A stretch of 41,913 nucleotides of DNA from Pontiellaceae bacterium B12219 (lineage in GTDB: Bacteria > Verrucomicrobiota > Kiritimatiellia > Kiritimatiellales > Pontiellaceae): NCBI GenBank assembly GCA_029432795.1, contig JARNMJ010000039.1, positions 1-41,913 on the forward strand, written 5' to 3'. Shown piece by piece: positions 1-41,913 of this stretch; positions within the stretch are counted from its first letter, which is position 1; each line of letters starts with the position of its first letter. Both the position numbers and the translations under genes were made by a program. The notes under the pieces were generated by a model. It ran no database searches. It was not told the origin of the DNA and saw only the letters and a program-made list of their open reading frames with translations.

Positions 1-75
1 CCGATGATTGGAATTCTTTTATGTCTTCACTGGATTCTGATTTAGCTCTCTCAACCGATTTCTGTTCTTCAATTT

Positions 76-90
76 TTCCGATGTTCGGAA
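76..90. repeat. TTCCG-N5-CGGAA palindrome
   Basis: Compensated variant of the TTCCA-N5-TGGAA family, with spacer ATGTT. Confidence 0.6.
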
Positions 91-209
91 TTTATTTTTT
101 GTTCCGGAGAATCAGTTTGTTTATTCCGGTTGAGCTGCTTGTTTTTCAGAGAATCTGAATTGATTATCTCTCCAAATTTTACTCTGTCACAGATCAATTA
201 AATTTCTCA

Positions 210-298
210 GTCCAACGTTCGGGCTGACCTGCCGTGAACATAAACGTTGACCGGATCAAACGGGCGTTTTCACGGTAAGGTCAAGCCCCTGGTTGGAC
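210..298 (-). mobile_element. attC-like integron recombination site
   Basis: The ends are GTCCAAC (210-216) and GTTGGAC (292-298), which fit the attC R-box patterns RYYYAAC and GTTRRRY and are perfectly complementary. Inside them are 4-5 unpaired bases. Next come L-box-like arms GGCTGACC (222-229) and GGTCAAGCC (279-287), which pair with one extra base on the right arm. CCGTGAA (232-238) then pairs with TTCACGG (269-275), with a variable loop in the centre. This order (R stem, unpaired spacer, L stem with extrahelical base, variable loop) and the 89-bp length are typical of attC. The extra base on the right arm suggests the site reads leftward. No integron integrase lies in the window, so activity is unknown. 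Confidence 0.6.
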
Positions 299-340
299 GG
301 TTTTCTTTAGTATTCCGGTTATCGAAGTTAAGCATTTTAT

Positions 341-355
341 TTCCGTCATTCGGAA
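341..355. repeat. TTCCG-N5-CGGAA palindrome
   Basis: Compensated variant of the dispersed palindrome, with spacer TCATT. Confidence 0.55.
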
Positions 356-521
356 TTTGCCGAGAATCAATCGGTCAGGAAAAGCAGGTTGCAATCGAGT
401 GACTGGGGGTTCCGGTTGAACGGTATGGATTTGTTTTATTCAGTTTTTTCATTCAGGCACCGGAGTATTTTTTAAGCACCTTCGATTTTTATTTTTCTGT
501 CAGTCCAACAGTGGGTTAAAT

Positions 522-599
522 GGATTCAGTGTTTTCCGGGGATATATGGAATCATCTAACTCAATCGCACTGAATTCCGCATAATTCATCTCCGGAAAA
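522..599. other. Interlocked inverted repeats (pseudoknot topology)
   Basis: Arm A GGATTCAGTG (522-531) pairs with CACTGAATTCC (568-578), one base bulged. Arm B TTTTCCGGGGAT (532-543) pairs with ATCTCCGGAAAA (588-599) through one G-T wobble. The order A-B-A'-B' means both stems together would make an H-type pseudoknot, or they compete as alternative hairpins. It lies 3' of the leftward gene at 737-1492 and could be part of its transcript end or a small RNA. No known RNA family was recognised. Confidence 0.4.
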
Positions 600-736
600 T
601 TATTTCTGTAAAATAAACAAAGATTTAAACAGGTGCATTTTAAATAATCAATACTGAAAGAGTTTTCGGGGCGGGAAAAATTATCGCAAGGCTGATTTTT
701 AATACATCCGGAAAGAGGAAGTCTTCTGCCTCGAAA

Positions 737-1492
737 TCATTCAGCCTGTTTCATACCTGTTTTTGCGGTGTGGATATCGGCCTGGCAGGCTGAAAGGGTT
801 TTGTAGTCGTTTTCGAGCAGGAGCCAGCCGGTGTAGTTTTTGGTTTTGAGGATTTCCAGGCATTGGAAAAAACCGGAATTGCCTTTTCCCAGCGGTTGGG
901 AGGGGCCGTTGTCGGTACCGTCTTTGAGGTGCACTTCGCAGATGTGGGGATAGAGGGCTTCGAGGATTTCGGCGGAGTTGAGGCCGCTCATGGCAAAGGC
1001 GTTGCGGGTGTCGAAATAGATTTTAAGCTGGTCGGAGCCGACACGGTTGAGCAGTTCGAGCTGCTTTTCGGCGGAGAGGGCGTTTTCGGTTCCAATGATG
1101 AGGCCGGTGCCTTCGGCCAGTTTGCAGAGCAGGCGGAAACATTCGACGGTTTGTTCAAAGTCGGCGTCGGAGTTGATGAAGCTTTCACAGAAGCTGGGTA
1201 CCTGCAGTTTCGGGATGTTGAGTTCGGCGGCGGTTTGCACGGCGCTTTCGAATGTGCTTTTCAGGATTCCGAGTTGCGCGGGATCGCACATGCTGTGTTT
1301 GCAGCAGGCATTGATTCCAAGGGTTGGCAGTTCGAGTTTCCAATGGTTGGAAAGTTCGCGGAAACGGGGTTCGTTGCCGCCGGCGTTTTCGAGGTCGATT
1401 TCCAATCCTTTGAGGCCGGCCTGTGCGGCCCATTCAAACCGGGGTGCGGTTTCGGGGTGCGGAATATTCCATTCGCAGATGCCAATTTTCAT
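737..1492 (-). CDS. Sugar phosphate isomerase/epimerase-like TIM-barrel protein
   Basis: A 251-residue protein of the xylose-isomerase-like TIM-barrel superfamily (AP_endonuc_2 fold), which isomerises or epimerises sugars and related hydroxyacids using a divalent metal. The start MKIGICEWN and the strand-end residues typical of metal binding are visible: an E in IGTENAL, the D of YFDTRNAF, H in EVHLKDG and E near the end in LLLEND. Length is slightly short for the family (about 270-290). There is no signal peptide, so it is cytosolic. No good ribosome binding site precedes the ATG. It stands alone, divergent from tamA, so the substrate cannot be inferred. Two copies of the dispersed palindrome (854, 1338) lie inside the gene. 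Confidence 0.75.
   Translation of the reverse strand: MKIGICEWNIPHPETAPRFEWAAQAGLKGLEIDLENAGGNEPRFRELSNHWKLELPTLGINACCKHSMCDPAQLGILKSTFESAVQTAAELNIPKLQVPSFCESFINSDADFEQTVECFRLLCKLAEGTGLIIGTENALSAEKQLELLNRVGSDQLKIYFDTRNAFAMSGLNSAEILEALYPHICEVHLKDGTDNGPSQPLGKGNSGFFQCLEILKTKNYTGWLLLENDYKTLSACQADIHTAKTGMKQAE
854..868. repeat. Dispersed palindrome copy (coding)
   Basis: Exact TTCCA/TGGAA arms, spacer ggcat; encodes FQCLE in the TIM-barrel gene. Confidence 0.85.
1338..1352. repeat. Dispersed palindrome copy (coding)
   Basis: Exact arms, spacer atggt; encodes NHWK in the TIM-barrel gene. Confidence 0.85.
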
Positions 1493-1556
1493 GTAAGGAG
1501 TTATATCGTTTGAGTTGTATGTTTCAAGCAGAATGGCCTAGGCTGTGGTTCGTTAT

Positions 1557-3320
1557 ATGAAAGATTATCTGCGCAGATGGAGAACGATTGGCTTTGCATG
1601 GTTATGCATGGCCTCTCTTGTTTTTTCGGCTGCGGAGGGGGTGGAATATAAAGTCAAGTTGAAGGGCGCGGATGATGGCGGAGTGAAGCGGGCGGTGAAA
1701 CAGTCTTCGCGGACGATCACGATGCGGAAGCGCGTTCCTTCGACGATGGGCCAGCTGCGGCATCGGATTGAGCAGGATGTGCCGGTCATTGAACAGATTC
1801 TTGAATCGCGCGGATTTTATGACGGCACGGTGGCGTATGAAATCGTTACGAAGGGCGACAAGGTCCGGATTGTTCTGACGATTGAGCAGGGGCCGCAGTA
1901 TCGCTTCGGTTCGGTTGATTTGACGTATGCGAATAATTCGGATGAAAAATTGAAAATCAAGCCGATGGTTCGTTCGGGGCAGGCGGCGGTGGCGATTAAT
2001 GTTTTTGCGGAGCAGCAGCGGATTATTGATCAGCTGAAGCGTCAGGGATATCCGTTTGCGAGTTTGCTGTCGCGGTCGGTTGAGGTGAATCGGGAAACTA
2101 AAACGGTGGATCTTGCATTGACGTTCGAGCCCGGAACTCTGGCATTTTTCGGGCCGCTGCAGGTGGAGGGGGTGGAGCGCTATCCGTCGAAATATATTCA
2201 GCGGCAGGTCCCGTGGAAAGAGGGGATGCGCTACGATTCTGATCTGGTGCGCGATTTTGAAACCCTGCTGTTGGGAACCGGGCAGTTCGGTTCGGCGCGG
2301 GTGGAACCGCAGCAGGTGGCGGGAACCAATGCGATTCCGATTGTGGCGGTGCTGAAGGAACGCGATGTGCGGACGATTCGGCTGGGAGTGAACTATTCAG
2401 ACATCGGGCCGGGGGGCTCCATCTATTGGGAGCACCGGAACGTGCTCGGGGGCGGAGAGCGCTTTGAGACGGAGTTTACGGGGTCGCCCATTCTGCTGGA
2501 GTGGAGTGGCCGTTTGATTCGTTCGGGATTTCTGGATGCCAATCAGGCGCTGGTGCTGGAACTGGTGGCAGCCCGGGAAACGCCGGATGCCTACGATTCA
2601 GATATGCTCAATGGAACGGCGATGGTGATCCGCGATTTCACGCCATCGATTCAGGGCGGTGCCGGGATTGGATATAACTACTCCAATGTTGAACAGTTTT
2701 CGGATGCCAGCCGCTATGGCTATGTTGTTTTTCCGTTGCAGGCCACGTTTGATTACCGGAATGATCGACTGAATCCGGTGAAGGGGTTTCAGGTTTTCGG
2801 CCGAACCTCGTGGTTTGCGGATGTGGTGAACGAAAACCCTTTTCTGAAAAGTTATCTGGAGGGCCGGCAATATCATATGTGGTGGGAACGCTATCGGGTT
2901 TCTTCGGCTTTGCGGCTGACGCTGGGCAGTATTGACGGGGCGGCGGTGGATGAGGTTCCGGCTGATGAACGCTATTATGCGGGCGGCGGCGGTTCCATTC
3001 GCGGTTATGCCTATCAGGATGTCGGGCCGCAATTAGACGGAACCCCGACCGGCGGGAATAAGCTGTTGGAATTTTCCGCCGAACTTCGCATGCAACCCGG
3101 TGCCAAACTGGGGTATGTTGCATTTCTGGACGGCGGCACGGTGTATAATTCGCTGGTGAGCGATGGCTATGATCAATCGTTGAGTTACGGAGCCGGTCTG
3201 GGCATCCGCTATTTCACCGGTATCGGCCCGTTGCGCGTTGATCTGGCATATCCGTTGAATGCAACAGCCGAACAGCAGGAACGGCTTCAGTTTTATATCA
3301 GTTTGGGACAGTCGTTTTAA
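1557..3320 (+). CDS. tamA: TamA/BamA-like outer-membrane protein (Omp85 family)
   Basis: An Omp85-superfamily outer-membrane barrel of about 587 residues. The N-terminus is a signal peptide (MKDYLRRW followed by a hydrophobic run to VFSAAEG). POTRA-like repeats fill roughly residues 50-270 (for example ESRGFYDGTVAYEI and LTIEQGPQYRFGSVDL). A C-terminal surface-antigen barrel follows, with the conserved GGGGSIRGYAYQDVGP segment near 475 and a terminal phenylalanine. The open frame extends to a GTG at 1545, but the ATG at 1557 gives the better signal peptide. Its stop overlaps the start of a tamB gene by one base. The pair therefore probably forms the translocation and assembly module that spans the envelope and helps insert outer-membrane proteins. 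The call as TamA rather than BamA rests on the tamB partner. Confidence 0.85.
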   Translation: MKDYLRRWRTIGFAWLCMASLVFSAAEGVEYKVKLKGADDGGVKRAVKQSSRTITMRKRVPSTMGQLRHRIEQDVPVIEQILESRGFYDGTVAYEIVTKGDKVRIVLTIEQGPQYRFGSVDLTYANNSDEKLKIKPMVRSGQAAVAINVFAEQQRIIDQLKRQGYPFASLLSRSVEVNRETKTVDLALTFEPGTLAFFGPLQVEGVERYPSKYIQRQVPWKEGMRYDSDLVRDFETLLLGTGQFGSARVEPQQVAGTNAIPIVAVLKERDVRTIRLGVNYSDIGPGGSIYWEHRNVLGGGERFETEFTGSPILLEWSGRLIRSGFLDANQALVLELVAARETPDAYDSDMLNGTAMVIRDFTPSIQGGAGIGYNYSNVEQFSDASRYGYVVFPLQATFDYRNDRLNPVKGFQVFGRTSWFADVVNENPFLKSYLEGRQYHMWWERYRVSSALRLTLGSIDGAAVDEVPADERYYAGGGGSIRGYAYQDVGPQLDGTPTGGNKLLEFSAELRMQPGAKLGYVAFLDGGTVYNSLVSDGYDQSLSYGAGLGIRYFTGIGPLRVDLAYPLNATAEQQERLQFYISLGQSF

Positions 3321-5965
3321 TGAAGAAGAAAAGGTCCATTCTGAAAGTATTCGTTGGGTTGCTTCTGCTGCTTCCGGTCCTTGCGTTTCTGTTCATTCAG
3401 ACGCCTCCGGGAAAAGCGTTGCTGGCCCGGACGCTTTCATCCGTTTTGAGCCGTTCGGAGCAGCTGGAGGTTCGTATCGGCACGATCAGCGGCTGGATTC
3501 CGGGGAAGGTGAACATCAGTCGGCTGGAAGTGGGCGATGCCGAGGGAATCTGGCTGACGGCAGACGGGCTGCAGTGTCGCTGGATGATTCAGGAAATTTT
3601 TAAGGAGCGCATTCATGTGCCGCGCCTGAGTGCTGAAGCCATTGTCTGGCATCGGTTTCCAACCTATGGAAAACCGATGAAGCCGGACGGGAACAAGACC
3701 GCAAAGTTCCAACCCCGGGAAGTCCGGCTGGACGGGCTTTCGGTTGAACGTTTTCAATTGGATAAGGCGGTGACGGGAACGCCGCTTTCCTATTCGGTTC
3801 ATTCGGGCGAAATCAGCTTGCTCCCGTCCGGACAGTTTACGGGGATTCTGTTGGTCGGCGGCGATGCCGAAGGCGTGGTGGAACTCGATGCCCGGGTTGC
3901 CGGAACAAAAGAAGATCAGCTTAACGTTTCGGCCCGGCTGGATCGCATGACCCGCCCAACCTTCGGGCTCGAACAGATTTCCGGGGAGGCGGATGCCGTG
4001 ATTCGGGCCGATGGCGTGACGGCTGTGCTGAAAACCGATCTGCTGATGGGCGGGCAGACCAACCGGCTGGCAACGCGATTGCAGTTTAAAAATAAGGAAC
4101 TGCAGTTCCAGCAGTTTCAATTCAAGAATCCGGATTATTCCGGGGCCGGAGATCTGTCGCTGGCATTCAGCAATGCAACAATTAATGTGGCGCTGGATTC
4201 CTCGTTCATCAATGCGCAGACGAACCGGTTTGATGTGCGCGGAACGGCCGATGTTTCAACAAAAAACAAAACCTGGGGGGTTGCGCTCCATGAATTGGAA
4301 ATCCGGGGATGGGATGCGGTTTCGATGGTGATGTCGGGGCAGTTGAATCCGGATGCCGTCCGGTTGGTCGGAACAATTCCTGAAACCGATCTGGGGCGGT
4401 TTCCAATGGCTGGAAGTTCGAATTTTAATGGCCGCGTGAGCGGCTCCTTTTCCGTGCGCGGCCTGTTGGGCGAACCGGCAGTCGCGGCGGACTTGAGCAT
4501 TGTCGGCCTTTCCAGTGCCAAAGATGCGCTGGATGAACTGCCGGAACTTGATTTTCATATTTCAGGCGGGCTTGCGGAGGGCATGCTTTTTGCGCAGACC
4601 TCAATCACAAATTATACAAGCGGTTATTTTCTGGCTGATCTGAAGATGCCGGCCGTTTTGTCGCTGAACCCGCCGCGTTATGCGCCGGTGCCCCGGTCAA
4701 TTTCGGGGAATGTGGATGCCAGTCTGGATCTGGATATTTTTAATCGGCTGGCGCTGTTCGAAAATCAGTTCATCGCCGGTTGGCTGAATGCGCAGGTCAG
4801 CTATAACGAGGGGGTTCCTTCGGGATTTCTTAAAGTCGAAAACGGGCACTACGAAAACTATGCGCTGGGTTTTGTCTTTCGCGATTTTAACGCGGACTTC
4901 GAGGCAAACGAGACGGGATTTGTGGCGAAACACGCTGTGGCATCCGATGGCGGGGCAGGGCGGGTTGCGCTCAGCGGCGGGGTGATGCCGCGCGGATTCG
5001 ATCTGAATATTGATTTTTCAAAAGCGAACATTGTCAGCCGCGATGAAATTACTGCCCAGGTGTCCGGCAACCTTCAGGTGAACGGGCCGTTGAGCCGTCC
5101 GCTTGTTGCCGGCACGATGACGATTGATCGGGCAGATATTATGCTCGATAATATCATCACGCCGGCCCCTCCGCTGCTGACGGATTATCATCGGGCTGAA
5201 ACGAATGCCGTGGTTCAGGTGAATCGCAAAAAGCGGAAGCCGTCGCCGGTCGGTCTGGATATTCAGCTGAAGTTTCCGGATAAGGTTTTTGTGAATGCCT
5301 CCATGATTGAAGCGGTGCTGGGCGGAAGTCTGCATATTAAAGATACGCCGAAGGGGGTGTCGGTGAGCGGTACGATTGAGCCGCAGCGGGGTTTTGTGAG
5401 TTTTGTCGGTAAAAAATTCCGGTTTACGGAGGGCGATATTCAGATGGACGGTTCCATTCCGGTTAATGCAAATCTGGATAATCTGACTGCGGAATATTCC
5501 CGTCGCGATGTAACGGGCCGTCTGGTGCTGAACGGGCCGGTGAGCGATCCGCGGTTCCGGCTGGAATCCACCCCGTCGATGCCGGAAGATGAAGTGCTTT
5601 CCCACGTGCTGTTTAATCGGGATACAAGTTCAATTTCCCCGTATCAGGCCTATCAGATTGCCATGGCGGCCCGGCAGCTTTCCGGCGGAATGAGCGGGCC
5701 GGGGTTCATGTATGGCGTCCGCAAGGCCATCGGGGTGGACACACTTGAATGGCGCGAAGCTGAAGCGGCGGGGGAAGCCTCTTCGGTGGCAGCGGGAAAA
5801 TACATCACCTCCGGATTGTATGTGGAAGTCAATCAATCGCTCGAAGCCCGCGGCGAAACCGGCATGATGGCGGAACTGGAGGTGACCCGTCATTTTTCGG
5901 TGGAAACCTACACCGGTCCGAAGATGCAGCCGGGCCTGGGAGTGAACTGGCGGAACGACTATTAA
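3320..5965 (+). CDS. tamB: TamB-like translocation and assembly module protein
   Basis: An 881-residue protein with one N-terminal membrane anchor (hydrophobic run at about residues 8-28). A long region of beta-rich AsmA-like repeats follows, and the C-terminal TamB (DUF490) domain covers about residues 560-881, including SGTIEPQRGFVSFVGKKFRF and the DEVLSHVLFNRD segment. TamB spans the periplasm as an extended beta-taco and works with TamA. It is shorter than E. coli TamB (1259 residues), as is common outside Proteobacteria. The start codon shares a base with the tamA stop, so translation is coupled. Two palindrome copies (3657, 4401) lie in the N-terminal half, both read as P-x-x-G. Confidence 0.85.
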   Translation: MKKKRSILKVFVGLLLLLPVLAFLFIQTPPGKALLARTLSSVLSRSEQLEVRIGTISGWIPGKVNISRLEVGDAEGIWLTADGLQCRWMIQEIFKERIHVPRLSAEAIVWHRFPTYGKPMKPDGNKTAKFQPREVRLDGLSVERFQLDKAVTGTPLSYSVHSGEISLLPSGQFTGILLVGGDAEGVVELDARVAGTKEDQLNVSARLDRMTRPTFGLEQISGEADAVIRADGVTAVLKTDLLMGGQTNRLATRLQFKNKELQFQQFQFKNPDYSGAGDLSLAFSNATINVALDSSFINAQTNRFDVRGTADVSTKNKTWGVALHELEIRGWDAVSMVMSGQLNPDAVRLVGTIPETDLGRFPMAGSSNFNGRVSGSFSVRGLLGEPAVAADLSIVGLSSAKDALDELPELDFHISGGLAEGMLFAQTSITNYTSGYFLADLKMPAVLSLNPPRYAPVPRSISGNVDASLDLDIFNRLALFENQFIAGWLNAQVSYNEGVPSGFLKVENGHYENYALGFVFRDFNADFEANETGFVAKHAVASDGGAGRVALSGGVMPRGFDLNIDFSKANIVSRDEITAQVSGNLQVNGPLSRPLVAGTMTIDRADIMLDNIITPAPPLLTDYHRAETNAVVQVNRKKRKPSPVGLDIQLKFPDKVFVNASMIEAVLGGSLHIKDTPKGVSVSGTIEPQRGFVSFVGKKFRFTEGDIQMDGSIPVNANLDNLTAEYSRRDVTGRLVLNGPVSDPRFRLESTPSMPEDEVLSHVLFNRDTSSISPYQAYQIAMAARQLSGGMSGPGFMYGVRKAIGVDTLEWREAEAAGEASSVAAGKYITSGLYVEVNQSLEARGETGMMAELEVTRHFSVETYTGPKMQPGLGVNWRNDY
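3657..3671. repeat. Dispersed palindrome copy (coding)
   Basis: Exact arms, spacer accta; encodes FPTYGK in tamB. Flanks extend the inverted repeat to CGGTTTCCA/TGGAAAACCG. Confidence 0.85.
4401..4415. repeat. Dispersed palindrome copy (coding)
   Basis: Exact arms, spacer atggc; encodes FPMAGS in tamB. Confidence 0.85.
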
Positions 5966-6040
5966 ATTGCTGTTTTACTGAATAAAATATGAAATCCGGT
6001 TATTCCATAAAACCCGTACACATTTTTACAACAATGAATC

Positions 6041-6072
6041 TTGACGGGTAATAAAGTCATGTTTATACATGA
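6041..6072 (+). promoter_or_regulatory. Promoter with operator for the Rrf2 regulator and cysK
   Basis: A -35 TTGACG (6041-6046), 17-bp spacer and -10 TATACA (6064-6069) form a sigma-70-type promoter. The -10 lies inside a perfect inverted repeat TCATGT-TTAT-ACATGA (6057-6072). Its position ahead of an Rrf2-family gene suggests the operator of that repressor, giving autoregulation and control of cysK. Confidence 0.65.
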
Positions 6073-6113
6073 TAAAAGTTATAACCAATTCACAGTTTAC
6101 TTGGAGCAGTAAA

Positions 6114-6551
6114 ATGAAATTATCTACAAAAGGCCGTTATGCCACCCGTATTTTACTCTGTATTTCCCGCCTGCAGGGGGATCAGCCCGTTCCGAAGAAG
6201 CGCATTTCGGAACAGGAAGGCATCTCGACGGACTATATTGAGCAAATTATTGTTCCGCTGAAAAATGCCGGACTGGTCAACAGTGTCCGTGGCCTGCGCG
6301 GCGGTTTCCGCCTGGCAAAAGAGCCGGTGGACATCACGGTTTATGACATTCTGGCTGCATCGGAAGGGGACATTAATCTTGTCGGTTGTCTTGCAGAAGG
6401 ATGCAGCAGATCAGATTCCTGTGTTGTTCAGCGTGTGTGGCAGGGAGCCAGCGATGAGCTTCGGGCCTACTTCTCGAAAATCACGTTGAAAGAACTGCAC
6501 GATGATTATCTGAAGCGCACAGCAAACCAACCCATAATGTTTAATATCTAA
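6114..6551 (+). CDS. Rrf2 family transcriptional regulator (IscR-like)
   Basis: A 145-residue Rrf2-family winged-helix regulator ([12 protein letters not shown] start, recognition region around ISTDYIEQI, wing [11 protein letters not shown]). Three cysteines at residues 92, 97 and 103 match the Fe-S cluster loop of IscR (E. coli 92, 98, 104), so it probably senses iron-sulfur or redox/sulfur state. The start at 6114 is chosen because it has GGAG about 8 bases upstream and matches the family N-terminus; the longer frame from 6069 would begin inside the promoter. cysK follows after 13 bp, so a role in cysteine or Fe-S homeostasis (CymR/CysR- or IscR-like) is likely but not proven. Confidence 0.85.
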
Positions 6552-6564
6552 CGGAGAACTAATT

Positions 6565-7491
6565 ATGCCTATATATGACGACATCACAAAAACTGTTGGT
6601 AACACCCCTCTGGTTAAACTGAACCGCATCAGCGCCGGCCTGCCGGGCACAGTTGCTGTGAAAATGGAATCAGCCAACCCGCTTTCCAGCGTTAAAGACC
6701 GTATCGGCGTTGCCATGATTGAAGACGCGGAAGCCAAAGGACTGATTAAGCCCGGCTCCACACTGGTTGAGCCGACCAGCGGAAACACCGGAATTGCATT
6801 GGCCTTCACCGCTGCCGCTAAGGGCTACAAACTGATTCTCACCATGCCGGAAAGCATGAGCATTGAACGGCGCCGTCTGCTTCAGGTGCTGGGCGCTGAA
6901 CTGGTGCTCACACCTGCGGAAAAAGGAATGCCCGGTGCGATTTCCGCCGCTGAAAAACTGGTTGAAGAACATCCGGATGCCATCATGCTCCAGCAGTTCG
7001 ACAACCCGGCCAACCCGGCCATTCACTCCAAAACCACCGCCGAAGAAATCTGGAAGGATACTGATGGCGCTGTTGATGTTTTTGTTGCCGGTGTCGGCAC
7101 AGGCGGAACGCTGACCGGTGTGGCCCAGGCACTCAAACCGCGTAAAGACAGCCTGCAGATTGTGGCGGTTGAGCCGATCCAGTCTCCGGTGATTTCCGGC
7201 GGAAAACCCGGTCCGCATAAGATTCAGGGCATTGGTGCGGGATTCATCCCGAACAACCTCGATACGAGTCTGATCGACGACATCGTTAAGATCGATGGCG
7301 ACGAAGCTGGCCGTATGGCACGTCGTCTGGCAAAAGAAGAAGGTATCCTTTGCGGAATCTCTGCCGGCGGTAATGTGCATGCTGCGATTGAGCTGGCTAA
7401 GAAGCCGGAGAATGACGGTAAGCTGATTGTTACCGTGATCTGCGATACTGGTGAGCGTTATCTCTCCACCTGGCTTTTCGAAGAAGCCTGA
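6565..7491 (+). CDS. cysK: Cysteine synthase A
   Basis: A 308-residue O-acetylserine (thiol)-lyase that makes cysteine from O-acetylserine and sulfide in the cytosol. Visible hallmarks are the PLP lysine K44 in NPLSSVKDR, the substrate loop [10 protein letters not shown], the PLP phosphate-binding loop [10 protein letters not shown], and SAGGNVHAA near the C-terminus. Length is normal. GGAG lies 9 bases before the ATG. It shares a transcript with the Rrf2 regulator upstream and ends at the hairpin terminator at 7516-7552. Confidence 0.95.
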
Positions 7492-7493
7492 TT

Positions 7494-7508
7494 TTCCAGT
7501 CGCTGGAA
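7494..7508. repeat. Dispersed palindrome copy (intergenic)
   Basis: Exact arms, spacer gtcgc, starting two bases after the cysK stop. A second copy follows 15 bases later inside the terminator. Confidence 0.85.
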
Positions 7509-7515
7509 AATGAAG

Positions 7516-7552
7516 AACGCCGGTTCCAATCATTGGAAACCGGCGTTTTTTT
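7516..7552 (+). terminator. cysK terminator built around a palindrome copy
   Basis: AACGCCGG (7516-7523) pairs with CCGGCGTT (7540-7547). Between them sits an exact palindrome copy (7524-7538, spacer atcat), and the 3' arm runs into a T tract. The stem is about 13 bp with one bulged A. It may also stop leftward galE transcripts, which converge here. Confidence 0.85.
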
Positions 7553-7596
7553 GTGGGCAGGCCACGGCGCGGTGCACCGAGGCTGTGGAATCCCGT

Positions 7597-8562
7597 TTAA
7601 TATCCGTTCGGATGAGCGGTATGCCAGTCCCAGGCGCTCTGCACGATGTCTTTGAGATCGGCGTGTTTCGGATCCCAGCCGAGCACAGTGCGCGCTTTGG
7701 TGGAATCGGCCACAAGTGCCGTGCAGTCGCCCGCACGACGCGGCTGAATTTCCGCCGGAATCGGGTGGCCGGTCACTTCGCGGCAGACTTCAATGACTTC
7801 CTTCACCGTATAGCCGTCGCCGTTGCCCAGATTGAAAGCGCCGGAGATGCCGGGCTTCAGGGCCAGAATGTGCGCCTGTGCCAAATCCTTGATGTGAATA
7901 TAGTCGCGGACGCAGGTGCCGTCCCGGGTTTCGTAGTCATCGCCGAACATATAGATTTTTTCGCGTTTTCCTTGAGCAACCTGCAGCACGAGCGGAATCA
8001 GGTGGCTTTCGGGCTCGTGCGCTTCGCCGTACTGTTTGGTGGCTCCGCAGGCGTTGAAGTAGCGCAGAAATACGCATTCAATACCGTGAATGTCCTGGCC
8101 GGATTTAAAGATGTGTTCGCAGAGCAGTTTGGAATCGCCGTAAACGGATTCCGGTTTCTGCGGCAGGCTTTCGTCCATCGGAATGCGCTCGGGCGTTCCG
8201 TAGGTGGCGCAGGTGGAAGAAAAGATGAGCTTCTTGCAGCCGGACTCCACCATGGCGCTCATGAGATTCAGCGAGCCGCCGACGTTGTTTTCGTAGAAGG
8301 GCATGGGGGTAACCATGGACTCGCCGACTTCAATATAGGCGGCAAAGTGAATGACGGCATCCGGGCGTTCGGCCAGCAGTGCACTTTTGATGTCTTCTTT
8401 ATACCGCAGGTCGCCCTGCAGGAATTTAGCGCGGGGATCGATGGCTTCCTGATGTCCGCGTTCGAGGTTATCGAACACCACCACATCGTGTCCCTCTTCG
8501 CAGAGCATCTGCGTGGTAACGCTTCCGATATATCCGGCTCCGCCGGCAACTAAAACTTTCAT
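7597..8562 (-). CDS. galE: UDP-glucose 4-epimerase
   Basis: A 321-residue extended short-chain dehydrogenase that interconverts UDP-glucose and UDP-galactose with bound NAD+ (Leloir pathway). The N-terminal NAD motif GGAGYIG spans residues 7-13, and catalytic Y141 and K145 lie in YGDSK after the SSTCATYG segment. Length is close to the usual 330-340. GGAG precedes the ATG. It lies 75 bp downstream of galK on the same strand, so a galK-galE operon is likely. Confidence 0.93.
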   Translation of the reverse strand: MKVLVAGGAGYIGSVTTQMLCEEGHDVVVFDNLERGHQEAIDPRAKFLQGDLRYKEDIKSALLAERPDAVIHFAAYIEVGESMVTPMPFYENNVGGSLNLMSAMVESGCKKLIFSSTCATYGTPERIPMDESLPQKPESVYGDSKLLCEHIFKSGQDIHGIECVFLRYFNACGATKQYGEAHEPESHLIPLVLQVAQGKREKIYMFGDDYETRDGTCVRDYIHIKDLAQAHILALKPGISGAFNLGNGDGYTVKEVIEVCREVTGHPIPAEIQPRRAGDCTALVADSTKARTVLGWDPKHADLKDIVQSAWDWHTAHPNGY

Positions 8563-8588
8563 TTGAGAATCTCCGTAATGAGTAATTC

Positions 8589-8641
8589 ATAATACGTCAT
8601 CTTTTACAGGTGTAAGCAACGCATTACGTGTTACGTATTAT
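8589..8641. repeat. Inverted repeat in the galK-galE spacer
   Basis: ATAATACGT (8589-8597) is perfectly repeated inverted as ACGTATTAT (8633-8641), in an AT-rich spacer with further imperfect symmetry. The right arm overlaps the galK stop codon. It could form a transcript hairpin between the two gal genes. Confidence 0.4.
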
Positions 8642-9804
8642 TTAATAATCTGTGCACCTTGGGAAGGAACTATGATTTCCGCCGTGGGCTCAAGATCTTT
8701 CTCTTTGCAAAGTTGAATAATTTTATCACAGATGGTTTCGGCATCGGCGGCATGCACCAGCGCAACCACGCTACCGCCCCAGCCGCCGCCGGAAAGGCGG
8801 GCGCCGAGCGCACCGGCACTGCGGGCCGCTTCCACCACGATGTCCAGTTCATCGCAGGAGTTTTCGAATGCGGTGCGGGAGGTTTCGTGGGAGTCGAACA
8901 GGAATTGTCCAAACGCCGGAAGTTTGCCTTCAGCCAGGAGTTTAACGCCTTCTTCAACGCGGTAAATTTCTCCAACCACATGGGTGGCGCGTTGTGCGGC
9001 TTCCGGATCGATCTTTCCTTTAAGGGCGTCGAAATCTTCGAATTTGATATCCCGGAGTGCGGAAACGTCGTAGTCCACCAGTGCATTCAGTTCAGCCGCC
9101 GCTTTTTCGCAGCTGATGCGGCGCGCATTATAAGGAGAGTCTGCGAGGGCGTGTTTGATGTGGGGATTGATCATCAGGAAGACCACATCATCGGGCAGTT
9201 TCACCGGATAGGTTTCCAGGGTTCGGAAGTCGGAATGGATCAGGCCGTGGTGTACGCCGTAAATGCTGGAGAATTGATCGAGCAGCCCGCAGTTGCAGCC
9301 GGCAAAGTTGTTTTCCGATTTCTGGGCGAGAATTCCGATGGTGTTTTTATCGAGCTCTTTTCCGGCATAGCTCAGCGCGGCAAATGCCGTGGCAACTTCG
9401 AGGGCGGCGGAGGAGGAGAGGCCGGCGCCCATGGGAATGGAGCCGAGGAAGGTGCAGTCGACGCCGTCGACTTCCACGCCATATTCGCGGAGATAGAAGA
9501 ATACACCTTTCACATAGTTGGCCCACTGGAATTTCTTTTCGAGGCGGTCGTTGTTGGTCGGGTCAAATTCAGCGGTTTCCTTGATGTCACCGGCCGTGAG
9601 CCGGATGCCCGGTTTGTCTGATTTGGAAATGCAGAAGCAATGCCCCATGTTGATCGCGCATGAAAATGTGGTTCCGGCGTTGTAATCGGTGTGGTTGCCC
9701 AGGACCTCGATGCGTCCCGGTGCATAGGAAACGGCGGTGGCTTCGGTGCCGTAGATTTCAGCATGGATGGCCTGCGCTTTTTTCACTACTTCTTTGTCAT
9801 ACAT
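8638..9804 (-). CDS. galK: Galactokinase
   Basis: A 388-residue GHMP-family kinase that phosphorylates galactose with ATP, the entry step of the Leloir pathway. The galactokinase signature appears as PGRIEVLGNHTDYN (about residues 29-42), differing from the usual GRVNLIGEH by E, V and N. The ATP-binding motif PMGAGLSSSAA is near residues 128-138 and the C-terminal SGGGWGGS is present. GGAGG precedes the ATG. The changed signature (N in place of the usual E of GEH) is seen by eye; activity is still expected because the H-x-D-Y core is kept. Confidence 0.9.
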   Translation of the reverse strand: MYDKEVVKKAQAIHAEIYGTEATAVSYAPGRIEVLGNHTDYNAGTTFSCAINMGHCFCISKSDKPGIRLTAGDIKETAEFDPTNNDRLEKKFQWANYVKGVFFYLREYGVEVDGVDCTFLGSIPMGAGLSSSAALEVATAFAALSYAGKELDKNTIGILAQKSENNFAGCNCGLLDQFSSIYGVHHGLIHSDFRTLETYPVKLPDDVVFLMINPHIKHALADSPYNARRISCEKAAAELNALVDYDVSALRDIKFEDFDALKGKIDPEAAQRATHVVGEIYRVEEGVKLLAEGKLPAFGQFLFDSHETSRTAFENSCDELDIVVEAARSAGALGARLSGGGWGGSVVALVHAADAETICDKIIQLCKEKDLEPTAEIIVPSQGAQIIK

Positions 9805-9892
9805 GGGTGTTCCTCCGGTTTACTGACTTGTGAGGATCTCAATATATGGAGCCGTGCGCCTTTCTTCCATGGGATAACCCGGCAAAGACATG

Positions 9893-9923
9893 GACAAAAA
9901 ATGCATGTTATGCTTTTTTTGTC
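9893..9923. promoter_or_regulatory. Strong inverted repeat between galK and the AraC-type regulator
   Basis: GACAAAAAA (9893-9901) and TTTTTTGTC (9915-9923) flank GCAT-gtt-ATGC: 13 of 14 positions pair around a 3-base loop. With an A tract on one side and a T tract on the other it could be a bidirectional terminator or an operator for divergent transcription. Confidence 0.45.
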
Positions 9924-9940
9924 ACTTGTCCTTAATGCTT

Positions 9941-10001
9941 GGTCCTTCGTCCTTAGATGGAGGGCCGGATATGGCGAGCCATGGACCAAGAACGAAGAAC
10001 C
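9941..10001. repeat. Imperfect inverted repeat upstream of the AraC-type regulator
   Basis: GGTCCTTCGTCCTTAG (9941-9956) matches the reverse complement of 9986-10001 at 13 of 16 positions. It is low-complexity and of unknown role, and lies in the leader of the gene starting at 10016. Confidence 0.35.
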
Positions 10002-10015
10002 CGGGACGGTTTTAT

Positions 10016-10861
10016 ATGTTGGAATCCTTACACCACACGATCAGTCAGAAAGTGGCCGAAATTTTCGACCTGTATACGGAACTTCATGATATCCGGATTT
10101 CTCTCTTCAGTCCCGATGGCCGGCTGATTTATCCGGATAAAATCGGGCGTCCGAATTGTCAGCACTGCACGATGCTGCGCGAAACACTGGGGCTCGATGC
10201 CATGTGCCGTGAGCTGGATCATAAAATGATGCATACCGCTTTTGAGCGGCAGGATATGATTTCCTACACCTGCCACGCCGGCATGCGGGAGGCCACGGTA
10301 CCGATTCTTATTGATGGGGATTTGGCCGGATACGTCATGCTGGGCCAGTTCCGCAGTGAGGCGGCGCCCGTTCAGTCGCCGTATTCCGGGCTTTGGAAAA
10401 AAGAGCAGGGGACGGATGCGCTGCAGGCCGCCTATGAGCAGACGGCTATTTTTCCGGAGGATAAAGTTGAAACCCTGCTTTCGATGTTCCGGCATCTCCT
10501 TGAATTTATTGTCGGGGGGCAGCTGATCCACCATAAAGACTACGATCTGATTGAGCCGGTTATTGAGCGTATCAGAAAAATGCCGGACCGCGAGCTGTCG
10601 CTCAGCGAGGCTTCTGCATTGGCGGGGCGCAGTGCTTCAACGGTTTCTCGGGTATTTAAAAAAGTGACCGGTCTGAGTTTTAAACAATATCAGGTGGACC
10701 ATCGGTTGACACTTGCGGCCACGCAGCTGAAGACCAAGCAGCACCATCCCGTTGCTGAAATTGCGCAGGCGGTCGGCTACGAAGATCCACTCTATTTTTC
10801 CCGTGTTTTCCGTAAATACTTTGGATGTTCGCCTTCTGAATACCGCGTCGCTGCTGATTAA
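10016..10861 (+). CDS. PocR-domain AraC family transcriptional regulator
   Basis: About 281 residues from the ATG at 10016. The N-terminal part resembles the PocR ligand-binding domain, with a cysteine-rich segment (PNCQHCTMLRE, MCRELD, SYTCHAGM). The C-terminal 100 residues hold two AraC helix-turn-helices (SASTVSRVFKKVTGLS and the closing DPLYFSRVFRKYFGCSPSEYR). The frame is open back to 9890, but that start would cross the strong inverted repeat and adds no domain. It is divergent from galK, so it may control galKE; the ligand is unknown. Confidence 0.8.
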   Translation: MLESLHHTISQKVAEIFDLYTELHDIRISLFSPDGRLIYPDKIGRPNCQHCTMLRETLGLDAMCRELDHKMMHTAFERQDMISYTCHAGMREATVPILIDGDLAGYVMLGQFRSEAAPVQSPYSGLWKKEQGTDALQAAYEQTAIFPEDKVETLLSMFRHLLEFIVGGQLIHHKDYDLIEPVIERIRKMPDRELSLSEASALAGRSASTVSRVFKKVTGLSFKQYQVDHRLTLAATQLKTKQHHPVAEIAQAVGYEDPLYFSRVFRKYFGCSPSEYRVAAD

Positions 10862-10895
10862 ACTTGCGCCGAAGTGCCCGCCGTGAAAACCCGCG

Positions 10896-10910
10896 TTCCA
10901 AGGATTGGAA
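10896..10910. repeat. Dispersed palindrome copy (intergenic)
   Basis: Exact arms, spacer aggat, 18 bases before the tRNA promoter -35. Confidence 0.85.
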
Positions 10911-10928
10911 AATTTATGCTTCGTCCGG

Positions 10929-10957
10929 TTGACAGGGCCGAGGCCCGTGCGTATATT
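10929..10957 (+). promoter_or_regulatory. tRNA-Val promoter
   Basis: Consensus -35 TTGACA (10929-10934), 17-bp spacer, -10 TATATT (10952-10957), ending 16 bases before the mature tRNA. The spacer contains the GC-rich palindrome GGGCCGAGGCCC. Confidence 0.8.
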
Positions 10958-10973
10958 CCGTGCTTCTTTTTGA

Positions 10974-11050
10974 GAGTGATTAGCTCAGTTGGTTAGAGCA
11001 CTACCTTGACATGGTAGGGGTCGGAAGTTCGAATCTTCTATCACTCACCA
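10974..11050 (+). tRNA. tRNA-Val (anticodon GAC)
   Basis: A full cloverleaf: acceptor GAGTGAT/ATCACTC, D arm GCTC/GAGC, anticodon stem CTACC/GGTAG with loop TTGACAT (anticodon GAC), T arm GGAAG/CTTCT with TTCGAAT loop, and genomically encoded CCA. It stands alone with its own promoter and terminator. Confidence 0.95.
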
Positions 11051-11055
11051 TTTTT

Positions 11056-11087
11056 AAAGGCGCCCCGCTTTGCGAGGCGCCTTTTTT
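11056..11087 (+). terminator. tRNA-Val terminator
   Basis: AAAGGCGCC with GC near the loop pairs with GC and GGCGCCTTT around a TTT loop (one C-A mismatch), followed by a T tract. Confidence 0.85.
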
Positions 11088-11137
11088 GTTTGCGTTGCCA
11101 GCTTCACCAAAAGGGCCTGTTTCTTGAACCTGCATTA

Positions 11138-11308
11138 TTAGGTGATGTTCTTGCGGCGGGGCATCGGCTTGAGATTCTTTTCAGTTTCTCCAATTGCGGC
11201 TCGTCGTTGTTTTCTTTCCTGAGCAATAAGCACCTCTAGCCCGCGTTGAACCAACGCCGCCTTATCCAGAATATTGTCCCGGTTTGAGCAGGAGAGAATC
11301 TGAGTCAT
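11138..11308 (-). CDS. Small coupled ORF of 56 residues, unknown
   Basis: An open frame from ATG (complement of 11306-11308) to TAA (11138-11140). Its ATG overlaps the TGA of the upstream nuclease-like gene as ATGA, the classic translational-coupling arrangement. The product starts MTQILSCSNRDNILDKAALV and is then rich in charged residues (QERKQRRAA, MPRRKNIT), with a basic tail and no membrane segment. No family is recognised. The coupling and the otherwise gene-free spacer argue that it is real, but it could be a degraded remnant. Confidence 0.5.
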   Translation of the reverse strand: MTQILSCSNRDNILDKAALVQRGLEVLIAQERKQRRAAIGETEKNLKPMPRRKNIT

Positions 11309-12171
11309 CGATACTGCTCCAACTTTTGCATGAGCACCTTTTGCATTCGTGGTTTATCTTTTGGGTAGAGCGAGATGAGGCGCTTGCCTTGCTGCTGGTA
11401 GAGTTGCTGTTTTTTGAGCATGCCGATTTTATAATCCGCAGTCGTCATACCCCAGTATTCGATATAGATATCGAATTCGGGGAGATAGAAGTCGGGACGA
11501 ATGGCGTAGCCATCGAGAATGCGGAATCGTTCATCGTAGCGGTAGCGGATATTGGCGGCGGAAAGAATCTCGGCAATCAGGCGCTCACCATCGGACTGCA
11601 CCCACGTTCCATCTTTAGCGCGGATCTTCTTTTGTAACTCCACTTTCATTTCAAAATTGCGACGTTCCATGAAAACTTCATCGAAGCAATAATTGCAGAA
11701 CGGGCGTTGGAAGGCTTTTTGTGAGCGGGCGAATTCATCGGCTTCCAGCTCGACGCCACAGCGTTGGCAGCAACGGACCGCTTGCTTCTCTGCGATACGC
11801 AATGCCTCCTCAATCGTTTCAACGGCCCGTTTGGCATCTCGATTATTGTATTCGGGTTCAACAGGGCTGATGGCTAAGTCCCGCAAATCGGAGAGGGCAC
11901 ATTTGGAAGCTGTACCGTAGGCCTTGAGTGCTTTCATGGCATATTGCCGAACCTGTGGCTTGGCGTCGCGAAGCATCGGAACGAGAGCGGAGACAGCCTT
12001 TTTCGCATTCGCCAACCCGGCCAACTTGCCGATGGCCGATGCCGCAAGCCGGCGCACATTGGCGGCGGGGGAGCGCGTCAGTTCGGTCAGCTCAGGCAAC
12101 GCATTGGGGTCGCCGGAGTTTCCGAGTTCAACGGCGCGTTCCCTGAATTGCTTTTCGAGCTTGCTGTCCAT
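11305..12171 (-). CDS. HEAT-repeat protein with zinc finger and PD-(D/E)XK nuclease-like domain
   Basis: A 288-residue protein with three parts. Residues about 1-125 are HEAT-like helical repeats (ALPELTELTRSPAANVRRLA, ALVPMLRDAKPQVRQYAMKA). Residues about 133-165 hold two CxxC pairs (CQRC, CNYC) that look like a zinc finger. Residues about 190-285 resemble a PD-(D/E)XK or Vsr-like nuclease fold: an E in SDGERLIAEIL, then RPDFYLPEFDIYIEYWG, where D and E are candidate metal ligands, then a late K. It begins 5 bp after the polA stop on the same strand, hinting at a DNA repair or DNA end role. The nuclease assignment is by motif appearance only. Confidence 0.65.
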   Translation of the reverse strand: MDSKLEKQFRERAVELGNSGDPNALPELTELTRSPAANVRRLAASAIGKLAGLANAKKAVSALVPMLRDAKPQVRQYAMKALKAYGTASKCALSDLRDLAISPVEPEYNNRDAKRAVETIEEALRIAEKQAVRCCQRCGVELEADEFARSQKAFQRPFCNYCFDEVFMERRNFEMKVELQKKIRAKDGTWVQSDGERLIAEILSAANIRYRYDERFRILDGYAIRPDFYLPEFDIYIEYWGMTTADYKIGMLKKQQLYQQQGKRLISLYPKDKPRMQKVLMQKLEQYR

Positions 12172-12176
12172 TTTTC

Positions 12177-14966
12177 TTAATGCGCTTCGAGCCAGTTGGT
12201 GCCGGTTCCGCTCTCAACTAAAATCGGGATTTTCATGGGGATGGCGGATTTCATTTTTTCTTCGATCAAAGGAATCAGTTCGTCGGCTTCGTCGAGGGCG
12301 AGGTCGAAGACGAGTTCGTCGTGGACCTGGAGGAGGAGCTTGGTTTTTGTTTTTCGCTCTTCGAGCATTTTCTGGATGCTGATCATCGCAATCTTGATCA
12401 TATCGGCGGCGGTGCCCTGAATCGGGGCGTTGATGGCGTTGCGCTCGGCGCCGGAACGGACCATCTGGTTTTTGGCATTGATGTCGCGGATATAGCGGCG
12501 GCGTCCGGCGATGGTCTGCACGTATTCATGTTTCTGCGCAAATTCGATGGTGGTGTCGAGGTAGTCCTGCACGCCGGGATAGTTGGCGCGGTATTGCTCG
12601 ATGATCTCCTGCGCTTCTTTGCGGGGAATGCCGAGGCGTTGCGAAAGGCCGAAGGCGGAGATGCCGTAGATGATGCCGAAGTTAACCATCTTGGCTTTGG
12701 AGCGCATTTCGCGGGTGACGTCATCCTTTTCGACGCCGAAGACACGGGCGGCGGTGGCGGTGTGAATGTCTTCGCCGTGGATGAAAGCTTCGCGGAGGCC
12801 TTCATCGCCGGAAAGCTCGGCCATGATGCGCAGCTCGATCTGGGAATAGTCGGAAGCGAGCAGGGTGAAGCCCTTTCGTGGAATAAATGCGCGGCGGATT
12901 TCGCGGCCTTCTTCGGTGCGAATCGGAATATTCTGCAGATTCGGGTTCACGGAAGAGAGGCGTCCGGTGGTGGTGATGGCCTGGCTGAAGGTGGTGTGCA
13001 GTCTTCCGGTGTCTGGAAAAACTTCCTTGGGCAGGGCATCGACATAGGTGCTTTTGAGTTTGGTCAGACCGCGGTATTCGAGAATTTCGCGCACGATTTC
13101 GTGTTCGTGGGCCAGCCCGGAAAGAACCTCTTCGTTGGTTTTATATTGGCCGGTTTTGGTCTTTTTGGGTTTGTCCACGAGTTGAAGCAGATCGAACAGC
13201 ACTTCGCCGAGCTGCTTGGGAGAGTTGAGGTTGAATTCCATGCCGGCGCGGGTGTAGATGCTTTTTTCCAAGGTCTTGATCTTTTCTCCGAGTACGATGG
13301 AATAGGCGTCGAGGTTGGTAACATCCAGATTAATGCCGTTGTATTCCATTTGGCAGAGTACGGGCAGGAGCGGTGTTTCAATTTCGTAAAAGACGCGTTC
13401 CTGTCCACGCTCTTTAAGGATGGGTTTGAGTTTATGCCAAAGCTGGAGGGTGATGTCGGCGTCTTCGGCGGCATATTCGCAGAGCTCGTCGAGGTCGACC
13501 TCGCGCATTGATTTCTGCGTACTCTTCTTTTCGCCGATGAGCGCTTCGATGGGAACGGGTGAATAATTCAGCTCGATTTCAGCCATGCGGTCCATTTTAT
13601 GGCTTTGGTCCGGATCGATGAGGTAGTGCGCAAGCATGGTATCGAGCAGCTGCCCTTTCACTTCAATGCCGTGCCACTTCAGTACGCTGATATCGTATTT
13701 CAGGTTTTGGCCGACTTTCCGGACATCGGAACTTTCAAGGATTGGAAGAAAGGGTTTCAGTGCCAGCAGGGCCTGTTCGCGATCGGGCGGGAGGGTGACG
13801 TACCAGGCTTCGCCGGGATTGATGCAGAAGGAAATGCCGATCAGTTCGGCGGTGCGGACATCGAGGCCGGTGGTTTCGGTGTCGAAGCAGATTTCCATGG
13901 TGCCGGAGAGTGTTTTTGCCAGTGCTTCGCGTTCGGCGGCGGTGGTGACGAGGTGGTAGGTGTGTTTGACATCTTTAATGGTTTTAAAGCCCGGTGCGGG
14001 CTGGGTCATTTCAGGGTGTTCAGCGGCGGCGAATTCAAACAGATCGCCCTGACCGGAACTGGCGGCGGCCACAGCGACGGAGGCCGAGGTGGGCGATTCG
14101 CCGAAGAGCCGTTTGATCATTGATTTGAATTCAAGTTCGGTAAAGAGCAGTTTCAGGTCGTTGTCATTGGGTTTGCCGCGGAGCAGGCTTTCGGGATCTT
14201 CCTTTACGGGGACATCGCATTTAATGGTGACGAGCCGTTTGGAGAGCAGGGCCTGATTTTTGTTTTCTTCTATCTTTTCCTTCTGTTTGCCTTTCAGCTG
14301 ATCGGTGTTTTCGAGCAGATTTTCGACGGAGCCGAATTGAGCGATGAGTTTCTGCGCGGTTTTGGGGCCAATGCCTGGAACGCCGGGAATGTTGTCGGCG
14401 GTGTCGCCGGCGAGGCCGAGAATGTCGATAACCTGTTCGATCTTTTCGATATTCCACTGTTCGAGAATGTTTTTGACGTTGAGCAGCTCGGCATCGCCCC
14501 CGCTGCGACCGGGCTTGAGCATGAAGGTGTGTTCGTCGACGAGCTGGGCATAGTCTTTGTCGGGCGTGACCATATAGGTATCAAACCCTTCCTTTTCCGC
14601 CTGTCGGGCGAGGGTGCCGATCACGTCGTCAGCTTCAAAGCCGGGATATTCGAGCATCGGAATGTTGAACGCTTTCAACAGGTTTTTGATGTGCGGAACG
14701 CCGGTACGGATGCCTTCGGGGGTTTCATCGCGGTTGGCTTTGTATTCCGGAAATTCTTCGTGGCGGAAGGTGGGGCCGGAGGCATCGAGCGCAACGGCGA
14801 TATGGGTGGGCTCGTAGGTGTGGATGATATCGAGCAGGGTGTTTACGAAACCGTAGACTGCCGAGACGTTTTCGCCTTTGGAATTGATGCGGGGATTGCG
14901 GATGAAGCCGAAGTAGGCGCGGTAGATGATGGCCATGCCGTCGATGAGGAAGAGTTTTTTGTCCAT
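12177..14966 (-). CDS. polA: DNA polymerase I
   Basis: A 929-residue DNA polymerase I with all three domains. The 5'-3' exonuclease covers about residues 1-290 (VALDASGPTFRHE, EADDVIGTLA, GVPGIGPKTAQKL). The 3'-5' exonuclease covers about 330-520 and keeps its catalytic residues (DTETTGLD near 362, NLKYDISVL, YAAEDADIT), so proofreading should be active, unlike in many bacterial PolA. The polymerase domain has motif A DYSQIELR near 705, motif B RSKAKMVNFGIIYG and motif C QVHDELVF near 883. GAAGGA precedes the ATG. It functions in nick translation, Okazaki fragment maturation and repair. The HEAT/nuclease gene follows in the same operon. Confidence 0.96.
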   Translation of the reverse strand: MDKKLFLIDGMAIIYRAYFGFIRNPRINSKGENVSAVYGFVNTLLDIIHTYEPTHIAVALDASGPTFRHEEFPEYKANRDETPEGIRTGVPHIKNLLKAFNIPMLEYPGFEADDVIGTLARQAEKEGFDTYMVTPDKDYAQLVDEHTFMLKPGRSGGDAELLNVKNILEQWNIEKIEQVIDILGLAGDTADNIPGVPGIGPKTAQKLIAQFGSVENLLENTDQLKGKQKEKIEENKNQALLSKRLVTIKCDVPVKEDPESLLRGKPNDNDLKLLFTELEFKSMIKRLFGESPTSASVAVAAASSGQGDLFEFAAAEHPEMTQPAPGFKTIKDVKHTYHLVTTAAEREALAKTLSGTMEICFDTETTGLDVRTAELIGISFCINPGEAWYVTLPPDREQALLALKPFLPILESSDVRKVGQNLKYDISVLKWHGIEVKGQLLDTMLAHYLIDPDQSHKMDRMAEIELNYSPVPIEALIGEKKSTQKSMREVDLDELCEYAAEDADITLQLWHKLKPILKERGQERVFYEIETPLLPVLCQMEYNGINLDVTNLDAYSIVLGEKIKTLEKSIYTRAGMEFNLNSPKQLGEVLFDLLQLVDKPKKTKTGQYKTNEEVLSGLAHEHEIVREILEYRGLTKLKSTYVDALPKEVFPDTGRLHTTFSQAITTTGRLSSVNPNLQNIPIRTEEGREIRRAFIPRKGFTLLASDYSQIELRIMAELSGDEGLREAFIHGEDIHTATAARVFGVEKDDVTREMRSKAKMVNFGIIYGISAFGLSQRLGIPRKEAQEIIEQYRANYPGVQDYLDTTIEFAQKHEYVQTIAGRRRYIRDINAKNQMVRSGAERNAINAPIQGTAADMIKIAMISIQKMLEERKTKTKLLLQVHDELVFDLALDEADELIPLIEEKMKSAIPMKIPILVESGTGTNWLEAH
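13717..13731. repeat. TTCCG-N5-CGGAA palindrome (coding)
   Basis: Compensated variant, spacer gacat, inside polA. One-mismatch copies lie nearby at 13004 and 13733. Confidence 0.55.
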
Positions 14967-15025
14967 AGGATATTCCTTCGTAATACGATTCTAAATTGTG
15001 AATCGCGAATGCTACAGGCTCCGCT

Positions 15026-15040
15026 TTCCAATGTCTGGAA
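15026..15040. repeat. Dispersed palindrome copy (intergenic)
   Basis: Exact arms, spacer atgtc, in the polA/DsrE-like divergent spacer. It is enclosed by a second pair of arms, TACAGG and CCTGTA, giving a larger hairpin. Confidence 0.85.
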
Positions 15041-15084
15041 AATCCTGTATCAAATTCGTCCTACTTTTAATGGGAGGCTTATCG

Positions 15085-15510
15085 ATGAAAAAAATCGTCT
15101 TTTTATTACTGATGACAGCTGTTGTTTGTTTCGGCGCAGAGCCGAAAGAAAAGTTCGCCATTATTCTGCAATCCGGCAATGAAACCAATGAGGGCGCCGC
15201 CCGGGCCATGCATGCGCTTTTATATGCGCAGGAACTTGCCGAAAGTGGCTATAAGGTTGCGTTGATCTTTGACGGGGCCGGAGCGGGATGGGCGGTTCAG
15301 TTCCGGGATCCGGCACATCCGATGAATAAAGCGTATCTGAGCGTGGTGAATTCCGGCACGGTTCTGGAGATCTGCGATCATTGCGCGGAAAACTTTAATG
15401 TGAAGGATCAGCTCTCCGAACAGCAGCGGAATTTTCTTTCCGGTGATTATAAAGGACATCCGAGTCTTGTTCGGTTTATTCAGCAGGGCTATCAGCTTCT
15501 GATTCTTTAG
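15085..15510 (+). CDS. Secreted DsrE-like protein
   Basis: A 141-residue protein whose first 20 residues are a signal peptide (MKKIVFLLLMTAVVCFGAEP). The rest resembles the DsrE/DsrF-like fold: a first strand KFAIILQSG, then AARAMHALLYAQELAESGYKV and an FDGAGAGW loop. Cysteines in EICDHCAENF could be redox-active or bind a ligand. The start at 15085 is chosen for its GGGAGG site and signal peptide; the frame extends upstream to 14998 without support. Family members act in sulfur transfer or are uncharacterised, so the role here is unknown. Confidence 0.7.
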   Translation: MKKIVFLLLMTAVVCFGAEPKEKFAIILQSGNETNEGAARAMHALLYAQELAESGYKVALIFDGAGAGWAVQFRDPAHPMNKAYLSVVNSGTVLEICDHCAENFNVKDQLSEQQRNFLSGDYKGHPSLVRFIQQGYQLLIL

Positions 15511-15524
15511 AGGAAATCGCGGCG

Positions 15525-15555
15525 AAAAAAGGGGCAACGAAATTGAGCCTTTTTT
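15525..15555 (+). terminator. Probable terminator after the DsrE-like gene
   Basis: AAAAAAGG (15525-15532) pairs with CCTTTTTT (15548-15555), ending in a T tract. The stem is short and AU-rich, so efficiency may be modest. Confidence 0.45.
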
Positions 15556-15567
15556 ATACTTTGGCCT

Positions 15568-15596
15568 TTGCTTAACGTTGTGCCTTTCGCTAGATT
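15568..15596 (+). promoter_or_regulatory. Probable promoter of tpiA
   Basis: -35 TTGCTT (15568-15573), 17-bp spacer, -10 TAGATT (15591-15596), about 70 bases before the tpiA start. Confidence 0.45.
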
Positions 15597-15664
15597 CCCC
15601 CTTCATTTTTTGAATCGCAACGGGTGTTAACTGAAATATTTTTACGAAAACGGAGACTGTTTAA

Positions 15665-16420
15665 ATGAGAAAGAAGATCATTGCCGGAAACTGGAAAATG
15701 AACAAAACCATCGAAGAAGCTGTTGAACTGGCCAACGGACTGAAGCGCGAAGTCGGTGGATGCACTGAAGTTGATGTGGTTCTCTGCCCTCCGTTTACCG
15801 CTCTTAAATCGGTCAGCGATATCGTTTCTGAAAGTCAGATCGCTGTCGGTTCCCAGAATATGTCTTCTGAAGACGAAGGGGCTTACACCGGCGAAATCTG
15901 CCACACCATGCTGAAAGAACTCTTTGTTCGTTACGTCATTCTCGGGCACAGCGAACGCCGGGAATATTACAAAGAAACTGACGAATGGGTTAACAAGAAG
16001 GTCATTAAGGCCCTCGAAAAGAACCTGCGTCCGATTCTCTGCGTGGGTGAAACCCTCGAAGATCGTGAATCCGGCAACACCGAGAAAGTGGTTGAAGTTC
16101 AGGTTCGTGAAGGTCTGAAGGGCGTCTCTGCAGATGCGTATACTGAGTTGGTGATTGCATACGAACCGGTTTGGGCCATTGGAACCGGTAAAGTGGCTTC
16201 CGCCGAACAGGCGCAGGAAGTGCACGCGTTCATTCGCGGCATTGTTAAGGATATGGTTGGTGCCGAAGCGGCTGATGCAGTTCGCATTCAGTACGGCGGA
16301 TCCATGAAACCGGGTAATGCAGCCGAGCTGCTTTCCCAGCCCGACATCGACGGCGGCCTGATCGGCGGCGCGGCGCTGGATGTGGCTTCGTTCGCAGGCA
16401 TCATCAATGCCGCGAAGTAA
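15665..16420 (+). CDS. tpiA: Triosephosphate isomerase
   Basis: A 251-residue glycolytic TIM barrel that interconverts dihydroxyacetone phosphate and glyceraldehyde 3-phosphate. Catalytic elements are AGNWKMN near the start (Asn and Lys), the histidine of LGHSERR, the glutamate in AYEPVWAIGTGK and the phosphate-binding QYGGSMKP and GGLIGGAAL. Length is standard. CGGAGA precedes the ATG. secG follows after 18 bp, the common tpiA-secG arrangement. Confidence 0.96.
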   Translation: MRKKIIAGNWKMNKTIEEAVELANGLKREVGGCTEVDVVLCPPFTALKSVSDIVSESQIAVGSQNMSSEDEGAYTGEICHTMLKELFVRYVILGHSERREYYKETDEWVNKKVIKALEKNLRPILCVGETLEDRESGNTEKVVEVQVREGLKGVSADAYTELVIAYEPVWAIGTGKVASAEQAQEVHAFIRGIVKDMVGAEAADAVRIQYGGSMKPGNAAELLSQPDIDGGLIGGAALDVASFAGIINAAK

Positions 16421-16438
16421 ACCAAGTAAGGAACTGTT

Positions 16439-16834
16439 ATGATTTTTATTAAAGCACTGTTTATTGTTGTTCTTGTTCTCTGCTGTCTACTGTTGATCGG
16501 TCTTGTGCTGTTGCAGAAGTCCAAAAGCGAAGGACTGGGCCTTGCATTCGGTGCAGGAGCCGGTGAGTCGCTGTTCGGCGCACGTGCCGGGAATGTCCTT
16601 TCGAAAACTACAGTGGTGATCGGTTGTGTCTTCATGGCCTCTGCTCTGGTGCTCAGCGTATTGTTCGCTCAGGAGGACAAACCGCTGATGGCCGGTGAAC
16701 TGAGTTCCTCGTCGGAAGTGGTGGGTGTTGAGTCCGGTTCAGTTCAAGAACTGGATCTGGGCGCTCCGGCTGCAGAACCGATCGTGGTCGAAGAAGAGGT
16801 TGTTGTTGACGCTCCTGCTGCAGCTGCAGAATAA
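16439..16834 (+). CDS. secG: Preprotein translocase subunit SecG
   Basis: A 131-residue inner-membrane protein with two transmembrane helices (about residues 3-23 and 58-78). The conserved loop between them contains LLQKSKSEGLG and the G/A-rich ESLFGARAGNVLSK. The extra C-terminal tail is acidic and A/V/E-rich. SecG assists SecYE in protein export. AAGGAA precedes the ATG. Confidence 0.9.
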   Translation: MIFIKALFIVVLVLCCLLLIGLVLLQKSKSEGLGLAFGAGAGESLFGARAGNVLSKTTVVIGCVFMASALVLSVLFAQEDKPLMAGELSSSSEVVGVESGSVQELDLGAPAAEPIVVEEEVVVDAPAAAAE

Positions 16835-16856
16835 CGACAGCTTGAATGCTCTTTGA

Positions 16857-18740
16857 ATGAGGTTTAAACCTCCAGTGCACAGACTCCTCTCAGCCGCTTT
16901 GGCGGTCATTGCGGGGAGTCTTTTTCTTTTCGGATGCGGAGAGGAAACGTCGGGCAACCTTCCAGGGGCTGGAAGTGAAACCGTCTATTATTCCCAGACC
17001 AATCCCATTCGCGGATTGGATCCGGCATCGGCCGGCGAGGTTTCTTCGTCGCTCGCCATCGCCCGTATTTATGAAGGCCTGCTGGAGTACGATTATCTGG
17101 CACGCCCGTATAAGGTGAAACCGCTGCTGGCGGAAGCCCTGCCTGATATTTCGGACGACGGGCTCGTCTATACTTTCAAAATCCGTAAAGGCATTTATTT
17201 TCACGACGATCCGTGTTTCCCCGACGGGCAAGGACGCGAATTGGTGGCGGAAGATTTCATCTATTCCATCAAACGTATTGCCGATGTGAAAAATGTATCG
17301 TCCGGATTCTGGGCCTATAACAACCGGATTCTGGGCATTAACGATTTTCACGAAGCATCCAAAAGTAAAGAGCCGACCGATTATGATGCCGAGGTTGAAG
17401 GGCTTCGGGCGCTGGATGATTACACGCTGCAGATTTCGCTCACCGATCCCTATCCGCAGCTGCTCTATATTCTCGCAATGCATTATGCCTTTGCGGTGCC
17501 GCGCGAGGCGGTCGAGTTTTACGGTCAGGATTTTGTAAATCATCCGGTAGGAACCGGTCCCTATGAACTGGTGGAGTGGCGCCGGAATTCCCGCATTGAA
17601 TTTGAGCGCAGTCCGAAATGGGCGGAAACCGGGCGGGTGGAACTCTACCCAACTCATGGAACGCCGGAAGATGCGGCGGCGGGGCTGTTGAAAGATGCCG
17701 GGCAGCAGCTGCCCTTTATTGACCGCATGGTGCAGTATGTGATTGAGGACTCGACGACGGCCTGGATGATGTTCCTGTCCGGCCAGCTGGGGGCTTCAGC
17801 CATTTCGCGCGACAATTGGGATGAAGTGATTACCGGGGACAAGCAGCTGAACGATTCGCTGGGCGAGCGGGGGATTGATCTGATTTCGGCACCGACCCTT
17901 GATGTGTTCTACATCGGCTTCAACTGGGATGATCCTGTTGTGGGTGAAAATGCGGATCCGGAACAGAACGAACGGAATAAGAAGCTGCGTCAGGCGCTGA
18001 GCTGTGCGTATGACTTTGACCAGATGAACCAATTTATGAACTATCGCCTGCATCCGTTGGGCGGCCCGATTCCGCAGCCGTTAGCGGGCAGTTTAAAAAA
18101 GCCTTCGCCTTATGCTTTTGATCTGGAAAAGGCCCGGCAGCTGTTGGTTGAAGCCGGTTATCCGGAAGGCGTTGATCCGGAAACGGGGAAACGGCTCGAA
18201 CTTTCGATCGAGCTGGGCAGTGCGGATTCCAATACCCGCCAATCGATGGAGCTGATGGCCGATATGTATCAGAAAATCGGCATTGTTTTAAAAGCATCCT
18301 ACAATACCTGGCCCTCATTTATTGAAAAGATGAACCGCCGTCAGGCGCAGATGTTCCGATTGGGCTGGGTGGCGGATTATCCCGATGCCGAAAACTTCCT
18401 GCAGCTGTTCTACAGTAAAAATGAGTCGCCGGGACCGAATCATTCCAACTATAGGAATGCCGAAATTGACAAAATGTATGAGCAGATCCGGACCCTGCAG
18501 GATACGCCGGAGCGTACCGCGATTTACGAAGATATGGCGGAAATTATTGTAGAGGATTCACCATGGATTTTCCTGTTTCAGCCCATGAGTTATGCGCTTA
18601 AACACAGTTGGCTGGAAAACTATGTTCCGCACGATTTCCCGTATGGCATGGGCAAGTACCGGCGCATAAACAATGAAACGCGTGAGCAGTGGTTTAAGTC
18701 GTACGACGACACCAAACTCGATATGACGGGGCGGGAATAG
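16857..18740 (+). CDS. Peptide ABC transporter substrate-binding lipoprotein (OppA-like)
   Basis: A 627-residue SBP family 5 protein. The signal peptide ends in a lipobox (LFLFGC, lipidated Cys about residue 27). Family hallmarks include YYSQTNPIRGLDPA, ARIYEGLLEYD, FKIRKGIYFHDDP with DFIYSIKRI, and NHPVGTGPYELVEW. It captures oligopeptides in the periplasm for the permeases encoded next. A palindrome copy (16960) lies just after the lipobox. The stop is two bases before the next start, so the genes are one operon. Substrate class (peptide rather than nickel or sugar) is inferred from length and family. Confidence 0.88.
   Translation: MRFKPPVHRLLSAALAVIAGSLFLFGCGEETSGNLPGAGSETVYYSQTNPIRGLDPASAGEVSSSLAIARIYEGLLEYDYLARPYKVKPLLAEALPDISDDGLVYTFKIRKGIYFHDDPCFPDGQGRELVAEDFIYSIKRIADVKNVSSGFWAYNNRILGINDFHEASKSKEPTDYDAEVEGLRALDDYTLQISLTDPYPQLLYILAMHYAFAVPREAVEFYGQDFVNHPVGTGPYELVEWRRNSRIEFERSPKWAETGRVELYPTHGTPEDAAAGLLKDAGQQLPFIDRMVQYVIEDSTTAWMMFLSGQLGASAISRDNWDEVITGDKQLNDSLGERGIDLISAPTLDVFYIGFNWDDPVVGENADPEQNERNKKLRQALSCAYDFDQMNQFMNYRLHPLGGPIPQPLAGSLKKPSPYAFDLEKARQLLVEAGYPEGVDPETGKRLELSIELGSADSNTRQSMELMADMYQKIGIVLKASYNTWPSFIEKMNRRQAQMFRLGWVADYPDAENFLQLFYSKNESPGPNHSNYRNAEIDKMYEQIRTLQDTPERTAIYEDMAEIIVEDSPWIFLFQPMSYALKHSWLENYVPHDFPYGMGKYRRINNETREQWFKSYDDTKLDMTGRE
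16960..16974. repeat. Dispersed palindrome copy (coding)
   Basis: Exact arms, spacer ggggc; encodes LPGAGS just after the lipobox of the substrate-binding protein. Confidence 0.85.
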
Positions 18741-18742
18741 GC

Positions 18743-20017
18743 ATGCTGAAGTATATTCTCAGACGTTTGTTGCAGATGATTCCGACGGTGATCGGGGTCA
18801 TTCTTGTGACGTTTGCACTGTTTAATATTGTGCCGAACGATCTGGCGGCTATCGCGCTCGGTAAAAATGTGACGCTTGAAATGCTCGAAAATTTTGATGA
18901 GCAGCGCGGATTGAATAGGCCGCTCTTTTTCGGGACGCGTTCTGCGATTCGGGCGTATGAAGATCAGGATTTGGCGGAAGGTGCAGGACGTTGGCGCAAC
19001 TGGTCGAATGCCGTGTGGTCAGCTGAAGCCGGATCCATCACCCTTCAGCCGGGTTCGGAAATCGATCCGTTGGCATTCAAGCTGAAAGACGAGGTTGAAT
19101 ACGAATGGACAGTTAAATACCGCGGCGAAGGAACGTTGGCCGGACAGGAACTTTCTTCCAGCGATTGGAAAACTGAAAAGGTTCGTTTCCAGGGATTGGA
19201 AAGCGGAGCATTTGAAACCGATCTCCAGACGTTGGAAATTAAAAAACTTAAATTGCGCCGCGTTGTTTCGAACCCGTTTGATTCACAGCTCTTTTTTTAT
19301 GTCGGACAATTGGCGCGGGGTGAACTGGGCTTTTCCGAGCATTTCAAGCAACCGGTTTCGAAGCTGTTGCTCGATGGGGTTCCGCCTTCGTTGGCACTCA
19401 TGATTCCGATCTTTTTTATCGGGCTGATTGTATCGGTGAGTCTATCGCTGGTATGTGCGTTTTTCCGCAACCAGTTTCTCGACCGTTTTCTGGTGGTCAC
19501 CGCCGTTGCGCTGATGAGCATTAACTATCTGGTTTTCATTATTGTGGGGCAGTATTTCCTGGCCTACAAAGAGGGGCTGTTTCCGGTGTGGGGCTATGAG
19601 TCGGCCAGGTATATCGTGTTGCCGGCCCTTATCGGGATTGTGAGCGGATTGGGTTCAAATATCCGTTTCTATCGCACGATCATGCTGGACGAAATGTATA
19701 AGGACTATGTCCGTACGGCCTTCGCCAAGGGCGTTTCGAAGCCGCGCGTGCTGTTTGTTCATGTGCTGAAAAATGCTATGATTCCGATCATTACCAATGT
19801 CGTGATTGCCATTCCTTTTCTGTACACTGGCTCGCTCCTGCTCGAAAAATTCTTTGGTATTCCGGGGCTGGGCTATCTCGGTGTAACGGCGGTGCTGTCG
19901 TCGGATATAGATGTTGTCCGGGCGCTGGTTTTGATCGGCGCACTGATGTTTGTGGTGGCCAATCTGCTCACCGATATTTGTTATGCCGCCGCTGATCCAC
20001 GGGTGAAATTGAAATAA
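18743..20017 (+). CDS. Peptide ABC transporter permease (OppB/DppB family) with an extra domain
   Basis: A 424-residue inner-membrane permease, about 100 longer than the usual 306-340. Helix 1 (MLKYILRRLLQMIPTVIGVI start) is followed by a soluble insert spanning roughly residues 55-190, then the remaining helices. The cytoplasmic EAA loop appears as FYRTIMLDEMYKDYVRTAFAK followed by GVSKPRVLFVHVLKNA. The insert is predicted to be periplasmic and contains two palindrome copies 31 bp apart. It pairs with the OppC-like protein next, overlapping by one base (TAATG). Confidence 0.88.
   Translation: MLKYILRRLLQMIPTVIGVILVTFALFNIVPNDLAAIALGKNVTLEMLENFDEQRGLNRPLFFGTRSAIRAYEDQDLAEGAGRWRNWSNAVWSAEAGSITLQPGSEIDPLAFKLKDEVEYEWTVKYRGEGTLAGQELSSSDWKTEKVRFQGLESGAFETDLQTLEIKKLKLRRVVSNPFDSQLFFYVGQLARGELGFSEHFKQPVSKLLLDGVPPSLALMIPIFFIGLIVSVSLSLVCAFFRNQFLDRFLVVTAVALMSINYLVFIIVGQYFLAYKEGLFPVWGYESARYIVLPALIGIVSGLGSNIRFYRTIMLDEMYKDYVRTAFAKGVSKPRVLFVHVLKNAMIPIITNVVIAIPFLYTGSLLLEKFFGIPGLGYLGVTAVLSSDIDVVRALVLIGALMFVVANLLTDICYAAADPRVKLK
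19156..19170. repeat. Dispersed palindrome copy (coding)
   Basis: Exact arms, spacer gcgat; encodes SDWKT in the permease insert. Confidence 0.85.
19187..19201. repeat. Dispersed palindrome copy (coding)
   Basis: Exact arms, spacer gggat; encodes RFQGLE in the same insert, 31 bp after the previous copy. Confidence 0.85.
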
Positions 20018-20898
20018 TGAAGAGCAAATCACAGAGCCTTTGGGGCGATGCCTGGCGCCGGTTGAAAAAGAACCGGCTCGCTATGTTCTGTCTGGGGCTG
20101 GTGATCTTTTTCACGCTGCTCGCGGTCTACGGTGAAATTATTTACCGCTACCATGAGATTCGCGATATTACGCCTTCGTATCAGCTGACCAATCTGGATG
20201 CAGCCTATGAGGCGCCGAGTTCCAGCCATTGGATGGGAACCGACGGGCTCGGGCGCGATGTCATGGCGCGCTTGGTGCAGGGCGTTCGCATTGCCTATAA
20301 GGTCGGTATTATCACATCCATGATTGCGATTCCGATCGGCGTAATTCTCGGTTGTCTGGCCGGATTCTTCGGCGGGAAAGTGGACGATTTCATTGTATGG
20401 CTCTATTCGACCTTCGCCTCCATGCCCGGACTTTTGTTTATTCTGGCGATTGCGATGGTGGTTCCGGATCGGGGCTTGCTGGGAGTGTATCTCGGTATTG
20501 GTTTGACCACCTGGGTCGGCTTGTGCCGGCTGGTGCGCGGCGAAGTGATGAAGCACAAAGAGCAAACCTATGTGCAGGCCGCCAAAGCGCTGGGCCTCGG
20601 TTCCGGCCGGATCATGTTTAAACACATTCTTCCGAATATTTCGCACGTGATTATCGTCACCTTTTCACTCCGGTTTCCGGCGGCGGTCGGTACGGAAGTG
20701 ATTATGAGTTTTCTGGGCATCGGCGTGCAGGGCGAGCCCTCGTGGGGGTTGATGATTGATTCCGCGCGCATGCGCCTCTGGCAGGGTATGTGGTGGGAAA
20801 TGACCTTTGTGACGATTGCTCTGTTTTTATTGGTACTGGCTTTTAACCTGTTGGGTGATGCCTTGCGCGACGCTTTGGATCCTCGTTTGAATGATTAA
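20017..20898 (+). CDS. Peptide ABC transporter permease (OppC/DppC family)
   Basis: A 293-residue permease. The N-terminal OppC domain is visible (WRRLKKNRLAMFCLGLVIFF), followed by HWMGTDGLGRDVMARLVQG, typical of the family. The EAA loop is LVRGEVMKHKEQTYVQAAKA followed by LGLGSGRIMFKHILPN. Length is normal. It forms the second half of the transmembrane channel. The start overlaps the preceding stop. Confidence 0.92.
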   Translation: MKSKSQSLWGDAWRRLKKNRLAMFCLGLVIFFTLLAVYGEIIYRYHEIRDITPSYQLTNLDAAYEAPSSSHWMGTDGLGRDVMARLVQGVRIAYKVGIITSMIAIPIGVILGCLAGFFGGKVDDFIVWLYSTFASMPGLLFILAIAMVVPDRGLLGVYLGIGLTTWVGLCRLVRGEVMKHKEQTYVQAAKALGLGSGRIMFKHILPNISHVIIVTFSLRFPAAVGTEVIMSFLGIGVQGEPSWGLMIDSARMRLWQGMWWEMTFVTIALFLLVLAFNLLGDALRDALDPRLND

Positions 20899-20914
20899 GG
20901 TATTTTAGAATGTT

Positions 20915-21005
20915 GATTTTAGATTTCAGATTTGCGGGGCTGCGACAGCCTCTTTGGGAGAGAGGCCAATGCCGTTTGAATTCCACAAATCAGCAATCGA
21001 AAATC
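20915..21005. repeat. Imperfect inverted repeat between the permease and ATPase genes
   Basis: 20915-20934 matches the reverse complement of 20986-21005 at 17 of 20 positions. The loop holds a smaller hairpin (GCCTCT...AGAGGC). It fills the only sizeable gap in the transporter operon and could lower or stabilise downstream expression. Confidence 0.5.
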
Positions 21006-21016
21006 GGAAATGAAAA

Positions 21017-21871
21017 ATGAGTGCAACGGACAACATTCTGGAAGTGAAGAATCTTCAAATTCATTTTGGACATGGCGACGATGTCGTGCGTGCGGTGGAT
21101 GGGGTCAGTTTTCACGTGGCGCGTGGCGAAACGCTCGCGCTGGTTGGAGAAAGCGGAAGCGGAAAAAGCATCAGTGCACTTTCGCTGACGAAGCTGACTC
21201 CGCGTGCGGCGATCTACGCGGGCGGTCAGGTGCTTTTTAATCAAGCAACCGATATGCTCTCACTTTCCGATCGCGAGCTGCGCAGGATTCGCGGCAGTCA
21301 GATTTCGTATATTTTTCAGGAGCCGATGTCTTCCTTTAATCCGGTGTTCACCATCGGGTGGCAGATTGAAGAGGCGCTGAAGCTGCATCGTAAAGGCGTT
21401 GACCGGAAAGCAGAGGTGAAACGGTTGCTGGATCTGGTTCAACTGCCTTCGCGCATGGCCGATGCCTATCCGCATGAAATGAGTGGCGGTCAGTTGCAAC
21501 GCTGTATGATTGCGATGGCGCTGGCCTGCGATCCTGAACTGCTGATTGCCGACGAACCGACCACTGCGCTCGATGTGACGGTGCAGCGTGAAATTCTTAA
21601 TCTGCTGGCCGAACTGAGTCGGAAGGTGAATTTGTCGGTCCTAATGATTACGCATAACTTCGGCATTGTTTCCGATCTGGCAGACCGGGTTTGTGTGATG
21701 AAAAAGGGAAAAATTGTGGAAGAGGGTAAAACCCGCCAGGTGCTGGACGATCCGCAGCATGATTACACGAAACAGCTGATGGCTGCCGTCCCGCGCCTCA
21801 ATCCTTCCAGGCAGAAGTCCGCCTCGGCAGAAGAGGTGGATGATGAAATGCGAAGGTGGATGCCCCGATGA
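21017..21871 (+). CDS. Peptide ABC transporter ATP-binding protein (OppD family)
   Basis: A 284-residue ATPase with Walker A GESGSGKS, Q-loop FQEPMSSFNP, signature MSGGQLQRCMIAMA, Walker B LLIADEPTTALD and the switch histidine in MITHNFG. It is shorter than typical OppD (about 320-335), and the usual C-terminal oligopeptide-binding extension with its cysteines is largely missing. The stop overlaps the next start as ATGA. Confidence 0.92.
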   Translation: MSATDNILEVKNLQIHFGHGDDVVRAVDGVSFHVARGETLALVGESGSGKSISALSLTKLTPRAAIYAGGQVLFNQATDMLSLSDRELRRIRGSQISYIFQEPMSSFNPVFTIGWQIEEALKLHRKGVDRKAEVKRLLDLVQLPSRMADAYPHEMSGGQLQRCMIAMALACDPELLIADEPTTALDVTVQREILNLLAELSRKVNLSVLMITHNFGIVSDLADRVCVMKKGKIVEEGKTRQVLDDPQHDYTKQLMAAVPRLNPSRQKSASAEEVDDEMRRWMPR

Positions 21872-22665
21872 ACTCAAATGTTTCCAGAAGAGCGGATGAA
21901 AAGAAACTGCTCGATGTTCGGCAGCTGAACGTGATTTACGGCAAGGGGAAGGATTCCGTTCATGCCGTTAAGGACGTGAGCTTTCACATTAAACCGGGCG
22001 AAATTTTCGGCCTTGTTGGAGAAAGCGGCTGCGGTAAAAGTTCGCTGGGCAAAGCCGTGATCCGCCTGACCGATCCGACCTCCGGAACGATTGATTTTAA
22101 CGGAATTGATGTGGCTTCGCTGAAGGGGCGTGCATTGAAAACCTACCGGCAGGAAGTGCAGATGGTTTTTCAGGATCCCTACGGTTCGCTGAATCCGCGT
22201 ATGAAAGTGGGCAGTGCCATTGTGGACGTGCTCGAAGTGCATAAGATCGGAAAGAACACAACGGAACGCCGGGAGCGGGTTGCAGCACTTTTTGAGGCGG
22301 TGGGGCTTGATCCAAATTGGGCCTGGCGCTATCCGCATGAATTTTCCGGCGGACAGCGGCAGCGTATTTGCATTGCCCGTGCGCTGGCGTTGAATCCGGA
22401 TCTGCTCGTGGCCGATGAGCCGGTTTCGGCGCTCGATGTTTCTGTGCAGGCCGAGATTCTTGAGCTGCTGGAAGAGCTGCGTGCCAAACGTAATCTGGCT
22501 TTTCTTTTTGTGAGCCATGATCTGGCGGTTGTTCGGAATGTTTGCGATCGGGTGGCCGTCATGTATAACGGCGAAATTGTAGAAATAGGCGACGTTGCGG
22601 ACGTCATCGATCATCCGCAACATGAATATACCCGCAAGCTGCTGGCAGCAGTTCCTTCATTTTAA
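21868..22665 (+). CDS. Peptide ABC transporter ATP-binding protein (OppF family)
   Basis: About 265 residues, with Walker [11 protein letters not shown]-loop [11 protein letters not shown], signature [15 protein letters not shown], Walker [13 protein letters not shown] and H-loop [10 protein letters not shown] place the start at the ATG 21868 because it overlaps the preceding stop and has AAGGTGG about 8 bases upstream; a GTG at 21856 is in frame. It hydrolyses ATP together with the OppD-type subunit to drive peptide uptake. Confidence 0.92.
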
Positions 22666-22689
22666 TCAGGTCCAAAGAGGCATCCGACC

Positions 22690-23013
22690 ATGGAAATTAA
22701 AACCGTTCGCGTGAATAAAAAAACACTGACCTGCAGAACCTGTGAAACCGAGTTTTTCGGATATTCCGAGGCGCAGGATGCACCGCGTTTGTTTGAATGC
22801 GAAGAGTGCTCGGCCATTTTTTCCCTGCCCAAAGATCAGTACGCATTGCTGGATGATCGTATTAAGGGGCAATACTGTCCTGATTGTGATGCGCCGCTCG
22901 AAGAGACGCTGGTTGAGAAAACGCAGGCAGGAAGCTGTCCGATGTGTGAAGACCGCGATTATTACGGTACGGGTGAAGCTGAGGAAGTGGATCTCGAAAC
23001 GTATGCGCTCTGA
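22690..23013 (+). CDS. Small zinc-ribbon protein, unknown
   Basis: A 107-residue acidic protein with four CxxC pairs (CRTC, CEEC, CPDC, CPMC), suggesting two zinc-ribbon units. It lacks a signal peptide or membrane segment. It lies 24 bp after the peptide transporter genes and has AAAGAGG upstream, so it is probably co-transcribed. No named family is recognised. Possible roles are nucleic-acid or protein binding. Confidence 0.65.
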   Translation: MEIKTVRVNKKTLTCRTCETEFFGYSEAQDAPRLFECEECSAIFSLPKDQYALLDDRIKGQYCPDCDAPLEETLVEKTQAGSCPMCEDRDYYGTGEAEEVDLETYAL

Positions 23014-23073
23014 TTAATCTGTTTTTCGGCACTGGTTTAAACAAATCCTGGCACCACCAGGCGCAGACTCTGT

Positions 23074-24312
23074 CTATTCTTTCTCGAAGGTCCGCAGCGC
23101 CTTGATGCGTTCGAGGACGGGGGGATGGGAATATTCCAGAAATACTTTCAGCGGATGGGGGGTGAGGTTGGAGAGGTTGTCGACTGACAGTTTCTTGAGG
23201 GCATTAATCATTTTGCCGGGAGCTTTGGTTGTTTCAGCGGCATAGGCATCGGCTTCAAATTCGTGTTTGCGCGAGAGGATATTGCCGAGCAGCCCGAGAA
23301 TCATGCTGATGGGCGCGTAGAGGAATCCAAAAAAGATGAGCCCGGCATAGAGCGGTGTATCTTCAATTCCGAACGCGGCGTAGAGCCCGGCTTTGGTGAT
23401 GAAGAGCGAGAGTATGAAGAACATCAGCAGGGAGGAGGCCATCGAGATGACGATGCCTTTTTTGACATGTCCCCGTTTGCAATGCCCGATCTCGTGAGCA
23501 AGCACCCCGACGAGTTCTTCGGTGGAGTGGTTTTCGATGAGCGTGTCGAACAGGGCAATACGCTTGGTTTTTCCAAAGCCTGTAAAAAAGGCATTTGATT
23601 TGGTGGAGCGTTTGGAACCGTCGATTTTGAAAATACCGCTCAGGGTGTATTCCTGGGAAGCCGCATAGTCTTCGATGGCAGACCGGAGTTCGCCGTCTTC
23701 GAGCGGGGTAAATTTGTTGAAGAGCGGCAGGATGGCGACCGGGGCGATGAACATGACAAAGAGCTGGATGAGGCTCAGTGCAGCCCAGGCCCAGAGCCAG
23801 GCGTTGGTCACCGAAGAAAAGATCCAGAGCACAAGCGCAAAAATCGGTGCACCCAGCAGAACGGTGAGCAGGATGCCTTTCAGCAGATCTACGATAAAGG
23901 TTTTAGCCGTCGTTTTATTAAAGCCGTATTTTTCTTCGATGACGAAGGTGTTGTAGATGCTGAAGGGCAGGCTGACGATTTGGCTGAGCACCATCAGAAG
24001 TCCGCCGAAAACCAGACCCTGCAGAATCATATGCCCGGAAGAGGCTGCCGCCACATCGTTCAGTATGCGGAAACCGCCAAGCAGGATGAAGGTAATGGTG
24101 AGCGGAAGCATGATGGCGGACTGGACCTGTTCGAAGCGGGTGGTCTCTTTTAAATAGCGTTGCGACTCGGCATATTTTTCCTCGTTATAGATTCCCTGAA
24201 ACTCATCCGGAATGCGGGTGGATACGTTGCGGACATTGAGCGTTTCAACGATCAGCGAGAGCAGCCAGTTGAACACCAACAGGGCCAGAATAAAAATCAG
24301 GTAACCGTTCAT
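23074..24312 (-). CDS. M48 family metallopeptidase (Ste24/CAAX protease-like)
   Basis: A 412-residue integral membrane zinc protease. Several N-terminal helices are followed by the zinc motif HEIGH in LAHEIGHCKRGH (about residue 270) and the third zinc ligand region RKHEFEADAYAAE near 350. The N-terminal peptidase_M48_N segment includes IPDEFQGIYNEEKYAESQ. Ste24-like proteases cleave membrane or prenylated proteins; in bacteria they are linked to membrane protein quality control. It is the last gene of a leftward cluster. Confidence 0.88.
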   Translation of the reverse strand: MNGYLIFILALLVFNWLLSLIVETLNVRNVSTRIPDEFQGIYNEEKYAESQRYLKETTRFEQVQSAIMLPLTITFILLGGFRILNDVAAASSGHMILQGLVFGGLLMVLSQIVSLPFSIYNTFVIEEKYGFNKTTAKTFIVDLLKGILLTVLLGAPIFALVLWIFSSVTNAWLWAWAALSLIQLFVMFIAPVAILPLFNKFTPLEDGELRSAIEDYAASQEYTLSGIFKIDGSKRSTKSNAFFTGFGKTKRIALFDTLIENHSTEELVGVLAHEIGHCKRGHVKKGIVISMASSLLMFFILSLFITKAGLYAAFGIEDTPLYAGLIFFGFLYAPISMILGLLGNILSRKHEFEADAYAAETTKAPGKMINALKKLSVDNLSNLTPHPLKVFLEYSHPPVLERIKALRTFEKE

Positions 24313-24348
24313 AAGTGAAATCCTCCGGGGTTGATTCGGCCGGTAAAA

Positions 24349-25068
24349 TCAGTCTGTGGAATCGATCTGCTGCGAAGAAGGAGGGGCAAGTTCTTCCAGG
24401 GCCTGGAATGCAGCCTGGCGTTCGCCTTCGCGTTTGCTGCCGGCCTGTGCAGTCCAGGTTTGTCCGCAGGCGGTAACTTCGACTGTGAAAACGCGGTCAT
24501 GTTCAGGGCCGGCGGTTTCGATGGTTTTATAAACAGGAATCCCGTGGCCCGTGCTTTGTGCAAATTCCTGCAGTGCTCCTTTGGGATTTGCTTTTTTTAC
24601 GGGGGCATCCTGCAGTTCTCCGAGCTCCGGCAGAAATACGCGTTTAAAAATTTTATTGGTTGCGCGGGCGCCGCCGTCAATCCAGGCGGCTCCGATAATG
24701 GCCTCGACCGCATCGGCTAAATTGGATGCCCGTTCGGCTCCGCCGTTTTTACGTTCACCAACTCCGACGCGGATAAATGCACTGATGCTGAGTTTTGCGC
24801 CGATCTGCGCGAGCTTGCGGTCCTGCGTCAGGCGGCTGCGCAGTTTCGACATATCGCCTTCACGCGCTTCCGGATTACTTTTAAAAAGGTATTCGGCCGA
24901 CATGAGGCTGAGCACGGCATCGCCCAGATATTCCAGTCGTTGGTTGTCGTCATCCTGGTCCTCATTTTCATAGCGGAATGAGGGGTGGGTGAGGGCCAGT
25001 TCGAGCAACGCTTTCTTTTTGAAGCGATAACCGAGTTCCAGTTCGAGTTGTCGGTAGATGGACTTCAT
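24349..25068 (-). CDS. rnc: Ribonuclease III
   Basis: A 239-residue double-strand-specific endoribonuclease that processes rRNA and mRNA. The signature RLEYLGDAVLSLMSAEYLF and the second acidic cluster (ADAVEAIIGAAWIDGG) form the metal site. The C-terminal double-stranded RNA binding domain contains PKGALQEFAQSTGHGIPVY. The start codon overlaps the stop of the upstream methyltransferase gene by one base. A palindrome copy near the 3' end encodes AFQALEEL. Confidence 0.93.
   Translation of the reverse strand: MKSIYRQLELELGYRFKKKALLELALTHPSFRYENEDQDDDNQRLEYLGDAVLSLMSAEYLFKSNPEAREGDMSKLRSRLTQDRKLAQIGAKLSISAFIRVGVGERKNGGAERASNLADAVEAIIGAAWIDGGARATNKIFKRVFLPELGELQDAPVKKANPKGALQEFAQSTGHGIPVYKTIETAGPEHDRVFTVEVTACGQTWTAQAGSKREGERQAAFQALEELAPPSSQQIDSTD
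24394..24408. repeat. Dispersed palindrome copy (coding)
   Basis: Exact arms, spacer gggcc; encodes FQALE in rnc. Confidence 0.85.
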
Positions 25069-25952
25069 TAAAACGGGGCGGCTGTTCCGATTTTTGTGTT
25101 GATTGCGGCTTCGGCAATGGAGCGGCCATCGATGAGTTTGGGTTGCAGGCGCGGACGCCAGTGGCGGCGACGGCTGCGAATCAGCAGCTTATGGCCGGGG
25201 ATGAATTCAAGCTTGGAGAGTATCCAGAGCATTGGAAATGGAAGGAGGGAAAGGTTGTAGAGTTTGCGGAAGGCGTTGAGCTCTTCCTTGCCGGCATTTT
25301 CGCGAATCAGCCAATAGGGCAATGTGGTGATCTGTTTTTGCACCGCTTCTGCCAGCGTGGCAATCGATTCGAATGCGCCGTTGGAATAGGTGATTGTTTC
25401 CGGAACATCGAAGCCGTCTTTCAGTTTGTCAAAGAGTTCGCCGGCGGTGTAGCCATTCCGGAAGGCACCGTGTTTTTTAGGAGTCAAACTGAAGGCCTGC
25501 TGAAGCAGTGCGGTGAGCGAAAAGGGAAAACGCCGGGTTTCGCTGATGATGACCCATCCATCGTTTTTAAGCACCCGATGACATTCATGCAGGAAGGTAT
25601 AGTCGTCTTCCATGTGTTTGAGTGCATCCACAATCACCACCCGGTCGAAGGTATGATCTTCGAACGGAAGCTGTTCGTTCGGCAGGGTGGTGATGGGTTC
25701 GTTCAGGCTGTAGTTAATGGAGTCGGCGGCACTCTTGCTGGGGACGGCAGTTTTCCAGCTGCCGCCCAGTTTGCGAAGGTTTGTGCTGATGGCACCATCG
25801 CCCTCGCTGATTTCCAAGAGCTGGAGATTCATCGTGGTGCCAATGGCCCGTTTAATTTGATCCAGTTTGCGCGTGCGCCGAATGGAGCGTGTCAGCAGTT
25901 TTTCCTGCCAAATCCGAACTTCAGTATCCATAGTGTTATCTATTTCCCTCAT
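25068..25952 (-). CDS. Class I SAM-dependent methyltransferase
   Basis: A 294-residue methyltransferase. Motif I is LQLLEISEGDGAIS, a degenerate glycine-rich SAM loop. The central region reads DHTFDRVVIVDALKHMEDDY and LHECHRVLKNDGWVIISE, typical of the Methyltransf_11 group. The C-terminal 90 residues carry a hydrophobic stretch and a very basic segment (RSRRRHWRPRLQP). The acceptor is unknown. The ATG at 25952 or the one at 25931 could be the start. It is coupled to rnc by a one-base overlap. Confidence 0.75.
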   Translation of the reverse strand: MREIDNTMDTEVRIWQEKLLTRSIRRTRKLDQIKRAIGTTMNLQLLEISEGDGAISTNLRKLGGSWKTAVPSKSAADSINYSLNEPITTLPNEQLPFEDHTFDRVVIVDALKHMEDDYTFLHECHRVLKNDGWVIISETRRFPFSLTALLQQAFSLTPKKHGAFRNGYTAGELFDKLKDGFDVPETITYSNGAFESIATLAEAVQKQITTLPYWLIRENAGKEELNAFRKLYNLSLLPFPMLWILSKLEFIPGHKLLIRSRRRHWRPRLQPKLIDGRSIAEAAINTKIGTAAPF

Positions 25953-25987
25953 ACATCCGCGGAATATAGGTTCATGAGGGGCGCGGG

Positions 25988-27277
25988 TTAAAGCCTATTC
26001 ACGCCGGAAATGCCGAGCGCAGCGGTTTCGGTGATCTGAACCGGGACGAGCTGGCGGTGCAGATTTTCCGAAGTCTGGAATTCAACCGGGATATAATGTT
26101 CGGAATAGCCCGTGGCTTTTCCGTCTTTCACACCTTCCACCAGCACCTCGACTTCCAGATCCTGGAACTGGCGATGATAGTCGGAGGCCATGGTTTCGCC
26201 CAGATCGCGCAGTCGTTCGCTGCGTTCCATGGCAACGGCACCGTTGATCTGCTGGCCCATGCGTGCGGCCATGGTTTTGGGGCGGGGCGAATAGGTGAAA
26301 ACGTGCATTTGCGAAAATCCGACTTTTTTGCAGAAGGCATAGGATTCGTCGAAGTAGGTGTCGGTTTCGCCGGGGAAGCCGACAATGACATCGGTTGTGA
26401 AAGCGGGATTGTTGAGGGCGGCGCGGGCCCGTTCAACCGCATTGTAATATTCTTCGGCGGTATAGCCGCGGCGCATAGCGTGCAGGACGGCATCGGAGCC
26501 GGACTGCAGTGAAAGGTGAAGGTGCGGCATAATGTTGGGTGAACCCGACCAGACTTCGAGCAGTTCTTCGGTCAGTTCGCCGGGATGCAGGCTGGAGAGC
26601 CGGATTCTTCCAAGGTTTGGAATCTTAACCAGATTGCGCAGCATTTCGGCCAGAGAGGAATCGCGCCCTCTGCCATAGAGGCCCACGCTGACGCCGGTGA
26701 CGACGATTTCACGATAGCCGGCTTCGGTGAGCGCGGTGGCTTCACGAACGGCATCTTCAATGGCTTTATCGCGCGGTTCTTTGCGGAGCTGCGGAATGAT
26801 GCAGAAGGAGCATCCGATGTCGCAGCCATCCTGCACTTTCAAAAAGGCGCGGGTGTGGTCGTTGAACCGGGAAATGGTGAAGGTGTCGGTTTCGATTCCT
26901 TTAACGCCGTGCTGTTTGGGCATGGCCAGCGAGTCGAGCTGTTCGGCAAGGCGCTGCAGCCAGTCGGCTCCGGCCGGAACGCGGAATACGGGGTCCTGAT
27001 CAATCTGTGTGAGTTCATCGTTGGCGGCACAGCCGGTGACGATGACGTGGGCGAGCGGATTATTACGCTGCATTTTACGAATGGTCTGCCGCGATTTTTG
27101 CGCGGCGGCGGCCGTTACACCGCAGGTGTGGACGACAATCACGTCGGCTTCGTCGGACTGGTCGGTTTTGTCGAGCCCGTAGCGCTCCAGCAGCTGTTCG
27201 ATCTGCTGGCCGTCGTATTTGTTGACCTTGCAGCCTAAAACGTGAACGAGATAGGTGTGTAGTTGATTGGTGCTCAT
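25988..27277 (-). CDS. mtaB: tRNA (t6A37-C2) methylthiotransferase MtaB
   Basis: About 429 residues, a radical-SAM methylthiotransferase. The N-terminal domain has the three cluster cysteines typical of MtaB (LGCKVNKYD, VVHTCGVT, VTGCAA). The radical SAM motif is CDIGCSFC, followed by LSLQSGSD and a C-terminal TRAM-like region. LGCKVN rather than LGCPKN points to the MtaB/e-MtaB subgroup, which converts t6A37 to ms2t6A37 in tRNA. The frame extends to 27322, but MSTNQLHTYLVH at 27277 fits the family start. Two palindrome copies lie inside. Confidence 0.9.
   Translation of the reverse strand: MSTNQLHTYLVHVLGCKVNKYDGQQIEQLLERYGLDKTDQSDEADVIVVHTCGVTAAAAQKSRQTIRKMQRNNPLAHVIVTGCAANDELTQIDQDPVFRVPAGADWLQRLAEQLDSLAMPKQHGVKGIETDTFTISRFNDHTRAFLKVQDGCDIGCSFCIIPQLRKEPRDKAIEDAVREATALTEAGYREIVVTGVSVGLYGRGRDSSLAEMLRNLVKIPNLGRIRLSSLHPGELTEELLEVWSGSPNIMPHLHLSLQSGSDAVLHAMRRGYTAEEYYNAVERARAALNNPAFTTDVIVGFPGETDTYFDESYAFCKKVGFSQMHVFTYSPRPKTMAARMGQQINGAVAMERSERLRDLGETMASDYHRQFQDLEVEVLVEGVKDGKATGYSEHYIPVEFQTSENLHRQLVPVQITETAALGISGVNRL
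26153..26167. repeat. Dispersed palindrome copy (coding)
   Basis: Exact arms, spacer gatcc; encodes FQDLE in mtaB. Confidence 0.85.
26608..26622. repeat. Dispersed palindrome copy (coding)
   Basis: Exact arms, spacer aggtt; encodes IPNLGR in mtaB. Confidence 0.85.
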
Positions 27278-27316
27278 GATGATTTGTTCCAATAAAAGGC
27301 TTGGTTGTCTACCGTT

Positions 27317-27331
27317 TTCCAAGGATTGGAA
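27317..27331. repeat. Dispersed palindrome copy (intergenic)
   Basis: Exact arms, spacer aggat, in the divergent mtaB/nrfH spacer. That spacer also holds the pair TTGGAAG...CTTCCAA (about 27370-27400). Confidence 0.85.
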
Positions 27332-27498
27332 TCAAGTCGATTCATGTTCTTATTGATAATCGGTTTAAATTGGAAGGAGCCTTATTAAACTCTTCCAAAC
27401 TCCGGATAAATAGGGCACCTTACATGAAGATGCGTAAGTTGAGTTCCATTGTCGGGTATTGGTTCGGCTGCGATGGAACGCAGCAATCATAGAGGGGG

Positions 27499-28017
27499 AT
27501 GAAGAGGATGCTGAATAAAAGGGCGATAATTCTGGCTGTGCTGCTGGGGCTTCTGGTGGGGACCGGGGCTTTTACCTTCCGGTATGCGGAGGGACTTTCT
27601 TATTTCAGCACCGATCCGGCCGCCTGCGCAAATTGCCACATCATGAATCCGCAATACGATTCCTGGCAGAAATCCAGCCATCACACAGTGGCGGGTTGCG
27701 TGGATTGTCATCTGCCGCATGATTTTATTGGCAAGTATATCGCCAAAGCTGAAAACGGCTGGCACCACTCCAAAGGGTTCACCATGCAGGATTTTCATGA
27801 GCCGATTTTCATTAAAGGGAAAAACCGGCAGATTTTGCAGCATAACTGTGTGGAATGTCATGAGGACACCGTTCATGAAATGTTCAGACAGGACATAACG
27901 GATCCGGATGCAATCAGCTGTGTTCATTGTCATGCGTCGGTGGGCCACGGGACTTTGCCGACCAGTATTGGCGGGGCAGATCGAGGAGAAAAATGGGAAA
28001 GGGAAAATCATGAATAA
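27499..28017 (+). CDS. nrfH: Cytochrome c nitrite reductase small subunit NrfH
   Basis: A 172-residue membrane-anchored tetraheme cytochrome c. One N-terminal helix (about residues 8-28) is followed by four CxxCH heme sites (CANCH, CVDCH, CVECH, CVHCH). It takes electrons from the quinol pool and passes them to NrfA on the outer face of the inner membrane. Its 3' end overlaps the nrfA start by 8 bases. Length and heme count match the NapC/NirT-type NrfH subfamily. Confidence 0.93.
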
Positions 28018-29440
28018 ACTAAAAAGAAAACAGGGAAGTGCCGGGATATTTATCGGACTCATCGTGGTTGTCGCAATCGCCGCCTCGTTGGTTACAGCAT
28101 TGCTGACGAATATTTTTGAACGGAAAGTCGAAGCCCGGGATCGCTACGTGCGGGTGGTTGAGGTGACGGAAGATACCACCGATCCGGAAATCTGGGGTAA
28201 AAACTGGCCGAAACAATACGACAGTTATAAACGCACTGCCATCAGCACCCGCACTCGATTCGGCGGTCACGGCGGTAGTGAAGCACTTCCGGAAGAAAAA
28301 ATTGAGCGCGATCCCTGGCTCAAGCGAATGTTTCTGGGCTATGCCTTTTCCATTGATTACCGTGATCGTCGCGGGCATGCCTATATGCTGAGCGACCAGG
28401 AAAACACGGAGCGTCTAACGAAGCCGCAATCGGGTTCCTGCATGCATTGTCATGCATCCATTATGCCGGTTTATCGGGAACTCGGAGATGGCGACGCGCT
28501 GGCGGGCATGAATAAAACGCATGCTATGCCGTATGAGGAATTGAATAAAATGGTTCATGATATGGGGCATGGTCATTCTGTTTCCTGTGTGGATTGCCAC
28601 GACCCGGAATCCATGGAATTGCGCGTAACCCGTCCGGCCTTCATTGTCGGCCTGCAAAAACTTGCAGAATCCGATGCGCCGGTTCCGGCCATTCCTTCGA
28701 TTGACATCTGGCGTAATGGTCCGCGCGATCAGCCCTATGATCCAAACGTGGATGGAACACGTGGTGAAATGCGCTCCTTTGCCTGCGGGCAGTGCCATGT
28801 TGAGTATTACTGTTCCAGTGCCATGCCGCTTACTTTCCCGTGGAGCAATGGCCTGACGATGGATGGGGCCGAGCAGGAGTGGAACGAAACGGTATTGCCT
28901 GATGGAGAACGCTTCTACGATTACAAACATAAAGAATCCGGTGCCGAAATTCTGAAAGCACAGCATCCCGAATTCGAGCTTTGGAGTCAGGGCATTCATG
29001 CCCGCAGTGGTGTTTCCTGTGCGGATTGTCATATGCCTTATATGCGTGATGGGGCATCCAAGGTTTCCGATCACTGGGTGCGCAGTCCGCTGCTGAATGT
29101 GAATCGGGCCTGTCAGGTCTGTCACCATATTCCTGAGAGCGAAATTCTGGCCCGGGTAGATTCGATTCAACAGAAAAACTTCGATCTGCTGCAGCGCGGC
29201 GGTGCTGCACTGATGGATCTGCTGGATGCCGTTCAGTTGGCCAAGGATGCCGGAGCAACGGAAGAGCAGTTGAAGCCTGCGCTCGAAATGCAGCGTAAGG
29301 CGCAGTGGCGTTTGGATTATATTGCCGCCGAAAACTCAATGGGCTTCCATGCGCCGCAGGAAGCGGCCCGTATTCTTGCGGAAGCAGCTGACTATGCCCG
29401 TCAGGGGCAGGTTGAAGCGCTGTTGCTGATTCAGCAGTAA
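28010..29440 (+). CDS. nrfA: Pentaheme cytochrome c nitrite reductase NrfA
   Basis: About 476 residues, reducing nitrite to ammonium with six electrons. The N-terminus is an uncleaved anchor or signal ([20 protein letters not shown]). Five heme sites occur in order: CMHCH (about 143), [21 protein letters not shown] and CQVCH. Conserved active-site surroundings are seen ([21 protein letters not shown]). The first, catalytic heme carries CxxCH, not the CxxCK of E. coli NrfA. The start at 28010 follows a purine-rich GGGAAAGGGAAAA stretch; the longer frame to 27908 overlaps nrfH extensively and is rejected. With nrfH it gives dissimilatory nitrite ammonification. Confidence 0.93.
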
Positions 29441-29463
29441 CATTCCGGATATCGGAGGAGATC

Positions 29464-29499
29464 AGGGGTGTCCGTTTTGAGCGGACGCCCCTTTTTTTT
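29464..29499 (+). terminator. nrfHA terminator
   Basis: GGGGTGTCCG and CGGACGCCCC pair (one G-T) around TTTTGAG, followed by a run of Ts. Confidence 0.88.
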
Positions 29500-29591
29500 T
29501 GGTTACGCGGGAGATTCCATTCGACGGATTCGGCCCGTTTGTGAAAAGCTGTACGCATAATTTTAACCGGCAATCTGATAAAGGAGATTCG

Positions 29592-30167
29592 ATGACACAG
29601 GAAGAAGTTTATAAAGTTTTTGAAGAAACGCAGGCATTGCTGAATGGGCATTTTGAATTGCGTTCCGGTCTGCACAGCAATCAGTTTTTCCAGTGTGCGC
29701 TGGTTTTGCAATATCCCCGGATTGCCGGGCAGTTATGTGAAGCGCTGGTTGAAAAAATGAAATCCGAGCTTAAGGAGCTGGAGGTTGATACGGTTATTGC
29801 TCCGGCGATGGGCGGGATCACCATCGGTCACGATGTGGCCCGTGCACTGGGTGTTCGTTTCATTTTTGTGGAAAAAGAGGATAACGTATTGAAGCTGCGC
29901 CGCTTTAAGATCAAAAAAGGCGAACGTTTTGTGATTGCCGAGGATGTGGTGACACGCGGAGGACGTGTGCAGGAAACCATTGATATTGTGCAGGAAAATG
30001 GTGGTGTTGTGGCGGCGATCGGTATTCTGGTGAACCGCAGTGGCGGAAAAGCTTCGTTTGACGCGCCGTTGGTCAGTCTGCTTGAAATTGAACCGGTCAC
30101 CTATGATCCGGCGGATTGTCCGCTTTGCCGCGAAGGGGTGAAGCTTGTTCATCCGGGCAGTAAGTAA
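29592..30167 (+). CDS. pyrE: Orotate phosphoribosyltransferase
   Basis: A 191-residue type I phosphoribosyltransferase that joins orotate to PRPP in pyrimidine synthesis. The PRPP-binding motif is VIAEDVVTRGGRVQETI, and APAMGGITIGHDVARALG precedes it. The ATG at 29592 has AAGGAG 6 bases upstream; the track-like extension to 29499 runs into the preceding terminator. The C-terminal CPLCREG and the overall layout fit the PyrE form found in thermophiles and many PVC bacteria. Confidence 0.9.
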   Translation: MTQEEVYKVFEETQALLNGHFELRSGLHSNQFFQCALVLQYPRIAGQLCEALVEKMKSELKELEVDTVIAPAMGGITIGHDVARALGVRFIFVEKEDNVLKLRRFKIKKGERFVIAEDVVTRGGRVQETIDIVQENGGVVAAIGILVNRSGGKASFDAPLVSLLEIEPVTYDPADCPLCREGVKLVHPGSK

Positions 30168-30251
30168 ATGGTATATGGTTCCGTCTTGAAGCGGGTTTTC
30201 CGGTCTCGTATGGCTGCCCGAAAGGCGGAGCTATAAACCTGAGCAATCGCT

Positions 30252-30280
30252 TTGACTTGTTCAATTCGAACGAGTACCTT
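30252..30280 (+). promoter_or_regulatory. Probable promoter of the CdsZ-like gene
   Basis: -35 TTGACT (30252-30257), 17-bp spacer, -10 TACCTT (30275-30280), 40 bases before the start codon. Confidence 0.4.
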
Positions 30281-30319
30281 TCGAAGCTTGTTTTTTAGAA
30301 ATTGAATAGGAGGTTGCCT

Positions 30320-31036
30320 GTGTCGCATCCGTTGGAACCGATTTATGCCTTGCAGAAGAAGGATCGTAAGCTTTTGAAACTCATGCGGGAATTCCGCGAT
30401 ATCCCGCAGCGAAAAAGCGAAATTGAAGCGCAGTTGAGCGGGTCGAAAAAGAAGCTTGATATGGCGCTGGACAGCCGGAAGCATACCGAAGCGACCTTGA
30501 AGGAGCAGGAGCTCGAGGTGGAATCCCTCAAGGAAAAGGTCACCAAATATAAGAATCAGCAGATGGACGCTCAGAGCAATGAGCAATACCGGGCTTTTGT
30601 AAAAGAAATCGGTGCTGTTGAAGATGAGATCAAAGCCCTCGAAGAAAAAGAAATTCAGCTCATGGAAAGCCTCGAAAAGGGGAAAACCATCGTGGCGGAA
30701 TGCGAAGAAAAGCTGAACCTTGAAAAGGCCGGCATTGCAGACGAGCTCGCTGAACTGGATGAACGCTCCGCTTACCTTAAGGAAAAAATTGAAGGCATGA
30801 AGGCCGATCGCAACCGTGCGGCGCAGGGTTGCGACAAAGAACTTCTTCTCAAATATACCCGCATTTTGAATAATAAACGCGATTTTGCGGTGGTATTGGT
30901 TGAGCCGGGCGGGCATTGCGGCGGTTGCCACATGAAGTTGCCGCCACAGGTTACCAACGACGCGCGGAATCCGACCAAAATTGTTGCCTGCAACTTCTGC
31001 GGACGTATCGTTTATAATCCGCCGGAACGCGGGTAA
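30320..31036 (+). CDS. C4-type zinc ribbon, coiled-coil protein (DUF164/CdsZ-like)
   Basis: About 238 residues. Residues 10-180 are a long coiled coil rich in E and K. The C-terminus is a zinc ribbon with CGGC and CNFC pairs and the family ending GRIVYNPPE. The chlamydial homologue CdsZ binds nucleic acid or type III secretion components; in most bacteria the role is unknown. The GTG start at 30320 has a perfect AGGAGG 6 bases upstream and is preferred to the TTG at 30302. rnpB follows, a neighbour pair seen in several bacteria. Confidence 0.8.
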   Translation: MSHPLEPIYALQKKDRKLLKLMREFRDIPQRKSEIEAQLSGSKKKLDMALDSRKHTEATLKEQELEVESLKEKVTKYKNQQMDAQSNEQYRAFVKEIGAVEDEIKALEEKEIQLMESLEKGKTIVAECEEKLNLEKAGIADELAELDERSAYLKEKIEGMKADRNRAAQGCDKELLLKYTRILNNKRDFAVVLVEPGGHCGGCHMKLPPQVTNDARNPTKIVACNFCGRIVYNPPERG

Positions 31037-31054
31037 ATCGGGTTTAAGCGGTTA

Positions 31055-31102
31055 GGTTTTAAGAGGTAAGCGCTGGCCATCTAAAACTTAACACTTCAAA
31101 CC
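31055..31102. repeat. Imperfect inverted repeat before rnpB
   Basis: 31055-31070 matches the reverse complement of 31087-31102 at 13 of 16 positions. It lies between the CdsZ-like gene and rnpB and may act as a terminator-like hairpin without a T tract, or be another dispersed element. Confidence 0.35.
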
Positions 31103-31113
31103 TGAAACCTTTT

Positions 31114-31471
31114 GACAGACAGGGTGTATCGGTCGCTCTTTCCAATCTTTGGAAAGGGAGGAAAGTCCGGACTCCGCAGGGCAGGACGTCCCGTGGTTAA
31201 CGCGGGAACTCATGTGCCAGACCGCATGGGATGGAAAGTGCCGCAGAAAATATACCGCCATACCCGTTTTGCGGGTGTGGTAAGGGTGAAATGGTGGGGT
31301 AAGAGCCCACCGGACCAAAGGTAACGATGGTCGTATGGTAAACCCCGTCTGGAGCAAGATCGAATAGGGAACCGAGGAGCTGCCCGCTCCGTTTAAGTTC
31401 CGGGTTGATCGCACTAGATAAATGACTGACTCCGCAAGGAGAACAAAATCCGGCTTACCGCCCTGTCTGTC
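31114..31471 (+). ncRNA. rnpB: RNase P RNA (type A)
   Basis: The catalytic RNA of RNase P, which trims tRNA 5' leaders. P1 is closed by GACAGACAGGG (31114-31124) and CCCTGTCTGTC (31461-31471). The conserved P4 core GAGGAAAGTCCGGACTCC is near 31157, the pairing partner region with AGATAAATGACTGACTCC and ATCCGGCTTACCG near the 3' end, and GAGGAGCTGCCC in the middle. A T tract follows P1 and could terminate transcription. The hairpin at the P3 position is an exact copy of the dispersed palindrome. Confidence 0.95.
31140..31154. repeat. Dispersed palindrome copy inside rnpB
   Basis: Exact arms, spacer atctt; the arms, extended to CTTTCCA/TGGAAAG, make up the whole P3-position hairpin. Confidence 0.85.
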
Positions 31472-31485
31472 TTTTTTATTCGGGT

Positions 31486-32166
31486 TTAGTTTGGCAGGTG
31501 GCCCGCCTGAAACACTTCATAGGCAAAGCGATCGACCGCTTTTCCGCTGGCGAGTTCCAGTTTGTTTTTGATGTTGATACGATGAGTATCGACTGTATTT
31601 CGACTGATGTTGAGCCGTTCGCTGATGGAAAGCGCATCAAGGCCCTCTCCGATAAGTTTGAAGATATCCAGTTCCCGGTTGGAAAGTTTATCGATCAGGG
31701 AGCGCGGGGAGTTGTGGTGCCCGTTGACCTTGTTCTGAATGCGTGTTGTGGTTTCGGGCGAGAAGAAGTAATCGCCCGATAGCACCGTGCGGATGGCTCG
31801 TTTGAGTTCTGAGGGCGGCGAGGTTTTCATGACGTAGCCATCGGCTCCCGCACGGGAGGTACGTTCGGCAAACAGTTTTTCTTCCGACATGGTGTAAACG
31901 AGAGTACGCAGTTTCGGATATTTCTTTTTCAATTTCTGAATAAGAGCTGTTCCGTCGGAATCTCCGAGAGAGAGATCAATGATGGCAAGATCAGGCAGGT
32001 TGTTTTTAAGGAGTTTAAGCGCCTGATTTGCCGAGGATGCCACGGCAGATATATTCAGATCTTTTTCGCTTCCCAATAGAGTTTTAAGACCGTCATGAAT
32101 GATCGGATGGTCATCAATGATCATGATGTTATATATTGCTCTATGCATACTGTTACACTTTCTCAT
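31486..32166 (-). CDS. NarL/FixJ family response regulator
   Basis: A 226-residue two-component regulator. The receiver domain shows the acidic pair in MIIDDHP and phospho-acceptor D64 in IIDLSLGD, with the conserved lysine-threonine region following. The C-terminal LuxR helix-turn-helix is LSNRELDIFKLIGEGLDALS through NISRNTVDTHRINIKNKL. GGAG lies about 7 bases before the ATG. No histidine kinase gene is in the window, so it is an orphan here. It is divergent from uvrC. Confidence 0.88.
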   Translation of the reverse strand: MRKCNSMHRAIYNIMIIDDHPIIHDGLKTLLGSEKDLNISAVASSANQALKLLKNNLPDLAIIDLSLGDSDGTALIQKLKKKYPKLRTLVYTMSEEKLFAERTSRAGADGYVMKTSPPSELKRAIRTVLSGDYFFSPETTTRIQNKVNGHHNSPRSLIDKLSNRELDIFKLIGEGLDALSISERLNISRNTVDTHRINIKNKLELASGKAVDRFAYEVFQAGHLPN

Positions 32167-32290
32167 TTAAACTCCATTTATCCTATAAAATCCGAGTGAA
32201 AAACAAAAGTAAAAAAGCAGTGAGCTAGGCCTGCAGGCAGCGGGTTGAACTGCATTTGAGGTTTTGCCATTTCCGAGTGCCCTGATATAT

Positions 32291-32305
32291 TTCCAGCCTA
32301 TGGAA
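32291..32305. repeat. Dispersed palindrome copy over the uvrC start codon
   Basis: Exact arms, spacer gccta; the A of the uvrC ATG is the last spacer base and TG opens the right arm. Confidence 0.85.
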
Positions 32306-33772
32306 TTTTCAAACGCCATTAAAGACAAGCTGAAAACTCTGCCGGATGCACCGGGATGCTATCTGATGCGGGATCGGGACGGTAAAATTATTTACATCGG
32401 CAAGGCAGCCTCGTTGCGGAAACGGGTGAAGAGTTATTTTCGTTCACATACCCGGCGTACGGCTCAGCCGAAAATTCGGAGTCTGATCAGCTCGATTGAG
32501 GATTTTGATATTGTGGTTCTCAAAAGCGAGGCAGAGGCTATTCTGACCGAAGGTAAGCTTATTAAGGAGTACCGGCCGCACTACAACACACTCTGGAAAG
32601 ATGACAAACGGTTTCAGATGATCCGGATCGATGTGCAGCATCCGTTTCCAACCATTGGAAAGTGCAGGATTCGCAAAAAGGACGGGGCGGCCTATTTCGG
32701 GCCCTACACCTCCGGCATGGCCGTGAAAGTGGCGGTTGAATTTCTGGAACGGCAGTTCGGGTTGCGCCGTTGCCGTCCGCGCGAACCGGATGCGGACACC
32801 TATAAACATTGCAGCAACGACATTATCGCGAACTGCTCGGCACCGTGTATCGGGAAGGTGACGCCGGAGGAATACCGTGCCCGCGTGGAAGAGGTTTGTG
32901 CCTTCTTGCGTGGTGAGCGCATGGGCATGCTCAAGGAACTTCGGGCGGAAATGGAGCAGATGGCGGCGGAGCTTAAATTTGAAGAGGCGGCCGCGCTGCG
33001 CGATATGCTGCTGCATCTTCACAATGCTGTGAAGGAACGGGCGAAGGTTCGGAAAACGCCGATGATGAAGCGCGATGAGGCGCGCGTGGGATTAAAGGAA
33101 TTGCAGAAACAATTGAAGCTGGCTTCGGAGCCGCGGGTGATCGAGTGTTTTGATATCTCGAATATTTCGGGAACCAATTCGGTGGCGAGTATGGTTTGTT
33201 CGGTGGATGGTGTTCCGTATCCAAACCGCTACCGGCGTTTCCGGATTAAAACGGTGGAGGGAGCGGACGATCCGCGCTCAATGGCGGAGGTGGTTCGGCG
33301 TCGGTATTCAAGACTGCTGATGGAGAAGAAGCCGCTGCCTGAATTGGTGATGGTGGATGGCGGGATTACGCAGTTGCGTGCTGCCAAGGCGGAACTGGTC
33401 GTGCTGGGACTGGACCGGCTTCCCATTGTCGGGCTCGCAAAGCGGTATGAAGAAATCGTTTGGGATTATGAAGCGAATTCCGGGAATCTGGTGCTGCCGC
33501 GCCATTCCGCGGGGCTGACGGTGGTCACCCGGCTGAGGGATGAAGCGCATCGGTTTGCGATTACGTATCATCGTGATTTACGGCGGCAACGCATTATGGA
33601 ATCGCGCTTGGATGAAATTCCAGGCATTGGAAATTCAAAAAAGGAAGTGCTGCTGAAGCATTTCGGCTCGATGGCTCGTCTGAGTCGTGCGACGGTTGAG
33701 CAGATCAGCGAAGCTCCCGGCATTGGAAAAAAGACGGCGGAACTGATCCGTTTGGAGCTGGATAAAAAATAA
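32300..33772 (+). CDS. uvrC: Excinuclease ABC subunit C
   Basis: About 490 residues, the dual-incision nuclease of nucleotide excision repair. The N-terminal GIY-YIG domain (GCYLMRDRDGKIIYIGKAA) is followed by the cysteine-bearing linker, a UVR motif (LKFEEAAALRDMLLHL), the RNase H-like domain (ECFDISNISGTNSVASMV, VMVDGGITQL, DEAHRFAITYHR) and two C-terminal helix-hairpin-helix motifs (IPGIGNSKK, APGIGKKTAE). It is shorter than E. coli UvrC (610) but keeps all domains. MEFSNAIKDKL at 32300 is the family-like start; the frame to 32264 is unsupported. Three palindrome copies overlap the gene, one on the start codon and one in the first hairpin motif. Confidence 0.93.
   Translation: MEFSNAIKDKLKTLPDAPGCYLMRDRDGKIIYIGKAASLRKRVKSYFRSHTRRTAQPKIRSLISSIEDFDIVVLKSEAEAILTEGKLIKEYRPHYNTLWKDDKRFQMIRIDVQHPFPTIGKCRIRKKDGAAYFGPYTSGMAVKVAVEFLERQFGLRRCRPREPDADTYKHCSNDIIANCSAPCIGKVTPEEYRARVEEVCAFLRGERMGMLKELRAEMEQMAAELKFEEAAALRDMLLHLHNAVKERAKVRKTPMMKRDEARVGLKELQKQLKLASEPRVIECFDISNISGTNSVASMVCSVDGVPYPNRYRRFRIKTVEGADDPRSMAEVVRRRYSRLLMEKKPLPELVMVDGGITQLRAAKAELVVLGLDRLPIVGLAKRYEEIVWDYEANSGNLVLPRHSAGLTVVTRLRDEAHRFAITYHRDLRRQRIMESRLDEIPGIGNSKKEVLLKHFGSMARLSRATVEQISEAPGIGKKTAELIRLELDKK
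32646..32660. repeat. Dispersed palindrome copy (coding)
   Basis: Exact arms, spacer accat; encodes FPTIGK in uvrC. Confidence 0.85.
33618..33632. repeat. Dispersed palindrome copy (coding)
   Basis: Exact arms, spacer ggcat; flanks extend it to GAAATTCCA/TGGAAATTC. It encodes IPGIGN, the conserved hairpin of the first HhH motif of UvrC. Confidence 0.85.
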
Positions 33773-33777
33773 TTTTA

Positions 33778-33843
33778 ACCACGGAGACGCAGAGACTCGG
33801 AGGAATGGAGTTTAGAACGCTGTGCCTCCGTGTCTCTGTGGTG
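33778..33843. repeat. Imperfect inverted repeat between uvrC and the aldo/keto reductase
   Basis: CAGAGACTCGGAGG (33790-33803) matches the reverse complement of 33825-33838 at 13 of 14 positions, and both ends carry ACCAC/GTGGT. The arms are purine-rich on one strand and periodic. Its right arm lies just before the reductase start and could mask its ribosome binding site. Confidence 0.5.
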
Positions 33844-33850
33844 AAAGAAT

Positions 33851-35038
33851 ATGAGTGTACCAACAAAAAGATTTGGAAGAACAGAAGTGCAGATGCCGGT
33901 TTTGACCTGTGGCGGCATGCGTTATCAGCAGGGCTGGGACGATCTGGACCCGGATAAGATTGATCCGAAAATTCAGGAAAATCTGGAGGCCACGGTTCAT
34001 CGCGCATTGGAGTTAGGCATTAACCATATTGAAACGGCACGGGGATACGGGCCGTCGGAAATGCAGCTGGGTATGGTGTTGCCGTCTATTGATCGCGATA
34101 AATTTATGCTGCAGACCAAGATTGGAGTGAAGGAAACGGCCGAAGAATTTCTGGAGGTTTTTGAGACGTCGATGAAGTATCTGAAGGTCGATCATGTCGA
34201 TTTTCTTTCAGTCCACGGTATTAATCTCCCGGAACATATCGATGCCAGCACCCGCAAGGGCGGGTGTTTGGATGCGGTTCGAAAACTGCAGAAAGACGGG
34301 AGGGTTCGTTTTTGCGGCTTTTCCACGCATGCCGGCCCGGAGGTGGTGATTCCGGCCTGCGAAACCGGCGAGTTCGATTATGTGAATCTGCATTGGTATT
34401 ATATTTACGATCAGCTGCACTGGTCGATGGTGAAAGCGGCAAACAAAATGGATATGGGCGTTTTCATCATCAGCCCGAACGATAAAGGCGGCATGCTGTA
34501 TAAGCCGACTGAAAAAATGTCGGCTCTCTGTGCTCCGCTCACGCCGATGCAGTGGAATGCTCTGTATTGTCTGGCCCGCCCGGAGGTTCACACCCTGAGT
34601 ATCGGCGCCGCACGCCCTTCGGATTTCGATGAGCATGTCGAGGCTGTTTCCAAACATTGGAATTCTCCAATTGTTGGGAAAATCGAGGAACGTATTTTTC
34701 AATCCCTGGAAAAAGATCTCGGCGCGGATTGGATGCGGTATTGGCCGGAGGGCCTGCCGCATTATTCAGATGCGCCGGGGCAGATTAATGTGCGTGAAAT
34801 TCTGCGGTTATGGACCTTTGAGAAGGGGCTGGGACTGACGGAATTTGCCAAAATGCGATATAATCTGCTCGGAAATGCGAGCCATTGGTTTGCGGGGCAG
34901 CAGGCGATTGATATCGATCAGCATGATTGGTCGTGTTTGGCGGGAAGTTGTTTCGCAGATAAAATTCCGGATATTTTAAAGGATTCGCATGCGCGTTTTC
35001 ATGTGGATAAAGAGGCGAAGCGGTTGAGTGAATCCTGA
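33851..35038 (+). CDS. Aldo/keto reductase family protein
   Basis: A 395-residue oxidoreductase. Residues about 1-280 form the NADPH-dependent TIM barrel: GINHIETARGYGPSE supplies the E/Y region, QTKIG the lysine and LSVHGI the histidine of the catalytic tetrad. The usual Asp of the tetrad is replaced by Glu in HIETA. The C-terminal 110 residues match the extension that in many relatives carries a 4Fe-4S ferredoxin motif, but here the expected CxxCxxC..CP is replaced around RYWPEGLP. The substrate is unknown. One palindrome copy (34648) encodes KHWN. Confidence 0.82.
   Translation: MSVPTKRFGRTEVQMPVLTCGGMRYQQGWDDLDPDKIDPKIQENLEATVHRALELGINHIETARGYGPSEMQLGMVLPSIDRDKFMLQTKIGVKETAEEFLEVFETSMKYLKVDHVDFLSVHGINLPEHIDASTRKGGCLDAVRKLQKDGRVRFCGFSTHAGPEVVIPACETGEFDYVNLHWYYIYDQLHWSMVKAANKMDMGVFIISPNDKGGMLYKPTEKMSALCAPLTPMQWNALYCLARPEVHTLSIGAARPSDFDEHVEAVSKHWNSPIVGKIEERIFQSLEKDLGADWMRYWPEGLPHYSDAPGQINVREILRLWTFEKGLGLTEFAKMRYNLLGNASHWFAGQQAIDIDQHDWSCLAGSCFADKIPDILKDSHARFHVDKEAKRLSES
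34648..34662. repeat. Dispersed palindrome copy (coding)
   Basis: Exact arms, spacer aacat; encodes SKHWNS in the aldo/keto reductase. A degenerate copy follows immediately (CTCCA/TGGGA). Confidence 0.85.
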
Positions 35039-35107
35039 TGGGATTGTGCGGGCTGTATTAGGGATTCCCGCCCGAAAATAATATATTGTGAATAGATTAA
35101 GGGTTTT

Positions 35108-35121
35108 GGCATATTGTATGC
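35108..35121 (+). promoter_or_regulatory. Possible sigma-54 promoter
   Basis: GG (35108-35109) and GC (35120-35121) are spaced by exactly 10 bases within TTGGCA...ATGCA, close to the -24/-12 consensus, about 53 bases before the gene at 35174. Confidence 0.3.
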
Positions 35122-35173
35122 ATAGTTACGTGGATTGAATTGCAATCAATATGTATTAAGGCATCAATCTATT

Positions 35174-35713
35174 ATGCGTCGTAAAATTTCAAAAATGCTA
35201 ATGGCCGTTGCTGTGCAGATTTCTTTCTGCATGGCACTGGTTTGTTCTGCCCAGACCAAAAGCAGTTTTGAGATCGGTGATTTTACCGGTTGGAGTGCTC
35301 AGGGCAGTGGTTGGAGTATCTATGGCCGTGCGGCTTCGGACGGAAATAAATCGGCCATGTGCGAGGTTTCAAAAGGTGAGGCTCCGGGGCTTAAGGCCTG
35401 CGCCAAACTGATTGATAAAGCTGAACCGGGCTGGATTGTGACGGCTGATCTTGATATCGCAGGCAAAAATAAGGCCGGCAGTTCCCGGGCCAAGATTTCG
35501 GTTGTCTGTCTTGATGCGGCAGGAAGCATTCTGGCAGAGGTTGAAAAGGTGGTTTCAAAACCTTCCACCGATTTTAAGAAAGTGGTTGTTCCTGAATTGC
35601 TTGTTCCGTCCGGAACCAAACAGACCTATCTCATGCTGATGGTCGAAGTCACTGAAGCCTCAAAAGCAAAAGAGTGGTGGCGCTTTGACAATATTTCTAT
35701 TGTCGTAAAATAA
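35174..35713 (+). CDS. Secreted beta-sandwich protein, unknown
   Basis: About 179 residues from the ATG at 35174. A signal peptide (MRRKISKMLMAVAVQ to VCSAQT) is followed by a beta-rich domain beginning SSFEIGDFTGWSAQGSGWSI, the pattern of a carbohydrate-binding-module-like jelly roll, and ending WWRFDNISIVV. There is no PEP-CTERM or anchor at the C-terminus, so it is probably periplasmic or secreted. Carbohydrate binding is suggested by fold appearance only. Confidence 0.65.
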   Translation: MRRKISKMLMAVAVQISFCMALVCSAQTKSSFEIGDFTGWSAQGSGWSIYGRAASDGNKSAMCEVSKGEAPGLKACAKLIDKAEPGWIVTADLDIAGKNKAGSSRAKISVVCLDAAGSILAEVEKVVSKPSTDFKKVVVPELLVPSGTKQTYLMLMVEVTEASKAKEWWRFDNISIVVK

Positions 35714-35737
35714 GCGCCCTGCGTTGTGCTTCTCATT

Positions 35738-35752
35738 TTCCGGAGTCCGGAA
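35738..35752. repeat. TTCCG-N5-CGGAA palindrome (intergenic)
   Basis: Compensated variant, spacer gagtc, in the leader of the gene at 35924. Confidence 0.6.
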
Positions 35753-35868
35753 TCTCGATGTGTTTCTCCTTGTGCGGGTGGAGGGCTCTGCTCGCTCCCG
35801 TTATGCGCCCAATTCGATGGCGTCGGTTTTATTAAGGGGTGTAATTACCTTGAACTCACAGGACGGAT

Positions 35869-35883
35869 TTCCAATGATTGGAA
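35869..35883. repeat. Dispersed palindrome copy (intergenic)
   Basis: Exact arms, spacer atgat. A one-mismatch copy (TTCAA/TGGAA) follows at 35897-35911, just before the ribosome binding site of the next gene. Confidence 0.85.
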
Positions 35884-35923
35884 CTTTTGCATCCCGTTCA
35901 ATATATTGGAAAAGGAGGATTTC

Positions 35924-36271
35924 ATGCTCATTGGTGGAGGAATCATAAAATCAGCCATGAATAAGCGCGGATTTAAGCATCGCCGCACGGAAGACCAATT
36001 TACCATCCGTGGTGAATATGCGCGGAATCTGCAGTATGTTTATTCGAAGGAATATCAGTCTAAAGGCGGGCTGGTGATTGATCTGCTCTATTTTTGCGTT
36101 GATATTCTGAATGAAAAACTGGTCATCGGCCTTTATCGGGAAAATCCAACTATTGAGAATGGGGTCTATATTAATGCCTCCCGGGCTGTTGATCTGAAAA
36201 ATTTTACAGCTGAGCGTGTTGAAGCCGAGCTCGATAAGCTCGTCACGCCGGTTCGGGATCGATTTAAATAA
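35924..36271 (+). CDS. Small cytosolic protein, unknown
   Basis: A 115-residue protein starting MLIGGGIIKSAMNKRGF, chosen because AGGAGG lies 6 bases upstream; the frame is open to 35726 but that part looks non-coding. It has alternating strands and helices, for example GGLVIDLLYFCVDILNEKLV and a C-terminal helix (AERVEAELDKLVTPVRDRF). No membrane segment or known motif is seen. dapL begins 14 bp later, so the two are probably co-transcribed. Confidence 0.7.
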   Translation: MLIGGGIIKSAMNKRGFKHRRTEDQFTIRGEYARNLQYVYSKEYQSKGGLVIDLLYFCVDILNEKLVIGLYRENPTIENGVYINASRAVDLKNFTAERVEAELDKLVTPVRDRFK

Positions 36272-36285
36272 GGAGAAATATTGAA

Positions 36286-37506
36286 ATGAATTACGAAGCA
36301 CTGTTTGCCGATCGTATCGGCGGAACCCAATTCGGAAAATCCACCGAAATCTATAAGTTTGAAAAAATCAAACGCGCAAAAGCGAAAGCCCGCAAACAAC
36401 AGCCTGATCTCGAAATCCTGGACTTCGGTGTGGGCGAACCCGACCAAATGGCGCCGGCGCCGATTCGTGAAGTGCTGAAAGTGGAAGTTGATAAAGCCGA
36501 GAATCGCGGTTATGCCGACAATGGCGGGCCGGAATTCAAAGCTGCCGCAGCTGACTATATGCAGGAGTTTTTCGGTGTGGAGCTGAATCCGGAAACGGAA
36601 ATCAACCACAGCATCGGAACCAAACCGGCACTGGCTATGCTGCCGCTCGCTTTTGTGAATCCCGGCGATGTGGTTTTTCAAACGGTTCCGGGCTATCCGG
36701 TCATGGCAACGCATTCCAAATATCTGGGAGCGGAAGTTGTTGATATTCCGCTGCTCGAAGAAAATGCCTTTCTTCCGGACCTTGGAAAAATTGATCCGGC
36801 ATTGGCCGACCGTTGCAAATTGTTTTACATCAACTATCCGAACAACCCGACCGGAGCCGTTGCCACGCCCGAGTTTTATGACGAGCTGATTGCTTTCGCA
36901 AAGAAACACAACATTCTCATCATTCAGGATGCGCCGTACGCCACACTGGTTTATGACAACGAGCGCACCTCGTTGCTGCAGCGTCCGGGAGCAAAGGAGT
37001 GCACGCTTGAACTGCATTCCATGTCTAAAGCCTACAACATGACCGGCTGGCGTATCGCCTTTTTCTGCGGTGCTGAATGGGCGGTTAATGCACTGGCTAC
37101 CATTAAAGACAACTGCGACAGCGGTCAGTTTAAAGCCATTCAGAAAGCGGCCTGTGCCGGCATTGCCGATCAGTCGTTGGCAGAAGGTATTCGTGTCCAT
37201 TACGAAGTGCGTCTGCGCCGGATTGTGGAAGTGCTTCGCGAAGTCGGTTTCGATGCCAAAATGCCGGGCGGAACGTTTTTCCTCTACACCAAAGCGCCGA
37301 AGGGGGCCGGCGACATCACCTTCGCAAATGCGGAAGAAGCATCGCTTTATCTCATCGAGAACTTCGGTATTTCCACCGTGCCGTGGGATAACACCGGACC
37401 GTTCATTCGCTTCGGCGCGGTGTTCGAATCCGCCGGCGATGCCGACGACGAGCGCGTGCTGAGTGAACTTTCGGCCCGCCTCAAAAAGGCAGACCTTAAA
37501 TTCTAA
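36286..37506 (+). CDS. dapL: LL-diaminopimelate aminotransferase
   Basis: A 406-residue class I/II PLP aminotransferase. The PLP lysine lies in HSMSKAYNMTGWRIAF; the N-terminal GVGEPDQMAPAPIREVL, GYADNGGPEFKAAAADYM and NYPNNPTGA segments are typical of the DapL group. DapL converts tetrahydrodipicolinate directly to LL-diaminopimelate for lysine and peptidoglycan, a route known from plants, Chlamydiae and other PVC bacteria. GGAG precedes the ATG. Another class I aminotransferase role cannot be fully excluded. Confidence 0.85.
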   Translation: MNYEALFADRIGGTQFGKSTEIYKFEKIKRAKAKARKQQPDLEILDFGVGEPDQMAPAPIREVLKVEVDKAENRGYADNGGPEFKAAAADYMQEFFGVELNPETEINHSIGTKPALAMLPLAFVNPGDVVFQTVPGYPVMATHSKYLGAEVVDIPLLEENAFLPDLGKIDPALADRCKLFYINYPNNPTGAVATPEFYDELIAFAKKHNILIIQDAPYATLVYDNERTSLLQRPGAKECTLELHSMSKAYNMTGWRIAFFCGAEWAVNALATIKDNCDSGQFKAIQKAACAGIADQSLAEGIRVHYEVRLRRIVEVLREVGFDAKMPGGTFFLYTKAPKGAGDITFANAEEASLYLIENFGISTVPWDNTGPFIRFGAVFESAGDADDERVLSELSARLKKADLKF

Positions 37507-37525
37507 AAATCAGCTTTGGTGCGGT

Positions 37526-37556
37526 GAGGGACGGATGATCCGTCCCTCTTTTTTTG
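37526..37556 (+). terminator. dapL terminator
   Basis: A perfect 10-bp stem GAGGGACGGA/TCCGTCCCTC with a TGA loop, followed by eight Ts. Confidence 0.92.
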
Positions 37557-37566
37557 TCCACCCTTA

Positions 37567-37581
37567 TTCCAATGATTGGAA
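37567..37581. repeat. Dispersed palindrome copy (intergenic)
   Basis: Exact arms, spacer atgat, with CCCTT and AAGGG extending the hairpin, immediately after the dapL terminator and near the 3' end of the leftward AraC gene. Confidence 0.85.
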
Positions 37582-37615
37582 AAGGGCAGGAATTTTATGC
37601 GTTCTGATTGTGTAC

Positions 37616-38506
37616 TCAGTGCTGTTGACGTCGGAATTGACTCGGCGGCATACCGACCACCCGGCGGAACTGACGGGTGAAATAGTTGCTGTCGTTGAAG
37701 CCCGTCTTGAATGCAATTTCGGTGATTGAATATTCGGTTTGGTGCAAGAGCTCCATCGCACGCTGAATGCGAAGGCGCATGAGATAATCGATGGGGGACT
37801 GGTTGGTGGCTTTACGAAAAACTTTAAGTAAATTGTTTTTCGACATGTGAGCGATGGCGGCGAAATCGTCGAGTTTCCAATCCTTGGAAAAATCATTTTC
37901 CATGGTTCCGATCACCTCGCCGACGCGCAGCAGCGCCTGCGTTTCGGTAGAGTTTCCCTGGGTGTAAGCACGCGAGAGATAGGTGATGAGTTCTTGCAGT
38001 TTGGCGCGGAGCATGACTTCGCGACCCGGCGTTTTCTCATTGCATTCGCGTTCCATTTCATCGGTGATGGCCAGCACTTTTGCGAGCTGAATTCGCTTAA
38101 GGTGCAGTCGGCTGGCAAAGCGGTGCTGTTTCCGATAGGTCGGTTCGAGCAGGAACATGGCGCAGTAGCCCGGCATACTGCGCAGGTCGTTTTCCGGCAG
38201 TTCGATCTTATCGGGATCGTACATGACGCTAACCAGTTCCAGGTTTTTCCGGTCGTGAAAATAGTGGCGCTGGCGTCCCTGCAGCAGGAACACATCGCCG
38301 GCAGTGATCGGCAGGTCCATGCCTTCCAGATAGTGGAGACCGTTGCCCTGCGCAACGATCACAAGTTCACAGAAGTCGTGGCTGTGTTCAACTTCGGTCA
38401 GATCAGTTGACGATGCCGGAGTTTTGAGGATCCGGCTTCGTCCCACCATCAGCGGAAATCCGGTCTGTCCGTAATAATCCGAACCATCTGCAATAACAGG
38501 CTTCAT
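37616..38506 (-). CDS. AraC family transcriptional regulator with cupin sensor
   Basis: A 296-residue regulator. The N-terminal half is a cupin-like AraC ligand domain (EHSHDFCELVIVAQGNGLHY, GDVFLLQGRQRHYF). The C-terminal 100 residues contain two helix-turn-helices (AHMSKNNLLKVFRKATNQSP; ITEIAFKTGFNDSNYFTRQF). It is divergent from the GH31 gene and so is a likely regulator of the GH31/symporter block, probably responding to the released sugar. Repeated GTGATAT-like sites in the shared spacer are candidate operators. One palindrome copy (37875) encodes KDWKLDD. Confidence 0.88.
   Translation of the reverse strand: MKPVIADGSDYYGQTGFPLMVGRSRILKTPASSTDLTEVEHSHDFCELVIVAQGNGLHYLEGMDLPITAGDVFLLQGRQRHYFHDRKNLELVSVMYDPDKIELPENDLRSMPGYCAMFLLEPTYRKQHRFASRLHLKRIQLAKVLAITDEMERECNEKTPGREVMLRAKLQELITYLSRAYTQGNSTETQALLRVGEVIGTMENDFSKDWKLDDFAAIAHMSKNNLLKVFRKATNQSPIDYLMRLRIQRAMELLHQTEYSITEIAFKTGFNDSNYFTRQFRRVVGMPPSQFRRQQH
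37875..37889. repeat. Dispersed palindrome copy (coding)
   Basis: Exact arms, spacer atcct; encodes KDWK in the AraC-type regulator. Confidence 0.85.
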
Positions 38507-38507
38507 T

Positions 38508-38545
38508 GAGTGATATAATGCTTTGGATATCCAGTGATATCAATG
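38508..38545. promoter_or_regulatory. Candidate AraC-type sites near the regulator start
   Basis: AGTGATAT occurs twice in direct orientation (38509-38516 and 38533-38540), followed by AATG or CAATG, directly before the regulator start codon. Autoregulation is a reasonable guess. Confidence 0.4.
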
Positions 38546-38594
38546 TGAATTAATAATTATACTGGCTACAAGGAATTAAAGCTAAAATAGACGA

Positions 38595-38628
38595 ATGTGA
38601 GATAGTGCTTAATAAATGTGATATGGTG
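38595..38628. promoter_or_regulatory. Candidate AraC-type direct-repeat operator for GH31
   Basis: ATGTGAGATAGTG (38595-38607) and ATGTGATATGGTG (38616-38628) are direct repeats with 11 of 13 identities, offset by 21 bp, two helical turns. Tandem half-sites on one DNA face are the usual target of dimeric AraC-family activators. They lie 73 bases before the GH31 start. Confidence 0.55.
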
Positions 38629-38700
38629 AAGGCATCGGTGCCGTTCATATGCTTGTTTATAGCTTCTTCAAAAGCAGAACAGATATAACGGAAGGCCAGT

Positions 38701-41160
38701 ATGTATACTTTCAGTAAAAAACAGACGTCTTGCATGCTGAGCGATGGCAATAAACGGCTTCGGATCGCTTTTGTGAATCCTGCGGTTATTCGTGTTTCAT
38801 ATATTGAAGGCGATGAGTGGGTGGACGCTCCGAGTTCGATTGTTACGTCGGATGCTGTTTTTACAGATTTCCAGACCTTGGAAGAGGACGATTCAATTTT
38901 CATTTCCACCACCGAACTGCAGGTGCGCGTTTCCAAAGCGACCGGCGCGATTTGTTTCATGGATGCCGACGGAAAGGTGCTGCTGCAGGAACCGGAGCGC
39001 GGGGGCCGGTCGCTGACCCGCAAAGCCGTTTCCCGGAATGTGTATGACCATACGGCGGAAATCAAAACGGGGCATAATATTGACGGCGCGCGGGCGGACG
39101 GCGACGTGGTGGAACGTGTTTTTGATCGCCACGCCTTTGAAGCAAAACTGGCCTTCACCTTTGCCGAGGATGAAGCGCTGTTTGGTCTGGGCTCGCATGA
39201 AGAGGGCTACGGAAATTTACGAGGAAAATCGCAGCAGCTCTATCAGCAGAATATGAAGATGGTCGTGCCGTGTCTGGTTTCAACCAAAGGGTACGGCCTG
39301 ATGTGGGACTGCGCTTCGGCCATGGTTTTTCATGATGATGCATACGGCAGCTACTGGTGGGCGGAATGCGTGGATCAGGTCGAAACCTATTTTATTGGCG
39401 GGGGCAACGCTTCCGCCGTGGCCAAAAACTATTATGCGCTCACCGGCACACCGCCCATGCTGCCGCGCTGGGCCTTCGGTTATGTGCAGTCGAAAGAGCG
39501 CTATGTTAACGCAGAAGAGATTCTGGATATTGCCCGTGAATATCGTCGCCGCGCGATCCCGTTGGATGTGCTGGTGCTGGATTGGAAGTCCTGGCCCGAC
39601 GGTCCGCAATGGGGACAGAAGAATTTTGATCCGGTTCGTTTTCCAAACCCTGGAAAATTTATCGAAGCGCTGCATGCGATGGGCGTGAAACTGATGGTTT
39701 CCGTTTGGCCGATTATGTCGGGCGAATGTGCCAACCAAATTGAACTGCGGGAAAAGAGGCTGATGCTGGGCAACCAGTCAACCTATAATGCCTTCGATTC
39801 CAATGCCCGTGAAATCTACTGGAAGCAGGCCGAGAACGGGCTGTTTAAACACGGCGTTGATGCGTGGTGGTGCGATTGCACCGAACCGTTCGAGGCCGAT
39901 TGGACCGGTAAAGTGAAACCGGAACCGCATCTGCGGATGATCATGAATTGCGATAAAGCAAAGCAGTATATCGATGAAGGGCAGTTGTCCGCCTATTCGC
40001 TGCACCATTCGCAGGGTATCTATGAAGGGCAGCGTTCGGCAAGCCGTGAAAAGCGGGTGCTGAACCTGACGCGTTCCGCCTATGCCGGGCAGCATCGCTA
40101 CGGCACGGTCAGCTGGTCGGGCGACATCTGCGCCACCTGGGAGGTGTATAGGCGTTCCATTCCGGAAGGGGTGAACTTCTGCGCCACCGGCGAGCCGTAC
40201 TGGACGCTGGATATCGGCGGTTTTTTTCTGCGGGATGATCCGGAGATGTGGTTCTGGAGCGGCGACTACGAAGCCGGGTGCCGCGGCCTCGGAACACGGG
40301 AAGGGCCCGACCCGCTTGAAAACGACCACGGCTGCACGGACCGGGGCTTCTGGGAGCTCTACACGCGCTGGCTGCAATACGGGTGTTTTCTGCCAATGTT
40401 CCGTTCGCACGGCACCGATGCCGCCCGCGAAATCTGGCGGTTCGGTAATGAGGGTGACCGCTTCTATGAGGTCATCGCCAAATTCATTCGCCTGCGTATG
40501 CAGCTGCTGCCCTATATCTATTCCGTGGCGGCGGAGGTGTCGGAATCCGGTCTGGCATTAATGCGCCCGGTGGCCATGGAAGTTCCGCAGGATCCGGCAA
40601 CCTTCAATCTGACGGATCAATATTTCTTCGGCCCCGGTCTGATGGTCTGTCCGGTGGTGCACCCGATGTATTATGAACGTAATTCCCAACCGTTGGAAAA
40701 TGTGCCGGAATCCCGCTCGGTTTATCTCCCGAAAGGAGAGGGATGGTATGATTTCTGGACGAAGAAATTTTACGAAGGCGGACAGACCATCGAAGCCGCC
40801 GCGCCGCTGGAAATCCTACCGGTGTTTGTTCCGGCCGGAACGATTCTGCCCTTGGGGCCGGTGATGCAGCACACGGGCGAAAGCCTGGATGCGCCGATGG
40901 AGATTCATGTGTATTCGGGAGTGGATGCTTCATTTGTGTGGTATGAAGATGCGGGCGATAGCTATGCCTATGAAAACGGTGAATGCGCACGTGTGGTTTT
41001 GAATTGGAACGAGGCGGACCAAAAACTGTCCATTTCGAACCGGGAAGGGGCATTTGATGAAATGGTGAAATCGAGGGCGCTGCATATCAGAATTTATTCA
41101 TCAACCGGAATTCTAGAGCACTCGGTTGATTATGACGGCCGAAAAATTGAAGTCCGCTGA
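38701..41160 (+). CDS. Glycoside hydrolase family 31 protein
   Basis: An 819-residue GH31 enzyme (alpha-glucosidase, alpha-xylosidase or related). An N-terminal galactose-mutarotase-like domain precedes the catalytic barrel: PPMLPRWAFGYVQSKERY, VLVLDWKSWP, the likely nucleophile D in DAWWCDCTEP (about residue 390), and the acid/base D in SWSGDICATW (about 473). The C-terminal part has PYIYSVAAEVSESG and MRPVAMEVPQD, typical of the family. No signal peptide is evident, so the enzyme is probably cytosolic and acts on imported oligosaccharides. The symporter gene follows after 17 bp. Substrate cannot be read from the sequence. Two palindrome copies lie inside. Confidence 0.9.
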   Translation: MYTFSKKQTSCMLSDGNKRLRIAFVNPAVIRVSYIEGDEWVDAPSSIVTSDAVFTDFQTLEEDDSIFISTTELQVRVSKATGAICFMDADGKVLLQEPERGGRSLTRKAVSRNVYDHTAEIKTGHNIDGARADGDVVERVFDRHAFEAKLAFTFAEDEALFGLGSHEEGYGNLRGKSQQLYQQNMKMVVPCLVSTKGYGLMWDCASAMVFHDDAYGSYWWAECVDQVETYFIGGGNASAVAKNYYALTGTPPMLPRWAFGYVQSKERYVNAEEILDIAREYRRRAIPLDVLVLDWKSWPDGPQWGQKNFDPVRFPNPGKFIEALHAMGVKLMVSVWPIMSGECANQIELREKRLMLGNQSTYNAFDSNAREIYWKQAENGLFKHGVDAWWCDCTEPFEADWTGKVKPEPHLRMIMNCDKAKQYIDEGQLSAYSLHHSQGIYEGQRSASREKRVLNLTRSAYAGQHRYGTVSWSGDICATWEVYRRSIPEGVNFCATGEPYWTLDIGGFFLRDDPEMWFWSGDYEAGCRGLGTREGPDPLENDHGCTDRGFWELYTRWLQYGCFLPMFRSHGTDAAREIWRFGNEGDRFYEVIAKFIRLRMQLLPYIYSVAAEVSESGLALMRPVAMEVPQDPATFNLTDQYFFGPGLMVCPVVHPMYYERNSQPLENVPESRSVYLPKGEGWYDFWTKKFYEGGQTIEAAAPLEILPVFVPAGTILPLGPVMQHTGESLDAPMEIHVYSGVDASFVWYEDAGDSYAYENGECARVVLNWNEADQKLSISNREGAFDEMVKSRALHIRIYSSTGILEHSVDYDGRKIEVR
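38869..38883. repeat. Dispersed palindrome copy (coding)
   Basis: Exact arms, spacer gacct; encodes FQTLE in the GH31 gene. Confidence 0.85.
39641..39655. repeat. Dispersed palindrome copy (coding)
   Basis: Exact arms, spacer aaccc; encodes FPNPGK in the GH31 gene. A one-mismatch copy lies at 40684. Confidence 0.85.
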
Positions 41161-41177
41161 TTTCAGAAGGATCAACT

Positions 41178-41834
41178 ATGAGCATATATGACTATATTGT
41201 AATCGGGGTATACCTGGTCTTCATGCTGTCGCTGGGGCCGATCTATAAAAGCTTCAACAAAACGGCCAGCGACTTTTTCCGAGGTGGGGGCGGTATGCTT
41301 TGGTGGGTGGTCGGCGCCAGTGCGTTTATGACGCAGTTTTCGGCCTGGTCGTTCACCGGCGGTGCGGCCAAGGCCTATGAGACGGGAACTTTTTTTCTGA
41401 TCCTGTTTGCCTGCAACACGGTGTCGGCTCTGTTTACTCTTTTCTTTACGGCACACCGGTTTCGGCAGATGCGTGTGATTACCGCCGTCGAGGCCATCCG
41501 CAACCGCTTCGGCAATGCCAGCGAGCAGATCTTCACATGGCTTCCGCTGCTCTTCATGATCCTGTTCGGCGGCGTGGCGCTTTATACGATTTCGGTTTTC
41601 ATGTCCGGTGTGTTCGGAGCGCCTATGATGCTGATCATCTTTGTGCTGGGCGCGGTCATGATTGTCATGACGCTGCTGGGCGGTTCGTGGGCCGCAACGG
41701 CCGGCGACTTTGTGCAGATGATCCTGGTGCTCACGATTACCATCATTATGGCCGCGCTTACGCTGGGGCATGAAAAGATCGGCGGCCTGGGCGGGATGAT
41801 CGAAAAAATGCCGGCTCAGCATCTAGTGTGTTGA
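41178..41834 (+). pseudogene. Sodium:solute symporter, interrupted after about 215 residues
   Basis: The N-terminal part of an SSS-family sugar or solute symporter. It has about five to six membrane helices, the substrate/Na+ region SAFMTQFSAWSFTGGAAKAYE and the loop GDFVQMILV. Family members are about 500-600 residues. Here host sequence appears to stop at MPAQHL and three codons later a TGA closes the frame, where sequence of a different, AT-rich character begins. The break falls at CTAG (41823-41826), the classic IS630-type target. AAGGA precedes the ATG. The gene was probably the transporter for the GH31 substrate; the rest should lie beyond the inserted element. Confidence 0.8.
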
Positions 41835-41913
41835 GCCGTAAATAGATTTACATTACAAAAAGTTATGGTATGATGGTTTGCATGGGTAGACCAATTCTTC
41901 AAATAGAAATCAA
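41824..41913 (+). mobile_element. Left end of an insertion sequence, probably IS630 family
   Basis: From the TA of CTAG onward the base composition drops and a short leader (terminal repeat candidate beginning GTGTGTTGAGCCGTAAATAG) precedes an ORF starting MGRPILQIEI. The TA target, the disruption of the symporter and the R-P-containing start resemble IS630/Tc1-mariner elements. Only about 90 bases are inside the window, so the family and right end cannot be confirmed. Confidence 0.6.
41882..41913 (+). CDS. Transposase, N-terminal fragment cut by window end
   Basis: ATG at 41882 opens MGRPILQIEI and runs off the window. IS630 transposases commonly start with a G/A-R-P motif followed by hydrophobic residues ahead of a helix-turn-helix. 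Only 10 residues are visible, so this is tentative. Confidence 0.5.
   Translation, partial: MGRPILQIEI

Follow-up and report, generated by a model that had tools for sequence, protein, structure and literature searches.

The usual picture of an integron is one integrase, one attI site and one array of cassettes. Clusters of two or more attC sites with no integron integrase nearby (CALINs) are common, and such integrase-less arrays are usually ascribed to decay or to stray insertion. The integrase IntI takes attC as a folded bottom strand and recombines it with attI, which is double-stranded and recognised by its sequence (PMC11023631). In Xanthomonas, CALINs lie apart from the integron at conserved locations (PMC12444791), and mobilisation of CALINs in trans is possible (PMC12444791, PMC9668308). 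Insertion at attG sites is another route to integrase-less cassettes (Loot et al. 2024, as cited in PMC12901181). A literature search, which covered mostly work outside subscription journals, brought up no publication on orphan attI sites heading CALINs or on integrons in Kiritimatiellota.

The window (the whole stretch of DNA that was analysed) is a 41,913-nucleotide contig (C206) of Pontiellaceae bacterium B12219; an ordinary class A RNase P RNA (31116-31473) and an ordinary tRNA-Val (gac, 10974-11050) were also located in it. Positions 210-298 are confirmed, by primary sequence and predicted structure, as a genuine integron attC site that is in itself ordinary. All the elements listed in the earlier note were found: on the + strand, the R boxes GTCCAAC (210-216) and GTTGGAC (292-298) pair completely, with 0 mismatches to the consensus used (RYYYAAC / GTTRRRY), and are accompanied by unpaired spacers of 4 nt and 3 nt, a variable terminal loop, and L-like boxes (GGGC-TGACC / GGTCAAGCCC), the right-hand one of which holds one extra base, a T at 283/284 within L''. 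As this base falls on the right-hand side of the hairpin on the + strand, R''-L''-L'-R' is read on the minus strand, with R'' at 298-292 (GTCCAAC) and R' at 216-210 (GTTGGAC), in agreement with the orientation of cassette genes on the array contigs. Folding of the single-stranded DNA gave -25.7 kcal/mol (z -4.7; none of 200 shuffles as good), and 210-298 was the sole pair in the whole 41.9-kb window to pass a filter on R boxes, spacing and folding.

The check with an attC covariance model that the earlier note had proposed was performed with a purpose-built model rather than with that of IntegronFinder, using an alignment of 26 attC sites of the same genome from which the window's own site was excluded. 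The site scored 96.1 bits (E 2.7e-22), and the model detected no second attC within the window. Stem covariation in the 26-site alignment reached 0.383, versus 0.128 for shuffled alignments and at most 0.075 for slid partners; both sides had changed in 7 of 10 L-box pairs, which is compensatory change. The site thus combines paired L boxes, an extrahelical base and unpaired spacers with a structure conserved above its sequence. No Rfam family matched the hairpin, and no relative of region 100-700 was found among phage and plasmid records.

BLAST searches in the same genome returned 14 further copies of 210-298, of which those on the small contigs C15, C16, C23 and C24 form arrays with one orientation per contig; others are on C110, C228, C231 and C273, and one more is on C216. 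With the covariance model, 36 attC sites were counted in the whole genome, many of them in cassette arrays. A repeated inverted repeat could in principle be a non-integron hairpin of REP or MITE type, but the R boxes, the single extra base, the variable loop, the array spacing, the single orientation in each array and the presence of an integron integrase in the genome all speak against it; this candidate was ruled out by the covariance and array evidence, and we give it practically no weight. One site stands apart from the others: a lone attC (C204:16850-16937, L094 / L113; 62 bits) is embedded in a 42.5-kb contig on which no attI-like motif was detected, and is a candidate for a true secondary-site insertion.

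The recurrence of TCAGTCCAAC at 500-509, pointed out in the earlier note, was found as described, and its position changes the reading of the locus. That note had placed the attC outside a visible cassette array, which no longer holds, as its cassette is bounded on the other side by 500-509 and an attI-like site lies beyond. Read on the minus strand, TCAGTCCAAC is G^TTGGACTGA; with this opposite border and a crossover at 216/215, a first cassette of 293 bp is delimited at 216-508 (minus strand; crossovers G^TT at 216/215 and 509/508). On its own strand this cassette holds no ORF above 37 aa. Positions 427-509 have 75% identity to the start of a C16 cassette that is preceded by an attC, and positions 53-96 have short matches to the starts of cassettes on C15 and C24. 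Positions 1-215 (minus strand), downstream of the attC in canonical orientation, are probably the start of a second cassette, ended by the contig end. A degenerate repeat of about 30 bases (GGTGC.TGAA..AA....CTCCG) was observed in gene-less cassettes (L017 4328-4545 and window 427-508).

Immediately beyond the 500-509 border stands AACAGTGGGTTAAATGGATTC..., a sequence similar to the segment adjacent to intI on C216 (AACAGTGTGTTAGATCGAATC...), and the array borders on C231 and C110 resemble this flank likewise. Sequence homologous to attI is therefore found at the place expected for the start of an array, and 507-562 (minus strand) is considered a putative attI. In local alignments of the window site, none of 5000 shuffles did as well as its match to C231, which spans about 55 bp; the corresponding counts were 5 of 5000 for the intI-adjacent site on C216 and 101 of 5000 for C110, the weaker match. 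An 18-base attI pattern was present with no mismatch on C110 and C231, one on C216 and three in the window, whose site is thus more diverged than those on C231 and C110; at up to three mismatches, the pattern had 12 matches genome-wide. A 14-base core from these sites was also searched in loci outside its definition set, mostly those of relatives. Upstream of first attC sites it was found 11 times in 63 kb (a count in which the independent cases are fewer, since some matches are mutual copies in one relative, G005), versus 3 times in 158 kb of other sequence and 3 times in 221 kb of the opposite strand. Letter-permuted cores gave a mean of 1.4 matches, and one in 300 reached 10. On C231 (L022), a second and more degenerate attI-like motif was seen at canonical position 5603, 476 bp upstream of the first.

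Seven tyrosine recombinase matches were obtained in the genome, six of which were scored against NCBIfam. The sole protein of these six to pass the integron integrase model TIGR02249 is encoded on C216 (426.6 bits, for a cut-off of 265); the other scored recombinases were rejected as integron integrases because of too low a score for this model, and the protein search listed no second match at integron-integrase level in the genome. The integrases returned from a collection of named genomes were at most 58% identical. On C216, an attC (L004 46-134) adjoins intI, and the intervening segment holds attI. A complete integron has intI adjacent to attI; at the window, a TIM-barrel gene adjoins the attI-like site, and no IntI similarity or remnant was detected in positions 1-1500. 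The arrays with an attI-like start on C231 and C110 are without an integrase as well.

The TIM-barrel gene (AP_endonuc_2, Pfam PF01261, E 3.4e-21; 737-1492, minus strand) is the chromosomal neighbour on the attI side and is syntenic in two related genomes, G001 and G016. In G001 it is followed by LOG-like, DUF1294-like, Fic and pgi genes (these names, and that of IS1380, were assigned by reading translations). To find the other side of the locus in the window's own genome, the LOG-like gene was searched and not found, and the best match to the Fic gene was only 28%; the pgi search supplied the link, as C273 has at its right end both a pgi of 96% identity and the DUF1294-like gene. Beyond them on that contig are an IS1380-type transposase gene, a degenerate attC (99564-99652; 43 bits) in the same orientation as the window array and in the position of its last site, and, close to the end of the contig, a Fic-type gene. 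Given the synteny and this attC, C273 and C206 most likely flank one array, which on the gene order would lie between the DUF1294-like and TIM-barrel genes with its attI-like start on the window side. The array would then extend left into an assembly gap, so that its length and the lack of an internal intI are not directly visible: one attC is in the window, one is on C273, and the intervening stretch is the gap. At this locus, G001 and G016 have the LOG-like gene and no array in the stretch that was read, and are too distant to serve as an empty site. A gene near intI on C216 sits on contig C149 of G001, versus C120 for the window locus, which places the integrase probably elsewhere in the chromosome. 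The leftward polarity suggested in the earlier note is thereby supported, with the far end of the array on C273. Its further expectation, that the array or its integrase lies to the left, was right as to the array; for the integrase a position to the left is not supported, since the sole intI is on C216, with a flank syntenic to another contig of a relative.

As the attC is 210 bp from the end of a contig in a 273-contig draft, and attC repeats complicate assembly (PMC9024848), a chimeric contig end produced by assembly or binning has to be considered. We regard such an artefact as very improbable, given that C273 independently carries an attC at the corresponding far edge of the syntenic gap, and given the same arrangement on C110, where an attI-like start and three attC sites lie inside a 73.8-kb contig with chromosome on both sides.

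Integron integrases and many attC sites were found across the genus, and the attI regions of several relatives are multiplied. In G005, the segment running from within the 5' end of intI to the attI crossover (L073) is repeated at four further places (L096, L097, L098 and L099), with 98.6-100% identity over 303-421 bp, each copy heading a different array without intI. The breakpoints inside intI differ between copies (L073 2102, 2123, 2165 and 2215), while all copies end at the attI crossover, past which the sequences are mutually unrelated, barring one weak 69-bp match. Upstream, L096 with L097 and L098 with L099 share longer stretches with IS110-type transposase genes, and elements of this type may be the means by which the orphan copies spread; nothing similar to an IS110-like element was seen at the window site. 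A sigma-70-like Pc promoter was searched in one of the orphan attI modules of G005 and none was found. Tandem attI modules are present in two other genomes, of 188 bp in G024 (L100 4868-5054 and 7839-8026) and of 219 bp in G027 (L086 811-1029 and 2764-2979); these modules share 92-93% identity, each leads into cassettes of its own, and no intI is located there. Near-identical attI copies followed by unrelated cassettes, as in G005, suggest capture in trans.

These relatives bear on the view that the window locus is a degraded integron, which lost its local intI and persists as a relic, its attI-like site and cassettes no longer taking part in exchange. The truncated 5' end of intI retained by the G005 orphan copies would fit such a history, as would G027 (L086-L093), about 96% complete, in which 47 attC matches in many places were found with no match at integron-integrase level. 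The window site itself, however, has no intI remnant, and the unrelated cassettes behind 98.6-100% identical attI copies in G005 argue for exchange after copying and not for simple decay, so that we hold this view to be unlikely, though still deserving of real weight.

A smaller chance is given to insertion of the cassette at a non-specific attG-type site, the likeness of 507-562 to attI then reflecting integrase preference only. There are documented cases of such insertion (Loot et al. 2024, cited by both PMC12901181 and PMC12444791), and the group has dispersed arrays with no recognisable attI-like start in addition to the lone attC on C204. Many arrays in relatives are of this sort, so that decay or ordinary insertion at secondary sites is probably at work as well. 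At the window, such an origin is hard to reconcile with a common flank of about 55 bp, much beyond a short core, and with the homology of this flank to the intI-adjacent site and to other array starts; in G005, moreover, whole segments of 300-420 bp were copied.

The explanation that we prefer, and judge to be probable, is that the 210-298 attC belongs to the first cassette of a leftward array starting from the attI-like site, and that the C216 integrase most likely serves the dispersed sites in trans. The attC, the cassette borders, the homologous flank, the lack of an adjoining intI and the insertion between genes that lie close together in a relative are all read from the DNA itself; that IntI recognises orphan attI-like sites and acts on them is what we infer from these. 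The array would begin at 507-562, run leftward off the contig and end on C273. The C216 integrase, as the sole one in the genome, would insert cassettes as folded single-stranded attC bottom strands, its targets in trans being 507-562 and at least two other dispersed attI-like sites. Such action would have docked the cassette at 509/508 and pushed earlier cassettes leftward. More tentatively, with chances that we put at slightly under even, the integron of this lineage as a whole may be multi-locus, with one integrase serving several attI sites in trans, and with attI modules (in G005 about 300-420 bp, with a truncated intI 5' end) that multiply and seed arrays.

If some arrays start at true attI copies, one integrase could run several arrays at separate positions, and the near-identical attI copies of G005 make this multi-array idea directly testable. 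As attI detection in IntegronFinder 2.0 is limited to class 1 integrons (PMC9024848), arrays of this kind would go unnoticed. Compared with the closest described systems, the scattered attI-headed arrays look like a new form of integron. With sedentary chromosomal integrons they share the attC architecture, an attI-like start, a single polarity, many cassettes and an IntI in the genome; they differ in that the attI-like site of the window has no adjoining intI and that a genome has several such sites. Like a CALIN, the window locus would be a cassette array without a neighbouring integrase, but it starts at a homologue of the resident attI, which is no part of the CALIN definition. As in attG insertion (Loot et al. 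2024), a cassette is found in the chromosome away from the integron; whereas attG is a short degenerate target, the window flank has some 55 bp in common with other array starts.
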